Positions 1 through 64,000 of a stretch of 64,000 bases of DNA are shown here, piece by piece. The notes beneath the pieces are model-generated. The model did no database searches and was not told where the DNA came from. It saw only the letters and a list, made by a program, of their open reading frames with translations. A program made the translations under genes and the position numbers. Source of the DNA: Desertimonas flava (GTDB taxonomy: Bacteria > Actinomycetota > Acidimicrobiia > Acidimicrobiales > Ilumatobacteraceae); assembly GCF_003426815.1 (NCBI RefSeq), contig NZ_QKYK01000030.1:1-64000 (forward strand), given 5' to 3'. Each line of letters starts with the position of its first letter. Positions within the stretch are counted from its first letter, which is position 1.

Positions 1-164
1 GGGGTCGCTGCTGCGGGCGTGGCGGCGGGGGCGGAGGTGGCCGGGGTGGCCGCGCCGGCGGCGGGCGCCGCGGCCTCGCCTCCTGCGTCGCCCTCGCCCC
101 CGAGGCCGAGCGCGGAGCGCCGGTCACGCGAGCGCTTCAGTAGGTGTTCGGGAATCTCAGTCAT
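1..164 (-). CDS. Partial protein with N-terminal IPEHLLKRS motif, function unknown
   Basis: Only the first 54 codons are inside the window; the gene runs off the left edge. It starts at the ATG whose complement is at 162-164 and reads MTEIPEHLLKRS, followed by an Ala/Pro/Gly-rich low-complexity stretch like a flexible linker. The same IPxHLLxRS motif opens the subunit IV-like protein at 2552-3379, where it occurs twice, so this gene may encode another part of the respiratory chain; that is inference from motif and position only. Its start codon overlaps the stop of a repeat-derived mini-ORF (161-289) in an ATGA arrangement. No catalytic domain can be seen in the visible part. Confidence 0.6.
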   Translation of the reverse strand, partial: MTEIPEHLLKRSRDRRSALGLGGEGDAGGEAAAPAAGAATPATSAPAATPAAAT

Positions 165-289
165 ACGTCGGTACCGGTGCCAGCGAGCGAGCGCCAGCGA
201 GTGAGCGGCCACCCGCGGCCTGCGTGGGCACTAAGCCTCGGCGACCCGCCTGTGGGGAACGCAATTGAAGGTTCGGGAATCTCGGTCAC
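146..289 (-). repeat. Family A repeat element flanked by 18-bp direct repeat, forming a minus-strand mini-ORF
   Basis: Positions 186-262 match the intergenic family A element found at 1194, 11360, 16581 and (inverted) 20555; shared blocks include GCGGCCTGCGTGG and GGGAACGCA. The element is bracketed by an 18-bp direct repeat, GTTCGGGAATCTCAGTCA at 146-163 and the same with one change at 271-288. On the minus strand this means the first six codons of the neighbouring gene (TEIPE after the start) are present twice. A GTG at 289-287 opens a 42-codon reading frame that ends in TGA at 163-161, overlapping the ATG of the partial gene. Whether the duplication arose by insertion or by slippage is not shown. 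Confidence 0.7.
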
Positions 290-714
290 GTGCTCTGCGG
301 TTCCATGCGAAGTTCGGGTGGGCGGGCGATCTGATCTCCGGACGGCAGGCCGTCGCGGCGCGGTCGGGAGCACACGATAGGCGAGAGCGTGGCGCAACTC
401 AGAAATCTCCGGTGCCGAACGCGGGACTGGCGAACAGAGCGCCACCGGGCCGGGGCGGGGATCTGTGTCCGATGTCCGGCGCCGATCACAACCGCATTTG
501 GACCGGCGGGACGCGACCGGAAACACTGTGGTGCCAAACGCCACGACTTCGTCCCAACCGCCCACCATGTCGGCAACACGCCGGTCACAGTAGGGTTGCG
601 GACGGAGCTGTGGGTCGCGTCCCGCCGATGTGCCCATCGGTGTCGACCGACAGACGAACCTCCACCCGAATCTCTCCCACCCAGCTGTAGCGAAGCAGAA
701 AGGCAAGCACCGGC
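290..714. promoter_or_regulatory. Long non-coding region upstream of the bc/complex I operon
   Basis: About 425 bases with no convincing gene. Reading frames here are antisense or out-of-frame and show no recognisable protein. It should hold the promoter of the operon starting at 715 and possibly that of the divergent gene, but I cannot point to a clear -35/-10 pair. A short AAAGG lies about 11 bases before the ATG at 715 and is a plausible ribosome binding site. No strong hairpin or riboswitch-like structure was recognised. Confidence 0.35.
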
Positions 715-1197
715 ATGATCGCCATCGACCCCTTGGAGTGGCCAGGCGTGAACATGGCCTTCTTGGTGTCGTTCTTCGGCGCGATCGCCATGACGCTGGC
801 CGTGATCCCGTACGGCAAGCGGCGTCCGGTCGGCAAGCCGGTCTCGTGGGGCGAAGCGATGCTCGGCGCCGCCTACGCCTTCTTCACGATGTTCGTGGCG
901 TTCGGCGTCGCCCCGCACCAGTGGATCGACCACGCCGACAAGAACCTCGGCTGGTCGAAGGACAAGATCATCTACGGGCCCGGCGGCTTCCTCAAGCCCA
1001 CCGCACTCGGCGGCTTCTGGAACCCGATCACCCTGCAGTACGAAGCGGTGCGCGACATCGTCGTGGTTCTCATCCACGTCGTCTACTTCGGTCTGATCAT
1101 CTTCATCTGGAAGTGGTGGCAGTCGCGGGGCGAGACCAAGCCCAGCACCGAGGTCGCAACCTCCACCTTCGGTCGCCCGCTGGTGAGGAAGTCATGA
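715..1197 (+). CDS. Predicted membrane protein heading the cytochrome bc operon
   Basis: A 160-residue protein with three likely membrane segments (about residues 14-34, 46-67 and 111-132) and a polar tail. No cofactor-binding motif is seen. It is the first gene of the run that continues with an Fe-S protein, cytochrome b, subunit IV, Rieske and cytochrome c, so an accessory or assembly role in the quinol:cytochrome c reductase is a reasonable inference. The stop overlaps the ATG of a repeat-derived mini-ORF (ATGA at 1194-1197), which links it translationally to the next gene. I do not recognise a named family. Confidence 0.7.
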   Translation: MIAIDPLEWPGVNMAFLVSFFGAIAMTLAVIPYGKRRPVGKPVSWGEAMLGAAYAFFTMFVAFGVAPHQWIDHADKNLGWSKDKIIYGPGGFLKPTALGGFWNPITLQYEAVRDIVVVLIHVVYFGLIIFIWKWWQSRGETKPSTEVATSTFGRPLVRKS

Positions 1198-1328
1198 CGA
1201 TGAACGGGTTCAGCGAGCGTCCCGAAGTCCGCGCGGCCAAGGCCGGCGGAGCGCTAGCGGAGCCGGCCGTCCACGCGGCCTGCGTGGCCATTGAGCTTCA
1301 GCGAATCGCTTGTAGGGAACGCAGCTGA
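1194..1328 (+). repeat. MIRU-like linker mini-ORF, family A (44 codons)
   Basis: This gap between the first membrane protein and the Fe-S protein is an intergenic repeat. It is open in one frame from an ATG overlapping the previous stop (ATGA at 1194) to a TGA overlapping the next ATG (TGATG at 1326-1330). The predicted peptide contains FSERPEVRA and VHAACVA, shared with the mini-ORF at 16581-16721. Internal palindromes such as GGAGCGCTAGCGGAGC could fold in the mRNA. Judged as a repeat whose open frame preserves translational coupling rather than as a functional protein. Confidence 0.75.
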
Positions 1329-1741
1329 TGGCGAGGACCGACGCCAATCCGCCGATGATGCCGTACACCGACGAGTACACGCTCGTCGAGGTCGACGCCG
1401 ACTACCTCACCAAGGCCGTCAAGCCGAAGCAGTTCATCCACATCGACCAGACCGAGTGCATCATGTGCGAGGGCTGCGTCGACATCTGCCCGTGGAAGTG
1501 CATCCACATGGTGCGGCCCGAGGCGATCGTCGAGGCGGTCGGCACGGAAAAGCCCGGCGAGGACCCCTCCGACAACGTCGTGTTCACCATCGACGACGAC
1601 ATCTGCACACGTTGCGCATTGTGTGTCGATCGGTGCCCGACGGGCGTCATCATCCTCGGCAAGGTGGGCCAGCCCGCCGCCACCGGTGACTCCCACACCC
1701 GCACCAACAGCCACGGCTACGCCTACGGCATGAGGTTCTAA
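1328..1741 (+). CDS. Two-cluster 4Fe-4S ferredoxin-like protein
   Basis: A 137-residue soluble protein with two CxxCxxCxxxC[P] motifs, CIMCEGCVDICPWKC near residue 54 and CTRCALCVDRCP near residue 96, the pattern for two 4Fe-4S clusters as in bacterial-type ferredoxins and NuoI. The second motif is separated from the first by an acidic insertion. It lies directly before the cytochrome b gene (5-base gap), so it probably passes electrons to or from the quinol:cytochrome c reductase. An Fe-S protein of this kind is not part of the classical bc1 or b6f complex. It could instead be a general electron carrier co-transcribed with complex I. Confidence 0.85.
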   Translation: MARTDANPPMMPYTDEYTLVEVDADYLTKAVKPKQFIHIDQTECIMCEGCVDICPWKCIHMVRPEAIVEAVGTEKPGEDPSDNVVFTIDDDICTRCALCVDRCPTGVIILGKVGQPAATGDSHTRTNSHGYAYGMRF

Positions 1742-1746
1742 GGATC

Positions 1747-2532
1747 ATGGCGAAAGTAATCGACGAGAAGCCCCGCCCGACCGTCAAGGAGCGGGCCAAG
1801 GCGATGCAGGACGGGGTGCAGGGCAGCCAGGTCTGGAGCAGCATCTTCCGCCCCGGCTCGATCTTCCGCAAGGGCTACACCGACAGCCCGCGCAACCGCA
1901 GCTACGTCATCATGAACTCGGTGCTGTACCACCTGCACCCGGTGAAGGTGAAGCGCCACGCCGTGAAGGTGAGCTACACGCTCTGCCTCGGCGGCCTCAG
2001 CTTCTTCCTCTTCATCTTGCTGACGGTCACGGGCATCTTCTTGATGTTCTTCTACCGGCCCGAGGCGACGGCGGCCTGGAACGACATCTCCAACCTGCAG
2101 ACGTCGGTGACGTTCGGTCTGTTGGTGAGAAACATGCACCGATGGGGTGCTCACCTCATGGTGCTGTCGGTGTTCCTCCACATGGCCCGCGTCTTCTACC
2201 ACGGCGCCTACAAGGCCCCCCGCGAGTTCAACTGGGTCATCGGCGTCATCCTGCTCACGCTCACCCTGCTGCTGTCGTTCACCGGCTATCTGCTGCCGTG
2301 GGACCAATTGGCCCTGTGGGCCGTCACCGTGGGCACCAACATGATGGGGTACACGCCGGTCTTCGGTAAGGACGTACGGTTCGTGCTGCTCGGCGGCGCC
2401 GAGATCGGGCCCGAGACGCTGCTGCGCTGGTACGTGCTGCACGTGCTCATGTTCCCGTTCATCATCGTGATCTTCATGGCCATCCACTTCTGGCGAGTCC
2501 GCAAGGACGGCGGCATCTCCGGCCCGCTCTGA
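1747..2532 (+). CDS. qcrB: Cytochrome b6-like subunit of quinol:cytochrome c reductase
   Basis: 261 residues, the length of a b6-type (split) cytochrome b with an N-terminal extension. Four haem-ligand histidines are in place: H131 and H145 (14 apart) in the MHRWGAH...LHMARVF helix, and H232 and H247 (15 apart), the b6 spacing. C80 in the YTLCLGG segment aligns with the cysteine that covalently holds the extra haem ci/cn in b6f complexes and in Bacillus QcrB. The SFTGYLLPWDQ and FYRP segments are typical. It sits in the membrane and forms the quinol oxidation core with the next gene's product. The neighbours on both sides are parts of the same complex. Confidence 0.93.
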   Translation: MAKVIDEKPRPTVKERAKAMQDGVQGSQVWSSIFRPGSIFRKGYTDSPRNRSYVIMNSVLYHLHPVKVKRHAVKVSYTLCLGGLSFFLFILLTVTGIFLMFFYRPEATAAWNDISNLQTSVTFGLLVRNMHRWGAHLMVLSVFLHMARVFYHGAYKAPREFNWVIGVILLTLTLLLSFTGYLLPWDQLALWAVTVGTNMMGYTPVFGKDVRFVLLGGAEIGPETLLRWYVLHVLMFPFIIVIFMAIHFWRVRKDGGISGPL

Positions 2533-2551
2533 GCCGTCGGGTAGGTACCAC

Positions 2552-3379
2552 ATGACTGAGATTCCGGAACACCTCCTGAAGCGGGCCCAAGCGGCACGCG
2601 ACAAGGCCCAGGCCGACCGCGCCGAAGGCGCCGGTGGCGCGGCCGCCGACTCCACTCCGGCGGGCGACGCGGCCGCCGCCGCGCCCAGCGACGCCGAGTC
2701 GCGCATCCCCGCGCACCTGCTCGAGCGGTCGCGCGCGGCGAAGGCCCAAAAGGCTGGAGGAGCCGAGGGCGGCGACACCGCCGCTCCCTCCAGCGGCGGC
2801 GCGGTGGCCGTGGCCGAACGGCCCGGCGACATCGTCACGGCGGCGCCCACGGGCGGCGGCGTGCCCATCGGCGCCGGTCCCGGCGGTCACACCCAGCGTC
2901 TCCTCACCGTCGTCAAGAGCGGATCGATCCAGGAGGTCAAGGCGTCGCCGGTCGACAAGGTGCACACCTGGCCGCACCTGCTCGCCGCCGAGTTCGTCGC
3001 CGCGCTGGCCTGCCTGGCGTTCACGTTCGTCTTCTCGATCTTCGTCAACGCCCCGCTGCTCCAGTTGGCCAACACCAACCAGACGCCGAACCCGTCGAAG
3101 GCCCCGTGGTACTTCCTCGGTCTGCAGGAGCTGCTCACGATGTTCCACCCGATGGTGGCCGGCGTGACCATTCCCGGCGTGGGCCTGATCGTGCTGATCT
3201 TCGCCCCGTACATCGACAAGAACCCGTCGAACAAGCCCGAGGACCGGAAGTTCGCCACCTCGCTGATGACGATCCACCTGATGTTCTGGGCGGTGCTCGT
3301 CATCATCGGCTCGTTCTTCCGCGGCCCCGGCTTCAACTTCACCCTGCCCTGGAGGGACGGCCTCTTCTTCGAGCTCTGA
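2552..3379 (+). CDS. Subunit IV-like C-terminal cytochrome b with repeated IPxHLLxRS leader
   Basis: 275 residues. The C-terminal ~140 residues match the subunit IV/cytochrome b C-terminal domain, with three membrane segments (about 143-167, 206-222, 244-258) and the quinol-site motif written as APWY (184-187) in place of PEWY. Before it lies a ~125-residue soluble, Ala/Gly-rich extension carrying two copies of a motif, IPEHLLKRAQ at residue 4 and IPAHLLERSR at residue 52. The start ATG has the same first residues as the gene at the left window edge (MTEIPEHLLKR). The extension is not part of standard subunit IV; a role in assembly or supercomplex contact is speculation. Confidence 0.88.
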   Translation: MTEIPEHLLKRAQAARDKAQADRAEGAGGAAADSTPAGDAAAAAPSDAESRIPAHLLERSRAAKAQKAGGAEGGDTAAPSSGGAVAVAERPGDIVTAAPTGGGVPIGAGPGGHTQRLLTVVKSGSIQEVKASPVDKVHTWPHLLAAEFVAALACLAFTFVFSIFVNAPLLQLANTNQTPNPSKAPWYFLGLQELLTMFHPMVAGVTIPGVGLIVLIFAPYIDKNPSNKPEDRKFATSLMTIHLMFWAVLVIIGSFFRGPGFNFTLPWRDGLFFEL

Positions 3380-3400
3380 GCGCGAAAGGAGCCACTGATC

Positions 3401-4312
3401 ATGTCGAACGCAGCCATCATCGCCATCGCCATCGGAGCCGCGGTCGTGCTCGGCGCCCTGGCCTTCATCACCACCGCCCGTCGCAGCGACGTGCGTGGCG
3501 CCGGAGCCCTCTCGGCCGAGACCCGTCAGCGGGACCGCTCGGCTCGCCGCGCCCGGGCCGACGTCGAGGGCACCACCACGCGGGCCGACGACGCCCCGTC
3601 GTCCACCGGGCTCACCGCCGCCGAGGTCGAGCAGGCCGGACGCGAGGCACGCAAGCCCTCGTTGCCGGTCCCAGCGGCCTCCGCCGCTCCGGCGCCGTGG
3701 GTGCCGCCGGACCCCGAGCTCATCGGCGTCTCGCGCCGCCAGTTCTTCAACAAGGCGACCATCACGCTCACCTCCACTGGCATCGGGGCCTTCGCCGCGG
3801 CCGGCTTCGTCGCCTTCCTCTGGCCGACGGCCACCGGCGGCTTCGGCCAGGACGTCACCGTGGGCAAGCTGCAGGACATCATCGACGGCGCCCGCAGCAA
3901 CGCCGGGTTCTTCTACGCCCCGTCGGCTCGCGCCTGGATCACCGAGTACCCGTCCGACGCCCTGCCCAAGGCCGAAGCGGTGTACCCCACCAACATCTAC
4001 GCCGGCATGGCCAACTACGGCATCGTCGCCCTCTACCAGAAGTGCCCGCACCTCGGCTGCCGCGTGCCCGAGTGCGCCACCAGCGGCTGGTTCGAGTGCC
4101 CCTGCCACGGCTCGCAGTACAACCGCGTCGGTGAGAAGAAGGCCGGCCCCGCGCCGCGGGGCATGGACCACTTCCCGATCTCGGTCGACGGTGGTGGCAA
4201 CGTCACCATCGCCACGGGAACCGTGGTCAACGGTGCCGTGATCGGCACCAACACGACCGGCCAGGAAGCCGAAGGCCCACACTGCATCGGCGGAGGTAGC
4301 GGTGGCCACTGA
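3401..4312 (+). CDS. qcrA: Rieske 2Fe-2S protein of the quinol:cytochrome c reductase
   Basis: 303 residues. The Rieske boxes are CPHLGC (C215, H217, C220) and CPCHGS (C233, C235, H236), giving the 2Cys/2His cluster ligands and the stabilising disulfide pair. An N-terminal membrane helix (residues 5-24) is followed by an Ala/Arg-rich linker, then SRRQFFNKA at 111 and a second hydrophobic helix (about 122-140), resembling a Tat-type anchor directly before the cluster domain. The protein should oxidise menaquinol at the outer side of the membrane and pass the electron to the diheme cytochrome c encoded downstream. A good Shine-Dalgarno (AAAGGAG) precedes the ATG. Confidence 0.95.
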   Translation: MSNAAIIAIAIGAAVVLGALAFITTARRSDVRGAGALSAETRQRDRSARRARADVEGTTTRADDAPSSTGLTAAEVEQAGREARKPSLPVPAASAAPAPWVPPDPELIGVSRRQFFNKATITLTSTGIGAFAAAGFVAFLWPTATGGFGQDVTVGKLQDIIDGARSNAGFFYAPSARAWITEYPSDALPKAEAVYPTNIYAGMANYGIVALYQKCPHLGCRVPECATSGWFECPCHGSQYNRVGEKKAGPAPRGMDHFPISVDGGGNVTIATGTVVNGAVIGTNTTGQEAEGPHCIGGGSGGH

Positions 4313-4541
4313 CGCGTCGTCCGCTTTCGCGTCGCTCGCTTCGCTCGCTCGCTGCAGCGTGCGAGGAGAAATCGGAGCGGCTTCGCCGCACCCAACTTGC
4401 CGGCGGCGGCGAGCAAGCTCGCCTGATGCCGCCTGGCGAGGGGGCTACCGCCCCCTCGCACACCCCCGACGGAGGTTGTACCGCGACATGGTGGCAGACC
4501 GGTTCTCACGCCGCGTGAACTCTGGGACGGTGTGTTCGTGA
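4302..4541 (+). repeat. MIRU-like linker mini-ORF, family B (79 codons)
   Basis: The 225-base gap between the Rieske and cytochrome c genes is a repeat rich in hairpins: a GCGGCTTCGCCGC stem, GGCGAGCAAGCTCGCC and GGGGGCTACCGCCCCC. The same order of blocks recurs at 18311-18520. One frame is open from a GTG inside the end of the Rieske gene (4302) to a TGA at 4539-4541 that overlaps the GTG start of the cytochrome (GTGA at 4538). The shared peptide segment RASSP...GGYRP shows both copies are read in the same frame. Treated as a repeat, not as a proven protein. Confidence 0.72.
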
Positions 4542-5599
4542 TCGCCATTGCTCCGACGACCGTCGCTTGGATTCTCGCGGTGGTGGTCGTCCTCGGCTGG
4601 ATCGTGTACGCCGCGCTCAATCAGGGTGCGGCCCGGCGCGAACTCGGCTCCGAGATCGAGCTGGCGGCCAACCGCAAGCCCTACTACTCCGACGAGGAGC
4701 TCGAAGGCAAGCGCCTCGAGCTCGTGCAGTTCATCGGCGTGCTCCTGCTCGCCGTCATCGTCGTCGGCCTGCCGCTCTACTGGGTGCTCGAACCCGATCG
4801 TCAGGCCGGCGCCGTCGCCCAGCAGAACGCGACGATGGTCGGCTGGGGCGCTCGACTCTTCGAGACCACCGAGAACGGCGGCTTCAACTGCGCCGGCTGC
4901 CATGGCACGATGCAGGCCACAGGAGGCGTCGCCCAAGGCACGGTCACCGATCCCCTCACCGGCGAGGTCTCGTCGGTCGACTTCATCGCCCCCGCCCTCA
5001 ACACCGTCTTCTACCGCTTCGACGAGGAAGAGGTCACCTACATCCTCACCTACGGCCGGCCCGGCACGCCGATGTCGGCCTGGGGTCTCGACGGTGGCGG
5101 GCCGCTCAACGCCCAGCAGCTCGAGACGCTGGTGATGTACATGCAATCGATCCAGATCCCCCGCGAGAACTGCAGCGCCGAGGAGGAGGGCGACCCGCTC
5201 TGCCCGACCGGACACCTTCCGGCCGACATCCAGCAGGACATCCAGAACGCCGCCGAGGCGGCGGTCGAGGATGGTCGGTACGAGACTCTCGGCGAGGCGC
5301 TGTTCAATCTCGAGCTGGCCGGCGGCGCGTTCAGCTGCGCCCGCTGCCACACCGAGGGTTGGAACTACGGCGATCCGCAGACACCCGGGGCCGGGCGTCT
5401 CGGCTGGAACCTCACCGGTGGTTCCACCAACGAGCACTTCCCGCTGGCCGAGGACATGGAACAGTTCATCGCCGACGGCACCACGCAGGGCGCCGGCTAC
5501 GGCAACGGCGGGCAGGGCACGGGCCGCATGCCGGCCTTCGGCTCGATGCTCACCGACGAGCAGATCCAAGCCATCGTCGAGTACGTGAGGGGCCTGTGA
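4538..5599 (+). CDS. Membrane-anchored diheme cytochrome c
   Basis: 353 residues from the GTG at 4538, chosen over the GTG at 4532 because GGGACGG lies 7 bases ahead and the codon overlaps the linker stop. There are two membrane segments (about residues 9-28 and 62-85) and then two haem c sites: CAGCH (C118, C121, H122) and CARCH (C267, C270, H271). Likely sixth ligands are the methionines in GTPMSAW (M179) and GRMPAFG (M331). It is the electron acceptor from the Rieske protein and corresponds in role to the diheme QcrC of actinobacterial bc1 complexes, though here it is not fused to subunit IV. Confidence 0.9.
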   Translation: MIAIAPTTVAWILAVVVVLGWIVYAALNQGAARRELGSEIELAANRKPYYSDEELEGKRLELVQFIGVLLLAVIVVGLPLYWVLEPDRQAGAVAQQNATMVGWGARLFETTENGGFNCAGCHGTMQATGGVAQGTVTDPLTGEVSSVDFIAPALNTVFYRFDEEEVTYILTYGRPGTPMSAWGLDGGGPLNAQQLETLVMYMQSIQIPRENCSAEEEGDPLCPTGHLPADIQQDIQNAAEAAVEDGRYETLGEALFNLELAGGAFSCARCHTEGWNYGDPQTPGAGRLGWNLTGGSTNEHFPLAEDMEQFIADGTTQGAGYGNGGQGTGRMPAFGSMLTDEQIQAIVEYVRGL

Positions 5600-6420
5600 T
5601 GAGCGCGCTCGGTTCCATCCTCGCCATCAACTGGGAGCCCGAGCTCCGCGGCATCCTCATCGTCATCATCTCGGTGGCGGTGCTCTGCGGCTCCGTCTAC
5701 CTGATCCTCGGCACCAACCTCGGTGCTCGCCTCGGGTTCCTCGTGTCGCTCGCCGCCCTCGCCGGCTGGATGATGATGATGGGCATCATCTGGATGATCT
5801 ACGGCATCGGCATGCAAGGCCCGATGCCGTCGTGGAAGGCGATGGAAGGTCGCACGGTCATCCAGGACACCGACGCCTTGACGACGGCCGGGGTGCTCGA
5901 CGGATCGATCGAGATCCCCGAAGGCGCGTCGTTCCAGGAGCGCGGCGAGATCATCTCGGCCGCGTTCGAGGCCGAGGGCTGGGAGGCGCTCGACGCCGCC
6001 TCGCCGGAGTACGGCCAGGCGTTCGCCGCAGCCCAGACGTTCATCGAAGAAGAAGAGGCGCTCGCCGCTGGCGGCTACGTCGCGACGGCCGTCTACGACG
6101 TCGGCGGTGAGCGCTGGCCGAAGATCGGCGAGTCGATCGACTTCCTCGCCTTCATGCACGATCCGCGCTACGTCGTGGTCGAGGTGGCTCCCACCGAGCC
6201 GACCCGCACCGAGGCCGGCCGGGCGCCGGCCAGCGCGATCATCCAGGAGGACGGTCAGCGCCAGTTCGTCTACATGATCCGTGACCTCGGCGCCCGGCGT
6301 CAGCCAGCCCAGGTGCTCACGGTGGGCTCCGGCCTCATCTTTGGGGCCTTGTGCTGGCTGCTCCACCGCCGCGACCAGACCGTCGAACGCAACCTCGCCG
6401 CACCAGCGCCGGCGGGTTAG
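5599..6420 (+). CDS. Uncharacterised membrane protein between cytochrome c and nuoA
   Basis: 273 residues with two N-terminal membrane segments (about 17-38 and 43-70, the latter Met-rich) and one near the C-terminus (about 245-260). A ~170-residue hydrophilic, acidic domain lies between them. Its ATG overlaps the cytochrome c stop (TGATG at 5597-5601) and it ends 8 bases before nuoA, so it is co-translated with the reductase and complex I genes. No haem, Fe-S or enzyme motif is visible. An accessory or assembly factor of the reductase is the simplest guess; I do not recognise the family. Confidence 0.75.
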   Translation: MSALGSILAINWEPELRGILIVIISVAVLCGSVYLILGTNLGARLGFLVSLAALAGWMMMMGIIWMIYGIGMQGPMPSWKAMEGRTVIQDTDALTTAGVLDGSIEIPEGASFQERGEIISAAFEAEGWEALDAASPEYGQAFAAAQTFIEEEEALAAGGYVATAVYDVGGERWPKIGESIDFLAFMHDPRYVVVEVAPTEPTRTEAGRAPASAIIQEDGQRQFVYMIRDLGARRQPAQVLTVGSGLIFGALCWLLHRRDQTVERNLAAPAPAG

Positions 6421-6428
6421 GCCCCATC

Positions 6429-6893
6429 GTGTCGCAGTACCTGCCCGTCGTCGTGCTGGCCGTGCTCGCGGTCATCTTCGGAGGCATCACCCTCGTCGCG
6501 TCCTGGCTCCTCGCCCCGAAGCGCCCGTCCGACGCCAAAGAGGCGCCGTACGAGAGCGGCATCGTGCCGTCCCGGGAACCCCCACGTCGCTTCCCGGTCG
6601 GCTTCTACATCGTGGCGATGCTGTTCGTGATGTTCGACATCGAGATCATCTTCATCTACCCGTATGCGGTGTCGCGATCGGCGCTCGGCGTGTACGGGTT
6701 CGTGGCGATCCTCATCTTCTCCGCACTGTTCTTCATCACGTTCGTGTACGAGGTGGCCCGCGGCGGACTTGACTGGGGTCCGCGCCAGACGGCGCAGCCG
6801 GTCGACGGCGAGGCGGCGATGTTGTCCGCCGAGCGGACCACGCACACGACGATCCGCCGTGTGGGCACGGAAGGACGGGAGACTGCGGCATGA
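6429..6893 (+). CDS. nuoA: NADH-quinone oxidoreductase subunit A (complex 1)
   Basis: 154 residues from a GTG at 6429. Three membrane helices and the conserved loop [11 protein letters not shown], followed by [19 protein letters not shown], are diagnostic of NuoA. The loop contacts the quinone-site subunits NuoB, D and H. A ~45-residue polar C-terminal tail extends past the third helix. The earlier in-frame starts are inside the preceding gene and lack a ribosome binding site, so GTG 6429 is preferred. Its stop overlaps nuoB (ATGA at 6890). Confidence 0.95.
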
Positions 6894-7480
6894 GCGAGCC
6901 GGGACTGCTTTCGAGCATCAAGGAGGACGGGCTCGGCGGGCTGACTCACAACGTCATCACCGGCAAGCTCGAAGTGCTCATCAACTGGGCCCGGTCGCGC
7001 AGCTCGTGGCCGGCCAACTTCGGGCTCGCCTGCTGCGCCATCGAGATGATGGCCACCGGCGGTGCGCACTACGACCTCGCCCGGTTCGGCATGGAGGTCT
7101 TCCGGGCCTCCCCGCGCCAGGCCGACATCATGATCGTCGCCGGCCGCGTCAGTCAGAAGATGGCGCCGGTGCTCCGCCAGGTCTACGACCAGATGATGGA
7201 GCCCAAGTGGGTCATCTCGATGGGCGTCTGCGCCTCGAGCGGCGGGATGTTCAACAACTACGCGATCGTCCAGGGTGTCGACCAGATCGTTCCCGTCGAC
7301 GTCTACGCGCCGGGCTGCCCGCCCACGCCGGAGACGCTGTTGCACGCCATCGAGACGCTGCACGGCCTCATCGAGACCGGCGAGATCCTCAAGCGACGGT
7401 CCCCGGGGGAGGGAGCCAACGTGCACGTGACCGAGATCCCGTCACAGGGCCCGGTCCCCGTCTCGCTCGGACGGGCATGA
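6890..7480 (+). CDS. nuoB: NADH-quinone oxidoreductase subunit B (complex 1)
   Basis: 196 residues, soluble. The four cysteines that bind the terminal cluster N2 are present: C48 and C49 in [10 protein letters not shown]114 in GVCASSGG, C143 in PGCPP. It passes electrons to quinone at the NuoB/NuoD interface. A C-terminal extension of about 25 residues lies beyond the usual core. ATGA overlap with nuoA upstream; the stop overlaps a repeat-derived mini-ORF. Confidence 0.97.
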
Positions 7481-7587
7481 ACATGCGGAGTCTTCGGAGC
7501 ATGGTCGTGCCCGGCATGCCGTGCGAGCGCCAGCGAGCCGGCATGCGATGGGGTCGGGGGGCGCAGCCCCCGGAAGGACGGGTATAG
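7477..7587 (+). repeat. MIRU-like linker mini-ORF (36 codons) between nuoB and nuoC
   Basis: A repeat-rich gap open in one frame from an ATG overlapping the nuoB stop (ATGA at 7477) to a TAG at 7585-7587, two bases before the nuoC ATG. It holds a GGGGGGCGCAGCCCCC hairpin like that of family B and a GCGAGCGCCAGCGAGC palindrome like that of family A. The hexamer GGCATG occurs at both ends (7474-7479 and 7587-7592). The element also supplies the nuoC ribosome binding site (GGAAGGA). Confidence 0.68.
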
Positions 7588-7589
7588 GC

Positions 7590-8129
7590 ATGGCTGACGA
7601 CACCGCCCAGGACACTCCCGAGGCTCCGACGGTTCCCGAACCCGTCACGCTGTACGGCTGCATCACCAGTGAGAGCCGTGGCCAGACCGTCCTGCACCCC
7701 TCCCGCGAGAACTATCTCGCCACGGTGAAGGCGATGGCCGACGACGGCTACACGATGTGCGTCGACCTCACGGCCGTCGACTACCTCGAGCTCCCGAACC
7801 GGGCCCTGCCCGAGGGGGTTGCCGCGGAGCGCTTCGAGCTGGTGGTCAACCTCCTCGACATGGTCGGCACGCCTGGCGCTGGTGCGCGCCGGGCCCGGCT
7901 GCGGGTGCAGGTCCCGGCCGACGACGCCGAAGTGGCCTCGCTGTTCCACATCCATCCCGGTACCGAGGCGATGGAGCGTGAGGTCTTCGACATGTTCGGC
8001 ATCGTCTTCTCCGACCACCCCGACCTCACCCGCATCCTCATGCCCGAGGACTGGGTGGGTCACCCCTTGCGTAAGGACTACGCGATCGGGTCGATTCCCG
8101 TGCAGTTCAAGCAGGTGGGGGAGCGCTGA
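7590..8129 (+). CDS. nuoC: NADH-quinone oxidoreductase subunit C (complex 1)
   Basis: 179 residues of the 30 kDa subunit family. The signature HIHPGTEAMEREVFDMFGI followed by DHPDLTRILMPEDW and GHPLRKDY is complete. It is a soluble subunit of the connecting module between the NADH arm and the membrane arm. The first ~20 residues are a Pro/Thr-rich extension. The stop and the nuoD start overlap (TGATG at 8127). Confidence 0.96.
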   Translation: MADDTAQDTPEAPTVPEPVTLYGCITSESRGQTVLHPSRENYLATVKAMADDGYTMCVDLTAVDYLELPNRALPEGVAAERFELVVNLLDMVGTPGAGARRARLRVQVPADDAEVASLFHIHPGTEAMEREVFDMFGIVFSDHPDLTRILMPEDWVGHPLRKDYAIGSIPVQFKQVGER

Positions 8130-9466
8130 TGAGCTCGATGATCGCGAGGACGTCCGAGGCCGGCCAGGAGCTACGCCCGCGCAGCGAGCTCACCGCCGTC
8201 GAGCTGATGCGCGAGGTCGGCGCCGTGCTGCGTATGTCGGAGAAGGACGCCGCCGCGCTCGGCGACATCTCCGATGTCGATCTCGACGTCGATTCCGACG
8301 AGACGATGATCATCAACATGGGGCCTCAGCACCCCAGCACGCACGGCGTGCTCCGGTTGATGCTCGAGCTCCAGGGCGAGACCGTGCTGCGCTGCAAGCC
8401 GATCATCGGCTACCTGCACACCGGCATGGAGAAGACGGGCGAGCAGCTCACGTACCTCCAGGGGGGCACGAACGTCACCCGCATGGACTACCTCAGCCCG
8501 TTCTTCAACGAGCTGGTGTTCTCGCTGGCCACGGAGAAGCTGCTCGGGATCGACGAGGAGATCCCGGAGCGGGCGGTGTGGATCCGCATGCTGATGAGTG
8601 AGCTCAACCGCATGTCGAGCCACCTGCTGTTCCTCGCCACCAACGGCATGGACCTCGGCGCCGTGTCGATGATGATCTACGGCTGGCGCGAGCGCGAAGA
8701 GGTGCTGCGGTTCTTCCAGAAGGTCACCGGACTGCGGATGAACCACAACTACGTGCGTCCCGGCGGCGTGGCAGCCGACTTGCCGCCCGGCTGGCGCGAC
8801 GACGTGCTGCGGCTCCTCGACCTGATCCCGCCGCGTCTCGACGAGTACGACGTGCTGATGACCGGCCAGCCGATCTGGCGCGAGCGCCTCCAGGGCGTCG
8901 GCGTGATCACGCCCACCGAAGCGATCGCCCTCGCCGCCACCGGGCCCGTGCTCCGGTCGACCGGCGTCGAGTGGGACATCCGCCGCAACGAGCCGTACAT
9001 GCACTACGACGAGATGGACTTCGACGTGATCGTCGGCTCGTACGGTGACGCCTTCGATCGCTACGCCATCCGCATCGCCGAGGTCCGCGAGTCGATGAAG
9101 ATTGTGCGCCAGATCCTCGACCGCATGCCGGCCGGCGACTACCGGATCCAGAACAAGAAGGTCACGCCGCCACCGCGGGCCCGCATCGACGAGTCGATGG
9201 AGGCCCTGATCCACCACTTCAAGCTGTTCACCGAGGGCTTCAAGGTGCCCGAGGGCGAGGTGTACGTCGCCGTCGAGAGCCCGCGCGGTGAGCTCGGCTG
9301 CTACATCGCCAGCGACGGCTCGGCCACCCCCTACCGCATGCACATGCGGGCGCCGTCGTTCGTCAACATCCAGACGCTGCCCCACATGATGCGAGGCCGT
9401 CTCGTGGCCGACGCCGTGGCGATCATCTCGAGTGTCGATCCGGTGCTCGGGGACGTGGACCGATGA
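8129..9466 (+). CDS. nuoD: NADH-quinone oxidoreductase subunit D (complex 1)
   Basis: 445 residues of the 49 kDa subunit, forming the quinone pocket with NuoB and NuoH. GPQHPSTHGVLR carries the quinone-site histidine. The following loop reads GYLHTGMEK, so the position that is a methylated arginine in the human homologue NDUFS2 (R85) is threonine here, as in many actinobacterial NuoD. An N-terminal extension of ~60 residues precedes the conserved core. The protein ends in the usual DPVLGDVDR. The stop overlaps the start of a secreted protein gene (ATGA at 9463). Confidence 0.97.
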   Translation: MSSMIARTSEAGQELRPRSELTAVELMREVGAVLRMSEKDAAALGDISDVDLDVDSDETMIINMGPQHPSTHGVLRLMLELQGETVLRCKPIIGYLHTGMEKTGEQLTYLQGGTNVTRMDYLSPFFNELVFSLATEKLLGIDEEIPERAVWIRMLMSELNRMSSHLLFLATNGMDLGAVSMMIYGWREREEVLRFFQKVTGLRMNHNYVRPGGVAADLPPGWRDDVLRLLDLIPPRLDEYDVLMTGQPIWRERLQGVGVITPTEAIALAATGPVLRSTGVEWDIRRNEPYMHYDEMDFDVIVGSYGDAFDRYAIRIAEVRESMKIVRQILDRMPAGDYRIQNKKVTPPPRARIDESMEALIHHFKLFTEGFKVPEGEVYVAVESPRGELGCYIASDGSATPYRMHMRAPSFVNIQTLPHMMRGRLVADAVAIISSVDPVLGDVDR

Positions 9467-10740
9467 GGCCGGTGCGAGCGGTCGTCCTGGCGGCCGTCGT
9501 CGCCGGTACGGTCGCCACCGGGGGAGCAGCCGTCATGGCCGCACCCGCGCCTCCCGGCACGGGCTGCATCGATCCGACCACGGCTCCCGCCACCGCCGAG
9601 CCGGTCAGCACGCTGCCCGCCGTGCCCACCACACAGGCCGCCGGTGCCGTGGTGTTCACCCCGCCCGAGGGTGACTTCAGCGTGACGTTCCCCGGCCAGC
9701 CCGAGCCCCAGACGGTGCCGGGCACCGGTGCCGAGACGTCGACGTGGGGCGTCATCGACGGCACGGCCGGTTACCTGGTGTCGCGCACCCTGGTGGGGGC
9801 CGGCCAGTCGATCGACCTGCAGGGTGGGTGCGAAGGTGCCGTCGCCGGGATGGGTGGAACGCTGATCTCGAGCGTCGCGATCACCGTCGACGGCCGCCCG
9901 GGCATCGAGTTCGTCGCCTCGGTCCAAGGAGGCACCGCCGTCCAGCGCATCATCGATGCCGGCACGGCGATGTACCAGCTCGTCGCGACCGACGCCGGCA
10001 CGCTCACTGCGGCGGATCCGATCGTCGTGGCCTTCTTCGACTCGTTCCACCTGACCGCGGCGATCGACCCTGCGGCGACCACCCTGCCTGCCGTCCCCAC
10101 GGTGGCCGTGCCGACGATCCCCGTGCCCACCGTCGCGGTCCCGACGGTGGCGGTGCCGACGGTTGCCGTGCCCACCGTCGCCGCCCCCACGGTGGCGGTG
10201 CCGACGATCGCCGTCCCGACGATCGCTGTGCCCACCGTGGCCGTCCCGACGGTCGCCGGGTCGACGACGGCGCCGGTCCCCGCCGGCTGGACGCTCTACA
10301 CGTCACCCACCGACGGCTACTCGGTGGCCTTCCCCACCGAGCCGACGACGTCCTCCCAGCCGATGCCCACGGGCGACGGTGGCTCGCTGCCCCTCAGCAC
10401 CACGCGGGCCAGTGGGGGCGATCGCGAGTTCGCCGTCAACTACTTCGCCCTGCCCGCGGGCGGCACGTTCGATGCCGAGGCCGGCCGCGACGGCTCGCTG
10501 GGCGACTTCTCGGCGACGCTGGTCAGCTCGGTGCCGATCGAACTGGCAGGACGCACCGGGCTCGAGTTCGTCGGCTCGTTCATCCAGGACGGCCAGCCGG
10601 CCACCGTGGTGTCCCGCATCTACACGGACGGCAGCAACGTCCACCAGCTCCTCGCCCTGTCGTTCGGGACCGTCGACGCGACCGATCCCGAGATCGCCGG
10701 GTTCTTCGGGACGTTCACCTTCACCGGAGCACCATCATGA
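9463..10740 (+). CDS. Secreted two-domain protein embedded in the nuo operon
   Basis: 425 residues with a signal peptide (Arg at 2 and 5, hydrophobic core ~7-26, cleavage near AMA/APA) and no later membrane helix. Two similar ~130-residue domains follow (about 62-200 and 272-425). Both contain a GxFSVxFP/DGYSVAFP start, a V.SSV.I...GR.GIEFV core and an ending of D..I.AFF.SF. A linker of eleven VPTVA-type pentapeptides (DNA 10093-10257) separates them. The gene overlaps nuoD by ATGA at 9463 and nuoE by ATGA at 10737, so it must be translated with complex I. No known family recognised. Being outside the membrane, it cannot be a standard NADH-arm subunit. Confidence 0.85.
   Translation: MRPVRAVVLAAVVAGTVATGGAAVMAAPAPPGTGCIDPTTAPATAEPVSTLPAVPTTQAAGAVVFTPPEGDFSVTFPGQPEPQTVPGTGAETSTWGVIDGTAGYLVSRTLVGAGQSIDLQGGCEGAVAGMGGTLISSVAITVDGRPGIEFVASVQGGTAVQRIIDAGTAMYQLVATDAGTLTAADPIVVAFFDSFHLTAAIDPAATTLPAVPTVAVPTIPVPTVAVPTVAVPTVAVPTVAAPTVAVPTIAVPTIAVPTVAVPTVAGSTTAPVPAGWTLYTSPTDGYSVAFPTEPTTSSQPMPTGDGGSLPLSTTRASGGDREFAVNYFALPAGGTFDAEAGRDGSLGDFSATLVSSVPIELAGRTGLEFVGSFIQDGQPATVVSRIYTDGSNVHQLLALSFGTVDATDPEIAGFFGTFTFTGAPS
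10093..10257 (+). repeat. Eleven 15-bp in-frame repeats encoding VPTVA pentapeptides
   Basis: Eleven consecutive 15-base units encode VPTVA with variants VPTIA, VPTIP and APTVA. Third-codon positions differ between units, so the array is old enough to have drifted. The Pro/Thr composition suggests an extended, rigid linker between the two domains of the secreted protein, a common design for cell-surface proteins. Confidence 0.9.
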
Positions 10741-11360
10741 GCCGTTTGACCGTCGAGAACACGGTGCTGGCGCGAGAGATCATCGCCCGGTACCCGCGGC
10801 CGAAGTCCGCCCTCATCCCGCTGCTGCACCTCGCCCAGGAACAGGACGGCTACGTCACCAACGAGGCGATGGCCCATCTCGCCGAGCTCGTCGGCGTCAC
10901 GCCGGCCGAGGTGTACGGCACGGCCACGTTCTACGAGATGTTCAAGTTCGAGCCCACGGGCAAGTACCTGATCAACATCTGCGGCACGATGTCGTGCGCC
11001 CTCCTCGGCGCCGAGGAGCTGATGCACCGGGCCGAGCACCGTCTCGGCATCAAGGCCGGCGGCACCACCCCTGACGGCACGTTCTCGCTGCATCACGCCG
11101 AGTGCCAGGCGGCGTGCACGGAGGCCCCGTGCCTACAGGTGAACTACCGCTATCGCTTCCGGGTCACGCCCGACCAGCTCGAGGCGCTCATCGACGATCT
11201 CGAGGCCGGCAGTCTCGACGGCGAGATCCCCCCGCACGGCACGCTCGCCCAGGTGCGCCAGCGCATCCCGGCCGACCGCGGTGTCGGCGCCGTCGACCCC
11301 GACGACGTCGATGGCCCGCCGCCCTGGATGCCCGCCCCCGAACCGACAGGAGGAGCGTGA
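10737..11360 (+). CDS. nuoE: NADH-quinone oxidoreductase subunit E (complex 1)
   Basis: 207 residues. The 2Fe-2S cluster N1a ligands are C82 and C87 (CGTMSC) and C123 and C127 (CQAAC). The helical N-terminal domain (ALIPLLHLAQEQDGYV) is typical of NuoE/NQO2. A Pro/Asp-rich ~50-residue tail follows the thioredoxin-like domain. It belongs to the NADH-oxidising module with NuoF and NuoG. This module is absent from the second operon. Confidence 0.96.
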   Translation: MSRLTVENTVLAREIIARYPRPKSALIPLLHLAQEQDGYVTNEAMAHLAELVGVTPAEVYGTATFYEMFKFEPTGKYLINICGTMSCALLGAEELMHRAEHRLGIKAGGTTPDGTFSLHHAECQAACTEAPCLQVNYRYRFRVTPDQLEALIDDLEAGSLDGEIPPHGTLAQVRQRIPADRGVGAVDPDDVDGPPPWMPAPEPTGGA

Positions 11361-11446
11361 TGTCGCTTCAGCGAGCGTCTCGGGGTTCGAGCGGCCGTTC
11401 ACGCGGCCTGCGTGGCCGGGGAACGCAGCAGGGAGGTAACTCGTGA
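11360..11446 (+). repeat. MIRU-like linker mini-ORF, family A (28 codons)
   Basis: A shortened family A copy (TTCAGCGAGCG, then GCGGCCTGCGTGGCC and GGGAACGCA) fills the nuoE-nuoF gap. It is open from ATG 11360, overlapping the nuoE stop (TGATG), to TGA 11444-11446, overlapping the nuoF GTG (GTGA). The frame differs from that of the copies at 1194 and 16581, yet both junctions are kept. CGTGA occurs at both ends. The end of the element carries GGGAGG, the nuoF ribosome binding site. Confidence 0.72.
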
Positions 11447-12867
11447 CCACTTATCCGTGGGCTCCCGGGTACGTGGAGAGCGACGAGCGGCCGAAGATCG
11501 TCACGTCACGCTTCCGCTACGAGGACGGCTACACGCTCGATCGCTACCTCGCCACCGGCGGCTACGAGGGACTCCGCCGGGTGCTGGCGATGTCGCCGGC
11601 CGACGGTCACCAGGCCGTGAAGGACGCCGTCGTGCTCGGTCGCGGCGGCGCCGGGTTCCCGGCCGGCGTGAAGTGGGGCCTCACCCCGCCCAACGTGTGG
11701 CCGCGGTACCTCGTCGTCAACGGCGACGAGAGCGAGCCGGGCACCTACAAGGACCGCCTCCTCATGGAGCGCGACCCGCACCAGCTCATCGAGGGCTGCC
11801 TCATCGCCTGCTACGCCGCCGGCCTGTCGCAGTGCTTCCTCTACATCCGCGGCGAGATGGCGTTGGCCCAGGAGCGGGTCGCCGCCGCGCTGAACGAGGC
11901 GTACGCCGCCGGCTACATCGGCAAGAACATCCTCGGCAGCAACTTGTCGGTCGACGTCGTGCTCACCTGGGGCGCCGGCGCCTACGTCGTCGGCGAGGAG
12001 ACCGCCCTCATCGAGAGCCTCGAAGGCAACCGTGGCATGCCGCGGCTCAAGCCGCCGTACTTCCCGGCGGCCATCGGGCTCTACGGCCAGCCGACCATCG
12101 TCAACAACGTCGAGACCCTGTCCAACCTGCCGTGGCTGCTCGCCAACGGCGCCGCCGCCTACACCGCCATCGGCACCGAAACCTCGCCCGGCACCCGCAT
12201 CGTCGCCGTGTCCGGTCACGTGAAGCGGCCTGGCGTGTACGAGATCGTCAACGGCACCACGACGTTCCGCGACCTGCTGTACGGCGAGGAGTTCTGCCAG
12301 GGCATCCGCGACGACAACGAGCTCAAGGCGTTCGTGCCCGGAGGCGGTTCGGCCCCGTGGTTCCTGCCCGACCAGCTCGACCTGCCGTTCGAATCGAAGC
12401 TCGTCGGCGCCGCCGGTTCGATGCTCGGCTCGGGAGCCATCATGGTGATGGACTCCACCACCGACATCCCGGCGATCGCCCAGACGCTGGTCAGCTTCTA
12501 CGCCAAGGAATCGTGCGGCAAGTGCACGCCGTGTCGCGAGGGCGGCACGTGGTTGTCGCGCATCATGGAGCGCGTCGTCCAGGGACGGGCCACCCAGGCC
12601 GACCTCGACCAGCTGCTCGAGATCGGCCAGACGATCTGCCCGGGCGACTTCCCCCATGCGGCAAGCGAGCGCCTCGGCATCGACACCGTGCCGTTCCCCT
12701 TCAAGATGACGACGATCTGCTTCGTCGGACCGTCGGCCTGGACAGCCGTGCACTCGGCGCTCACGCTGTTCCCCGACGAGTTCCAGGCGCGCATCAAGCA
12801 GCGCACGACGATCCCCGTCACTGCTGCCGACGCCCCAGCACCCCAGCCGGTAGGAGCCCACGCGTGA
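11443..12867 (+). CDS. nuoF: NADH-quinone oxidoreductase subunit F (complex 1)
   Basis: 474 residues from a GTG. The nucleotide/FMN-binding segments GRGGAGFPAG and GDESEPGTYKDR, the GAGAYVVGEETALIESLEG region and the 4Fe-4S cluster N3 motif SCGKCTPCREG (about residue 357) with a fourth cysteine in TICPGDFP are all present. It is the site of NADH oxidation. The C-terminus is slightly extended and Pro/Ala-rich. The stop overlaps nuoG (GTGA at 12864). Confidence 0.97.
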   Translation: MTTYPWAPGYVESDERPKIVTSRFRYEDGYTLDRYLATGGYEGLRRVLAMSPADGHQAVKDAVVLGRGGAGFPAGVKWGLTPPNVWPRYLVVNGDESEPGTYKDRLLMERDPHQLIEGCLIACYAAGLSQCFLYIRGEMALAQERVAAALNEAYAAGYIGKNILGSNLSVDVVLTWGAGAYVVGEETALIESLEGNRGMPRLKPPYFPAAIGLYGQPTIVNNVETLSNLPWLLANGAAAYTAIGTETSPGTRIVAVSGHVKRPGVYEIVNGTTTFRDLLYGEEFCQGIRDDNELKAFVPGGGSAPWFLPDQLDLPFESKLVGAAGSMLGSGAIMVMDSTTDIPAIAQTLVSFYAKESCGKCTPCREGGTWLSRIMERVVQGRATQADLDQLLEIGQTICPGDFPHAASERLGIDTVPFPFKMTTICFVGPSAWTAVHSALTLFPDEFQARIKQRTTIPVTAADAPAPQPVGAHA

Positions 12868-15284
12868 GCGACACCGCCAAGACGGACAGCCCCACCGAGG
12901 GCGACGCTCCCGAGGTCGACGCACCGCCGCCCGATCCGAACGCCGTGTCGATCACGATCAACGGCAAGGCGGTCACGGCCCGCAAGGGCGAGTACGTCAT
13001 CGCCGCGGCCGATCGGGCGGGGGAGTACATCCCGCGCTTCTGCTATCACCCCCGCATGTCGTCGGTGGGGATGTGTCGGCAATGCCTCGTCGAGATCGAC
13101 TCGGGTCGCGGGCCGCAGCTGCAGCCGTCGTGCATGGTGACCGTCGCGCCCGACATGAAGGTCGAGACGGAGTCGCCGGCAGCGAAGCGGGCGCAGGAGG
13201 GCATCATCGAGATGCTCCTCGCCAACCATCCCCTCGACTGCCCGGTCTGCGACAAGGGCGGCGAGTGCCCGCTCCAGGACCAGGCGTTCAGCCATGGTCC
13301 CGGTGAGTCCCGCTACGTCGAGGAGAAGCGCCACTACGAGAAGCCGATCCCGATCAGCGACCTCGTGCTGCTCGACCGCGAGCGCTGCATCCTCTGCGAT
13401 CGCTGCACGCGCTTCGCCGACGAGGTGGCCGGCGACGCCCTGATCCACTTCACCCAGCGCGGCAACGAAACGCAGGTGATGACGTTCCCCGACGAGCCGT
13501 TCTCGTCCTACTTCTCGGGCAACACGGTGCAGATCTGCCCGGTCGGCGCCCTCACCGCCACCCCGTACCGCTTCAAGGCCCGCCCGTGGGACCTCGCCGA
13601 GTCCGAGTCCACGTGCATGGGCTGCTCGGTCGGCTGCCGCATCACCGTGCAGTCGAGCCGCGACGAGCTGGTCCGCTACCTCGGCGTCGACAGCGACCCC
13701 GTCAACTGGGGCTGGCTGTGCGACAAGGGACGCTTCGGCTTCGAGACGATCAACTCCGACGAGCGCCTCACCACGCCGCTGGTGCGCACCGAGTCGGGTC
13801 TCACCGAGACCACGTGGAGCGGCGCCCTCGCCGCCGTGGCCAGCACCCTCGCCGCCGCCGACCCCAAGCGGGTGGCCATCCTCGGCGGCGCCCGCGGCAC
13901 CAACGAGGACGCCTTCGCCTGGGCCCGGCTGGCCGACTCCATCGGCATCGCCAACCGTGACGCCCAACTCGGCGACGGGATGCCGGCAGCCCTGCTCGAT
14001 CTTCCCCGGGCGACGATCGACGAGACGACGGCCGCGCCCACCATCATCCTCCTCGGGCCCGACCCCAAGGAGGAGCTCGGCGTCCTGTACCTGCGCCTCC
14101 GGCACACCGCCGAGAAGCGCACGTCGCGCATCATCGAGCTCACCCCCACCGCCACCGGGCTGTCCCGCAACGCGTGGCGCAGCATCCGCGTCGAGCCCGG
14201 CGCCGCGGCCACGGCCGTCGCCGCCCTGCGCGCCGACGACGTCGCCGGCCAGCTCGCCAAGGGCCCGGTCGTCATCGTGGCCGGGCGCGCCAACCTCGCC
14301 GAGTCCGCAGCGTCGGCGTCCGCCACGCTACGCGCCGTCTACGAGGCGGTCGCCGCCGTCCAGCCCGACGTCAAGGTGCTCCCGGCCCTCCGCCGCGGCA
14401 ACGTCCACGGCGCCCTGCAACTCGGCCTCCGCCCCGCCAACGGTTCTCTCGACGCCCTCGGCATCCTCGCCGCCGCCCAGGCCGGCGAGGTCGATGTGCT
14501 CGTGCTGCTCGGCGCCGATCCCCTGTCCGACTGCCCCGATCCGGTCCTCGCCCGCAACGCGGTCGAGAAGGCCGGCGTGGTGATCGCCCTCGACGGCTTC
14601 CTCAACGACTCGTCGTCGCTGGCCGACGTCGTGCTCCCCGCCGCCCTGTTCGCCGAGAAGTCCGGCACCACCACCAACCTCGAAGGCCGGGTGACGACGG
14701 TCAGCCAGCGGGTCACGCCTGCCGGGACCGCCCGGGCCGACTGGATGGTCGCCGCCGAGCTGGCCGACCGGCTCGGTCACGACGACCTGGCCGTGATGCT
14801 GTCGTCGGTCGAGTCGATCACGTCGGCGATCGCCGGCACCGTGCCCGCCTACGCCGCCGCCAGCCCGGCGGCCCTCGACGGCAACCGCGACGGCGTCCTC
14901 GCCGTCGGCACCGGCACGCCGGCCGACATCACCGCCTTGGAGAATTTTCCGGTGGGCGCCCGCAACAGCTACGACTACCGCTTGGTGGTTGCCCGCACGC
15001 TCTACGACCAGGCCGTGGCCACGTCCCACGCACCGTCGCTCGCCCCGCTCGCCGGGGCCGCGTCGGCGCGGGTCAACCCGGCCGACGCCGACAAGCTCGG
15101 CGTGTCGGGGGGTGGCCGGGCCAAGGTGTCGGGACCCCGTGGTGAGGTGGTGCTCGACGTGGTCGGCGACGCCGCGGTGCCACGCGGCACCGTGTTCGTG
15201 CCGTTCAACCACGGCTCCACGGTGAACACGCTGGTCGACGCCCAGAGCGACGTCACCGACCTCCGCATCGAGGCACTCCAATGA
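12864..15284 (+). CDS. nuoG: NADH-quinone oxidoreductase subunit G (complex 1)
   Basis: 806 residues from a GTG overlapping the nuoF stop. The N-terminal part has a 2Fe-2S domain (CYHPRMSSVGMCRQC), the His/3Cys cluster region (HPLDCPVCDKGGECPLQD), the 4Fe-4S motif CILCDRC and the extra CMGCSVGC...C motif that binds cluster N7 in some bacteria. The remaining ~550 residues are a molybdopterin-oxidoreductase-like domain that has lost most cofactor contacts, as in other NuoG. It wires electrons from NuoF to NuoI. The first ~30 residues are acidic and unstructured. Confidence 0.96.
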   Translation: MSDTAKTDSPTEGDAPEVDAPPPDPNAVSITINGKAVTARKGEYVIAAADRAGEYIPRFCYHPRMSSVGMCRQCLVEIDSGRGPQLQPSCMVTVAPDMKVETESPAAKRAQEGIIEMLLANHPLDCPVCDKGGECPLQDQAFSHGPGESRYVEEKRHYEKPIPISDLVLLDRERCILCDRCTRFADEVAGDALIHFTQRGNETQVMTFPDEPFSSYFSGNTVQICPVGALTATPYRFKARPWDLAESESTCMGCSVGCRITVQSSRDELVRYLGVDSDPVNWGWLCDKGRFGFETINSDERLTTPLVRTESGLTETTWSGALAAVASTLAAADPKRVAILGGARGTNEDAFAWARLADSIGIANRDAQLGDGMPAALLDLPRATIDETTAAPTIILLGPDPKEELGVLYLRLRHTAEKRTSRIIELTPTATGLSRNAWRSIRVEPGAAATAVAALRADDVAGQLAKGPVVIVAGRANLAESAASASATLRAVYEAVAAVQPDVKVLPALRRGNVHGALQLGLRPANGSLDALGILAAAQAGEVDVLVLLGADPLSDCPDPVLARNAVEKAGVVIALDGFLNDSSSLADVVLPAALFAEKSGTTTNLEGRVTTVSQRVTPAGTARADWMVAAELADRLGHDDLAVMLSSVESITSAIAGTVPAYAAASPAALDGNRDGVLAVGTGTPADITALENFPVGARNSYDYRLVVARTLYDQAVATSHAPSLAPLAGAASARVNPADADKLGVSGGGRAKVSGPRGEVVLDVVGDAAVPRGTVFVPFNHGSTVNTLVDAQSDVTDLRIEALQ

Positions 15285-15373
15285 ACGCCGCACCTGAGAC
15301 TTCTTGTACTGATTTCACCTCACGGGTGACCAGAAATCAGTACAAGAACTTGGGGTTCGGGGTGACGGCGTGA
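15281..15373 (+). repeat. Linker mini-ORF (30 codons) built on a perfect 16-bp inverted repeat
   Basis: The nuoG-nuoH gap holds an inverted repeat, TTCTTGTACTGATTTC at 15301-15316 and its exact complement at 15335-15350, with a smaller TCACC/GGTGA stem in the loop. It is AT-richer than its surroundings and unrelated to families A and B. One frame is open from ATG 15281, overlapping the nuoG stop (ATGA), to TGA 15371-15373, overlapping the nuoH GTG (GTGA). The hairpin could influence ribosome transit or mRNA stability. It resembles a terminator stem but lacks a T-tract, and the operon continues past it. Confidence 0.75.
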
Positions 15374-16584
15374 GTTCCTTCCTCGGGTTCGATCCGCTGC
15401 TCGTCGGCGGGCTGAAGTGGACGCCGATCGTCCTCGTGCTCGTCAAGGTGGTCGTCGTCTTCGCCGTCGGCCTCGTCGGCACGATGTTCATGGTGTGGTT
15501 CGAGCGCAAGGTGATCGCTCGCCTGCAGAACCGCCTCGGCCCGAACAAGGCCGGTCCGTTCGGCTTGCTGCAGACGCTCGCCGACGGCATGAAGCTGATC
15601 TTCAAGGAGGACTTCCTCCCCGATCGGGCCGACCGCTTCGTCTATCGCCTCGCCCCGTTTCTCGCCTTCGTGCCGGCGTTCCTCGTCTGGTCGGTCATCC
15701 CCCTCGGCGGTGACTTCAGCGGCGGCAAGGACGGCACCGTCGAGCTGTTCGGACACGTGACGCGGCTCCAGCTCGCCGACCCGCCCGTCGGCATCCTGCT
15801 CGTGCTCGCGCTGTCGTCGGTCGCCGTGTACGGCATCATGCTCGCCGGCTGGGCGAGCGGTTCGAAGTACCCGCTGCTCGGCTCGGTGCGCGCCTCGGCG
15901 CAGATGGTCAGCTACGAGGCGGCGCTGGGTCTCAGCGTCGCCGCCGTGCTGCTCACCGCGGGCACGCTCACGACCAGCGGCATCGTCGACGCCCAGAACC
16001 GCTTCGTCGATTGGAGCATCGTCGCCACGGCGTTCGTGCCGTTCGTGATCTTCGTCATCGCCGCCACGGCCGAGCTCAACCGCCCGCCGTTCGACCTCGT
16101 CGAGGCCGAGCAGGAGCTCGTCGGTGGCTTCAACACCGAGTACTCGGCGTTCAGCTTCGCCCTCTTCTTCCTCGCCGAGTTCATGAACACGATCACGATG
16201 AGCGGCATCATCGTCACGCTGTTCCTCGGCGGTCCGCAGGGCCTCTTCGACATCCCGATCATACCCGGCGCCATCGAGGGCACGATCTGGTTCCTCGCCA
16301 AGCTGTTCGTCTTCCTCTACGTCTTCGTCTGGTTCCGGGCCACGCTGCCCCGCCTGCGCTACGACCAGCTGATGGACCTCGGCTGGAAGCTGCTGATCCC
16401 GGCGTCGCTCGGCTGGTTCCTCCTGCTCGCTGGCCTGCGTGTCGTCCGAGACGAGGACTGGGACTTCTGGCAGACCCTGCTGGCAGGTGGCGCCGGAGTC
16501 GTGGTCCTCGCCGTGTGCGGCGCTTTGATGCTGCTGGCCGTCAACGTGAGCCGCCGCAACCGCGAACAGGAGGATCTGGCATGA
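15370..16584 (+). CDS. nuoH: NADH-quinone oxidoreductase subunit H (complex 1)
   Basis: 404 residues with about eight to nine membrane helices. Signature segments are [20 protein letters not shown], the acidic loop [19 protein letters not shown] and [10 protein letters not shown]. NuoH forms the membrane end of the quinone channel and starts proton transfer into the membrane arm. The GTG start overlaps the preceding linker stop; its own stop overlaps the next linker's ATG. Confidence 0.97.
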
Positions 16585-16721
16585 GCCACGAACGTCCGGA
16601 TTTCAGCGAGCGCAGCGAGCGTCCCGAAGTTCGAGCGGTGAAGGCATGCGGAGCGCTAGCGGAGCATGCCGTTCACGCGGCCTGCGTGGCCGGGGAACGC
16701 ACCAGTGGAGAGGTCGTCTGA
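16581..16721 (+). repeat. MIRU-like linker mini-ORF, family A (46 codons)
   Basis: A full family A copy between nuoH and nuoI. It opens with ATGA overlapping the nuoH stop (16581) and ends in TGATG overlapping the nuoI start (16719-16723). It shares FSER...ERPEVRA, GALAE and VHAACVA with the peptide of the copy at 1194. A GCGAGCGCAGCGAGC palindrome and the GGAGCGCTAGCGGAGC stem lie inside. Confidence 0.75.
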
Positions 16722-17392
16722 TGGGCTATCTCGACGGGTTCCTGGTCACGCTGAAGCAGCACAAGATCTTCGGGGGCGAGCGACCGACGCGCGAGTACTC
16801 CGGCGGCCGCATGGCCAAGAAGAAGGGCGAGACCGCACCCGACTTCGCGCCAGATGCCAAGGCCGACAAGCCCGAACGGCTGCACGGCCGGCACGTCCTC
16901 AACCGTTACGAGGACGGCATGGAGAAGTGCATCGGCTGCGAGCTGTGCGCCGGCGTGTGCCCCGCCAAGTGCATCTACGTCCGCGGCCGCGACAACGATC
17001 CCGACAACCCGACGTCGCCGGGCGAACGCTTCGGCTTCGTCTACGAGATCAACTACCTGCGCTGCATCCACTGCGACCTGTGCGTCGAGGCCTGCCCGAC
17101 CGAGGCGATCACCGAGTCGAAGCTCTTCGAGTTCTCCTTCACCAGCCGCCAGGACGCCATCTACACCAAGGCCGAACTGGTCGTCGGCGACGACGGCAAG
17201 CCGAAGCAGCTGCCGTGGGAGGACTGGCGCGACGGGGAGGACGAGCACACCAGCGGTTGGATGCGCGCCACGTCGCCCGGCGGCGACGCCGACTTCGTCG
17301 GAGTTTCCGGTTGGAGCGGTGAGCTCGGCTACGGTCTTCGGGCCCCCGAAGCGCGCGACGAGCATGTCGACGGGGCTTCTCCCACCCCATGA
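16721..17392 (+). CDS. nuoI: NADH-quinone oxidoreductase subunit I (complex 1)
   Basis: 223 residues. Two 4Fe-4S motifs bind clusters N6a and N6b: [15 protein letters not shown] and [12 protein letters not shown]. The N-terminus is the amphipathic region that lies along NuoH. A ~60-residue C-terminal extension follows the ferredoxin fold. ATG at 16721 is preferred over upstream in-frame codons because those lie in the repeat. The stop overlaps nuoJ (ATGA at 17389). Confidence 0.96.
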
Positions 17393-17979
17393 ACTTCATT
17401 GTTTTCGTCATCGCGACGCTGATGGTGATCGGCGGCGCCGTCGGTGTGATCGTTCGTCGTCACCCGGTGCACGCCGCGCTGAGCCTCGTGCTCACGCTCT
17501 TCGGCGTCGCCGTGCACTTCGTGTCGATGGAGGCCCACTTCCTCGCCGCTGTGCAGGTGATCGTCTACGCCGGCGCGATCGTCGTGCTGTTCCTGTTCGT
17601 GATCATGCTGCTCGGTGTCGACAGCAGCGAGAACCTCAAGATCGAGCCACTGCCGATCCAGCGTCCTCTCGCCGCCCTGGCCTCCCTGGCCATCGTCGGC
17701 CTGCTCGTCGCCGGCATCTTCGAGGCACGAGAGGCGCCGCCCCTGAAGGCCGGCATCGGTCTCGACATCACCGGTGAACCGGTCGTCACGCCCGGCGCCG
17801 AGGATCCCCGCGTCAACGGGGCCGCAGGACCCGACGCCAACATCAAGCAGCTCGGCGAGAACCTCTTCAGCGACCACGTGCTGGCGTTCGAGCTGACGTC
17901 GGTGCTGTTGATCGTCGCCGTCGCCGGCACCGTCGTCATGACTCGCAAGGACAAGCGGGACAAGGCAGGCCCGTCATGA
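17389..17979 (+). CDS. nuoJ: NADH-quinone oxidoreductase subunit J (complex 1)
   Basis: 196 residues with five membrane helices. The conserved stretch [21 protein letters not shown] is the third helix, which contains the pi-bulge in characterised complexes. A ~60-residue polar loop lies before the last helix. It links NuoH to the pumping subunits. ATGA overlaps at both ends (17389 and 17976). Confidence 0.95.
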
Positions 17980-18314
17980 ACGCGGTGAACGTCATCGCCC
18001 TCACCGCGCCGCAGCCCACGCCCACGTGGTACCTCGTGCTCGGCGCCGTGCTGTTCGGTATCGGTGCGTTCGGCGTGATGGTGCGACGCAACCCGCTCGT
18101 GCTCTTCATGTGCATCGAGCTGATGCTCAACGCCGTCAACCTCAGCTTCGTGGCCCTCTCGGTGCGCAACGACAACATCGACGGGCAGACGGCCGTGTTC
18201 TTCGTGCTCGTCGTCGCCGCCGCCGAGGTGGTGGTCGGCCTCGGCATCATCGTGTCGATCCTGCGACGCCGGTCCGGCGCCACCGCCGACGACATCAGCG
18301 AGTTGTCGGGATGA
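17976..18314 (+). CDS. nuoK: NADH-quinone oxidoreductase subunit K (complex 1)
   Basis: 112 residues, three membrane helices. The glutamates used in proton transfer are in [12 protein letters not shown] and in [11 protein letters not shown]. The N-terminus is ~12 residues longer than in many homologues. The stop is embedded in ATGATG, which also starts the following linker. Confidence 0.95.
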
Positions 18315-18520
18315 TGCGGCATCGCTCGCTGCGCTCGCTCGCCGCATCACCCGAGTTGATTCGGAGCGGCTTCGCCGCGCCCAACTGCAGGCGGGGGCGA
18401 GCAAGCTCGCCTTGCCCCGCCGAATCGGGGGGCTACCGCCCCCCGAACCCCCCGACGGAGGTTGTACTGATCACGGGCGCCGACCGGACCCAGCTCCGGC
18501 GCGAATGGCTGGTGGGTTGA
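18311..18520 (+). repeat. MIRU-like linker mini-ORF, family B (69 codons)
   Basis: The second family B copy, between nuoK and nuoL. It has the same order of hairpins as 4302-4541: AGCGGCTTCGCCGCGC, GGCGAGCAAGCTCGCC, then GGGGGGCTACCGCCCCCC and the tail CCCCGACGGAGGTTGTAC. It is open from ATG 18311 (ATGATG over the nuoK stop) to TGA 18518-18520, one base before the nuoL ATG. About 50 bases of non-repeat sequence lie at its end. Confidence 0.72.
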
Positions 18521-18521
18521 C

Positions 18522-20555
18522 ATGTTCGACGCAATCTTTCTGATCCCCGCGTTCCCGCTGTTCGGGTTCCTCGTCAACGTCGCCTTCGGACGCCGGCTCG
18601 GCGAGCCCAAGTCGGGGTTGTTCGCCACGGCGATGCTCGGGCTTTCGTTCGTGGTCACGGCGATCGCCTGGATCGACATGGTCACGACGGAGGCCGGGCA
18701 CGGCGCGGGCGGCCGCACCCACATCGTGCGGCTGTTCGAGTGGATGCCCGTCGGCGACCTGAAGATCGACATGGCCCTGATGGCCGACCAGCTGAGCATC
18801 ACGATGTGCCTGTTCGTCACGGGCATCGGCACGCTGATCCACCTCTACGCGGTCGGCTACATGCACGGCGACCCGAAGTTCTCGAAGTTCTTCGTCTACC
18901 TGAACCTCTTCGCCTTCTCGATGCTGATGCTCGTGCTCGGCGAGAACCTGCTCGTGACGTTCCTCGGCTGGGAAGGCGTGGGCACGTGCTCGTACCTGCT
19001 CATCTCCTTCTGGCACACCAGGGAGTCGGCGGCCACGGCGGGCAAGAAGGCCTTCGTCACCAACCGCGTGGGTGACTGGGGCTTCATGGTGGCGATGTTC
19101 CTCGCCTTCGGCGCCGTCGGCACGCTCAGCTACACGGGGCTCAACGCGGCGGCCGAACAGGGCGGGCTCGCCCAGTCGACGGCCACGGCGATCGGCGCGA
19201 TGCTCTTCGTCGGCGCCGTCGGCAAGAGCGCCCAGCTGCCCCTGTACTTCTGGCTCCCCGACGCGATGGAAGGCCCGACGCCGGTGTCGGCGCTCATCCA
19301 CGCCGCGACGATGGTCACCGCCGGCGTGTTCTTGATGACCCGCATGAACCCGGTGCTCAGCGCCGGGGCCGACTGGGTGCCCACGCTCATCGCATGGATC
19401 GGCGTCGGTACGGCGCTGTTCGCGGCCACCGTCGCCGTCGCCCAGAACGACATCAAGAAGGTGCTCGCCTACTCCACCGTCAGCCAGCTCGGCTACATGT
19501 TCCTCGCCGTCGGCTCGGGCGCCTACGTGGCGGCGATCTTCCACATGGTCACCCACGCCTTCTTCAAGGCCCTGCTGTTCCTCGGCTCGGGGTCGGTCAT
19601 CCACGGCATGCACGACGAGCAGGACATGCGCAAGATGGGCCAGCTCCGCAAGTGGATGCCCATCACCGCGGCCACGTTCCTCATCGGTTGGCTGGCCATC
19701 GCCGGTGTGCCGCCGTTCGCCGGCTTCTGGTCGAAGGACGAGATCCTCCTGTTCGCCTTCGACAAGAGCCCGGTGCTGTACGTGCTCGGCCTCGTGACGG
19801 CGCTGCTCACCGCCTATTACATGACCCGCCAGATCATCATGGTGTTCTTCGGTGAGGCCAAGTGGCAGGACAAGGCCGCCGAGCACGGTGCCCACGGCGA
19901 GCTGATCACCGCCGACCACAACGACCTCGCCGAGCAGCCAGCCGATCACACAGCGCAGCCGGACGCGAGCGAAGCGAGCGATCAACACGGCCACGCCGCA
20001 ACACCGCACGAGTCGCCGTGGATCATGCTCTTCCCGCTGGTGGTGCTGGCCGGCCTGTCGATCGTCGGTGGCGTCATCCAGCTGCCCGGCGTGTCGTGGC
20101 TCCCCGACGGGATCGTGCACAAGCTCGCCGACTGGCTCCATCCGCTCGTCGAGGGCGGTGAGCGGGTCATCGACGCCGACCTCGATCACAACAAGTCGTG
20201 GCTGATGCTCGTGGCCATCGCCGTCGCCCTGGCCGGCATCATCGCCGCCGTCGCCGTGTACCAGCGCAAGCGGGTGAAGGCGATCGAGCCCGAGATCCTC
20301 GCCAATGGCTGGTACTACGACAAGTCGATCAGCGACTTCATGGGCGGCCCCGGGCGCAAGGCGTTCGAGGGCGTCGCGTGGGTCGACCGCAACGTCGTCG
20401 ACGGGGCCGTGAAGGGCACCGCCAAGGAGATCGGTCTGGTGGCCGGGCTCGTGCGCAAGGTGCAGAGCGGCTACGTGCGCGCCTACGCCGGCATCCTCGG
20501 CCTCGGTGTCGCCGCCCTGTTCGTGTGGTTCATCCTCGTCCGAGGAATTCTGTGA
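18522..20555 (+). CDS. nuoL: NADH-quinone oxidoreductase subunit L (complex 1)
   Basis: 677 residues, the largest antiporter-like proton-pumping subunit. Landmarks are FLGWEGVGTCSYLLI (about residue 147), PDAMEGPTPVSALIHAATMV and DIKKVLAYSTVSQLGYM. A His/Asp-rich loop (about residues 453-500) interrupts the late helices and includes a short in-frame palindrome (19965-19979) of the type found in the intergenic repeats. The C-terminal part carries the long lateral helix and the final anchor. TGATG overlap with the next linker. Confidence 0.97.
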   Translation: MFDAIFLIPAFPLFGFLVNVAFGRRLGEPKSGLFATAMLGLSFVVTAIAWIDMVTTEAGHGAGGRTHIVRLFEWMPVGDLKIDMALMADQLSITMCLFVTGIGTLIHLYAVGYMHGDPKFSKFFVYLNLFAFSMLMLVLGENLLVTFLGWEGVGTCSYLLISFWHTRESAATAGKKAFVTNRVGDWGFMVAMFLAFGAVGTLSYTGLNAAAEQGGLAQSTATAIGAMLFVGAVGKSAQLPLYFWLPDAMEGPTPVSALIHAATMVTAGVFLMTRMNPVLSAGADWVPTLIAWIGVGTALFAATVAVAQNDIKKVLAYSTVSQLGYMFLAVGSGAYVAAIFHMVTHAFFKALLFLGSGSVIHGMHDEQDMRKMGQLRKWMPITAATFLIGWLAIAGVPPFAGFWSKDEILLFAFDKSPVLYVLGLVTALLTAYYMTRQIIMVFFGEAKWQDKAAEHGAHGELITADHNDLAEQPADHTAQPDASEASDQHGHAATPHESPWIMLFPLVVLAGLSIVGGVIQLPGVSWLPDGIVHKLADWLHPLVEGGERVIDADLDHNKSWLMLVAIAVALAGIIAAVAVYQRKRVKAIEPEILANGWYYDKSISDFMGGPGRKAFEGVAWVDRNVVDGAVKGTAKEIGLVAGLVRKVQSGYVRAYAGILGLGVAALFVWFILVRGIL

Positions 20556-20728
20556 TGCTGCGTTCCCTACAGGCGATTCGCCGAGGCTCAGTGGCCACGC
20601 AGGCCGCCGCGCCGGCTCCCCGACAAGCCGGCTCGGCTGAAGCCTCGGCAGCTAGCGCTCCGGTCGCCTACCCGCTCGAACTTCGGGACGCTCGCTGGCG
20701 CTTGCTGAACGCCAACGGGAGCTTGTGA
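20555..20728 (+). repeat. MIRU-like linker mini-ORF, family A in inverted orientation (57 codons)
   Basis: A family A element inserted in the opposite direction to the other plus-strand copies. The complement reads TTCAGCAAGCGCCAGCGAGC through to GTAGGGAACGCAGC. It is still open, in a third frame, from ATG 20555 (TGATG over the nuoL stop) to TGA 20726-20728 (TGATG over the nuoM start). TGTGATGC is present at both ends (20551-20558 and 20724-20731), as expected for an 8-bp target duplication. Confidence 0.78.
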
Positions 20729-22344
20729 TGCACGCCTCGACGATGAACTTCCCGATCCTCACGGCGATCGTGCTGCTCCCCGTGTTCGGTGCCGTCGCCA
20801 CCGTGCTGGTGTCGAAGCGCCGGCCCGAACTGGTCAAGCTCGTGGCGCTGGTCTCGGCCGTGGCCACCGGAGCGCTGACCCTGTGGCTCACCGCCTCGTT
20901 CGAGACGGGCGAAGCCGGCTTCCAGTTCGTGTCGAAGCACGAGTGGATCGATCGCTGGGGCATCTCGTGGCATCTCGGGGTGGACGGCATCTCGTTGCTG
21001 CTCGTGCTGCTCACCGGCGTGCTCTTCCCGCTCGCCATCGTGGCCGTCGACGCTCACCACGACGAGAAGGCCTACCTCGGCTGGCTCCTGCTGCTCGAGG
21101 CCGGCTGCCTCGGGTCGTTCCTCAGCCTCGACCTCTTCGTGTTCTTCATCTTCTTCGAGATCGTCCTCGTCCCGATGTACTTCCTCATCGGCGGTTGGGG
21201 TTACGGCGACCGCATCTACGCGGCGACGAAGTTCTTCCTGTTCACGATGTTCGGCTCGGCGTTCATGCTCGTGGGCATCATCGCCACCGTGGTGCTCGCC
21301 CGCGACAGCGTCGGCGAGACGACGTTCGACCTCGTGCGCATCGCCAACGAGGGCGACTTCGCCACATCGACCGCACGCTGGCTGTTCTTCGCCTTCGCCA
21401 TCGCCTTCGCCGTCAAGGTGCCGATCTTCCCGTTGCACACGTGGCTACCCGACGCCCACACCCAGGCCCCGACGGCCGGCTCGGTCATCCTCGCCGGCGT
21501 CATGCTGAAGCTCGGCACCTACGGCCTGCTGCGGTTCGGTCTCTACCTCTTTCCGGAAGCGGCGGACTGGGCCCGGCCGCTGTTCCTCACGCTCGCCGTC
21601 ATCGGCATCCTCTACGGCGCCGTCGTGGCGACGATGCAGAAGGACCTCAAACGCCTCGTCGCCTACTCGTCGGTGGCTCACCTCGGCTTCATCGTGCTGG
21701 GCACGTTCGCCATGACCTCGGAGGCGATCACCGGCAGCGTGCTGCAGATGATCAACCACGGCGTGTCGACCGGCGCGCTGTTCCTCCTCGTCGGTTGGAT
21801 CTACGAGCGCCGCCACACCCGCGAGATCGCCGAGCTCAAGGGTCTGCAGCAGGTCGCCCCGATCTTCGCCGCCGCCTTCACGGTCGTCATGCTGTCGTCG
21901 ATCGGTGTGCCCGGGCTCAACGGATTCGTCGGCGAGTACCTGGTGCTCATCGGCTCGTTCGTGTCGGCCCGTTGGTGGACGGTGGTCGCCGCCGCCGGTG
22001 TCATCCTCGCCGCCCTCTATCTGCTGTGGGCCTACCAGCGGGTGTTCCACGGCGAGCCCGACAAGGACGAGGACGGCAAGCCCAAGCCGTTCGCCGAGTT
22101 GAACTTGCGTGAAGCCCTGGTGATCTCGGTGTTCATCGGCATCATCGTCTTCACAGGCGTGTACCCCAAGCCCTTGATCGATCGGGTCGAGCCCAGCGTC
22201 GACGCCCTCCTGTCGCACCTCGAAGAGCGCGGCGTGGACATCGCCGAACCCACCGTGTTCGTCCCCGCCGAGGAGGACCACGCCACCGAGGAGGAGCACG
22301 CCACCGACTCGACGGACACCGTGCCCGCGGAGGCTGACCACTGA
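20728..22344 (+). CDS. nuoM: NADH-quinone oxidoreductase subunit M (complex 1)
   Basis: 538 residues, a 14-helix antiporter-like pump. Landmarks are WHLGVDGISLLLVLLTG, FEIVLVPMYFLIGGWG with its key glutamate, and HTWLPDAHTQAPTAGSVILA. The last ~30 residues form an acidic, His-containing tail (EEDHATEEEHATD) similar in wording to the repeats of NuoL in the second complex. It starts at ATG 20728; a GTG one codon earlier is also possible. TGATG overlap with nuoN. Confidence 0.97.
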   Translation: MHASTMNFPILTAIVLLPVFGAVATVLVSKRRPELVKLVALVSAVATGALTLWLTASFETGEAGFQFVSKHEWIDRWGISWHLGVDGISLLLVLLTGVLFPLAIVAVDAHHDEKAYLGWLLLLEAGCLGSFLSLDLFVFFIFFEIVLVPMYFLIGGWGYGDRIYAATKFFLFTMFGSAFMLVGIIATVVLARDSVGETTFDLVRIANEGDFATSTARWLFFAFAIAFAVKVPIFPLHTWLPDAHTQAPTAGSVILAGVMLKLGTYGLLRFGLYLFPEAADWARPLFLTLAVIGILYGAVVATMQKDLKRLVAYSSVAHLGFIVLGTFAMTSEAITGSVLQMINHGVSTGALFLLVGWIYERRHTREIAELKGLQQVAPIFAAAFTVVMLSSIGVPGLNGFVGEYLVLIGSFVSARWWTVVAAAGVILAALYLLWAYQRVFHGEPDKDEDGKPKPFAELNLREALVISVFIGIIVFTGVYPKPLIDRVEPSVDALLSHLEERGVDIAEPTVFVPAEEDHATEEEHATDSTDTVPAEADH

Positions 22345-23873
22345 TGATTGCCCAGACCTCGACCTTCGTCGGGCCGGACGTCGCCTGGTTCGCCCTCTCG
22401 CCGCTGATCGTGCTCGTCGCCGGTTCGCTCGTGCTGCTGCTGTTCGGCGCCCTCACGCCGCCGTGGCCGCGGCACGCCTACGCCGCCGTCGCGGTCGCCA
22501 CCGCCGTGCTGGCGGGCGGGGCGGCGATGTTGCAGTGGGACGACATCACCGACAGCGCGCCGAGCACGCTCGTCGGGCGGGCCCTGGCGTTCGACACGTT
22601 CGCCCAGTTCGTCACGATCGCCATCTGTGCCTCCCTCGTCGTCGTGGTGCTCATCACGTCCGACCACCTCCACCGAGAGGGCAACGACAGCCCGGAGATC
22701 TACGCCCTCTACCTCGTCGCCGCCGCAGGCGGCGTGGTGATGGCGTCGGCCAACGACCTCATCGTCCTGTTCCTCGGTCTCGAGACGCTCTCGCTCGCCT
22801 TCTACGTGCTCGCCGCCAGCGACCGGCGCCGTACGGCGAGCCAGGAAGCCGGCATCAAGTACTTCATCCTGGGCGGCTTCTCGTCGGCGTTCTTCCTCTA
22901 CGGCATCGCCCTCATTTACGGCTCGGTCGGCTCGACGAACATCGGCGAGATCGTCGACAACTTCAACGACTTCGTCCTCGTCGACGGCAGCGACGCCACG
23001 CTGCTGGCCGGGATCGCCCTGCTCCTCGTGGGGTTCGCCTTCAAGGTGGCGGCCGTGCCGTTCCACGTGTGGACGCCCGACGTGTATCAGGGCGCGCCCA
23101 CGCCGTCGACCGCGTTGATGGCCTCGATCGGCAAGGTCGCCGCTGTGGCCGCCCTCGTGCGCGTGCTGGTCGTCGCCCTCGGCTACTACCGCGACGACTG
23201 GCGGCCGATCATCTGGGTCCTCGCCGTGGCATCGGTGGTGATCGGCTCGGTGCTCGCCGTCGTCCAGACCAACGTCAAGCGCATGCTGGCGTACTCGTCG
23301 ATCACCCACGCCGGCTACATCCTCGTCGGCCTCGAAGCGGCGGCGCATCACGCCGGCGAGAGTGGTGACCGCCTTGGACCGGGCGTGCCGGCCATCGCGT
23401 TCTACCTGCTCGCCTACGCCGTGATCGTGTCCGGAACGTTCGGCGTCGTCGCTCTCGTGGCCCGGCGTGGCGACGGGGCCACCGATCTCGACTCGTTCCG
23501 CGGGCTCGGCAAGCGTCACCCGGCGCTGGCTCTGGCCCTCACCGTGTTCCTCGTCGCTCAGGCCGGCGTGCCGTTCACCAGTGGGTTCATCGCCAAGTTC
23601 GGCGTGATCGCCGCCGCCGTGGATTCCGAGAGCTACGCCATCGCCATCATCGCCATGGTGGCGTCGGTCATCGGCGCCTTCCTGTACCTGCGGATCATGG
23701 TCAGCGCCTGGATGCAGGACGAGGACGAGGCCATCGCCCAGCTCGAGCCGGTCACCATCCCGTGGGCCAGCGGCATCGCCATCGGCGCGGCCGCCGTGTT
23801 CACCCTCTTCGTCGGCATCCTGCCCAGCTGGCTGCTCGACGCCGCCGACGTCACGGTTGCCTTCGCTCGCTGA
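22344..23873 (+). CDS. nuoN: NADH-quinone oxidoreductase subunit N (complex 1)
   Basis: 509 residues, the third antiporter-like subunit. Landmarks are IVLFLGLETLSLAFYVLAA, GFAFKVAAVPFHVWTPDVYQGAPTP split over helices 7-8, and NVKRMLAYSSITHAGYIL. It closes the first respiratory operon. Convergent with the next gene, leaving 26 bases between the stops in which I see no clear terminator. Confidence 0.97.
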   Translation: MIAQTSTFVGPDVAWFALSPLIVLVAGSLVLLLFGALTPPWPRHAYAAVAVATAVLAGGAAMLQWDDITDSAPSTLVGRALAFDTFAQFVTIAICASLVVVVLITSDHLHREGNDSPEIYALYLVAAAGGVVMASANDLIVLFLGLETLSLAFYVLAASDRRRTASQEAGIKYFILGGFSSAFFLYGIALIYGSVGSTNIGEIVDNFNDFVLVDGSDATLLAGIALLLVGFAFKVAAVPFHVWTPDVYQGAPTPSTALMASIGKVAAVAALVRVLVVALGYYRDDWRPIIWVLAVASVVIGSVLAVVQTNVKRMLAYSSITHAGYILVGLEAAAHHAGESGDRLGPGVPAIAFYLLAYAVIVSGTFGVVALVARRGDGATDLDSFRGLGKRHPALALALTVFLVAQAGVPFTSGFIAKFGVIAAAVDSESYAIAIIAMVASVIGAFLYLRIMVSAWMQDEDEAIAQLEPVTIPWASGIAIGAAAVFTLFVGILPSWLLDAADVTVAFAR

Positions 23874-23899
23874 TCCCGCCGGCGGTCGGCAGCCGCCCG

Positions 23900-25012
23900 T
23901 CAGCCTTCGTAGATGGGGTCACCGCACCCGTACTGGTCGCAATAACCGGGATCGGACTCGGGCTCGTAGACGGGGTCACCGCACCCGTACTGGTCGCAAT
24001 AGCCGGGATCGTCGTCCCAGTACAGGTTGTCGCAGTCGTACACCTGGCAGTAGTTGGGATCGTCGAAGACCCCGTCACCGCATTCGTAGATCTGGCAGTA
24101 GTCGGCCTGGCCCTCGTACTCGGGCCAGTCGTCGGGTCCGGGCGGGCACTCGATCTCCGAGTCGCATTCGTCGTTGCCCTGTGGCGGTGCTGCCGGTGCT
24201 CCGTTCGACGCGCTGATCGAGTACTCGGCGTTGCCGATCTGTGGCGTCACGGCGATCCGATAGTCGCCGGTGAGGGCGACCGTCATGCTCCACTCGGTGC
24301 GCGGGCCAGGAGCGGTCATCAGCACACCGTCGGGTCCGTACACGTCGAACGTGGTCGGGGCGGCACCGGCGGACGGCGTGACCGTGACGCTGAGCGGTCG
24401 CCCGGCCGCCGCCGCGACCAGCCACGAGTCGCTGCTGGCGCGCAGCACGGCGCCGCGGGCCGTTCCCCGACCGTTGCGGAGCGGGAGCCGCTGGACGAGG
24501 CCGAGCGGGTCCATCGACGGAGCATCGATCCACACCTTGAGCTGGTAGTAGGCGGGGTTGCCGAGCGAGGTGACCTCCACGCTGTAGTCGCCGTCGGCGG
24601 GAAGCACACCGGACCAGAACGTGGTCGGCTGGTCAGCCGAGGCCGACACGTTGGTGAGCAACGTACGGTCGGGGGCGAACACCGAGAACACGTGGTTGTT
24701 GTCCGCCGAGTCGATCGTGATGGCGAAGGACTGGCCAGCTCCCGCGGCCAGCACCCATCGGTCCGTGACGCCCGGCGTGATGTTGCTCTCCCGCCACGCG
24801 TTGTTCGTGCCCGGCGTGAACTCGATGCGCCGGTCGACGACCGTCTGCTCGGGAGCGGCGCCGTGCTGGGCGGCATCGGCGGGTCGTGCGGCGGCGGCGT
24901 CGGTGGAGTGGAGGGCGATGCCGGACAGCGCTGCAGCGACGACGATGCCCGTGAGCCACCAGGGGCGGCGACGACGCGGCACGGATGAACGGTGGGCGCT
25001 CGATGTGGTCAT
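23900..25012 (-). CDS. Secreted protein with C-terminal Cys/Asp/Tyr repeat
   Basis: 370 residues. An Arg-rich start and a hydrophobic segment (about 19-38) form a signal peptide. Two beta-rich domains of ~100 residues follow (about 62-165 and 172-275), each with a DRWVLAAGAGQSF/DSWLVAAAAGRPL opening and a GDY[SR][VI].V ending, reminiscent of bacterial pre-peptidase C-terminal domains. The last ~65 residues are four repeats with a YCxxYxC core: YCQIYECGD, YCQVYDCDN and two copies of YCDQYGCGD. The last two repeat units are almost identical at DNA level, pointing to recent duplication. Exported, cell-surface role; function unknown. Confidence 0.8.
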   Translation of the reverse strand: MTTSSAHRSSVPRRRRPWWLTGIVVAAALSGIALHSTDAAAARPADAAQHGAAPEQTVVDRRIEFTPGTNNAWRESNITPGVTDRWVLAAGAGQSFAITIDSADNNHVFSVFAPDRTLLTNVSASADQPTTFWSGVLPADGDYSVEVTSLGNPAYYQLKVWIDAPSMDPLGLVQRLPLRNGRGTARGAVLRASSDSWLVAAAAGRPLSVTVTPSAGAAPTTFDVYGPDGVLMTAPGPRTEWSMTVALTGDYRIAVTPQIGNAEYSISASNGAPAAPPQGNDECDSEIECPPGPDDWPEYEGQADYCQIYECGDGVFDDPNYCQVYDCDNLYWDDDPGYCDQYGCGDPVYEPESDPGYCDQYGCGDPIYEG

Positions 25013-25024
25013 GGGGCGAACGTA

Positions 25025-25055
25025 CGGATCGGGTGTCCGATGGATGTCCGATCCG
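25025..25055. promoter_or_regulatory. Inverted repeat upstream of the Cys-rich secreted protein
   Basis: CGGATCGG (25025-25032) and its complement CCGATCCG (25048-25055) are separated by 15 bases and lie 13 bases before the minus-strand start at 25012. The position fits a 5' leader hairpin or an operator. GTCGGCTGCT is repeated three times just beyond it (about 25070-25095). Confidence 0.45.
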
Positions 25056-25117
25056 GCGGCTGCTGAGTCGGCTGCTCAGTCGGCTGCTCGGTCGGCTCCG
25101 GACGTCCGACGCCTCAC

Positions 25118-25750
25118 TCAGCGGATCGCCGTGGCGTGGAGGGTCGGAACGAAGCCATGGCCCAGAGCGAGGACCGATGTCGGCGGGGTGAGGACGTCGA
25201 CCGGGCCCGTGGGCAGTTCCGTCGGCTGGCCCCACCCGGCGAAGGAGAAGCGCTGCACGTGCCCACCCCCCAGGAGGTGGGCGTCCCCGTCGAGGACGAC
25301 CACCGTTCCCGGCGGCAGCGTCGCCACGTCGGCCGTCCACAGCCGCCGGTCTGCGGCCCGGTCGAGGCCCGAGCCGCGCCGCAGGCGCTCGGCCGCGAGA
25401 CGCCGGTTGAGCTCGCCGGCGCCGAGCCGTTCGTCCGCGCCGGTCGCCAGGGACACGGCGGCCTGGTACGCCCGGTAGGAGTGGCGGCGGCATTCGCCAC
25501 ACGGCCGGTGGCCGGCGGCCAGCGCCACGGCGTCGTCGAGGAAGAACACCGGGGTCCAGATCCCAGGCGCGGCGAGCGGGTGACGTCGCTCGCCGAAACA
25601 GAGGACGCACGTGATCCACAGCGAACCTCGATGGTGGCGGACAAGCGCTCCGCGCTGGTCGACGAGGCAGCCACGGTTGCCGGTGAACAGCCCGCGGGCA
25701 TCCGTCGCGACGAGGTTCCCCCACGGATCGACGCGGTTCTGGCGGGTCAT
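25118..25750 (-). CDS. Conserved hypothetical protein with CGECRR motif
   Basis: 210 residues starting MTRQNRVDPWG. It has a RGLFTGNRGCLVD segment near the N-terminus, a CVLCFGERR pair of cysteines and a CGECRR motif around residue 85; these four cysteines (CxxC...CxxC) could bind zinc. No signal peptide or membrane helix. I recognise the N-terminal pattern as a widespread actinobacterial hypothetical protein but know of no assigned function. It is in the same direction as the upstream secreted gene but 105 bases apart, so probably a separate unit. Confidence 0.75.
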   Translation of the reverse strand: MTRQNRVDPWGNLVATDARGLFTGNRGCLVDQRGALVRHHRGSLWITCVLCFGERRHPLAAPGIWTPVFFLDDAVALAAGHRPCGECRRHSYRAYQAAVSLATGADERLGAGELNRRLAAERLRRGSGLDRAADRRLWTADVATLPPGTVVVLDGDAHLLGGGHVQRFSFAGWGQPTELPTGPVDVLTPPTSVLALGHGFVPTLHATAIR

Positions 25751-25896
25751 CGATCCAGTCTCCCCTGCTCGCGCCCGTCGATCCGGCGGCCCTCGGACAT
25801 CACGGTGCGGCGTGCTGTGGGTCGTGACGTGGTGGCGGCGCCCGAGAAATCTTTTGTCGATCGCGTAAGAAACCCGCTCCGTGGGACTCCTGGTGG

Positions 25897-26187
25897 GTGG
25901 TGCTCTCTCTACGCCTGACTGATCGCCCTGCCATCGACCATGCCGCCGCCTTCGATCGGCGGCATCGTGTCGTCACGACGTGGCGTCGACCGGAACCCCC
26001 TACCGGTCGACGCCACGCCGCTGGGTTCGTCATCGCCATGGCGCTCGGGGCGTGCTGTTGGGCGATCATCGCCGCGATCGCGGTGTGGGACCCAGCCCGC
26101 AGGGCTGCCCTGGCGGTGGCGTGGCCCGTCGCGCTCGTCACCGGGGGCGCCGTCGCGCTGCGCCTCGCGATCCTCGCCTGCCGCTAG
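25897..26187 (+). CDS. Small two-helix membrane protein, hypothetical
   Basis: A possible 96-residue protein from a GTG. A basic N-terminal half of ~42 residues precedes two hydrophobic segments (about 43-64 and 70-93). Coding potential is plausible (the two helices would be surprising by chance) but there is no clear ribosome binding site and no known family. It lies between a divergent gene and a DUF445 gene. A shorter start inside the basic region is possible. Confidence 0.45.
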   Translation: MVLSLRLTDRPAIDHAAAFDRRHRVVTTWRRPEPPTGRRHAAGFVIAMALGACCWAIIAAIAVWDPARRAALAVAWPVALVTGGAVALRLAILACR

Positions 26188-26231
26188 TGGCGACAGACCA
26201 CTAACACCCGCTCCCCGGTAGGGTCCGGACG

Positions 26232-27497
26232 ATGCCGGGCGAACCCAGTTCCAGCGCCGACGCGGTCCGCGCCAGGCAGCTGCGCCGGATGAAGGTCACC
26301 GCGACGGGCCTGTTCGTCGTGGCCGCCGTGGTCTTCGTCGCCGCCCGGTCGACCACCGACGGTGAGGCCGGGCAGGGATGGCTCGGTTACGTCCGGGCCG
26401 GGGCGGAGGCCGCCATGGTGGGCGCCCTCGCCGACTGGTTCGCCGTGACGGCGCTGTTCCGGCATCCGCTGCGGCTGCCGATCCCGCACACCGCCATCAT
26501 CAAGAAGCGCAAGGACGACATCGGCCGCAGCCTTGGCGAGTTCGTCGAGGGCAACTTCCTGACGCGCGAGCTGATCACCGAGCGGCTGGACGGCGTCGGC
26601 GTCGGTCGTCGCGTCGGTGCCTGGCTCGCCACCCCGGCTCATGCCGAGCGGGCGGCTGCCGCGATCGGCGACGCCGCCGGCGGTGTGCTCGAAGTGCTCG
26701 ACGACCGCGACGTTCAAGAGGCCGTCGGCTCGGCCGTCGAGCGGCGTCTCGCCGCCACCGACGTCGCCCCCCTCCTGGCGAAGGCGGTCGACGTCGCCGT
26801 CGAGGGCGGTCACCACCAACGGCTCCTCGACGCGGCGATGCGCGGCGTCGCCGGCTTCCTCACCGACAACCGTCGCGTGTTGCGCGATCGTCTCGACCGG
26901 GAGTCGCCCTGGTGGGTGCCGGAGTCCATCGACGACCGGGTCTTCGACAAGATCTTCACCGCCGTGCAGAGCTTCCTCGCCGACGTCACGGCGGATCCCC
27001 GACACGAGGTGCGCCGGTCCGTCGACGAGCGGGTTGCGGCGCTCGCTCACCGCCTCCGTGACGACCCGGCGCTGATCGCCAAGTGCGACGAGATCAAGCG
27101 CGAGCTCATCGCCCACCACGAGGTGCAAGCGTGGATCCACTCGCTCTGGGGGGAGGTCAAGGGGTCGATGCTCGCCGCGGCTGGTGATCCGCAGAGCGAG
27201 CTGCGCCGCCGCCTCGCCGATGGCATCGGGCGGGCCGGTGCCCGGCTCGCCGACGACGCCGAGCTCCAGGCGAAGATCGACGGGTGGATCGAGCGACTGG
27301 TCGTCCACGTCGTCGACAACTACAAGAGCGAGGTCGCCGACCTGATCAGCTCCACGGTCGAGCGCTGGGACGCCGACGAGACCAGCCGCCGCATCGAACT
27401 GCAGGTCGGACGGGACCTGCAGTTCATCCGGATCAACGGCACGGTCGTCGGCGGTCTGGCCGGCATCGCCATCCACGCCATCGGTTCGGTCCTGTAG
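26232..27497 (+). CDS. DUF445 family membrane-associated protein
   Basis: 421 residues. Family landmarks are GALADWFAVTALFRHPL, IPHTAIIKKRKDDIG, FVEGNFL near the N-terminus and the closing INGTVVGGLAGIAIHA helix. Membrane segments lie at about 20-38 and at the extreme C-terminus, with a long helical soluble domain between. The DUF445 family (E. coli YjiN-like) has no settled function. A TAGGGT box lies 7 bases before the ATG, suggesting a leaderless transcript. deoC follows 17 bases downstream. Confidence 0.88.
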   Translation: MPGEPSSSADAVRARQLRRMKVTATGLFVVAAVVFVAARSTTDGEAGQGWLGYVRAGAEAAMVGALADWFAVTALFRHPLRLPIPHTAIIKKRKDDIGRSLGEFVEGNFLTRELITERLDGVGVGRRVGAWLATPAHAERAAAAIGDAAGGVLEVLDDRDVQEAVGSAVERRLAATDVAPLLAKAVDVAVEGGHHQRLLDAAMRGVAGFLTDNRRVLRDRLDRESPWWVPESIDDRVFDKIFTAVQSFLADVTADPRHEVRRSVDERVAALAHRLRDDPALIAKCDEIKRELIAHHEVQAWIHSLWGEVKGSMLAAAGDPQSELRRRLADGIGRAGARLADDAELQAKIDGWIERLVVHVVDNYKSEVADLISSTVERWDADETSRRIELQVGRDLQFIRINGTVVGGLAGIAIHAIGSVL

Positions 27498-27514
27498 CCG
27501 GTACGGTCGGGGCG

Positions 27515-28246
27515 ATGACGCTCGGTAGCGACCTCGACGTGGCCCGGCTGGCGATCTCCGTGCTCGACCTCACCGACCTCGGCGACGACACGACCGCCGA
27601 GGCGGCGGCCGTCCTCTGCGAGCGAGCCCGCGCCGCGTCCGTCGCCGCGGTGTGCGTGTGGCCGAGGTTCGTGCCCGGTTGTGTGGCCGCACTCGACGGG
27701 ACGCCGGTGCGCGTCGCCACCGTGGTCGACTTCCCGTCCGGCGCCGAGCCGCTCGACGACGTCGTCGAGCAGACCGCTGGCGCCCTCCGCGACGGTGCCA
27801 ACGAGATCGACGTCGTCCTGCCCTACCGGGCCCTCTTGGCCGGCGACACGGCCGCCGCGGCAGATGTCCTCGACGCCGTGTGCGGGCTGGTCACCGATGC
27901 CGGCGCCCACATGAAGGTCATCATCGAGTCGGGCGAGCTGCCCGACCTCGCCGCCGTCGCCGACGCCGCCCAGTTCGCCATCGCCCACGGCGCCGACTTC
28001 GTGAAGACGTCCACCGGCAAGACTCCGGTGTCAGCCACCCCGGACGCGGCCGAGACGATCCTCGAGGCGATCCGCGCGGCGGGCGGTGCGGTCGGGTTCA
28101 AGGCGTCGGGCGGCATCCGCACGCTCGCCGATGCCCGCACGTACCTCGAGATCGCCGAGCGCGTGATGGGGGAGGGCTGGGCGACTCCGGCCACGTTCCG
28201 CTTCGGCGCCAGCGGTCTGCTCGACGCCCTCCAATCCGTCCGCTGA
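27515..28246 (+). CDS. deoC: Deoxyribose-phosphate aldolase
   Basis: 243 residues, class I aldolase that splits 2-deoxyribose 5-phosphate to glyceraldehyde 3-phosphate and acetaldehyde. The Schiff-base lysine is K164 in FVKTSTGK and the proton-relay lysine K196 in GFKASGG. NEIDVVLPY and the phosphate-binding GGIRT complete the site. The ATG has a TACGGT box 7 bases upstream and no Shine-Dalgarno, so it may have its own leaderless promoter even though it is close to the DUF445 gene. Confidence 0.93.
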   Translation: MTLGSDLDVARLAISVLDLTDLGDDTTAEAAAVLCERARAASVAAVCVWPRFVPGCVAALDGTPVRVATVVDFPSGAEPLDDVVEQTAGALRDGANEIDVVLPYRALLAGDTAAAADVLDAVCGLVTDAGAHMKVIIESGELPDLAAVADAAQFAIAHGADFVKTSTGKTPVSATPDAAETILEAIRAAGGAVGFKASGGIRTLADARTYLEIAERVMGEGWATPATFRFGASGLLDALQSVR

Positions 28247-28290
28247 CGGGATCTGCCAGGCGCACCCCGTCGGACTCGAGATCCGTCACG
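28247..28290. terminator. Imperfect hairpins between convergent deoC and oxidoreductase gene
   Basis: TGACGG-ATCT and AGAT-CCGTCA pair with one bulge across the gap, and GACGGG...CCCGTC forms an alternative inner stem around a TGCCAGGCGCA centre. The centre resembles the GGTGCC-N-GGCACC palindromes seen at other gene ends. Probably a bidirectional, T-poor terminator. Confidence 0.5.
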
Positions 28291-29179
28291 AGGCCTTGAC
28301 GACCTCGTAGAGGCTCGTCCAGTTCGCGCTGCCGTAGCCGGCGGCGATCGCCCGGTCGTAGTGCGACTTGACCGCCCGCGGCAGCCCGCTGTCCACCCCG
28401 AGGGCCTCGCTCGTCGCCACGATGTGGTCGGCGGTCGCGCCCATCATGAGCACCGTGCTCAGGTCCCCCGGATGGTCGCCGGTGTCGAGTGAGTGGGCGA
28501 GCGCCTCGCCGCCGCCGATCATCTCGGCGGTCGACGTGAGCGTCGGCAGCACCTCGGGGACGAAGTCCGCGGCGCTCATCCCGGCGGACGTGACGAGCGC
28601 CGTGGCGTGGAGGAGGGACGAGAGCGTGGTCAAGAAGACGTCGAGGTGCGCCTGGTACAGGAGCTGGGCGAGCCCCGGGTCGGCCCCGACGTATCTCGTC
28701 GCCCCGATCACCGACAGCATCGAGGAGAAGCGGTCGAAGGCCTCTCGAGGTCCACTGACATACAGGTAGGCGTCGTCGGTCCCGATCATGGGCGGGGGCA
28801 CCATGACGCCGCCGGTCAGCAGCGTCGCCCCGTGGGACTCGGCCCACTCGGCTGCACGGCGCGACTCGTCGGGCGTGTCCGAGCTGAGATTGACGATCGT
28901 CGTTCCGGCGAGCGCGGCGGTGTGGTCGCCGAGGATGTCGTACATCGCGCCGTAGCGCGTGAGACTGAGGACCACGACGTCCGCGGACCGGAGTGCGTCG
29001 TCGGGCGTCGCGGCCAGCGAGGCACCGGCGGCCACGACGTCGGCGGCTCGCGATTCGGTCCGGTTCCAGACGGCCACGGGATGATCGGAGCGCAGCAGGG
29101 CGCGGACCATCGCCTGGCCCATCGGGCCGAGGCCGATCACGGCCACGGGGAGCCGGGTGGGGGTGGGGGATGCGGTCAT
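28286..29179 (-). CDS. NADP-dependent oxidoreductase, imine reductase-like (paralogue 1)
   Basis: 297 residues. An N-terminal Rossmann domain (GLGPMGQAMV, then VWNRTESRA) is followed by a helical domain as in 6-phosphogluconate/3-hydroxyisobutyrate dehydrogenases. The segments NLSSDTPDESR, TGGVMVPPPMIG and YLYVSGP match the imine reductase/reductive aminase branch more than classical hydroxyisobutyrate dehydrogenases. Substrate unknown. It follows a paralogue by 17 bases in the same direction, both divergent from an HxlR regulator. Confidence 0.8.
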   Translation of the reverse strand: MTASPTPTRLPVAVIGLGPMGQAMVRALLRSDHPVAVWNRTESRAADVVAAGASLAATPDDALRSADVVVLSLTRYGAMYDILGDHTAALAGTTIVNLSSDTPDESRRAAEWAESHGATLLTGGVMVPPPMIGTDDAYLYVSGPREAFDRFSSMLSVIGATRYVGADPGLAQLLYQAHLDVFLTTLSSLLHATALVTSAGMSAADFVPEVLPTLTSTAEMIGGGEALAHSLDTGDHPGDLSTVLMMGATADHIVATSEALGVDSGLPRAVKSHYDRAIAAGYGSANWTSLYEVVKAS

Positions 29180-29196
29180 GAGTCCTCCGTTTCGGT

Positions 29197-30075
29197 TCAG
29201 CGCGCGACGCGCAGTTCTTCGAAGATTCGATCGAAGCCGTGGCGGCCGTAGCCGGCGTCGATCTGGTTGCGGATCAGGGTCTGGACCGCGTCGAGCAGCC
29301 CGGTGGGCACACCCTGCTCGCTGGTGGCTCGGACGATCCCGCCGAGGTCGGAGAACTCGAGGCTCTGCAGCCCTGGCCGCTCGTAGTCACGGGCGTCGAC
29401 GATCTCGGCTGTGGTGCTGAAGCTCTCCGTCATCGCGGCGAGGAACGGCTGGGCTCTGGCGGCGAACTCGGTGGCCGTGATGCCCGATGTCTCCACCATC
29501 GCCGCCCCGTGGAGGAACCCGCCGAACATGATGTACATGCCGGCGAGCATCGCCATGTCGAGCAACGACGCCCGGCCGGCATCCGACCCATGGAACGACG
29601 ATTCGCCCCATCGGTCGAGCACAGGGCGAGACCGCCCGAAGAGCCCTTCGTCGCCGCTGTAGAGGATCGCCGCTCCGGGCCCACCGATCATCGGCGGAGT
29701 GGCCATGATGCCCCCGTCGAGGAAGCGAACGCCGTGGTGGCCCGCCCACGAGGAGAGCTCCCTGGCCTGGTTCGGGGTCGTCGTCGTGAGGTTGAGGAGC
29801 GATCCCCCGCGCATCGACCCGATCACCGGGTCGAGCGTTTCGTGCACCGAGTCGGCGTCGAGCAGGCAGGCCACGATCAGCGAGTCGCCTGCGGCGACGG
29901 CGGTCGCCACGTCGGGGGCGACGAACGCCCCGGCTGCGGCCAGATCGCCGGCTCGTCCGGGCGTGCGGTTCCAGACGGTGACGGGATGGTGGGCACGCAG
30001 CAAGGTCTTGGCCAGCACCCCGCCCATGGCCCCGAGACCGAGCACCGTCACCGACGTGAGTGGTTCCGAGTTCAT
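29197..30075 (-). CDS. NADP-dependent oxidoreductase, imine reductase-like (paralogue 2)
   Basis: 292 residues, same fold as its downstream neighbour: GLGAMGGVLA and VWNRTPGRA in the cofactor domain, NLTTTTPNQAR, DGGIMATPPMIGG and ILYSGD in the substrate domain. ASLLDMAML carries an Asp at a position where imine reductases have their catalytic Asp or Tyr; this alignment is from memory and approximate. It is the first gene of a two-gene unit starting opposite the HxlR regulator, which suggests control by it. Confidence 0.8.
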   Translation of the reverse strand: MNSEPLTSVTVLGLGAMGGVLAKTLLRAHHPVTVWNRTPGRAGDLAAAGAFVAPDVATAVAAGDSLIVACLLDADSVHETLDPVIGSMRGGSLLNLTTTTPNQARELSSWAGHHGVRFLDGGIMATPPMIGGPGAAILYSGDEGLFGRSRPVLDRWGESSFHGSDAGRASLLDMAMLAGMYIMFGGFLHGAAMVETSGITATEFAARAQPFLAAMTESFSTTAEIVDARDYERPGLQSLEFSDLGGIVRATSEQGVPTGLLDAVQTLIRNQIDAGYGRHGFDRIFEELRVAR

Positions 30076-30103
30076 GCCGCCATCGTCAGGCGGTGCTGCG
30101 CAG

Positions 30104-30135
30104 TTGACAAGTACCTACCTTTCGGTCTGATACTT
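30104..30135. promoter_or_regulatory. Overlapping divergent promoters with inverted repeat, likely HxlR operator
   Basis: TTGACA (30104-30109) and TGATAC (30128-30133), 18 bases apart, point toward hxlR. On the other strand TTGGTA and TAGGTA, 17 bases apart, point toward the oxidoreductases. The inverted repeat AAGTACC (30109-30115) / GATACTT (30129-30135) overlaps both. HxlR regulators commonly bind such repeats in the shared intergenic region of divergent targets, so autoregulation together with control of the two reductases is likely. Confidence 0.6.
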
Positions 30136-30179
30136 ACCAACAGCTCAGTATTGGACCGATGCTGGAGAAGGAGTCGCCT

Positions 30180-30572
30180 GTGACGTCCGTTACATCGCCC
30201 CCTACGCCCGCTCCGCCCGCCGATCCCAAGCGGTGCGGACCGTACATCTGCGGCCTCGACGCAGCGATGGACGTGGTGACCGGCAAGTGGAAGTGCCTGA
30301 TCCTGTGGGAGCTCCACGCCCACGGCACCCGGCGCTTCGGCGAGTTGCGGCGCGGCCTGCCGGGGGTCAGCGAGAAGATGCTGATCCAACACCTACGCGA
30401 GATGGAGGCCGACGGCCTGGTCCATCGCGAGGTCTATCGGGAGGTGCCGCCGAAGGTGGAGTACTCGCTCACCGACGACGGCCGCTCACTGAACGAGGCG
30501 CTCTCCCCGCTCGGCGCGTGGGGCACCGCCCGCATCGAGCGCATCGGTGCCGAGCGCGTGCCCCTCGCCTGA
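30180..30572 (+). CDS. HxlR-family transcriptional regulator
   Basis: 130 residues from the GTG at 30180, preferred over an ATG at 30159 because GAAGGAG lies 7 bases before the GTG. The winged-helix signature is clear: CGLDAAMDVVTGKWKCLILWEL, FGELRRGLPGVSEKML and LVHREVYREVPPKVEYSLTDDG each fit HxlR (the first is split over residues ~24-45). A cysteine precedes the DNA-binding domain, as in redox- or electrophile-sensing members. Divergent from two imine-reductase-like genes, which it probably controls. Confidence 0.9.
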   Translation: MTSVTSPPTPAPPADPKRCGPYICGLDAAMDVVTGKWKCLILWELHAHGTRRFGELRRGLPGVSEKMLIQHLREMEADGLVHREVYREVPPKVEYSLTDDGRSLNEALSPLGAWGTARIERIGAERVPLA

Positions 30573-30599
30573 CGGGATGTGCCCAGGCACATCCCGTCA
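30570..30599. terminator. Palindromic hairpin at the hxlR stop codon
   Basis: TGACGGGATGTGCC and its exact complement flank a CA centre. The left arm begins with the hxlR stop codon itself. The centre GTGCC-CA-GGCAC belongs to the GGTGCC-N-GGCACC palindrome class. No T-tract follows. Confidence 0.65.
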
Positions 30600-30600
30600 G

Positions 30601-30631
30601 GCCCGAGATAGTGCCTGGCACTATCTCGGGC
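30601..30631. terminator. Second palindromic hairpin, 15-bp perfect arms
   Basis: GCCCGAGATAGTGCC, a single T, and the exact complement. It sits 1 base after the previous hairpin and 4 bases before the end of the converging secreted-protein gene, so one hairpin may serve each transcript. The core GTGCC-T-GGCAC is shared with palindromes at 36064, 49553 and 59935. Confidence 0.65.
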
Positions 30632-30635
30632 GGTG

Positions 30636-32510
30636 TTAGCCGAGGGGGAGGGAGTAGATGATCGAGACGTCGGTGGAGCCGTCGCTGCCCTCGTAGTAGC
30701 TCACCTGCACGCTCCCGCCGTCGGCGGTGTCGTAGTACTGGTAGCTGTCCGAGCTGCCCTCGGCGTCGAGCGTGGCCCCGGCGGCGAGGACGGCGGCGTC
30801 GACCGACGCCTTCACCGTCGCCTCGTCGCCGGGATAACCGACCCGGATCATGAAGTTGACGTCGTCGCTGAACCAGCCGAGGCTGATCGACAGCGCCGGG
30901 GAGACCTCACCGCCGGCAGGCAGCCCGACAGCGGCCACGACGGCGGCGTTGATCTCCACGCCGACGGGGGCGTCGGTCGGCGTGTTGATCGTCAGCTGGA
31001 CGTAATCGGTCTCGCCGTCCACCACGTGGACGTCGAACCCGGTGGACCGTTCGGCGTCGGGCACTTCGTAGGCCACCGCCGTCGTCACCTCACCGTCCTC
31101 GGTGGTCGTCGCGTTGGCCGTCTCCACCATGCCGAGCGCAGCCGCGGCGTTGGCGTAGAGGGCGAGCGACTCGGCGGGCGGCGTGGCCGTGGTGAACAGG
31201 ATCCGGCCCGTGGCGACCGTGCCGGCGCTGAGGTCGAGCGTGTCCATGTCGAACGCTTCGACGACCGCATCGGGCGGCGTGGGGATGCCCGACAGGACGG
31301 GGATGAACGGGCTCAGCTCGGCCGGGGCATCGGTGGTGGGACCGAAGATGCCGCGGATCAACTCGCCGATCTGGGCCATCGTCGCCCCCGCCGGCACGGC
31401 GGGTGCGAAGATCGGCGCAGCGGTCGACACCGGGGTCGTCGGTCCGGCCGGGGCCGTGGTGGCCGGCGCGGCGGTGGTGGCCGACGGATCGGGTGCGGCG
31501 GGCTCGGGAATCGGCGGCGTGTCGGCCGAGAACGTGGCCGTCGCCGAGACCATGGCGAGGTCGTCGACCTGGCGGAACGAGAGGTCGGCGTCGGTGTAGC
31601 CGCCGGCCGCCGGATCGGCGTCGAGGTACACGTACTGGGGGTCGGTGTTCTCGGCGGAGTCGAACGTGAAGCCGTTGGCCGGCATCGTGGCGACCATCTG
31701 CTCGCGCATCGCCGCGGCATCGCCGCCCGGGAAGTCATACGACACACCGATCGAACCGGACCCCCACTCGGTGTCGTAACGGAACGTGCCGTACGAGAAC
31801 TCGCCGCCGGTGGGGACCGAGACGACCGTCGCCCACGTGCGCGTGAACTCGCTCGCTTCGAGAGCGATCGCGTCCTCGAAGTGGATGCGTGCCGTGTCGA
31901 CGTCGCGACGGTCGGTCACGGTCAACGACAAGTAGACGTCGGAGTCGTCGGCAGGACTCCGGAACGTGAGATCGCGCTCGCTGATCTCGCCGTTGGACGC
32001 CGTGGTGTCCGAGTCGAGCTGGAGGCCGGCGGCGGTCGCTGCCGCTTGCCACGTGGCGACGGCGTCGGCGGCCGGAACGGCGAGCTGGAGCTCGATCGAT
32101 GCGACGTAGTCGTCGTCGAAGTACTGGATGTCGAACGACTCGAGGAAGGACCCGGCGGGCGTGGGCATGGCGACCGAGAACGGGGCGAGCCCGGCGAGGC
32201 GGCCGAACGCATCGTCCGTCGGGCCGATGATCGCCTCTGCCGCGGCCTGGAAGTCCTGGACGGCGGCGCCGCCGGCCAGGGAGGGCGCCGGCGCGGGGGC
32301 CGTGGTCGCGCCCGCTGCGGTGGTCGCGGCCGGCCCCGAGGTCGGCGGCGCAGTGGGAGCGGCGGCCGTCGTCACCGCCGGCGCGGTGGTGGCGGCCGAC
32401 GTGGCCGGTGCCGTAGACGGCGGCGATGGTGTGGTCGTCGCGGCGACTGCGGTCGGACCGCCCACCACGATCGATCCGACGAGCAGGGTCAGGGCGCGCG
32501 TGTGTCGCAT
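30636..32510 (-). CDS. Large secreted protein with Ala/Thr/Pro linkers
   Basis: 624 residues from the ATG at 32510, preferred over one 10 codons upstream because AAAGG precedes it and the signal peptide (RHTRALTLLVGSIVVGG) then begins at residue 2. A Ser/Thr/Ala/Pro stretch (about 25-75) leads into a first globular part (~80-330), a second Pro/Thr/Ala linker (~340-375) and a second globular part (~380-624). Both parts start with a helix ending IIGPTDDA.. / IFGPTTDAP and contain similar strand patterns, so they may be distant duplicates. Aromatic, Gly/Asp-rich ending. Function unknown; likely wall-associated or periplasmic. Confidence 0.78.
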   Translation of the reverse strand: MRHTRALTLLVGSIVVGGPTAVAATTTPSPPSTAPATSAATTAPAVTTAAAPTAPPTSGPAATTAAGATTAPAPAPSLAGGAAVQDFQAAAEAIIGPTDDAFGRLAGLAPFSVAMPTPAGSFLESFDIQYFDDDYVASIELQLAVPAADAVATWQAAATAAGLQLDSDTTASNGEISERDLTFRSPADDSDVYLSLTVTDRRDVDTARIHFEDAIALEASEFTRTWATVVSVPTGGEFSYGTFRYDTEWGSGSIGVSYDFPGGDAAAMREQMVATMPANGFTFDSAENTDPQYVYLDADPAAGGYTDADLSFRQVDDLAMVSATATFSADTPPIPEPAAPDPSATTAAPATTAPAGPTTPVSTAAPIFAPAVPAGATMAQIGELIRGIFGPTTDAPAELSPFIPVLSGIPTPPDAVVEAFDMDTLDLSAGTVATGRILFTTATPPAESLALYANAAAALGMVETANATTTEDGEVTTAVAYEVPDAERSTGFDVHVVDGETDYVQLTINTPTDAPVGVEINAAVVAAVGLPAGGEVSPALSISLGWFSDDVNFMIRVGYPGDEATVKASVDAAVLAAGATLDAEGSSDSYQYYDTADGGSVQVSYYEGSDGSTDVSIIYSLPLG

Positions 32511-32645
32511 GGAGGCTGTGCCTTTCGTCAGGGATTCCACCGGCCCTCGGCCGCGCGGTCGACCCTAACCGCGTACTGGGATGGGATCCACGCGCCCCAT
32601 CGCACGGCACTCACGCCCGGCCACGGCAGTACATTCGCGACCGCG

Positions 32646-33458
32646 ATGGCTGTCACCCCCCCACCCAACGGTCACGTCGACTGGACGCGTCTCGACGCCA
32701 TCCTGTTCGACCTCGACGGAGTCCTCACGCCGACCGCTGTCATCCACGAGCGAGCGTGGGCCGAGATGTTCAACGGCTTCCTGTCGCGGCGGGCCGCGGC
32801 CACCGGCGAACCACTGGCGCCGTTCAGCGCCGACGATTATCTCGCCTACGTCGACGGCAAGCCCCGGTTCGACGGCGTGAGGTCGTTCGTCGAGTCGCGA
32901 GGCATCGAGTTGCCCGAGGGCTCGCTCGACGATCCACCGGGCGACGACACCATCTGCGCGCTCGGGAACTCCAAGAACGCGGCGTTCCAGCACGTGTTGC
33001 GCAGCGACGGCATCGCCGCCTATCCCGGATCGTTGCGCTTCCTCGACGAGGCCGTGGCGGCCGGAAAGGCCGTCGCCGTCGTCTCGTCGTCGCGCAATGC
33101 CCCCGAGGTTCTCGCCGCCGCCCATCTCAGCGATCGGTTCGCCGTCGTGATCGACGGGGCCGTGGCCGCCGCCGAAGGCCTCGCTGGCAAGCCGCAGCCC
33201 GACACGTTCGTCGCGGCAGCCGGGCACCTCGGTGTCGTCGTCGACCGATCCGTCGTGGTCGAGGACGCCTTGTCCGGCGTCGCCGCCGGCCGAGCGGGCG
33301 CGTTCGGCGCCGTCGTCGGGGTCGACCGGGGCGCCGGCCACGACGCCTTGCTGGCAGCCGGGGCCGATGTCGTGGTCACCGACCTCGTCGAGCTCCTGCC
33401 GGTGTCGCCGTCGAACCCGGCGCCGACCTCCCCCTCGTCGATCGAGAGGACCCCATGA
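32646..33458 (+). CDS. pgmB: HAD-superfamily hydrolase, beta-phosphoglucomutase-like
   Basis: 270 residues. The HAD nucleophile motif FDLDGVL (D22, D24), the cap-domain start, the SSSRNA serine motif, GKPQPDTF with the conserved lysine, and VVEDALSGV follow in order. Stop and start overlap (ATGA at 33455) with the GH65 phosphorylase gene, a standard pairing in which the phosphorylase makes beta-glucose 1-phosphate and this enzyme converts it to glucose 6-phosphate. A TACATT box lies 10 bases before the ATG. The cap domain differs enough that a phosphatase role cannot be excluded. Confidence 0.88.
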   Translation: MAVTPPPNGHVDWTRLDAILFDLDGVLTPTAVIHERAWAEMFNGFLSRRAAATGEPLAPFSADDYLAYVDGKPRFDGVRSFVESRGIELPEGSLDDPPGDDTICALGNSKNAAFQHVLRSDGIAAYPGSLRFLDEAVAAGKAVAVVSSSRNAPEVLAAAHLSDRFAVVIDGAVAAAEGLAGKPQPDTFVAAAGHLGVVVDRSVVVEDALSGVAAGRAGAFGAVVGVDRGAGHDALLAAGADVVVTDLVELLPVSPSNPAPTSPSSIERTP

Positions 33459-36052
33459 CGCCGCGATCCGTCCCCGACCAGCTGCCTCAGCACCGCTTTC
33501 CCGTCGACGAGTGGCGCTTCATCGAGCGGGAGTACGACGAGTCCCAGCTCCCGTTGACCGCCACCCTGTTCGCGCTCGGCAACGGCTATCTCGGTCTTCG
33601 CGGCGATCACGAGGAGGGGCGCGACGCCAACGACCCCGGCACCTACGTGAACGGTTTCCACGAGACGTGGAGCATCCATCACGCCGAGGACGCCTTCGGC
33701 TTCGCCACCACCGGCCAGACGATCGTCAACGTCCCCGACGCGAAGATCATGTCGCTGTACGTCGACGACGAGCCCTTCGATCTCGCCTTCGCCGACCTCG
33801 AGCACTACGAGCGTGTGCTCGATCTCCGCGCCGGCACGCTCGTCCGTGACGTCACGTGGCGGACCTCGTCGGGCAAGTTGATCCGCGTCCGGTCCGAACG
33901 GCTCGTCTCGCTGGCCCATCGGCACATCGCCGCCATCCGCTTCGAGGTGACGATGCTGCACGGCTCGGCACCCGTGCTGGTGACGTCGCGCCTGCTCAAC
34001 CGCCAGGACGCCGAGTTCGACGCCGATCCCGGCGCCTTCACCGAAGGGATGGGCACCGACCGGCCCGAGCGCGATCCGCGCCGTCACCGCACGTTCAACC
34101 ACCGGGTGCTCCAGTCGCGGGTGTTCAGCGGCACCGAACGTCAGCTGACACTGGGGTACCAGTGCACCAACAGCCAGATGTCGATCGCGTGCGCCGCCCG
34201 TCACGAGGTGGAGTCGGACGCCGACCTCGACACGGATGTCGAGGTCGCCCCGTCCGACGCCGCCCTCATCGTGACCGGCACGCTCGGCGCCGGCGAATCG
34301 TTGCGCATCACCAAGTTCGTCGCCTACCACACGTCCCGCTACGCCCCCGGCCGGGACGCCGAGGTGCTCGACGACGCCGACGAGCTCGTCGTCCGGTGCA
34401 ATCGCAGCCTCGATCGAGTCGAGCACCAGGGCTTCGACGCGCTGGTGAGCGAACAGAGCGACTGGCTCGACACGTTCTGGGACGCGACCGACGTCAAGCT
34501 CCACGCCGCCGGACCGGCCGCCGCCACCCAGATCGTCTCCGACCAGCAGGCGCTGCGCTGGAACCTCTTCCAGCTCGCCCAGGCATCGGCCCAGAGCGGC
34601 GAGCACGGCATCGCCGCCAAGGGGGTGACCGGTGGCGGCTACGAGGGCCACTACTTCTGGGACACCGAGATGTACGTCGCGCCGTTCCTGTCGTACACGG
34701 CGCCCGAGAAGGCGAGGCAGCTCCTGCGCTTCCGGTGGCGCATGCTTCCGGTGGCGCGGCAACGGGCCACGGCACTCAACCAGGTCGGCGCGTTGTACCC
34801 GTGGCGCACCATCAACGGCGAGGAGGCGTCGGCCTACTACGCCGCGGGCACGGCCCAGTACCACATCAACGCCGCGGTCGCCTTCGCCGTCAAGCGCTAC
34901 GTCGACGCGAGCGGCGACGTCGGGTTCCTCGCCGGTGACGGTGCCGAGGTGCTCGTCGAGACGGCCCGGCTGTGGAACGATCTCGGCTTCTACACGAGCC
35001 GGCTCAACGGCCACGGCCGGGCCAAGCGCGTGTTCCGCATCCACGGCGTCACCGGGCCCGACGAGTACACGGCGGTCGTCAACGACAACCTCTACACGAA
35101 CGTCATGGCCCGCTTCAATCTCCGGTACGCCGCTCGCGTGCTGGAGCTGCTCGGCGAGGTGGCGCCCGACGCGTTGGCCGCCGTGCGGCGCCGCGTCGAC
35201 CTCGCCGACGGCGAGACCGACGAGTGGATCGAAGCGGCCGAATCGATGTACCTGCCCTACGACGCCGAGCTCGGCATCCACCCGCAGGACTCCGACTTCC
35301 TCGAGCGCGAGCCCTGGGACTTCGCCAACACGCCGCCCGACAAGTACCCCCTGCTGCTGCACTTCCACCCGCTCGTCATCTACCGCCACCAGGTGCTCAA
35401 GCAGGCCGACGTCGTGCTGGCGGTCGCCCTGCGCAACGACCAGTTCTCCGCCGACGTCCGGCGGCGCAACTTCGACTACTACGACCCGATCACCACCGGT
35501 GACTCGTCCCTGTCGGCGTGTGTGCAGGCGATGGCCGCGGCGCAGATCGGCTACGAGGACCTCGCCGTCCGGTACTTCCGCGAGGCGCTGTACGTCGATC
35601 TCGCCGACCTTCACGGCAACACCCGCGACGGCGTGCACGTGGCATCGTGCGGCGGGGTGTGGGGCACGGTGGCGTTCGGCTTTGCCGGGCTGTTCGAGAC
35701 GGGCACCGCGCTGAGCTTCGACCCCATCCTCCCTCCCACCTGGGACGGCCTGACGTTCCGCATCCAGCGCCACGGCTCGCGACTCCGCGTCGATCTCGAC
35801 CCCGACGGCTGCACGGTCACCGTGGTCGACGGGCATCCCGTGCCGATCCACGTCACGGCCGGGTTCACCGGTCTGTCGCCCGAGCCGTCGGGTCCGGAGG
35901 AGATCGCCGCCCTGGCGGCGGCGGCCGAGGAGGCGCTCGCTGCGGACGGGTCGCTCGTCGTCAACGACGACGACTCCGACCGCGTCGTGCTCGTCGAGGC
36001 CGGCCAGTCGATCTACATCGCCGGCACCAAGCCGACCCTCACCCCTCCGTAA
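33455..36052 (+). CDS. Glycoside hydrolase family 65 disaccharide phosphorylase
   Basis: 865 residues, usual for the family. It has an N-terminal beta-sandwich (FALGNGYLGLRGDHEEG start), then the (alpha/alpha)6 catalytic barrel with GGGYEGHYFWDTEMY, LYPWRTINGEE and GVTGPDEYTAVVNDN; the general acid is E537 in GPDEY. A C-terminal beta domain closes the protein. GH65 enzymes with this layout phosphorolyse maltose, trehalose, kojibiose, nigerose or similar disaccharides; the substrate cannot be fixed from sequence alone. Partner of the upstream HAD enzyme. A Gly-poor, acidic tail (~40 residues) is extra. Confidence 0.92.
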   Translation: MTPRSVPDQLPQHRFPVDEWRFIEREYDESQLPLTATLFALGNGYLGLRGDHEEGRDANDPGTYVNGFHETWSIHHAEDAFGFATTGQTIVNVPDAKIMSLYVDDEPFDLAFADLEHYERVLDLRAGTLVRDVTWRTSSGKLIRVRSERLVSLAHRHIAAIRFEVTMLHGSAPVLVTSRLLNRQDAEFDADPGAFTEGMGTDRPERDPRRHRTFNHRVLQSRVFSGTERQLTLGYQCTNSQMSIACAARHEVESDADLDTDVEVAPSDAALIVTGTLGAGESLRITKFVAYHTSRYAPGRDAEVLDDADELVVRCNRSLDRVEHQGFDALVSEQSDWLDTFWDATDVKLHAAGPAAATQIVSDQQALRWNLFQLAQASAQSGEHGIAAKGVTGGGYEGHYFWDTEMYVAPFLSYTAPEKARQLLRFRWRMLPVARQRATALNQVGALYPWRTINGEEASAYYAAGTAQYHINAAVAFAVKRYVDASGDVGFLAGDGAEVLVETARLWNDLGFYTSRLNGHGRAKRVFRIHGVTGPDEYTAVVNDNLYTNVMARFNLRYAARVLELLGEVAPDALAAVRRRVDLADGETDEWIEAAESMYLPYDAELGIHPQDSDFLEREPWDFANTPPDKYPLLLHFHPLVIYRHQVLKQADVVLAVALRNDQFSADVRRRNFDYYDPITTGDSSLSACVQAMAAAQIGYEDLAVRYFREALYVDLADLHGNTRDGVHVASCGGVWGTVAFGFAGLFETGTALSFDPILPPTWDGLTFRIQRHGSRLRVDLDPDGCTVTVVDGHPVPIHVTAGFTGLSPEPSGPEEIAALAAAAEEALAADGSLVVNDDDSDRVVLVEAGQSIYIAGTKPTLTPP

Positions 36053-36063
36053 CCCGGCGCGTC

Positions 36064-36088
36064 ACAGATGGTGCCAGGCACCATCTGT
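36064..36088. terminator. Palindromic hairpin between GH65 and desaturase genes
   Basis: ACAGATGGTGCC, A, and the exact complement, 12 bp per arm, between the converging stops. The same arms occur, longer, at 49553-49585. Likely bidirectional terminator or a dispersed palindromic repeat. Confidence 0.65.
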
Positions 36089-36103
36089 TACGGCCTGGCA
36101 GGG

Positions 36104-37030
36104 TCAGGCGCCGGCGACGGCGACGGCTTCCTCGCGGCGCTCGGACAGGCGCTTGGCGACGCGCTCGCTCTTGGTCATGCGCGCCATCAGCCGCTCGCGC
36201 GACTGCTCGGCCTCGGCGTCGAGGCCCTCGAGGCGATCGACCTGCCAGTGGCGGATGATCATCGGCACGAGGATCTGCTCATGGTGGATCACCAGGTCGT
36301 ACACGCCGGCCTTGGCGATCGCCGCGGCGTGGCCGGCGAACCCGGGAATGCCCAGGCCGGGCATGGCGAATCCGCAGACCTGCTTCTCGATGGCCGGCAC
36401 GAGGGTATTCGGGCTCATCTCGATGGCCGCCGTGGCGAGGTCCCGATAGAAGAGGTGGTGGAGGTTCTCGTCGGCCGCCACCCGCATCATCACGTTGTAC
36501 CCGACCGGGTCGCCGAGCATCTTGCCGGTGTTGCGGTGGGCGATGCGCGTGGCGAGCTCCTGGAGGGTGAGGTACACGAACCCCTCGACGGTGGAATCGG
36601 GATCGGGCGTGATGCCGCCCGAGACCTGGGCCATCCGGGAACGCTCGAGCTCGATCGGATCGACGGCACGCGTGGTCATGAGATAGCCGTAGATCGCCAT
36701 CGAATGGCGGCCTTCTTCGGCCGTCCAGCGCTTCGACCAGGTGCCCCACGCTCCATCCGTACCGAACATCCGCTCGACCGAGCGGAAGTAATACGGCAGG
36801 TTGTCCTCGGTGAGGAGGTTGACGATCAGTGAGCTGCGCGCCGCGTCGTCGAGCCGGGCGCCCCCCAGGTCGGCGTCGGCCTCCGACCAGACCTCGTCGG
36901 GGGCGAAGTCCCGCCCGCGCGAGTAGGGGATCGTCTCGTGGGGGAACCACTCCTTGGTGGTGGTGAGGTGGCGTTCGAGCAGCGACGCGACCGTCGGTTC
37001 GAGTTCGCGAAGCAGTTCGGCGTCGTCCAT
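36104..37030 (-). CDS. Acyl-ACP desaturase, ferritin-like di-iron enzyme
   Basis: 308 residues of the FA_desaturase_2/DesA family, which puts a double bond into acyl-ACP chains. Di-iron ligands lie in LLTEDNLPYYFR, in TAEEGRHSMAIY (ExxH) and in VAADENLHHLFYRD (ExxH), with a further Glu in LTLQELATR. It is soluble, as expected. The ATG has a TAGGCT box 7 bases upstream and an 18-bp palindrome overlapping that box, so expression is probably repressor-controlled. The tail is Glu/Arg-rich and likely helical. Confidence 0.9.
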   Translation of the reverse strand: MDDAELLRELEPTVASLLERHLTTTKEWFPHETIPYSRGRDFAPDEVWSEADADLGGARLDDAARSSLIVNLLTEDNLPYYFRSVERMFGTDGAWGTWSKRWTAEEGRHSMAIYGYLMTTRAVDPIELERSRMAQVSGGITPDPDSTVEGFVYLTLQELATRIAHRNTGKMLGDPVGYNVMMRVAADENLHHLFYRDLATAAIEMSPNTLVPAIEKQVCGFAMPGLGIPGFAGHAAAIAKAGVYDLVIHHEQILVPMIIRHWQVDRLEGLDAEAEQSRERLMARMTKSERVAKRLSERREEAVAVAGA

Positions 37031-37040
37031 GACCGTCAGC

Positions 37041-37058
37041 CTACCTACCAGTAGGTAG
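37041..37058 (-). promoter_or_regulatory. 18-bp palindromic operator over the desaturase -10 box
   Basis: CTACCTACCAGTAGGTAG is a perfect palindrome with a 2-base centre, 10 bases upstream of the desaturase start codon. The predicted -10 box (TAGGCT on the minus strand, plus-strand 37038-37043) shares three bases with it. Size, symmetry and place fit a TetR-type operator, a frequent mode of control for fatty-acid desaturase genes. The regulator is not in this window. Confidence 0.7.
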
Positions 37059-37087
37059 ACGCGCCAGGCGCGCCCCTGTGAATGGTG

Positions 37088-38314
37088 TCAGAGCGTCTCG
37101 ACCACGAGGTCGGCGAAGCCGGCGGCTGCGGCAGCGGCGATCACGGCCTGCGCGTGGTCGGGACCGCGGACCTCGAACGTCGCGTGCACGCCGGTCTTGC
37201 GGACACTGAGATCGAGGCCCTCACGCTGGTGCTGCACCTCGATCAGGTTGGCGCCGGCCTTGGCGAAGGCGGCGAGGAAGCGCACCAGGCTGCCCGGGCG
37301 GTCGTCGATGCGGGCGAAGATCACGAGACGCCGGCCGGCGGCGTTCTCGTGCCGCCGGATCAGGCCGGGCACCACCCCGAGGTCGACGTTGCCGCCCGAC
37401 AGCACCACACACGTCGTGCCCGACGCCGCCGGACGGACCACACCGGCCTGGAGCGCGGCCACACCGACGGCGCCCGCCCCCTCGACGTAGAGCTTCGAAC
37501 GCTCCATCAGCATCACCATGGCGTCGGCGATGGCGTCCTCGGCGACCGTCACGATGTCGTCGAGCCAGCGCTCGACGAGCGGGCGGGTGATCACCCCTGG
37601 CCGCTTAACAGCGATGCCGTCGGCGAGCGTGGCGACCGGGCCGGTGGCCAGCGTCCCCCCTGCGTACGGCGCACACACCGACGCCTGCACCCCGACCACG
37701 CGGACGTCGGGACGCCGTGACTTGACGGCGATCGCCACGCCTGCGGCGAGGCCCCCGCCACCGAGCGGCACGACGACCGTCGCCAGGTCGTCGAGATCGT
37801 CGATCAACTCGAGGCCGAGCGTGCCCTGACCGGCCACCACCGCCGGATCGTCGTAGGGGTGACAGAACGCCCGGCCCTCACGGTCGGCCATCGCCTTCGC
37901 CGCGGCGACGGCCTCGTCGAGCGACTCGCCTCCTTCCACCACCCTGGCGCCGTAGGTCTGGCAGGCCTCGATCTTGGTGATCGGCGCGCCGGCGGGTACG
38001 AAGATGTCACACGGCACACCGAAGTACTGGGCGGCGAACGCCACGGCCTGGGCGTGATTCCCGGCGCTTCCGGCCGTCACACCGAAGCGGGCCTCGCCGC
38101 CGAGCGTCGCCAGCTTGTTCATCGCCCCGCGGATCTTGAAGGCGCCCGTCCGCTGCAGGCTCTCGGCCTTGAGCACCACCGGCCGGTCGTACTGGCCGGA
38201 CAGCGCAGCCGACGCCACCACGGGTGTGTGGCGTATGACCGCGCCCACCACGTCGCGTGCCGCCGTGATGTCCTCGGGTGAGACGCCCGGGCCGTCCGCC
38301 CCGCTGTCGTTCAT
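37088..38314 (-). CDS. ilvA: Threonine ammonia-lyase (biosynthetic/catabolic type with ACT domain)
   Basis: 408 residues from the ATG at 38314. PLP is bound by K60 in RTGAFKIRG, with the GSAGNHAQ phosphate/substrate loop and the GGGGLAAG glycine loop. A C-terminal ~80-residue ACT-like domain (VIFARIDDRPGSLVRFL) gives feedback control. It converts threonine to 2-oxobutyrate, the first isoleucine step. Longer in-frame starts exist but a TACTGT box 8 bases before this ATG and the start of homology favour it. Divergent from the second nuo operon. Confidence 0.92.
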   Translation of the reverse strand: MNDSGADGPGVSPEDITAARDVVGAVIRHTPVVASAALSGQYDRPVVLKAESLQRTGAFKIRGAMNKLATLGGEARFGVTAGSAGNHAQAVAFAAQYFGVPCDIFVPAGAPITKIEACQTYGARVVEGGESLDEAVAAAKAMADREGRAFCHPYDDPAVVAGQGTLGLELIDDLDDLATVVVPLGGGGLAAGVAIAVKSRRPDVRVVGVQASVCAPYAGGTLATGPVATLADGIAVKRPGVITRPLVERWLDDIVTVAEDAIADAMVMLMERSKLYVEGAGAVGVAALQAGVVRPAASGTTCVVLSGGNVDLGVVPGLIRRHENAAGRRLVIFARIDDRPGSLVRFLAAFAKAGANLIEVQHQREGLDLSVRKTGVHATFEVRGPDHAQAVIAAAAAAGFADLVVETL

Positions 38315-38474
38315 CGGCTCGCACAGTAGACGTCGGGGCCTCGGTCGGCGCCCGCGACGCAACCGCGACGCAACTGCGCGGTCCCGCCGCAGTACGTTCG
38401 TCGACGGCGACCGCGGACTTTCCGCGCCCACTGGTTGGGAGGGCATTCGGGAAGGTTGGTAGCGTCCTGGCCGC
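38315..38474. promoter_or_regulatory. Divergent promoter region of ilvA and the second nuo operon
   Basis: TACTGT (minus strand, plus coordinates 38323-38328) lies 8 bases before ilvA, and TAGCGT (38460-38465) 9 bases before nuoA of complex 2; neither gene has a clear Shine-Dalgarno, so both look leaderless. In between is an 11-bp unit, CCGCGACGCAA, exactly repeated back to back (38352-38373), a possible activator or repressor site. Confidence 0.55.
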
Positions 38475-38840
38475 ATGTCGTCGTTCTTGCGGGACTATCT
38501 CACCGTCATCTGGTTCGGCACCGCCGCGCTCGTGCTCGGCGGGCTGCTTCTCGGCATCGCGTCGATCGTCCGACCGTTCAAGCCGACGCCGGCCAAGCTG
38601 ATCGCCTACGAGAGCGGTGTCGACCCCGTCGGCATTGGGTGGTCGCAGAGCCAGATCCGCTACTACGTGTTCGCGCTGCTCTTCGTCATCTTCGACGTCG
38701 AGGCGGTGTTCATCTTCCCCTGGGCCGCCAACATCGAGCGCTACGGCACGTTCGGGCTGATCGTCATGGTCGCCTTCATCGTGCTGCTCCTCGACGGACT
38801 GCTCTACGCCTGGAAGCGAGGGTTGCTGCGGTGGGTCTAG
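38475..38840 (+). CDS. nuoA: NADH-quinone oxidoreductase-like subunit A (complex 2)
   Basis: 121 residues, three membrane helices, with the conserved loop [13 protein letters not shown] and [21 protein letters not shown]. It lacks the long C-terminal tail of the complex 1 copy. First gene of the operon that has no nuoE, F or G. Its TAG stop lies inside the start region of nuoB. Confidence 0.95.
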
Positions 38841-39385
38841 TCGATCGCGGGCGGATGCCCGGCGCCATCACCAAGCTGATGAACATCGGCCGCTCCTATT
38901 CGATGTGGGTCTACCAGTGGGGTCTCGCCTGCTGCGCCATCGAGATGGGCGCGGCGTTCGCCTCGCCGCGCTACGACGTCATGCGCCTCGGGGTCATCCC
39001 GCTGCCGGCCAGCCCCCGCCAGGCCGACTTCGTGGTCATCTCGGGCACGGTCACCGACAAGATGGCCCCGGCCATCCTGCGCCTCTACGAGCAGATGCCG
39101 GAGCCGAAGTACGTCATCTCGATGGGTTCGTGCGCCAACTGCGGCGGCCCGTACTGGGACAGCTACTCGGTCACCAAGGGCGTCGACCAGCTGATCCCCG
39201 TCGACATCTACGTCCCCGGCTGCCCGCCCCGGCCCGAGGCACTGCTCGAGGGCATCGTCCTGCTCCAGCAGAAGATCAAGAACGAGGACGTCGCCGCCAA
39301 GTGGCGGCAAGCGGCGTCACCGGGTCGCGACGACGTCATCCCCAAACGCGAGCCGATCGTCGTCGGTGGTGGTGACATCCGATGA
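38831..39385 (+). CDS. nuoB: NADH-quinone oxidoreductase-like subunit B (complex 2)
   Basis: 184 residues from a GTG that overlaps the end of nuoA by 10 bases. All cluster N2 cysteines are present: CC in [11 protein letters not shown] in SCANCGG and C in PGCPP. The second motif differs from complex 1 ([15 protein letters not shown] against [12 protein letters not shown]), showing that the two copies are old paralogues rather than a recent duplication. A later ATG (38855) would give a shorter N-terminus. Confidence 0.95.
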
Positions 39386-40239
39386 GCGAGACCACCGACT
39401 CCCCGGTGGCCGAGCTCCCCGGCGACGGGCTGCGTGAGGGCATCGTCGACGAACTGCGCCGGCAGATCGGCGACGCCCTCGTCGACCACGTCCTCAAGCC
39501 CCAAGACGACCTGTGGATCCGCGTGCGCACCGACGCGTGGGAGGCCACCGGCCGGGCCCTGCGGTCGATGGGTTTCGAGTACTTCTGCTACCTGTCGGCG
39601 ATCGACTGGAAGCCGTCGCCCTGGGGACGTGGGGAGGAAGATCCGACGGAGCCACCGCCGGAACGGTCCACCGAGATCAAGCAGGGCTACGCCGGCGGCG
39701 AGACGCGCTTCCAGGTGCTCGCCCGCGTGGTCGATCCCCGGCGTCACGTGGGCGTCACGCTGAAGGCCGACGTCCCCGACGATGCGCTCTCGATCGCCTC
39801 GTGGCACGCCGTCTACCTCGGCGCCAACTGGCACGAGCGCGAGACGCACGAGATGTTCGGCATCTCGTTCGACGGCCACCCCGACCTACGCAACATGTAC
39901 CTGCCGACCGGCTTCGAGGGCTATCCGTTGCGCAAGGACTTCCCGCTGCTGGCCCGGCACGTGAAGCCGTGGCCGGGCATCGTCGACGTCGAGCCGATGC
40001 CGGCCGAGGAGCCCGAGGAGGCGCCGGCGGCCGAGGAGGCGCCGGCGGCCGAGGCCGCGACTGCCGAGGGCGCACCTGCCGAGGGCGCACCTGCCGAGAC
40101 GGCGCCCGAAGCGGCCCCCCTGCCGGAGGCGGCCGAGGCGCCCGAGCAGGCCGCCGATCCGGCCGATGCCACCGCCGAGACCGCGGCGGACGCCCCCGAC
40201 CCCGAACCGGCTCCCGCTCCCGAGGAAGGTGAGTCGTGA
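39382..40239 (+). CDS. nuoC: NADH-quinone oxidoreductase-like subunit C with acidic Ala/Pro/Glu tail (complex 2)
   Basis: 285 residues. The conserved part (about 20-205) has [19 protein letters not shown] and [11 protein letters not shown] 25-residue insertion with many Glu/Pro lies near residue 75. The last ~80 residues are almost only Ala, Pro and Glu, with repeated PAAEE and AEGAP units, and would be disordered and strongly acidic. The complex 1 copy lacks this tail. In a complex without NuoEFG the tail might help dock an electron donor; that is speculation. Confidence 0.93.
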
Positions 40240-41411
40240 CCGACCTGTTGTCGCAGCGCGAGCAGCTCAACTACATCGCCGCCCAAGCGGCCGACGCCCG
40301 CCTCAACGTCGAGCTCGAGACCGAGGGCATGACCCTCAACATCGGGCCGCAGCACCCGGCCACGCACGGCACGCTGCGCATCATCGTGCGCCTCGACGGC
40401 GAGCAGGTGGTGTGGGCCGAGCCGTCGGCCGGCTACATGCACCGCGGCTACGAGAAGCTCACCGAGGTGCGGACCTACCCGCAGGTCACCACGCTGGTGA
40501 ACCGCATCGACTGGCTCGGCAGCTTCGCCAACGAGGTGCCGTTCATCCTCGCCGCTGAGAAGCTGATGGAGGTCGAGGCGCCGCCGCGCGCCCAGCACAT
40601 CCGCACGATCCTCTTCGAGCTCAGCCGCATCGCCAACATCGTCCTGTTCCTCGGCGACCTCGGCGTGCAGCTCGGCGCCGTCACGCCGGCGTTCTTCGCC
40701 TTCCGTGACCGCGAGCACGTGCTCAACCTCATCGAGTCGGCGACCGGCGGCCGGTTCCACCCCAACTTCGACCGCATCGGCGGCCTCAAGGACGACCTGC
40801 CCAAGGGCTTCGTCGAGGAGACCCGCCAGGTGATGAAGAAGATCCGCCAGTTCTGCGACGAGAACGAGGATCTCCTCATCGGCAACGAGATCTTTCAGGC
40901 CCGCACCCGTGGCGTCGGCATCATCCCGCGCGACATCGCCCTGCAGTACGGCCTCTCCGGCCCCAACCTGCGGGCCAGCGGCGTCGACTGGGACCTGCGC
41001 CGGGACCAGAAGCTGCCGATGGCGTGGGACAAGGTCGACTGGAAGGTGTGGACGCATCCCGACGGCGACAGCTTCGCCCGCTGCTGGGTCCGCCTCCAGG
41101 AGACCCGCGAGGCCACCAAGATCGTCGACCAGCTGCTCGACACGCTGCCGGCCGGGCCGATCATGGCCAAGGTGCCCCGCATCATCAAGGTGCCCGAGGG
41201 CGAGGCCTGGGTGTCCACCGAGAACCCGTTGGGGGAGATGGGCTACTACGTCGTCTCCAAGGGTGACCTCGGCCCGTTCCGTGTCAAGATCCGCTCGGCC
41301 AGCTTCAACAACGTCTCCATCGCCTCGTGGGTGCTGCGCGGCGTCTACGTTCCCGACGTGATCGCCATCCTCGCCAGCCTCTACTTCATCCTGGGTGACA
41401 TCGACAGATGA
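40236..41411 (+). CDS. nuoD: NADH-quinone oxidoreductase-like subunit D (complex 2)
   Basis: 391 residues from a GTG overlapping nuoC (GTGA). GPQHPATHGTLR carries the quinone-site histidine, and the following loop is GYMHRGYEKL, with Arg at the position of human NDUFS2 R85, the residue methylated by NDUFAF7. Complex 1 NuoD has Thr there. It ends in FILGDIDR. No hydrogenase-type NiFe cysteines are present, so it is a quinone-reducing complex, not a hydrogenase. Confidence 0.96.
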   Translation: MTDLLSQREQLNYIAAQAADARLNVELETEGMTLNIGPQHPATHGTLRIIVRLDGEQVVWAEPSAGYMHRGYEKLTEVRTYPQVTTLVNRIDWLGSFANEVPFILAAEKLMEVEAPPRAQHIRTILFELSRIANIVLFLGDLGVQLGAVTPAFFAFRDREHVLNLIESATGGRFHPNFDRIGGLKDDLPKGFVEETRQVMKKIRQFCDENEDLLIGNEIFQARTRGVGIIPRDIALQYGLSGPNLRASGVDWDLRRDQKLPMAWDKVDWKVWTHPDGDSFARCWVRLQETREATKIVDQLLDTLPAGPIMAKVPRIIKVPEGEAWVSTENPLGEMGYYVVSKGDLGPFRVKIRSASFNNVSIASWVLRGVYVPDVIAILASLYFILGDIDR

Positions 41412-42466
41412 TCTCGAGCGTCCTGTCCGTGAGCATCCCCTACTGGGGGCAGTCGCTGCTGCGCGTCCTCGGTGGCATCGTCGCCGTGCTCCTGCCGGCC
41501 GGCACCATCGTCTACCTCTTCCTCTTCAAGATGATGTCGTTCATGCAGAGCCGCCTCGGGCCGATGGAAGCCGGCCCCTACGGCTCGATGCAGCTCTTCG
41601 CCGAGGTCGGCAAGTGGCTGCAGAAGGAAGACCTCGCGCCGGAGAAGGCCGACCACCGCATCTTCAAGATGGCGCCGCTCATCGTGCTGGTGTCGACGTT
41701 CCTCCTCGTCGCCGCCATCCCGTTCGGCCCTGATGCGTGGCTCACGAACTTCGAGGCCGGCGTGTTCTACGCCCTCGCCGTGTCGTCGATCAGCGTGCTC
41801 GGCATCCTCGTCGCCGGCTGGGCGAGCGCCAACAAGTACTCGCTGCTCGGCGGTCTGCGTGCCGCCGGTCAGCTGATCGCCTACGAGCTGCCGATGGTGC
41901 TCGCCGTGATCGGCGTGGTCATCCAGGCCGGCTCGATGAACATGCAGGACATCGTCGTCGCCCAGAACACGGGCGAGATCTTCGGCCTGTCGCTCATCGC
42001 CAACCCCTACGTCCTCACCCAGTTCATCGGCTTCGTGGTGTTCATGATCGCCATCCAGGCCGAGCTGACGCAGCCGCCGTTCGACATGCCGATCGCCGAG
42101 TCCGAGCTCGTGTCGGGCTACATGACCGAGTACTCGGGCTTCCGCTTCCTCATCTTCTTCATCGCCGAGTTCGCCACCGTCGGCGTGTTCTCGCTGATCG
42201 CATCGGTGCTGTTCCTCGGCGGCTGGGGCATCCCGTTCTCGTGGTTCGACTGGGCCGGACTCGACGACGTCGCCGACTGGATGAACGTCGCCGGGCCGCT
42301 GATCCTCTTCACCAAGATGATCCTGCTCAGCTTCATCATCATGTGGGTGCGCTTCAGCTTCCCCCGGTTCCGTGAGGACCAGCTGCAGCGCTTCGCCTGG
42401 AAGGTGTTGATCCCCGTGTCGATCGCCAACATCGTCGTCACCGCCATCCTGAAGGTTGCAGTCTGA
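41408..42466 (+). CDS. nuoH: NADH-quinone oxidoreductase-like subunit H (complex 2)
   Basis: 352 residues, about eight membrane helices. [20 protein letters not shown] replaces the usual ERK...RLGPN loop with a clear variant. The acidic loop [20 protein letters not shown] and [13 protein letters not shown] are intact. ATGA overlap with nuoD; nuoI starts 3 bases after its end. Since nuoE-G are missing, nuoH directly follows nuoD. Confidence 0.96.
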
Positions 42467-42468
42467 CC

Positions 42469-42963
42469 ATGCCGATCAAGCCGAAGATGCCGGGCCTGGC
42501 GAAGGGCATGGGCGTCACCCTGAAGACGCTCGGCAAGACGCTGCGCCACGGTGCCGACACCGTGCAGTACCCGCGGGAGAAGGAGGCGCCGCCCACCCGC
42601 GCTCGCGGCGTCATCGCCCTTCGCGAGGACAATTGCACCGTGTGCATGCTGTGCGCCCGCTCGTGCCCCGACTGGTGCATCTACATCGAGGGCCACAAGC
42701 AGCTCGCCCCGCCCCGACGCGCCGGCGGCAAACCGCGCTCGGTCAGCAACCTCGACCGCTTCGACATCGACTTCGCCCTGTGCATGTACTGCGGCATCTG
42801 CGTCGAGGTGTGCCCCTTCGACGCCCTGTTCTGGAGCCCAGAGTACGAGTACTCCGAACCCCGCATCGCCGACCTCCTCCACGACAAGGAGAAGCTCGGC
42901 GAGTGGATGGAGACCGTGCCCGAGGCACCCGAGCTCGAGGCCGGCGCGGAGAAGAAGAAGTGA
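42469..42963 (+). CDS. nuoI: NADH-quinone oxidoreductase-like subunit I (complex 2)
   Basis: 164 residues with two 4Fe-4S motifs, [15 protein letters not shown] and [12 protein letters not shown]. Shorter than the complex 1 copy and with a Lys-rich C-terminal end. In an 11-subunit complex it would be the entry point for electrons, because there is no NuoEFG; a reduced ferredoxin is the usual donor in such complexes in cyanobacteria, chloroplasts and archaea. The stop overlaps a linker mini-ORF. Confidence 0.95.
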
Positions 42964-43097
42964 TGCAGCTCGCTGACGCTCGCTGCTTCGAGGAGCGGCT
43001 GCGCCGCACCGTCCGCCGTTCCGGCCGATCAAGCTCGCTTCGCTCGACGATCGTCCGGGCCAGCTCGCTGGTGCTCGCCGGCGGAGGTGACCGATGA
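42963..43097 (+). repeat. MIRU-like linker mini-ORF (44 codons) between nuoI and nuoJ of complex 2
   Basis: The only sizeable gap of the second nuo operon. It is open from ATG 42963, overlapping the nuoI stop (TGATG), to TGA 43095-43097, overlapping the nuoJ ATG (ATGA). It contains GCAGCTCGCTGACGCTCGCTGC and AGCTCGCTTCGCTCGA-type palindromes of the sort seen in families A and B but no full family block. GATG is found at both junctions. GCGGAGG near its end is a good ribosome binding site for nuoJ. Confidence 0.7.
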
Positions 43098-43624
43098 TCG
43101 GCATGCTGCTCGCGGCCAGCGACATCAACGTCCCGCAGAACATCGGCTTCGGGATCATCGCCGCGATGATGATCGTCGGCGCCTTCCGCGTCGTCACGTC
43201 CAACAACGTCGTGCACGCCGCGCTGTGGCTGGTGGTGGTGCTGGCGGGTGTCGCCGCGCAGTACATCCTCGCCGCCGCCGAGTTCGTGGCCGTGTCACAG
43301 GTGCTCGTCTACGTCGGCGCCGTGATGGTGCTGTTCCTCTTCGGCATCATGCTCACCCGCGCTCAGATCGGGGCCGAGTCCAACCTCAACAACCGCAACT
43401 GGGCGGTCGGCATCCCCGTGGCCCTCGCCCTCCTCGGGCTGCTCACCTGGGGCATTCTCGACGCCTACGGCGACGACAAGGTGCCCCAGCGCGACGACGG
43501 CTCGTTCCCGGCGCGTGACATCGCCGACAACGTGTTGTCCGACTACCTCGTGCCCTTCCTCGCCCTGTCGTTCATCCTCCTCGCCGCCGCCATCGGCGCC
43601 ATCGTCCTGGCCCGCAAGGACTGA
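43094..43624 (+). CDS. nuoJ: NADH-quinone oxidoreductase-like subunit J (complex 2)
   Basis: 176 residues, five membrane helices, with the conserved VSQVLVYVGAVMVLFLFGIML segment split over the third helix. The loop before the last helix is shorter than in complex 1. ATG overlaps the linker stop; nuoK begins 3 bases after the stop. Confidence 0.94.
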   Translation: MIGMLLAASDINVPQNIGFGIIAAMMIVGAFRVVTSNNVVHAALWLVVVLAGVAAQYILAAAEFVAVSQVLVYVGAVMVLFLFGIMLTRAQIGAESNLNNRNWAVGIPVALALLGLLTWGILDAYGDDKVPQRDDGSFPARDIADNVLSDYLVPFLALSFILLAAAIGAIVLARKD

Positions 43625-43627
43625 TCC

Positions 43628-43927
43628 GTGCTCGTCGCCAACTTTCTGCTCCTCGGCGCCGTGCTGTTCTGCTTCGGCGTGTACGGCGTCATCGCCCGCA
43701 AGAACGCGGTGATGGTGCTGATGTCGATCGAGCTGATCCTCAACGCCGTCAACCTCAACTTCATCGCCTTCTCGCTGATGAACGACTCGATCGACGGCCA
43801 CGTCTTCGCCCTGTACATCATCGGCGTCGCTGCGGCCGAGGTCGGTGTCGGCTTGGCGATGGTGCTGCTCGTGTACCGCAACCGCAAGTCGATCGCTCTC
43901 GACGAGCTCAGCGAGATGAAGGGATAG
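43628..43927 (+). CDS. nuoK: NADH-quinone oxidoreductase-like subunit K (complex 2)
   Basis: 99 residues from a GTG, three helices. The proton-transfer glutamates are in MSIELILNAVNLNF and AAAEVGVGLAMV. It is the normal length for NuoK, without the N-terminal extension seen in complex 1. Confidence 0.95.
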   Translation: MLVANFLLLGAVLFCFGVYGVIARKNAVMVLMSIELILNAVNLNFIAFSLMNDSIDGHVFALYIIGVAAAEVGVGLAMVLLVYRNRKSIALDELSEMKG

Positions 43928-43931
43928 CGCT

Positions 43932-46349
43932 GTGCTCGCAACCGCTTGGTTCCTCGACAACGCCTGGTTGATCCCGCTGATCCCGGGGGTCGCCTTCTTC
44001 GTCATCATCCTCCTCGGCAAGCGCCTGCCGATGAAGGGCGCCGAGGTCGGCCTGGCCTCGATGGCCGCGTCGCTCGTGCTCGCCGTCGGTACCGCCGTGC
44101 AGTGGATCCAGCGCACCAACGACGCCGGCGAGGGATTCGTCGAGCCGGTCGTGCGCAAGTGGACGTGGTGGCAGAACGCGGGCATCGAGCTCTCGATCGG
44201 CCAGCACATCGACGGCCTGTCGGTGATGCTGCTGTTCCTCGTCACGTTCATCTCGCTGCTCGTGCAGATCTTCTCGCTCGAGTACGTGCGCGGCGACCGG
44301 CGCTACACCCACTTCTTCGCCGCCCTGACGCTCTTCTCGGCCGGCATGCTCGTCATGGTCCTCGCCGAGAACACCGTCCAGCTGATCCTCGGCTGGGAGA
44401 TCATGGGCCTCTGCTCGTTCATGCTGATCGGCCACTGGTGGGAGGACGAGGCCAACAGCCGGGCGGCCCTCAAGGCCTTCTTCACGGTGCGCGTCGGCGA
44501 CGTCGGCCTGCTCGTGGGCGTGACGATGCTGTACTTCGGCTCCAACGACTGGGCCGTCGAGCACGGCTACGGCTCGGGCTTCAGCATCCGCGGCATCTCG
44601 GCGTGGGCGCTGTCGGGCGACGGCAGCCATCAGCTACTGCTGTGGACCGCGGTCGCCCTGTTCATCGCGTGCATCGGCAAGAGCGGCCAGTTCCCGCTCC
44701 ACACCTGGTTGCCCGACGCCATGGCCGGTCCCACGCCGGTGTCGTCGCTGCTCCACTCGTCGACGATGGTCGTCGCCGGTGTGTTCCTGGTGGCCCGGCT
44801 CTACCCGGTGTTCTGGGAGGGCTTCTCGATCCCTGACTCGAGCGTCAACCTCATCGTGGTCATCGCCGGCATCACGATCCTGATCTCGGGCCTGCTGGCC
44901 TTCGTGCAGGACGACATCAAGAAGGTGCTGGCGTACTCGACGGTGGGTCAGCTCGGCTACATGATGCTCGGCCTAGGCGCCGGCGCGTGGATGCCCGCGG
45001 TGTTCCACATCTTCACGCACGCCTTCTTCAAGTGCTGCCTGTTCCTCTGCGCCGGCTCGGTGAGCCACTCCGGCTCGCATCACAGCTTCGACATGAAGAA
45101 GGACATGGGCGGCCTACGCAAGGCGATGCCGATCACGTTCGGGGCGTGGATCGTCTCGTCGCTCGCCCTCGTCGGCATGTTCCCGTTCGCCGGGTTCTTC
45201 TCCAAGGACGAGATCATCGACAACGTCGGCCACAACGGCTACGCGGTGTTCAAGTGGATCGCCCTCGTCGGCGCCGCGCTCACGGCCATGTACACGGTCC
45301 GCGCGACGTACCTCACGTTCCTCGGCCAGCCGCGCGGTGCGGCCGCCGGCGAGCACCATGACGTCCACGCTGTGCACACGGGCGACGCCCACGACGTCGA
45401 CAGCGAACCGGCCCTCGAGAGCGTCCACGATGCCCACGACAGCCACGGGCCCAGGGAGTCGCCGAAGCTCATCCTCGTTCCGATCGCAATCTTGGCCGTG
45501 CTCGCCCTCGGGTCGGGCTGGACCAATCCGGCGATGGCCGGCGAGAGCTGGCACAACTTCGCCCAGTACGTGGAGCCTCACGTGGCCCACGGCGAGGAAC
45601 ACGCCGAGGAGGCGGCAGGGGAGGACCACGGCGAGGAGGCCGCGGCCACCGAGGAGCACGCCACCGAGGAGGCTGCGGCGACCGAGGAGCACGCCACCGA
45701 GGAGGCTGCGGCGACCGAGGAGCACGCCACCGAGGAGGCTGCGGCGACCGAGGAGCACGCCACCGAGGAGGCTGCGGCGACCGAGGAGCACGCCACCGGT
45801 GACGCGGCGGCCACCGAGGAGCACGACGCCGAGTTCCCGACGGTCAGCCATGCCGAGTTCAAGTGGGTGCCCAACGCCCTGACGTCGCTCGCCATCGTCG
45901 CCGCGGCCATCGTCGTGTCGTTCGCTGTCTGCGCGGCCCTCTACGGCCGTAAGGACCGCCGCCTGGTCGGGCTCACCGAGCGGGTCGCACCCCTGCGGTG
46001 GGGCTACACCTTCCTGGCGAACAAGTACTACCTCGACGCTCTCTACGAGAACGTCATCGTCAAGGCCGTCGCCCACCCCATCGCCAAGGCGGCCAACTGG
46101 GTCAACCAGAACGTCATCGACGGCATCGTCAACGGCACCGGCCGGGCCGGCAAGGAGGTCGGCGAGATGGTCTACCGCAGCGTCGACCAGACCCTGGTCG
46201 ACGGCGCCGTCAACGGCTCCGGTTGGCTGGCCGAGGAAACCGGCGAAGGTCTCCGGCCCCTACAGTCGGGTCGGGTCAGTCAGTACGGCGGCTTGCTGTT
46301 CGGCGCCGCCGCCGTCGGAGCCATCGTGCTCGTGATCATCAACGTATGA
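43932..46349 (+). CDS. nuoL: NADH-quinone oxidoreductase-like subunit L with long repetitive insertion (complex 2)
   Basis: 805 residues, about 130 more than the complex 1 copy. Core landmarks are LGWEIMGLCSFMLIG, HTWLPDAMAGPTPVSSLLHSSTMV and DIKKVLAYSTVGQLGYM. Two insertions account for the size: a His/Asp-rich loop (about 471-506) and a Glu/Ala/His/Thr stretch (about 553-633) built on an EEHATEEAAAT unit. The latter lies between late membrane helices, before the conserved C-terminal lateral-helix region (YLDALYENV...). GTG start, 4 bases after nuoK. Confidence 0.95.
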   Translation: MLATAWFLDNAWLIPLIPGVAFFVIILLGKRLPMKGAEVGLASMAASLVLAVGTAVQWIQRTNDAGEGFVEPVVRKWTWWQNAGIELSIGQHIDGLSVMLLFLVTFISLLVQIFSLEYVRGDRRYTHFFAALTLFSAGMLVMVLAENTVQLILGWEIMGLCSFMLIGHWWEDEANSRAALKAFFTVRVGDVGLLVGVTMLYFGSNDWAVEHGYGSGFSIRGISAWALSGDGSHQLLLWTAVALFIACIGKSGQFPLHTWLPDAMAGPTPVSSLLHSSTMVVAGVFLVARLYPVFWEGFSIPDSSVNLIVVIAGITILISGLLAFVQDDIKKVLAYSTVGQLGYMMLGLGAGAWMPAVFHIFTHAFFKCCLFLCAGSVSHSGSHHSFDMKKDMGGLRKAMPITFGAWIVSSLALVGMFPFAGFFSKDEIIDNVGHNGYAVFKWIALVGAALTAMYTVRATYLTFLGQPRGAAAGEHHDVHAVHTGDAHDVDSEPALESVHDAHDSHGPRESPKLILVPIAILAVLALGSGWTNPAMAGESWHNFAQYVEPHVAHGEEHAEEAAGEDHGEEAAATEEHATEEAAATEEHATEEAAATEEHATEEAAATEEHATEEAAATEEHATGDAAATEEHDAEFPTVSHAEFKWVPNALTSLAIVAAAIVVSFAVCAALYGRKDRRLVGLTERVAPLRWGYTFLANKYYLDALYENVIVKAVAHPIAKAANWVNQNVIDGIVNGTGRAGKEVGEMVYRSVDQTLVDGAVNGSGWLAEETGEGLRPLQSGRVSQYGGLLFGAAAVGAIVLVIINV
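45651..45815 (+). repeat. 33-bp tandem repeat inside nuoL (complex 2)
   Basis: Four 33-base units (45651-45683, 45684-45716, 45717-45749, 45750-45782) are identical at every base, and a fifth (45783-45815) is diverged. Each encodes EEHATEEAAAT. Identity at third-codon positions shows very recent expansion, so the copy number probably varies between strains. The frame is preserved because 33 is a multiple of three. Confidence 0.95.
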
Positions 46350-46362
46350 GGACGCACCGCTC

Positions 46363-48003
46363 ATGAACCCCATCACCGACAACACGGCGCTGCTCTCCAT
46401 CGCCACGTTCGCCCCACTGGTGGGCGTCCTCTGCCTCATCTTCTGGCCGAGGGACGACGAGCGCGGCATCAAGATGATCGGCATCCTCACGGCGGCCCTG
46501 ACGTTCGGGCTCGGGCTGGCCGTGCTGTTCACGTTCGATCACGGCAACGCCGGCACGTTGCAGTTCTTCGCCGACGCCGAATGGATCAAGTTCCTCCACT
46601 CGAACTACACGATCGGCCTCGACGGCATCAGCCTGCCGCTGTTCGTGCTCTCGAGCTTCATCACGTTCGTCGTGATGATCTACACGTGGGAGAACGTGCC
46701 CGAGGCGGGCAACCCCAAGGCGTTCATCGCCCTGCTGCTGATCCTCCAGGTCGGCATGGCCGGCACGTTCATCGCCCAGGACCTGATCCTCTTCTTCGTC
46801 TTCTTCGAGATCGTCCTGCTGCCGATGTACTTCCTCATCGGTGTGTGGGGTGGCGAGCGCCGCCAGTACGCCTCCCTGAAGTTCTTCCTCTACACGATGT
46901 TCGGGTCGGCCCTGATGCTCGTCGCCTTCGTGGCGATCTTCATCCGCACCGGCTCGGAGAGCTTCTCGTTCCAGTACCTCGCCGAGCACGGCGGCGAGAT
47001 CGGCCGCAACGTGCAGATCTGGATCTTCGCCGGGATGTTCGTCGGCTTCGCCGTGAAGGTGCCGATGTTCCCGTTCCACACGTGGCTGCCCGACGCCCAC
47101 ACCCAGGCGCCGACGCAGGGCTCGGTCATCCTGGCCGCCATCCTGCTGAAGCTCGGCACCTACGGCTTCGTGCGCATCGCCATCCCGATGCTGCCCGAGG
47201 GAGCCAAGGCGTTCGCGCCGGTGCTCGGCATCCTCGCCGTGATCGGCATCATCTACGGCGCCTTCTGCTGTCTGGCCCAGACCGACATGAAGCGACTCAT
47301 CGCCTTCTCGTCGGTCGCCCACATGGGCTTCACGATGCTCGGCATCTCCACGCTCACCACATTCGGCATCAACGCCGCGATGTTCGGCATGGTCGCCCAC
47401 GGTCTCATCACCGGCATGCTCTTCTTCCTCTGCGGCGCCGTGAAGCACCGGTACCACACCTACGAGATCGCCAAGCTCAGGGGCATCCTCAAGGCCCGGC
47501 CACAGCTCGGCTGGATCGCCGGCTTCTGCGCCATGGCGAGCCTCGGCCTGCCCGGCCTGGCCGGCTTCTGGGGTGAGTTCCCGGCGATCCTGTCGACGTA
47601 CAACCCACTGGCCGAAGCCGATCTGTCCAAGGCCTTGTTCCGGTCGCTGATGATCGTCGCTGCCCTCGGCACGGTGTTCGCCGCCGCCTACCTGCTGTGG
47701 CTCTACCAGCGGGCCTACTTCGGCGAGCCCGACGGTGACGGTCACGCCGATGCGCACGGCACGCCGCACGTCACCCACGCCGTCGGCGCCGCCGTCAACC
47801 CTGCCGTCGACGCCGACCCCGCCGCGCACGGCCACGACGACGAGGAGATCGGCGACGTCACGGTCGTCGAGTGGATCGCCTGGCTGCCGGTGCTCGCCCT
47901 CATCGTGGCGTTCGGCGTCTACCCGCAGGCGCTGTTCAAGCTCTTCGATCCCGCCAGCGAGAACATCGTCGGCCACCTCAAGGACTACTTCCTGAGCCGC
48001 TGA
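46363..48003 (+). CDS. nuoM: NADH-quinone oxidoreductase-like subunit M (complex 2)
   Basis: 546 residues. Landmarks are IGLDGISLPLFVLSSF, FEIVLLPMYFLIGVWGGER with the key glutamate, and FPFHTWLPDAHTQAPTQGSV. A His/Asp-rich loop (about residues 457-497; DGDGHADAHGTPH) precedes the last two helices. ATG 13 bases after nuoL; the stop overlaps nuoN (TGATG). Confidence 0.96.
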   Translation: MNPITDNTALLSIATFAPLVGVLCLIFWPRDDERGIKMIGILTAALTFGLGLAVLFTFDHGNAGTLQFFADAEWIKFLHSNYTIGLDGISLPLFVLSSFITFVVMIYTWENVPEAGNPKAFIALLLILQVGMAGTFIAQDLILFFVFFEIVLLPMYFLIGVWGGERRQYASLKFFLYTMFGSALMLVAFVAIFIRTGSESFSFQYLAEHGGEIGRNVQIWIFAGMFVGFAVKVPMFPFHTWLPDAHTQAPTQGSVILAAILLKLGTYGFVRIAIPMLPEGAKAFAPVLGILAVIGIIYGAFCCLAQTDMKRLIAFSSVAHMGFTMLGISTLTTFGINAAMFGMVAHGLITGMLFFLCGAVKHRYHTYEIAKLRGILKARPQLGWIAGFCAMASLGLPGLAGFWGEFPAILSTYNPLAEADLSKALFRSLMIVAALGTVFAAAYLLWLYQRAYFGEPDGDGHADAHGTPHVTHAVGAAVNPAVDADPAAHGHDDEEIGDVTVVEWIAWLPVLALIVAFGVYPQALFKLFDPASENIVGHLKDYFLSR

Positions 48004-49547
48004 TGTCCGCCTCCGTCCTGTCCTCACTGCTGGCCGCGGGCGGCGACTGGAAGTCGCCACCCGTCGATTGGCACGCCATCGCGCCCGAGATCGTCCTGAT
48101 CGTCGGCATCAACATCGTGCTGGCGAGCGATCTCCTCGTCGACGAGGCCCGCAAGTGGGCGACGGCCAGCCTCACCGGTTTCGTCCTGCTCGGCGCGGCG
48201 ATCCCGCTCGTCACGCTCGCCGTGAGCGACGAGGGGGCCCGGGCGCTGTTCGACGGCCGCTACGTCATCGACGACTTCAGCCTCATCCTCAAGGCACTGT
48301 TCCTCCTCGCCGCCTACGTGGTCGTCCTGCTCAGCCAGAACGAGCTCGAGGAAGGGGGCTACTACCAGGGCGAGTACTACGTGCTGTTGCTGTGCAGCGT
48401 GCTCGGCATGGTGATGATGACGTCGAGCCGAGACCTCGTCAGCGTGTTCATCGCCCTCGAACTGCTGTCGATCCCGGCCTACATGCTGGCGGCGTGGCGC
48501 AAGCGCGATGTCAAGAGCAACGAGGCCGGCGTGAAGTACTACCTACTCGGCGTGTTCGCGTCGGGCGTGCTGCTCTACGGCATGAGCCTGCTCTACGGCA
48601 CCACCGGGTCGACCCGGCTCGTCGACATCGGCCAGTCCCTCGCCGACGCCAGCGGCGGCATCAACGGCCTCCAGGTGATCGCCGTCGCCTTCGTCGTCGC
48701 CGGCTTCGCCTTCAAGGTCTCTGCCGTGCCGTTCCACACCTGGGCCCCCGATACCTACGAGGGCGCGCCGACCCCTGTCACAGCGTTCCTGTCGGTGTCC
48801 TCGAAGGCGGCCGGCTTCGTGGCCCTGCTGCTGGTGATCTTCATCGCCTTCCCCACGGCCGACGGCGTGTACGGGCCGCTCATCTGGGTGATGGCCGCGC
48901 TCACGATGACGATCGGCAACCTCGTCGCCCTGCGCCAGACGAACATCGTCCGCATGCTCGCCTACTCCAGCGTCAGCCAGGGCGGGTTCATCCTCATGCC
49001 CCTGGCATTCGCCAACTCGGGCGACGCCGGCGAGTCGGTCATGAAGGCCGTCGTCGTCTACCTGCTGATCTACGGCTTCACGAACCTCGGCGCCTTCGCC
49101 GTGGTCATCGCCGTCGCCCGCAAGACCCGCAGCGGCGAGATCTCGTCCTACGGCGGGCTGATCGGCTACGCCCCCGGCCTCGCCGTGGCGATGACGATCT
49201 TCCTCGCCTCGCTCACCGGCATCCCGCCGATGGGCGGCTGGATCGCCAAGTTCAACGCCTTCCGCGCCGTCATCGACGCCGACACCGGCTCGGCGTACGC
49301 GATGGCGGCCATCGCCGCCGTCAACACGGCGATCGCCGCCGCGTACTACCTGCGGGTGATGCGGCAGATCTGGATGGCGCCGGTCCCCGACGGCGACACG
49401 ACGCCGATCCGCACGCCGGCCCCGGTGGGCGCGGCGCTGGCGATCTGCGGCATCGGCACGCTGCTGCTCGGTGTGCTGCCCGGCCTGGTGATGCGCTTCG
49501 CCGATCTCGACGACCTCACCGGCGCCCTCGCCGCCATCACCCCCTGA
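48003..49547 (+). CDS. nuoN: NADH-quinone oxidoreductase-like subunit N (complex 2)
   Basis: 514 residues with the NuoN pattern: LVSVFIALELLSIPAYMLAAW, VPFHTWAPDTYEGAPTPV and NIVRMLAYSSVSQGGFIL. It ends the second operon; a strong palindrome (49553-49585) follows 5 bases after the stop and separates it from the converging isomerase gene. Confidence 0.96.
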   Translation: MSASVLSSLLAAGGDWKSPPVDWHAIAPEIVLIVGINIVLASDLLVDEARKWATASLTGFVLLGAAIPLVTLAVSDEGARALFDGRYVIDDFSLILKALFLLAAYVVVLLSQNELEEGGYYQGEYYVLLLCSVLGMVMMTSSRDLVSVFIALELLSIPAYMLAAWRKRDVKSNEAGVKYYLLGVFASGVLLYGMSLLYGTTGSTRLVDIGQSLADASGGINGLQVIAVAFVVAGFAFKVSAVPFHTWAPDTYEGAPTPVTAFLSVSSKAAGFVALLLVIFIAFPTADGVYGPLIWVMAALTMTIGNLVALRQTNIVRMLAYSSVSQGGFILMPLAFANSGDAGESVMKAVVVYLLIYGFTNLGAFAVVIAVARKTRSGEISSYGGLIGYAPGLAVAMTIFLASLTGIPPMGGWIAKFNAFRAVIDADTGSAYAMAAIAAVNTAIAAAYYLRVMRQIWMAPVPDGDTTPIRTPAPVGAALAICGIGTLLLGVLPGLVMRFADLDDLTGALAAITP

Positions 49548-49552
49548 GTCCC

Positions 49553-49585
49553 GGTAACAGATGGTGCCAGGCACCATCTGTTACC
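49553..49585. terminator. Perfect 16-bp palindrome closing the second nuo operon
   Basis: GGTAACAGATGGTGCC, a central A, and the exact complement. The inner 12 bases per arm are the same as at 36064-36088. It lies between two converging genes and probably stops both transcripts; no T-tract follows. Confidence 0.7.
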
Positions 49586-49598
49586 CCTGCGACAGCGC

Positions 49599-50003
49599 TC
49601 AGACCCGGTCGATGGTGGCGCGCTCGTCGTCGTCGACGGGCGTGGTGAGGAACGCCTCGAGGATCTCCTTCGCCACCTGTGACGACGTGAGGCGCAGGCT
49701 GAGGGCGAGCACGTTGGCGTCGTTCCAGAGCCGAGCGCCGCGGGCCGTCTCGGCGTCACCGCACAGCGCGGCACGCACGCCGGGCACCTTGTTGGCGGCG
49801 ATCGACACCCCGGTGCCGGTGTAGCAGCACACGATGCCGACGTCGGCCGAGCCCGCCGCCACCGACTCGCCGACGCGTCGCCCGACATCTGGCCAGCTGT
49901 CGCCGTCGGCGAGCACGGCGACATCGTGACCCTGCGTGGCCAGGCTGCCGATGATCTCGGCCGTCAACTCCGTCGACTCGTCGGTCCCGAAGGCGATGCG
50001 CAC
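49599..50003 (-). CDS. RpiB/LacAB-family sugar-phosphate isomerase
   Basis: 134 residues from a GTG at 50003 (VRIAFGTDES). The fold signature GIVCCYTGTGVSIAANKVPGVRAALC includes the catalytic cysteine region of RpiB-type isomerases, and GDAETARGARLWNDANVLALSLR follows. Members interconvert ribose 5-phosphate/ribulose 5-phosphate or related sugars. The usual N-terminal DHAG is replaced by GTDES, so substrate choice is open. It would start a minus-strand single-gene unit divergent from the PhyH gene. Confidence 0.85.
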   Translation of the reverse strand: MRIAFGTDESTELTAEIIGSLATQGHDVAVLADGDSWPDVGRRVGESVAAGSADVGIVCCYTGTGVSIAANKVPGVRAALCGDAETARGARLWNDANVLALSLRLTSSQVAKEILEAFLTTPVDDDERATIDRV

Positions 50004-50132
50004 GGCCTCAGTCTCGCGCCGCCGGCGCTCGCCGAACGTCGTCGAACCTCGGCCGGCACACGGAGAGCGCGGATGACCGCTCTCGACCGGTGGCGGTAAT
50101 CTCACGCTCCGGTCCGTCACAGAGAGGTGCAC

Positions 50133-50948
50133 ATGGGCGAGTTGGTGGAGGGTCGGTACATCGTCTCCGACCAGGAGCGTGAGCGTTTCCGCCGCGACGG
50201 CTACGTGCACCTCGTCGGGCTGCTCACCGAGGACGAGGTGGCCGAGATCGCGGTCGTCTACGACCGATTCCTCCGACGCGAGATCGAGGTGCCGGGCAAG
50301 GACTACTGCGACATGGCGGGGGACTATGGGCGGGCGCCGGAGGACTACTCCATCGTCAACGTCATGCTGCCCCGTCGCTACCACCCGGACTGGCAGGGCA
50401 ACGTCCTCGAACAGCGCTCCCTGCAGGTGGCCGAGCAGCTCCAGGGGCCAGGCATGGAGATCGACTACGACCAGCTGCTCGCCAAGCAGCCGTACAAGGA
50501 CGACGCCGTGTTCGCCTGGCATCAGGACATGGCGTACTGGCCCGACACCCCCGACACGAGGACGGCGACGATCTGGTTGGCGGTCGACGACTCGACCGAG
50601 GCCAACGGCTGCATGCGGTTCGTGCCGGCGACGAACCACGAGCCCTCGCTGCGGCGGCACGAGCCCGTGCGCGCCGGCCGGGCCGAATCGCACGCCCTCG
50701 GCACCACGCTGCGCGCCGACGACGTCGTCGTGCCGGTGCCGATCAGGCGCGGTGATTGCACCGTGCACAACGAGCGGGTCATGCACGGATCCGGCGGCAA
50801 CCACACCGCCGGCTACCGGCGGGCGTACATCGTCGCCTGCCGTTCCACCGAGACGGTGGCCATCGAACGGCAGCTCGGCTTCACTCACAGCCACAACGAC
50901 GCCGCCGACGTGCTCGACACGGTCGGCGTGGACGGCCAGACCACCTGA
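50133..50948 (+). CDS. Phytanoyl-CoA dioxygenase (PhyH) family Fe(II)/2-oxoglutarate oxygenase
   Basis: 271 residues from the ATG at 50133 (AGAGAGG 5 bases before; a GTG two codons earlier is less well placed). The iron ligands are H130 and D132 in WHQDMAYW and H218 in ERVMHGSGG; R229/R230 in GYRRAY should bind 2-oxoglutarate. The N-terminus FRRDGYVHLVGLLTEDEV is typical of the family. Substrate unknown. A TAATCT box at 50097-50102 may be the -10 element. It is a separate unit from, but next to, the ROK/ABC genes. Confidence 0.88.
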   Translation: MGELVEGRYIVSDQERERFRRDGYVHLVGLLTEDEVAEIAVVYDRFLRREIEVPGKDYCDMAGDYGRAPEDYSIVNVMLPRRYHPDWQGNVLEQRSLQVAEQLQGPGMEIDYDQLLAKQPYKDDAVFAWHQDMAYWPDTPDTRTATIWLAVDDSTEANGCMRFVPATNHEPSLRRHEPVRAGRAESHALGTTLRADDVVVPVPIRRGDCTVHNERVMHGSGGNHTAGYRRAYIVACRSTETVAIERQLGFTHSHNDAADVLDTVGVDGQTT

Positions 50949-51024
50949 CTCCGGACGTACTCGCCGAACGGTGCCCGGATCGGTGGCGTGTCGCAACGCC
51001 GCCCGGGCGTGATGTACTACCGGC

Positions 51025-51992
51025 GTGAACGATGACGCCGAGACCGGCCCCACCGTGGTCGGTGTGGAGCTGGGAGGGACCAAAGCGATCGCCGTGCTCG
51101 CCCGCGGTGACCGCATCCTCGATCGCCTGCGAGTTCCCACCACCGAACCCGGGTCCACGCTCGGCGCCCTCGTCGAGCGCGTCACCGGATGGTTCGCCGC
51201 CGACCGGGCGCCGGAGGCGATCGGCATCGGCAGCTTCGGACCGGTCGGGCTGGACCCCGGCCGGGACGACTACGGCCACGTCACCACGACCCCGAAGGCC
51301 GGCTGGTCCGACGTCGACGTCGTGGGACCATTCTCCGGCTTCGGTGTGCCGGTCGCGTTCGAGACGGACGTCGCCGCCGCGGCCCTCGCCGAGGGCCGGT
51401 GGGGGGCCTCCCGGGGATGCACCGACCACGTGTACATCACCATCGGCACGGGCGTCGGCGTCGGCATCGTCGCCGGCGGCCGGCCTGTGCACGGGCTGGT
51501 GCATCCCGAAGCCGGTCACCTCCGGGTGCGGCGACGCGGGGACGACACGTTCTCCGGCACGTGTCCGTACCACGGCGACTGCATCGAAGGGCTGGCATCG
51601 GGGCCGGCCATCGCGGCGAGGACCGGCACGCCGGCCGAAGCGCTCGCGCCCGACCACCCCGTCTGGCGCGACGTCGTCGCCGAGCTCGGCGAGCTCGTCA
51701 CGTCCCTGACGCTGACGGTCTCGCCGCAGCGGATCGTCCTGGGTGGTGGCGTCGGCGCCGGCCGGGCCGACCTCGTCGAGGGCATCCGCGACGCCGTGGC
51801 CCGCAACCTCGCCGGATACGTCGCCGGTCTCGACGACGACGGCATCGCCAGCCTCGTCCGCCCCGCCGCCCTCGGCCACGACGCCGGGCCCCTGGGGACG
51901 GTCGCCGTCGCCCAATCCGCCGCTCACGTGCCGTCGGCGTCGCCCGGAGTTTCCGTGGCGGTCACGCCCCAGCCATGGGAGAGTAGGGGCTA

Positions 51993-51993
<1 letters not shown>
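51025..51993 (+). CDS. ROK-family sugar kinase, fructokinase-like
   Basis: 322 residues from a GTG. The ATP/sugar motifs VGVELGGTKA, ETDVAAAALAEGRWG and TIGTGVGVG are present. The zinc/loop motif GTCPYHGDCIEGLASGPA matches bacterial ROK fructokinases closely. It probably phosphorylates fructose or a related hexose. It is followed with TAGTG overlap by an ABC ATPase gene, so co-expressed with the transporter, though a kinase is not needed for the transporter family seen there. Confidence 0.88.
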
Positions 51994-52843
<850 letters not shown>

Positions 52844-52844
<1 letters not shown>

Positions 52845-53695
52845 TGGTGGACGAGCCGGTCGTGCCGGCGCTCGAGGACGACGCGATCGACGAGATCACC
52901 GTGCGCCGCGGGCCGTCGCGGATGTCGCGGGCGAGCATCATCTTGGGGATCGCCCCGCTCGTCGGTCTCGTCGTGTTCCTCGGGGCGTGGCAGTTGGTGG
53001 TCGAGATCTTCTCGATCGAGGCCTACAAGTTGCCGGCGCCGTGGCGGATCCTGCGCCACATCGCCAGCGACCCCGGGTTCTACGCCCGGCATTCGCGTAC
53101 CACGCTGTGGGAGGCGTTCGTCGGGTTCATGCTGGCGATGCTCCTCGCCATACCGCTGGCCACGGCGATGGCGCTGTCCCGCTTCATCGACCGCGCCGTC
53201 ATGCCCATCGCCGTGCTGATCCAGGTGACGCCGATCATCGCCTACGCGCCGGCGGTGGTCCTGTGGGTCGGCACCGGGTTCCGCTCGATCATCGTCATCA
53301 CCACGGTCGTGTGCTTCGTGCCGTTCCTCGTCAACCTCGTGTCGGGCCTGCGTTCGGTCGACCCGCTGCTGCTCGAGCTCGCCCACTCCGTGGACGCCGG
53401 CAGGAGCGAGGTGTTCTGGCGCCTCCGTGTGCCGTCGGCCCTGCCCAACCTGTTCGCCGCCGCCCGCATCTCGGTCGGCCTGGCCCTCATCGGCGCCGTG
53501 CTCGGCGAGTTCTTCGGACTGGTCAAGGGCGGCCTCGGCTTCGCCCTCAAGACCGCCCAGTCCCGCGGATTCCGCGGCATCGACCAGGTGTGGGGGTGCG
53601 TCTTCGTCCTCGCCTTCATCGGCGCCGTCGCCACGTTCCTCCTGTCCGTCGCCGAACGGGCGGCGCTGCACTGGCACGCCAGTCAGCGTCGCTGA
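52844..53695 (+). CDS. ABC transporter permease
   Basis: 283 residues with six membrane helices (about 33-55, 95-117, 127-150, 152-172, 210-230, 250-270). The inner-loop motif that contacts the ATPase is VPSALPNLFAAARISVGLAL, preceded by EVFWRLR. It starts at the ATG overlapping the ATPase stop; a GTG one codon earlier is equally possible. BPD_transp_1 family. Confidence 0.92.
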
Positions 53696-53740
53696 CGCGC
53701 CGCCCGGCGGTCACCGTTTACTGTCAGATCTTCTCGCCAG

Positions 53741-53820
53741 CCCACCATCCCAGCGCCCATCCATCCATCCACCCACCCCAGCCACCCACCCCAGCCACCC
53801 AGCCCAGCCACCCAGCCAGC
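53741..53820. repeat. Pyrimidine-rich CCACCCAGC/CATC short repeats, G-quadruplex-prone on minus strand
   Basis: Between permease and binding-protein genes lie CATC triplets followed by variants of CCACCCAGC/CCACCCCAGC repeated about five times. The minus strand therefore has at least four runs of three or more G within short loops (about 53770-53815), a G-quadruplex pattern. On the plus strand the RNA would be unstructured and C-rich. A TACTGT hexamer at 53719-53724 lies ahead and could be a -10 box for the binding-protein gene. Confidence 0.7.
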
Positions 53821-53852
53821 GGCCCGGCCGCCGTCACCAGCAGGAGCATCGA

Positions 53853-55073
53853 ATGACCAAGCAGCACGTCGGGCGCCGCAAGCTTGCCGCCCGTCTCGCC
53901 ATTGCCGGCGTGGCCGTCGCCACGACCGCGGCCGGCACCGCAGCGGCGTCGGCGCCACCCGACACCGTGTCCGACGCCACCGCGTCCGACGCCACCGTGT
54001 CCGACGCCACCGTGTCCGACGCCACCGTGTCGGCGGAGGGGTCGGGTCCCGACGGCACGTCCGGTGCCTCCGGCATCACGATCTCCGACGAGCGGTGCGC
54101 CGAGAACGAGGCCGCCGGGACGATCACGTACCTGTCGAGCTTCGACTTCGCCGCCGCGGCCGGCATCGTCGATGTGGTCGTCGCCGACGCCAACGGCTAC
54201 TTCGAGGCGCTCTGCCTCGACGTCGACATGGTGCCCAGCTTCTCCACCGCCAACTACACCCTGATCGCCGCCGGTGAGGGGCAGTTCTCGGCCGCCGGGA
54301 GCTACACGGAGATCCTCAACAACACCGCAGAGGGCGCCGAGTTCCTCGCCCTCGTCGACTACGGCAAGACGCCGATCGAGGCGTTGATCACCCCCGACGG
54401 CGGCGCCACCACCCTCGAAGAGCTCGAGGGCAGCACCGTCGGCGTCAAGGGCGACCTGCCCCCGTCGGTGGTGGCGATGCTCGCCGGTGCCGGCCTCGAG
54501 CGGGGCAGCGACTACGACGAGGTGCTGCTCGACGGCTTCGACCCCGTGGTGCATCTCGAAAGCGGCATCGACGCCCTGCCCGTGTACAAGTCGAACGAGC
54601 CCGGCCAGCTCGACGCCCAGGGCATCGCCTACAACATCTTCGACCCGGTCGACTTCGACATCCCCGGCACGTTCGGCATCCTCTACACCTCGGCCTCGTT
54701 CGCCGAGGAGCACCCGACGGCCGTCGAGGACTTCATCCGGGCCAGCCTGCAGGGTATGGCCGACGCCATCGCCGATCCCGAGGCCGCGGCGCAGGTCGCC
54801 TTCGAGGCGATCGAGGCGGCCGGCAACCAGAACTACCTCGTCCTCGAAGGCGAGACGTTCCGCTGGCAGGCCGAGAGTGCCGAGGTCATCGCCGGCACGC
54901 CCGAGGGCGACCCGATCGGCCTCATCGACCCCGACCTGTTCCAGGCCGAGTACGACGCCTACGTGGACGCCGGTGTGTGGCCCGACGGCGCCCCCGAGTT
55001 CGGCGAGTACTTCGACGCCGAGCTCGCCGCCTCGCTCTACGACGAGAACGGTGAGGTCGTCTGGCCCGACTGA
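53853..55073 (+). CDS. ABC transporter substrate-binding protein (NMT1/THI5-like)
   Basis: 406 residues. Signal peptide with twin basic start (GRRKLAARLAIAGVAVATTAAG), then a linker with four SDATV-type pentapeptides (DNA 53967-54026) and the binding domain from ~residue 80. ITYLSSFDFAAAAGIVDVVV and GYFEALCLDVDM are characteristic of the NMT1-like periplasmic-binding family that serves nitrate, sulfonate, hydroxymethylpyrimidine or riboflavin importers. No lipobox cysteine is visible. CAGGAG lies 7 bases before the ATG. Substrate unknown. Confidence 0.88.
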   Translation: MTKQHVGRRKLAARLAIAGVAVATTAAGTAAASAPPDTVSDATASDATVSDATVSDATVSAEGSGPDGTSGASGITISDERCAENEAAGTITYLSSFDFAAAAGIVDVVVADANGYFEALCLDVDMVPSFSTANYTLIAAGEGQFSAAGSYTEILNNTAEGAEFLALVDYGKTPIEALITPDGGATTLEELEGSTVGVKGDLPPSVVAMLAGAGLERGSDYDEVLLDGFDPVVHLESGIDALPVYKSNEPGQLDAQGIAYNIFDPVDFDIPGTFGILYTSASFAEEHPTAVEDFIRASLQGMADAIADPEAAAQVAFEAIEAAGNQNYLVLEGETFRWQAESAEVIAGTPEGDPIGLIDPDLFQAEYDAYVDAGVWPDGAPEFGEYFDAELAASLYDENGEVVWPD

Positions 55074-55090
55074 CGTGAGCCCTCGATGAG

Positions 55091-55117
55091 CCTGGACCGC
55101 GCGATGTGCGGTCCAGG
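55091..55117 (+). terminator. 10-bp hairpin after the binding-protein gene
   Basis: CCTGGACCGC, loop GCGATGT, and the exact complement GCGGTCCAGG, 17 bases after the stop. An alternative stem using GCGCGATG/CATCGCGC overlaps it (55100-55127). Likely terminates the ROK/ABC operon. Confidence 0.65.
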
Positions 55118-55160
55118 CGCATCGCGCCGCTGCCCGGCCGCCCCGCTACCGTCGCCGGGG

Positions 55161-56222
55161 ATGCAGGCGGCCAGCACCAACGGCGCGACGGCCGTGATCG
55201 CCGACGCGATCGCCGACGCCGGCGGGGCGATCCCGTTCTCCGAGTTCCAACGCCTCGCGCTCTACGGGCCGGGAGGCTTCTACGACGGCGAGGGGCGGGC
55301 CGGGCGGCGCGGCGACTTCATCACCTCGCCCGAGGTCGGGCCGTTGTTCGGTGCCGTTGTCGCCCGCTGGATCGACGCCCAGTGGCGGGCGCTCGGGACC
55401 CCCGACCCGTTCACCGTGATCGAGGCCGGCGCCGGGCCGGGTACCCTCGCCCGCTCCATCCTCGCCGCCGCACCCGCGTGCGCGGCCGCCCTGCGCTACG
55501 TCGCCGTGGAGGTGTCGTCGTCGCAGCGGGCCCTCCACCCCGACGGCGTCGAGTCCGTCGCCGCCCTCCCGGACGGCCGGGTCGACGGCGTCGTCATCGC
55601 CAACGAACTGCTCGACAACCTCCCGATCCGCCTCGTCGTGTTCGACGGCGCCTGGCGGGAGGCGTTCGTCGCCCTCAGTGCCGGCACGGGCGCCGATGCC
55701 GGCCCGGCGTTCGTGGAGGTGCTGTCGGCGCCGCTCGATCCCGTGCCGACCGTCCTGCCCGCCCACCCGACTCACGGTGCACGGGCCCCGTTGCAGGACG
55801 ACGCCCGGGCGTGGATCGACTCGGCGCGGCAGCTGATCAGAGGCTCCGTGCTCGCCATCGACTACGCCCGTTCGACGACGGCCGAGCTGGCCCTGCTCCC
55901 GTGGCGGGACTGGCTGCGCACGTACCGCGGCCACGACCGTGGCGGCCACTACCTGGCCCAGCCGGGCAGCCAGGACATCACGTCCGACGTGGCCGTCGAT
56001 CAGCTTCCCGAGCCCGACGTCGTGCGTACCCAGTCGCAGTTCCTCCAGCTCCACGGCATCGACGATCTCGTCGCCGAAGGGCGGGCGGAGTGGCAGGCCG
56101 ACGCGGCGACGGGTGGGCTCGCCGCCCTCCGCATGCGCAGCCGGGTCCGCGAGGCCGAGGCCCTCCTCGACCCCGCCGGCCTCGGCGGCTTCCTCGTCCT
56201 CGAGTGGTCCTCCCATCGCTGA
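55161..56222 (+). CDS. MidA/NDUFAF7-family SAM-dependent methyltransferase
   Basis: 353 residues. [20 protein letters not shown] and the SAM-binding [10 protein letters not shown] are family hallmarks, with [13 protein letters not shown] and VLAIDYA further on. Family members are complex I assembly factors: human NDUFAF7 dimethylates an arginine of NDUFS2 (NuoD), and Dictyostelium MidA is needed for complex I. Bacterial homologues are little studied. Here the gene lies 6 kb from one of two nuo operons. A TACCGT box lies 8 bases before the ATG. Confidence 0.9.
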
Positions 56223-56225
56223 CGC

Positions 56226-56269
56226 CCCGACCTGACGGCTGGTGCCAAGGCAACAACCGTCAGGTCGGG
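56226..56269 (+). terminator. 13-bp hairpin after the methyltransferase gene
   Basis: CCCGACCTGACGG (56226-56238) pairs exactly with CCGTCAGGTCGGG (56257-56269) around an 18-base loop containing GGTGCC and GGCAAC, a decayed version of the GGTGCC-N-GGCACC core. Confidence 0.7.
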
Positions 56270-56317
56270 TCGGGGTCAGGTGGGGAAGGGCGCATCGGCA
56301 CGATCTACGATCGCCCC

Positions 56318-58288
<1,971 letters not shown>

Positions 58289-58302
58289 GTCCGCACCCGG
58301 AG

Positions 58303-58331
58303 CCGGCCCGGCCTCGCTCGGCGCGGGCCGG
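58303..58331. terminator. GC-rich hairpin between acs and the next convergent gene
   Basis: CCGGCCCG and the exact complement CGGGCCGG around a 13-base loop, between two converging stops. Confidence 0.6.
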
Positions 58332-58334
58332 GTC

Positions 58335-58964
58335 TCAGACGGTGACGGCCGCGGCCCAGTCGATCGCGACGCTGTTGGGCTCACCGGGCATCACCTTGGC
58401 GGGCAACTGCGAGCCGGGGAAGAGGAACGCCATGGCACTCTCGGGCACCGGGTTGCCGACCTGGATCTGATACGCCGCGCCGTCCTGGGGGACGACGGTG
58501 AGGGCGAAGGCATAGAGCGGCAGGCCCGCCGGATTCGTCATGCCGAGTGGCTGGAACTGCTGGATGATCGCCCGGCACGGGAGGCCGTTGGCGAGGATGT
58601 CGGCGGCCGAGCCGTTGGCCGCCGCCTGCGGGAGGCGCACGGTCGGCGCCGGGGTCTCCCAGTCGATGGCGACGGTGGCGGGGTCGGCCGCGTCGACGCG
58701 GACCGCGACGATGGTCGCGCCCGGCTGGATCTGGGCGATGGTCCACATGGGGATCCGTTGGCGGCACGTGGCCATGTAGGGCGTCTGGTCGTCGAGGGCG
58801 ACCTCGACCTGGAACACGCAGACGCGCTGCTCGACGCCGCCGCTGGTGATGCTGGTCCCCGTCGGTTGCACGCCCACGATCACGCCGCGGCCGATGACGG
58901 CGTTGTCGATGCTGGCGGCGTCGGTCCCTCCGACGGCGTTCTTGATCTTCTTGAAAAAGCCCAT
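58335..58964 (-). CDS. Hypothetical protein with two related beta domains
   Basis: 209 residues from the ATG at 58964 (GGAGA 9 bases before). MGFFKKIKNAVGG is a basic amphipathic N-terminus and then two halves of about 90 residues follow. Each half has a strand pair near V.VFQVEV..DD / YAFALTVVPQDG and closes with AVRVDAADPATVAIDWE / AKVMPGEPNSVAIDWA, so the protein looks like an internal duplication. No signal peptide or membrane helix. I do not recognise the family. Starts 46 bases from the divergent esterase. Confidence 0.72.
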   Translation of the reverse strand: MGFFKKIKNAVGGTDAASIDNAVIGRGVIVGVQPTGTSITSGGVEQRVCVFQVEVALDDQTPYMATCRQRIPMWTIAQIQPGATIVAVRVDAADPATVAIDWETPAPTVRLPQAAANGSAADILANGLPCRAIIQQFQPLGMTNPAGLPLYAFALTVVPQDGAAYQIQVGNPVPESAMAFLFPGSQLPAKVMPGEPNSVAIDWAAAVTV

Positions 58965-59010
58965 GACAGTGTGTCTCCTGATGAAGTGGCGCCACAGGAG
59001 AGCACACGGT

Positions 59011-59910
59011 GTGCCTGCCACGGCCGGTTTTTTCGCCGTCTGCGCGATGGTGCTCGCGGATGTCGGAGCGCCGGGCGGGCCCGCCCTCGGTGCGAGCGCT
59101 CCCGCGGCGGCCGCTTGCGCGCCGCCCGAAACCGGTGAGCACCGGCTGGTCGTCGGCGGCTCGGAGCGGGGCTACGTCGTGGCGGTTCCCGGTCAGGAGG
59201 TCGCTGCGGGTCCCTGGCCGCTGGTCGTCGCCCTGCACGGAACGGGAGGCTCGGCGTCCCGCTTCGGCGACGTCAGCGGACTCGGTCCCGAGGGGGCGAC
59301 CGCCGGCGCCTTGATGGTCCTCCCCGACGGGACCGGCGATCCGCGCGGTTGGATTCACGCCGACCGGGACCGGGATCTGGAGTTCGTCGACGCGGTGCTC
59401 GACGAGATCGCGATGTCGGGCTGCGTCGACGCCGAACGCATCTGGGTCACGGGCGTGAGCGCCGGCTCGGCGATGGCCGCGGCGCTCGTGTGCGACCGCT
59501 CGGACGTGGTCGGGGCGGTGCTCGTCGCCGCGCTGCCGGCGCCATGCGACGGCCCGGTCTCCGCCGACGTCTACGTGGTGCATGGCACCGCCGACGACAT
59601 CGTCCCCTACGGTGGCGGCGACTTCAACGGCGACGATCTCGGGACGGTGCCGGAAGTGGCGGCGGGGTGGGCGGTGGCCGCCGGTTGCGACGGACCGCCC
59701 GCCGGGCGGGGCGTCGAGCCCGACGTGTTCGTGCTCGAGTGGTCGCCGTGTCATCACGGTGACGGCGGCCTGGTCTCGCTGTACAGCGTGATCGGTGGAG
59801 GTCACGGTTGGCTCACCGACGGCGAGGCGGCCATCGATGCGACGTGCCTCGTGCTGGCGGCCGCCACCGCCGGCGACGGCGCTCCCGACGTCGGCGGCTG
59901 CGAGGCCTGA
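59011..59910 (+). CDS. Secreted alpha/beta-hydrolase, PHB depolymerase/feruloyl esterase-like (paralogue 1)
   Basis: 299 residues from a GTG at 59011, chosen because AGGAG lies 10 bases before it and an ATG at 58981 would leave only 16 bases to the divergent gene. A signal peptide is followed by a secreted serine hydrolase. Oxyanion loop ALHGTGGSA, nucleophile GVSAGSA, acid in HGTADDIVPY and histidine in GGGHGW form the catalytic set. Several paired cysteines suit an extracellular protein. Likely acts on polyesters or aryl esters; substrate not known. A paralogue follows. Confidence 0.83.
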   Translation: MPATAGFFAVCAMVLADVGAPGGPALGASAPAAAACAPPETGEHRLVVGGSERGYVVAVPGQEVAAGPWPLVVALHGTGGSASRFGDVSGLGPEGATAGALMVLPDGTGDPRGWIHADRDRDLEFVDAVLDEIAMSGCVDAERIWVTGVSAGSAMAAALVCDRSDVVGAVLVAALPAPCDGPVSADVYVVHGTADDIVPYGGGDFNGDDLGTVPEVAAGWAVAAGCDGPPAGRGVEPDVFVLEWSPCHHGDGGLVSLYSVIGGGHGWLTDGEAAIDATCLVLAAATAGDGAPDVGGCEA

Positions 59911-59934
59911 GCGCCGTCGTGCAGCCAGGCGACA

Positions 59935-59969
59935 CCGTTACGGTTGGTGCCAGGCACCAACCGTAACGG
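59935..59969. terminator. Perfect 17-bp palindrome between two esterase genes
   Basis: CCGTTACGGTTGGTGCC, a central A, and the exact complement. It is the longest member of the GGTGCC-N-GGCACC palindrome class in the window. Here it lies between two genes of the same direction, so it is more than a device for converging genes. Confidence 0.7.
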
Positions 59970-59998
59970 GCCGGCCGTCAACCAGATCGGGGAGCACG

Positions 59999-60937
59999 AT
60001 GACCAGGACGACCAGGCGGCGAGCGCTCATCGCGATCGGGGCCATCTCGTGCGGCGTCGGCGGCTCCGTGCCGGTGGCGGCGTCGGTGGCCTCGAGCGAG
60101 CCGGTGCCGATCGAGTGCACGGCGCCGGCCGACGGTGAGCACGTCATCGAGGTGGGCGGGGAAGAACGTACCTACCTCACGTTCGCCCCGCCGGATGTCG
60201 GCGCCGGTGCCGGCCCCGTGCCGATGGCCATCCTCACCCACGGCTTCTCCAGCGGCGCCGTCGAGTTCGCCGGGACGTCCGGTCTCCAGACCGCCGCGCC
60301 CGCCGCCGGTGTGCTGCTGCTCGTGCCCCAGGGGCGGGGCGACGTCGCCGACTGGCCGATCGCCGAGTGGTCGATCGACGGCGAGTACCTCGATGCTGTC
60401 CTCGCCGAGGTGATCGCCGGCGGGTGCGTCGACACCGTTCGCGTCTGGATGGGCGGCCACAGCGCGGGATCGGCGTTCACGGCGTACTACGGCTGCAGCC
60501 GGCCCGACGTGATCGACGGCATCGTGCTCAACGCGGCGATCACGCCGGCGCTGTGCAACGAGGGGACGCCGAACACGTACGTCGTGTTCGGCACCGCCGA
60601 TCCGCTCGTGCCCTACGAAGGCGGCACGTTCGGCACGTTCGAGCTCGAGCCCACCACCGTCGCCGCCGGGCGCTGGGCGGCGCGTGCCGGCTGCACCGAC
60701 GGACCCGTCGGCCGCGGCATCGGCGAGGTCGTGTTGGCGTTGGAGTGGTCGGGCTGCGTGAGCGGCGCCGACATCCGCCTCTACAGCGTCGTCGGCGGCG
60801 GTCACGTGTGGTTCGGCGCCGTGGGGGCCACCGGTCCGGGCGACCAGAGCGAGGCGATCGACTCGGGCTGCCTGCTGATCACCGGCGCCCTCGCCGACCC
60901 GTCGGCCCCGCCCGACATGACCGCCTGCGAAGGCTGA
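59999..60937 (+). CDS. Secreted alpha/beta-hydrolase, PHB depolymerase/feruloyl esterase-like (paralogue 2)
   Basis: 312 residues, similar along its length to the gene before it. Twin-Arg-containing signal (TRTTRRRALIAIGAISCG), oxyanion loop LTHGFSSGA, nucleophile GGHSAGSA, acid in FGTADPLVPY, histidine in GGGHVW. GGGGAG before the ATG is a good ribosome binding site. The tandem pair likely arose by local duplication; divergence is considerable, so their substrates may differ. Confidence 0.83.
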   Translation: MTRTTRRRALIAIGAISCGVGGSVPVAASVASSEPVPIECTAPADGEHVIEVGGEERTYLTFAPPDVGAGAGPVPMAILTHGFSSGAVEFAGTSGLQTAAPAAGVLLLVPQGRGDVADWPIAEWSIDGEYLDAVLAEVIAGGCVDTVRVWMGGHSAGSAFTAYYGCSRPDVIDGIVLNAAITPALCNEGTPNTYVVFGTADPLVPYEGGTFGTFELEPTTVAAGRWAARAGCTDGPVGRGIGEVVLALEWSGCVSGADIRLYSVVGGGHVWFGAVGATGPGDQSEAIDSGCLLITGALADPSAPPDMTACEG

Positions 60938-60943
60938 ACGCCG

Positions 60944-61016
60944 CACCCATCGGAGTGTCGAACGTCCGACAGGGGGACGCCCGACACTCGGGAACGCTTC
61001 AACACTCGGATGGGTG
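60944..61016. terminator. Competing hairpins between esterase and PIG-L genes
   Basis: CACCCATCGGAGTGT (60944-60958) pairs with 61002-61016 with one mismatch, but its GAGTGTCG part can instead pair exactly with CGACACTC at 60982-60989. The two structures exclude each other. Placed between converging stops, it is most simply a terminator. Confidence 0.55.
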
Positions 61017-61021
61017 GGGAG

Positions 61022-61756
61022 TCACATGGGGAGGAGTTCGAACGTCGTCGCCAGGCGGCCGCCGAAGCGGGGTGCGTTGTTCTCGGCGATCGTGCGCAGG
61101 AAGCCGGCCGGGTCCGACATCGGTCCCGGACCGAGCGCGGCCAGGTACTCGTGGTGGGCGGCCAGCGAGGCGATGCCGCGGTCGAGGGTGGCGGTGATGT
61201 CGACGGCATGACCGGCGAGCGGCGAGCCGGAGACGGCCACCCAGCGCACGCCGGACCAGGGCTCGAGCCCCTCGTCGAACAGCTCGGTGAACACCCACCG
61301 GTTGCCGGCGTCGCGCACGGCGTCGATGACCGCCTCACCGACCACCCGGTGGTCGGCCATGTTGAGCCCGCCCCCGGCGAACGACTCGCGGTGGTTCAGC
61401 GTGATCACCAGCTCGGGCCGGTGGCGGCGGATCGCCGCGGCGAGGTCCCGCCGCAACGGCAGGCCGTACGTGAGCACGCCGTCGGGGTGGTCGAGGAACT
61501 CCAGCTCGGTCACGCCGACGGCGTCGCACGCGACGCGCTGCTCGGCGACCCGGAGGCGGGCGGATTCCTCCGGCTCGATCGTGTCGATGCCGGCCTCGCC
61601 CCGCGTGACCAACAGGTACGCCACCGACTTGCCGGCGTCGGTCCACCCGGCGACGGCGGAGGATGCCCCGTACTCCATGTCGTCGGGGTGGGCCACGATG
61701 GCCAGCGCCCGCTCCCAGTCGTCGGGCATGGGGGACAGCTGTTGGACGTCAGTCAT
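61022..61756 (-). CDS. PIG-L/LmbE family zinc-dependent N-deacetylase
   Basis: 244 residues. AHPDD (H23, D25, D26) and the later MADHRVVG histidine are the zinc ligands of the family. Relatives include MshB and Mca of mycothiol metabolism and GlcNAc-PI deacetylase. TRGEAGID and PDGVLTYGLPLRRDL are also family segments. Which amide it cleaves cannot be told; mycothiol pathway membership is possible in an actinobacterium. Divergent from the DUF937 gene. Confidence 0.88.
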   Translation of the reverse strand: MTDVQQLSPMPDDWERALAIVAHPDDMEYGASSAVAGWTDAGKSVAYLLVTRGEAGIDTIEPEESARLRVAEQRVACDAVGVTELEFLDHPDGVLTYGLPLRRDLAAAIRRHRPELVITLNHRESFAGGGLNMADHRVVGEAVIDAVRDAGNRWVFTELFDEGLEPWSGVRWVAVSGSPLAGHAVDITATLDRGIASLAAHHEYLAALGPGPMSDPAGFLRTIAENNAPRFGGRLATTFELLPM

Positions 61757-61865
61757 GGTCGCGAGTCTCGCAGCCCGCACGCGGGCGGCACCGGTGCGCG
61801 GGGCTACAGTCGGCGCCGGACACCGGCTGCCGAAGCGGCAGCACCGATCGAAAGAGGCACGCGCC

Positions 61866-62522
61866 ATGGCCAGCATCGACGATCTGCTCGACCAGCTCCC
61901 GCTCGACCAACTCGCCGCCCAGCTCGGGGTGGACGAGGCCACCGCCGAGTCGGCCACTCGCGCCGCCCTTCCGGCGCTCGTGCAGGGCATGCAGGCCAAC
62001 GCCCAGGACCAGGAGCGGGCCGCAGCCCTCGTGCGGGCCATCTCCAAGCACGCCGCCCAGGGTCCCGCTCAGCCCGACAAGCTCGACGAGGTCGACACCG
62101 ACGACGGCGCCAAGATCGTCAACCACGTCTTCGGCGACAACACCGACGCCGTGGCCAATCAGCTCGGTGGCCTCGGGGGTGGCTCCGACCTGATCAAGAA
62201 GCTGCTGCCGATGCTCGCGCCGCTGCTGATGGGGTTCCTCGCCAAGCAGTTCGGCGGCGCGAAGTCGTCCGCCCAGGACACGGCAGCCAGCAACCTCGAC
62301 TCGGGTGACGACGGCGAGTCGGGCGGCGGCATCGGCGACCTCCTCAAGGGTTCGCTCGGCGGCGTCTTCGGCGACAAGTCCGACGAGTCGGGCCAGTCGG
62401 GCGGCGGTGGCGGCGGCCTCGGCGATCTGCTGGGCGGCCTCCTCGGCGGCGGCTCGGGCGGATCAGGCGGCGGCCTTGGCGACCTGCTCGGCGGGCTCCT
62501 CGGGGGCGGTTCCCGCAGCTAG
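61866..62522 (+). CDS. DUF937 family protein with Gly-rich repetitive tail
   Basis: 218 residues. The helical DUF937 domain fills about residues 1-135 (ATRAALPALVQGMQANA, KIVNHVFGD, LLPMLAPLLMGFLAKQ). The tail (~140-218) is Gly/Ser/Asp-rich with repeated GGGLGDLLGGLLGGG units. GAAAGAGG lies 8 bases before the ATG. The last 60 bases overlap the end of the converging MFS gene, so the Gly-rich tail and the transporter's C-terminus share DNA. Function of DUF937 proteins is unsettled (E. coli YidB belongs here). Confidence 0.85.
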   Translation: MASIDDLLDQLPLDQLAAQLGVDEATAESATRAALPALVQGMQANAQDQERAAALVRAISKHAAQGPAQPDKLDEVDTDDGAKIVNHVFGDNTDAVANQLGGLGGGSDLIKKLLPMLAPLLMGFLAKQFGGAKSSAQDTAASNLDSGDDGESGGGIGDLLKGSLGGVFGDKSDESGQSGGGGGGLGDLLGGLLGGGSGGSGGGLGDLLGGLLGGGSRS

Positions 62523-63686
62523 CGCGGCCACCGCGCACGCACCGATCACCGCCGCCATCGCGGCGAGCAACAGCCGGTAGTCGACGATGGCGATCAGCGC
62601 CGCCCCGCCCGCCGTGCCGAACGTCTGCGGTCCGTTGAGGGCCAGATTGGCGGCGGCCGACACCCGACCCTGCAACGCCGGCGGCGTGAGCCGCTGGCGG
62701 ATCGTCGCGTACGTGACGAACGTCCAGGGGATGGCCACGCCGGCGACGAAGAAGCCGGCGGCGACCACGGCCACCTGGGCGATCGCCGCACTGGCGAGGG
62801 CGAGGCCGAGCACGACGAGCGACGTGGTGAGCGCCACCCGCTCGCCGAGGCGCCGGATCACCCAGGCGGACGTGAGTCCGCCGACCACGGCGCCGGCCCC
62901 CTGGACCGACGCCAGCACCCCGAAGAACTCGCTGCTGCGGTCGAGTCCCTCGTCGATGGCGGCGAAGATCGTGGAGTTGGCGAAGCCGGTGATGCCGACG
63001 GCGACGGCCAGCAGGGCGGTGAGGCCGAACAGTCGCGGCGTCCGGCGGATGTGGCGCATCCCCGCCGTGAACTCGGTCCAGAACGAGCCCCGCTCGTCGA
63101 CCGGCGTCGGCCCCGACTCCTGCATGCGGACCGTGCGCACGATCAGGGCGGCGATCACCAGCATCGATGCCGTGAGCACGGCGATGGCCGTCCCCCCGAA
63201 GGCGGCGAACAGGCCCGCCCCGGCGAGCGGGCTGAGCAGGCGGAGTCCCTGGTCGATCGTCTGCAGGAGCCCGTTGGCGCCCGCCAGGTGCTCGTCGGGG
63301 AGGAGGTCGCGGATCAGGCCCGACGCGCACGAGCTGGTCACGTACGTGAGGAGGCCGTAGCCGAACGTGACGGCGTAGATGATCCACAGATCGCCGGGCC
63401 GATCGACGAGCGAGAGTGTCATCACGCCCGCCGCGGCGACGAGGTTGGCCACGACGACCAGCCGCCGGCGGGGGAGGCGGTCGGCGAGGTGGCCGGCGAG
63501 CGGGGCGAGGAAGGCCGGCAGCCCGAGGAACAGGAACACCAACCCGGTTTTGGCGTCGCTTCCCGTGAGGTCCTTCACCCAGATGGCGAGGGTGAGGTAG
63601 AGGGCGCTGTCTCCGAAGTTGCCGAACGTCCACGCCACGGTCAACCGGCGGAAGGGGGGGACCGACAAGGCCCCGGGGAGCTTCAT
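62463..63686 (-). CDS. MFS transporter (drug/siderophore exporter type)
   Basis: 407 residues, about 12 membrane helices in two halves. The loop motif GHLADRLPRRRL after helix 2 is the MFS motif A; the second half has SAWVIRRLGERVAL. The overall pattern (FRRLTVAWTFGNFGDSALYL start) fits the MFS_3/enterobactin-exporter-like group. ATGA overlap with the upstream regulator gene on the same strand (63683-63686), so co-translated and likely regulated by it. Its 3' end overlaps the DUF937 gene by 60 bases in antisense. Confidence 0.88.
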   Translation of the reverse strand: MKLPGALSVPPFRRLTVAWTFGNFGDSALYLTLAIWVKDLTGSDAKTGLVFLFLGLPAFLAPLAGHLADRLPRRRLVVVANLVAAAGVMTLSLVDRPGDLWIIYAVTFGYGLLTYVTSSCASGLIRDLLPDEHLAGANGLLQTIDQGLRLLSPLAGAGLFAAFGGTAIAVLTASMLVIAALIVRTVRMQESGPTPVDERGSFWTEFTAGMRHIRRTPRLFGLTALLAVAVGITGFANSTIFAAIDEGLDRSSEFFGVLASVQGAGAVVGGLTSAWVIRRLGERVALTTSLVVLGLALASAAIAQVAVVAAGFFVAGVAIPWTFVTYATIRQRLTPPALQGRVSAAANLALNGPQTFGTAGGAALIAIVDYRLLLAAMAAVIGACAVAALAAGTAPEEPAEQVAKAAA

Positions 63687-64000
63687 GTCGCACCGCCGTC
63701 GCGCTGCTCGCCGTCGCGGCGCTCGCGCTCGATGTGGATCGAGGCGACGGAGAACGTGCGGATCGGCCGTGCACCGGCCGGCCGCAACGACGGGTCGGCC
63801 TCACGACCGGCGAAGCGGTCGGCGATCTGCTGGAGAGTGAGGCTGACCTCGGCGAGCTCCTCGCGGGTCGCCCAGAACGACGACGAGGTGATCGTGGTGG
63901 CGTCGATCCACTCGGGCTGCTCGTCGGCGATGTGCGACACCCAGTGGCGGATGTGCTCCACCTCGTGCTCGACGGCGAAGCCGGCCAGCTCGCTGAGCGC
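63683..64000 (-). CDS. Partial ArsR-type winged-helix regulator (C-terminal part)
   Basis: The reading frame is open to the right edge of the window, so the 5' end is missing; about 105 residues are visible. The pattern EHEVEHIRHWV...PEW...SSFWATREELAEVSLTLQQIADRFAGREADPSLRPAGARPIRTF resembles (in shorter pieces) the C-terminal half of actinobacterial ArsR-family winged-helix proteins that accompany MFS exporters. Overlap with the MFS start supports a regulator-exporter pair. The DNA-binding helix itself is outside the window. Confidence 0.65.
   Translation of the reverse strand, partial: ALSELAGFAVEHEVEHIRHWVSHIADEQPEWIDATTITSSSFWATREELAEVSLTLQQIADRFAGREADPSLRPAGARPIRTFSVASIHIERERRDGEQRDGGAT

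Follow-up and report, generated by a model that had tools for sequence, protein, structure and literature searches.

A 64-kb stretch of Desertimonas flava, referred to here as the window, carries between nuoL and nuoM a short repeat that is very probably a MIRU-like, non-autonomous mobile element: it would have inserted into the TGATG stop/start overlap of the two genes, duplicated its target and rebuilt their coupling through a bridging frame. The plus-strand gene nuoL (18522-20555; Pfam Proton_antipo_M, _N and _C) ends with the TGA at 20553-20555, and nuoM (20728-22344, plus strand; Pfam Proton_antipo_M) begins with the ATG at 20728. The body of the element (20559-20723) belongs to a repeat family that we call family A. 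It lies on the minus strand, inverted relative to the genes, with its conserved end GCGTTCCC starting at 20560 and its other end, a boundary set by eye, near GGGAGCT at 20723. Together with one copy of the duplication, the insert measures 173 bp. A plus-strand bridging frame of 57 codons (20555-20728) runs across it, its ATG overlapping the nuoL stop within one TGATG and its TGA overlapping the nuoM start within another. A copy on another contig (C6) shares 93% identity with the element over 160 bp. We detected no Rfam match across the window at the gathering threshold, no Pfam match for the 57-amino-acid bridging frame and no match in plasmid records for a 205-base query.

The sequence-only reading had described an exact 8-bp direct repeat with the coupling TGATG at both ends of the insert, and this repeat is present at positions 20551-20558 and 20724-20731. 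The left copy of TGTGATGC holds the nuoL stop (20553-20555) and the ATG of the bridging frame (20555), and in the right copy, the TGA at 20726-20728 ends the bridging frame and the ATG at 20728 starts nuoM; each octamer contains TGATG. The window has no other plus-strand occurrence of the octamer and one on the minus strand, at 45077. Taken alone, the octamer is weak evidence because five of its eight letters are TGATG, which coupling can explain, so that three letters are free. The same reading had proposed that the octamers are the target-site duplication of a mobile element inserted into a stop/start overlap. This proposal is supported by the relatives, in which the overlap is empty, and by other copies of the family with longer exact duplications.

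We compared the junction across 80 loci fetched by NuoM similarity, both genes being seen in 79 of them with one script and in 78 with another. An in-frame nuoM start was found within 3 nt of the nuoL stop in 76 of the 79 relatives, at an offset of 0 (48 relatives), -3 (25) or +1 (3). The check for an empty site in related genomes thus returned an insert-free overlap in nearly all of them; the junction includes TGTGATG in 21 of the 79 and TGTGATGC in 8. Joining the flanks of the D. flava junction without the insert yields cgaggaattcTGTGATGCacgcctcg, which resembles the empty junctions of the relatives. All relatives compared belong to other genera: the closest NuoM found is 78% identical, and the nearest matches come from Acidimicrobiia and Ilumatobacteraceae MAGs. 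We also examined the junction downstream of nuoH (NADHdh), where the following gene encodes a 4Fe-4S protein and was taken as nuoI; in the window, this junction harbors a sister copy (16598-16706, plus strand). A script scored the junction as empty in 52 of 53 relatives, and inspection by eye showed the same for the remaining one (L035). In D. flava, the right flank of the junction retains the CTGATGGGC of many relatives and the left flank differs.

The nuoH-nuoI copy is crossed by a bridging frame of 46 codons (16581-16721) with ATGA over the nuoH stop and TGATG over the next start. Two other plus-strand copies occupy similar positions: one at 1205-1327, before the 4Fe-4S gene at 1328, with a bridging frame of 44 codons (1194-1328), and a short one at 11392-11431, between two genes upstream of nuoH, with a bridging frame of 28 codons (11360-11446). 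A bridging frame is therefore present in all four operon copies of the window. A further plus-strand copy (189-263) lies between two exact repeats of 13 bp, GTTCGGGAATCTC (146-158 and 271-283), which by eye reach into the start codon of a gene on the minus strand.

Family A comprises about 80-100 copies in the genome. Blast searches yielded at least 71 genomic matches with the nuoL-nuoM copy (best 40 of 136 candidates scored) and at least 68 with the nuoH-nuoI copy (best 40 of 165 candidates scored). A covariance model gave 78 matches, and a 21-base core of the right end, with at most two mismatches, gave 103 matches, against none for a reversed control; several tandem arrays occur. Within the taxonomic family, 13 of 221 genomes, spanning 6 of 27 genera, contain the end core, as do 4 of 396 genomes of a phylum sample, three of which belong to the same family and one of which has a single match with one mismatch. 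With strict filters, covariance model R1 matched this genome only among 296 sampled genomes of the class. Among the matches listed, literature searches on family A, on interspersed repeats of Ilumatobacter and on the wider topics of MIRUs, coupling and duplication returned no description of the family, subscription papers being mostly outside these searches.

We then surveyed the insertion sites of 62 copies or arrays, drawn from the window and from a set of loci that excludes 26 further ones. Genes were called with a codon-usage script checked on the window, which misplaces some starts (e.g., that of the gene at 1328). Both neighboring genes run in the sense of the element for 32 copies and against it for 14; the genes are divergent for 6 and convergent for 6, and one neighbor is unknown for 4. 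Only 4 of the 62 copies lie inside a predicted gene. Outside genes, 55 insertions have a neighboring gene on either side; once the element is subtracted, the gap measures at most 40 nt in 30 of them, and a gene end lies at most 20 nt away in 49. Gaps of at most 40 nt make up 7% of the intergenic sites of the window, but the preference is less striking when counted per gap, since tight gaps are common (28 of the 42 same-strand gaps of the window). Junctions between same-strand genes were called tight when both gaps measured -25 to 60 nt; there are 33 of them. The upstream gene ends in DTGA at 20 of the 33 (a raw count), and 17 of the 33 also offer a downstream start with an A directly after it (a raw count under a permissive criterion). 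To judge by these predicted genes, the genome-wide habit of family A is to sit at stop/start overlaps. The nuoL-nuoM copy is, as had been noted from the sequence, reversed relative to the other operon copies of the window (1205-1327, 11392-11431 and 16598-16706). Reversed copies are nevertheless unexceptional across the genome, with a copy pointing against the genes at 9 of the 33 junctions.

Exact flank repeats were assessed in 88 copies or arrays against permuted pairs of flanks. Repeats of at least 8 bp were found in 12 of 88 (4.3 expected), of at least 9 bp in 8 (1.1 expected), of at least 10 bp in 6 (0.45 expected) and of at least 12 bp in 4 (0.03 expected), leaving 76 copies without an exact repeat of 8 bp or more. 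Duplications of family A are real in a minority of copies and are not of fixed length. The clearest exact cases measure 29 bp (L232), 17 bp (L226), 14 bp (L225), 13 bp (window, 146-158/271-283), 11 bp (L005 and L227) and 8 bp (nuoL-nuoM); the one at L005 reaches about 18 bp by eye when two mismatches are allowed. Three duplications recognized by eye were missed by the automated flank test, one of 10 bp (L003), one of 9 bp (L008) and a decayed one of 14 bp (L219). Two 9-base flank matches (L122 and L142) were set aside as probably due to chance, as they lie 46-47 nt away from the boundary. By eye, ATGA or GTGA falls within the exact stretch in 5 of 10 duplications (window 20551, L008, L225, L226 and L232), and within or at the edge of the others once mismatches or a gap are allowed (L003, L005, L219, L227 and window 146). 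Around the start/stop tetramers, contiguous matching of at least 4 was found in 3 of 17 pairs, compared to 2.4% of permuted pairs. The copies with duplications are presumably the younger ones. Some of the shorter duplications may be decayed longer ones.

Bridging frames were searched for at the 33 tight junctions as frames of at least 60 nt that start between -4 and +12 of the upstream stop and end between -12 and +4 of a downstream start. They were found at 22 junctions, compared to 11.6 expected under a crude null in which the interior of the element is shuffled in two-base steps; none of 20,000 draws reached 22. By orientation, 18 of the 24 copies pointing with the genes have a bridging frame (9.0 expected), as do 4 of the 9 pointing against them (2.6 expected), and 11 of the 33 junctions lack one by the same criterion. 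Among the 22 junctions with a start overlapping the upstream stop, 17 have a stop-free bridging frame, compared to 14 stop-free cases among the 44 alternative frames (Fisher p = 0.0006), although these statistics overstate independence because the copies are related and the Fisher test treats them as independent. Open bridging frames occur in all three phases in sense copies and in two phases in reversed copies. Since they use several phases and both strands, they share no single conserved peptide. From the reading frames, it seems that the bridge rather than the peptide matters.

One hairpin of family A appears to covary across copies. We aligned 26 of 36 copies of suitable length, omitting 10 that were near-duplicates or of other subtypes. 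A three-helix model shows pairing in 96.1% of the cells of this alignment, the model having been derived from the same, mutually related copies on which it was scored; sliding the partners reduces pairing to 35-44%. In the central stem, 33 cells are changed on both sides, compared to a shuffled value of 12.2, and none of 500 shuffles reached that count. Counted by base pair, the signal is weaker, with two-sided changes in 5 pairs compared to 3.7 in shuffles (41 of 500 as high), and the covariation term of RNAalifold is small (-0.89 kcal/mol). Four single pieces folded as RNA gave weak z-scores of -0.6 to -1.4, not clearly better than shuffles, so that support for the structure comes from the comparison of copies only. 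The family contains the internal stem GCGTCCC/GGGAACGC. Its 3' end (GGGGAACGC) is constant and its 5' end variable. A left-end pattern gave 62 matches in the genome, compared to 3 in a control, and a right end follows within 200 nt for 54 of the 57 distinct left ends; by eye, the other three are followed by a diverged right end. Conversely, a left end accompanies 46 of 93 distinct right cores and no left-like motif was seen for 23 of 93, in a sample biased by loci that were partly fetched by the right core.

These data bear on two explanations that do not involve a mobile element with a duplicated target. It is conceivable that the octamers are coincidental, with coupling demanding TGATG at both ends, the remaining letters matching by chance and the element being an old intergenic spacer. 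Coupling alone would indeed explain both TGATG motifs and leave only T and G before them and C after them, and most copies carry no flank repeat of 8 bp or more. We consider this very unlikely, however, as 8 of 79 relatives carry TGTGATGC at their empty site and exact duplications of 29, 17, 14 and 13 bp exist elsewhere, at lengths for which almost none are expected. Alternatively, the element might encode a conserved functional small protein and be retained for it. By eye, the 99-nt subtype has one frame open across it in the sense direction, but the same frame contains a TAG in the 98-nt subtype, the peptides differ with the phase and the 57-amino-acid frame has no Pfam match, which makes a conserved product most improbable.

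Other explanations accept mobility and differ in the enzyme. Family A could be an ordinary MITE, i.e., a deletion derivative of an insertion sequence that a DDE transposase mobilizes in trans: it is short and multicopy, lacks a long protein of its own and has flank duplications. DDE transposases, however, generate duplications of nearly fixed length, whereas the exact duplications of family A measure 8, 11, 13, 14, 17 or 29 bp. In addition, we saw no terminal inverted repeats at its ends by eye, and one end is constant while the other varies. An ordinary MITE is therefore rather unlikely, and the variable duplications disfavor any transposase with a fixed stagger. The genome also encodes two Y1_Tnp genes, which could indicate that family A is a REP sequence mobilized by a RAYT (Y1) enzyme. 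This is highly improbable: a different repeat, a GTGCCTGGCAC palindrome, lies directly before and at the end of one of these genes (L252), within 3.3 kb of which we found no family A ends, and target duplication, which family A displays, is not expected for REP/RAYT elements. Finally, the constant 3' end, the variable 5' end, the duplications of 8-29 bp and the one apparently covarying hairpin would fit SINE-like spread, in which an RNA copy would be primed at ATGA/GTGA start/stop overlaps. Family A displays the combination of fixed 3' end, variable 5' end and variable duplications that such spread predicts, yet we regard this route as distinctly unlikely. A search for RVT_1 reverse transcriptases gave no match in this genome (96.6% complete) and matches in 4 of the 23 genomes searched. 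If the SINE-like reading is true, the reverse transcriptase is absent from the assembly or of an unrecognized kind, and inserting into and bridging coupling sites would leave the element harmless even in core operons. The RVT_1 and Y1_Tnp searches of the 23 genomes did not find the mobilizing enzyme of family A, which the variable length of the duplications constrains.

The mobile repeat that we favor is likened to MIRUs on the basis of its behavior. MIRUs are best known for their use as typing markers of tuberculosis bacteria; to our knowledge, how they move is not settled. In one source, they are described as dispersed repeats of 40-100 bp with varying tandem copy number, and the rnc-fpg junction is given as 1 to 54 bases in the listed species without MIRU repeats (PMC2734929). 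Another source describes them as apparently mobile elements whose insertions lie at start codons and whose internal ORF is coupled to the gene beginning there (PMC12548453). Family A is likewise short and found both dispersed and in tandem, and its internal ORF overlaps or abuts the stop and start of its neighbors. It also resembles MIRUs in sitting at DTGA stop/start sites, following an insertion rule that Supply reportedly set out for MIRUs in 1997. In contrast to MIRUs, it resides in another actinobacterial lineage; its exact duplications of 8-29 bp, its bridging in both orientations and its apparently covarying hairpin can be set beside what is described for them. ERIC, RPE, YPAL, Correia and similar MITE-like repeats have frames described as fused in frame to genes, whereas the frame of family A would be a separate cistron between two genes, in an element for which no terminal inverted repeats were seen by eye. 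REP/RAYT elements are also short, contain palindromes and lie near gene ends, but the Y1 gene examined accompanies another palindrome and family A has flank duplications. To the sequence-only reading, this analysis adds the bridging frame and the existence, in an actinobacterial lineage distant from that of MIRUs, of a genome-wide family sharing their habit, with duplications of stop/start sites, empty sites in relatives and frame-specific openness.

These observations are best explained by the following scenario. A short non-autonomous repeat, probably mobilized by an enzyme acting in trans, very probably inserted where nuoL and nuoM overlap in TGATG and duplicated its target, TGTGATGC in this case and up to 29 bp exactly elsewhere. 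Each end of the insert thereby carries a stop/start overlap and, because the insert is open in frame between the two overlaps, ribosomes could be handed over from nuoL to nuoM: a ribosome finishing nuoL would restart on the 57-codon frame (20555-20728), which would thus be translated, and then on nuoM. In this way, nuoM may stay coupled despite 173 extra bases, and coupling would be what selection kept. A mobile element that targets translational coupling sites and rebuilds the coupling is a testable idea.

Three of the 79 relatives depart from the short nuoL-nuoM junction. In one, more than 2 kb separates the genes (L073), and in another the genes are adjacent and no start was found (L108). 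The third, from an Ilumatobacter (L091), carries a different repeat at this junction with its own bridging frame of 52 codons; no exact flank duplication was seen there. This repeat shares 77% identity over 124 nt with a sequence in another genome (G106). By eye, that sequence lies at a junction matching that of the window's copy at 1205.

A stem of seven base pairs was identified in D. flava's own family A copies, formed by columns 43-49 and 64-70 of their alignment (A2). The bases of this stem vary between copies while pairing is mostly retained, being found in 92.8% of the cells. Candidate causes of such changing letters with kept pairing are an RNA function and the correction of DNA hairpins.

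The nuoL|nuoM junction of Ilumatobacter sp. MO_167.B34 (locus L091, positions 4815-4977) presents a second repeat family that is unlike family A and is also found in locus L169. At this junction, the repeat carries a bridging frame of 52 codons. Judged by eye, the relative of this repeat in another genome (G106) is located at the junction matching that of the family A copy at 1205, where it stands upstream of a family A-type element. Palindromic repeats built around GTGCCWGGCAC were found at 30611, 36071, 49564 and 59947 of the window, and also in another locus, L252. Because one palindrome of L252 directly precedes a Y1 (RAYT-like) transposase gene and another lies at the end of this gene, these elements suggest a REP/RAYT system distinct from family A.

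The window contains a second nuoL/nuoM-like gene set (43932-48003), whose NuoM-like protein is 44% identical. No family A element was present at its nuoL/nuoM-like junction among the matches listed from the similarity, covariance-model and end-core searches. Tandem repeats of 15 nt (10060-10295) and 33 nt (45578-45841) lie within long ORFs, one in each nuo-like region, and four imperfect repeats of 48 nt (23907-24110) fall within a predicted minus-strand gene.
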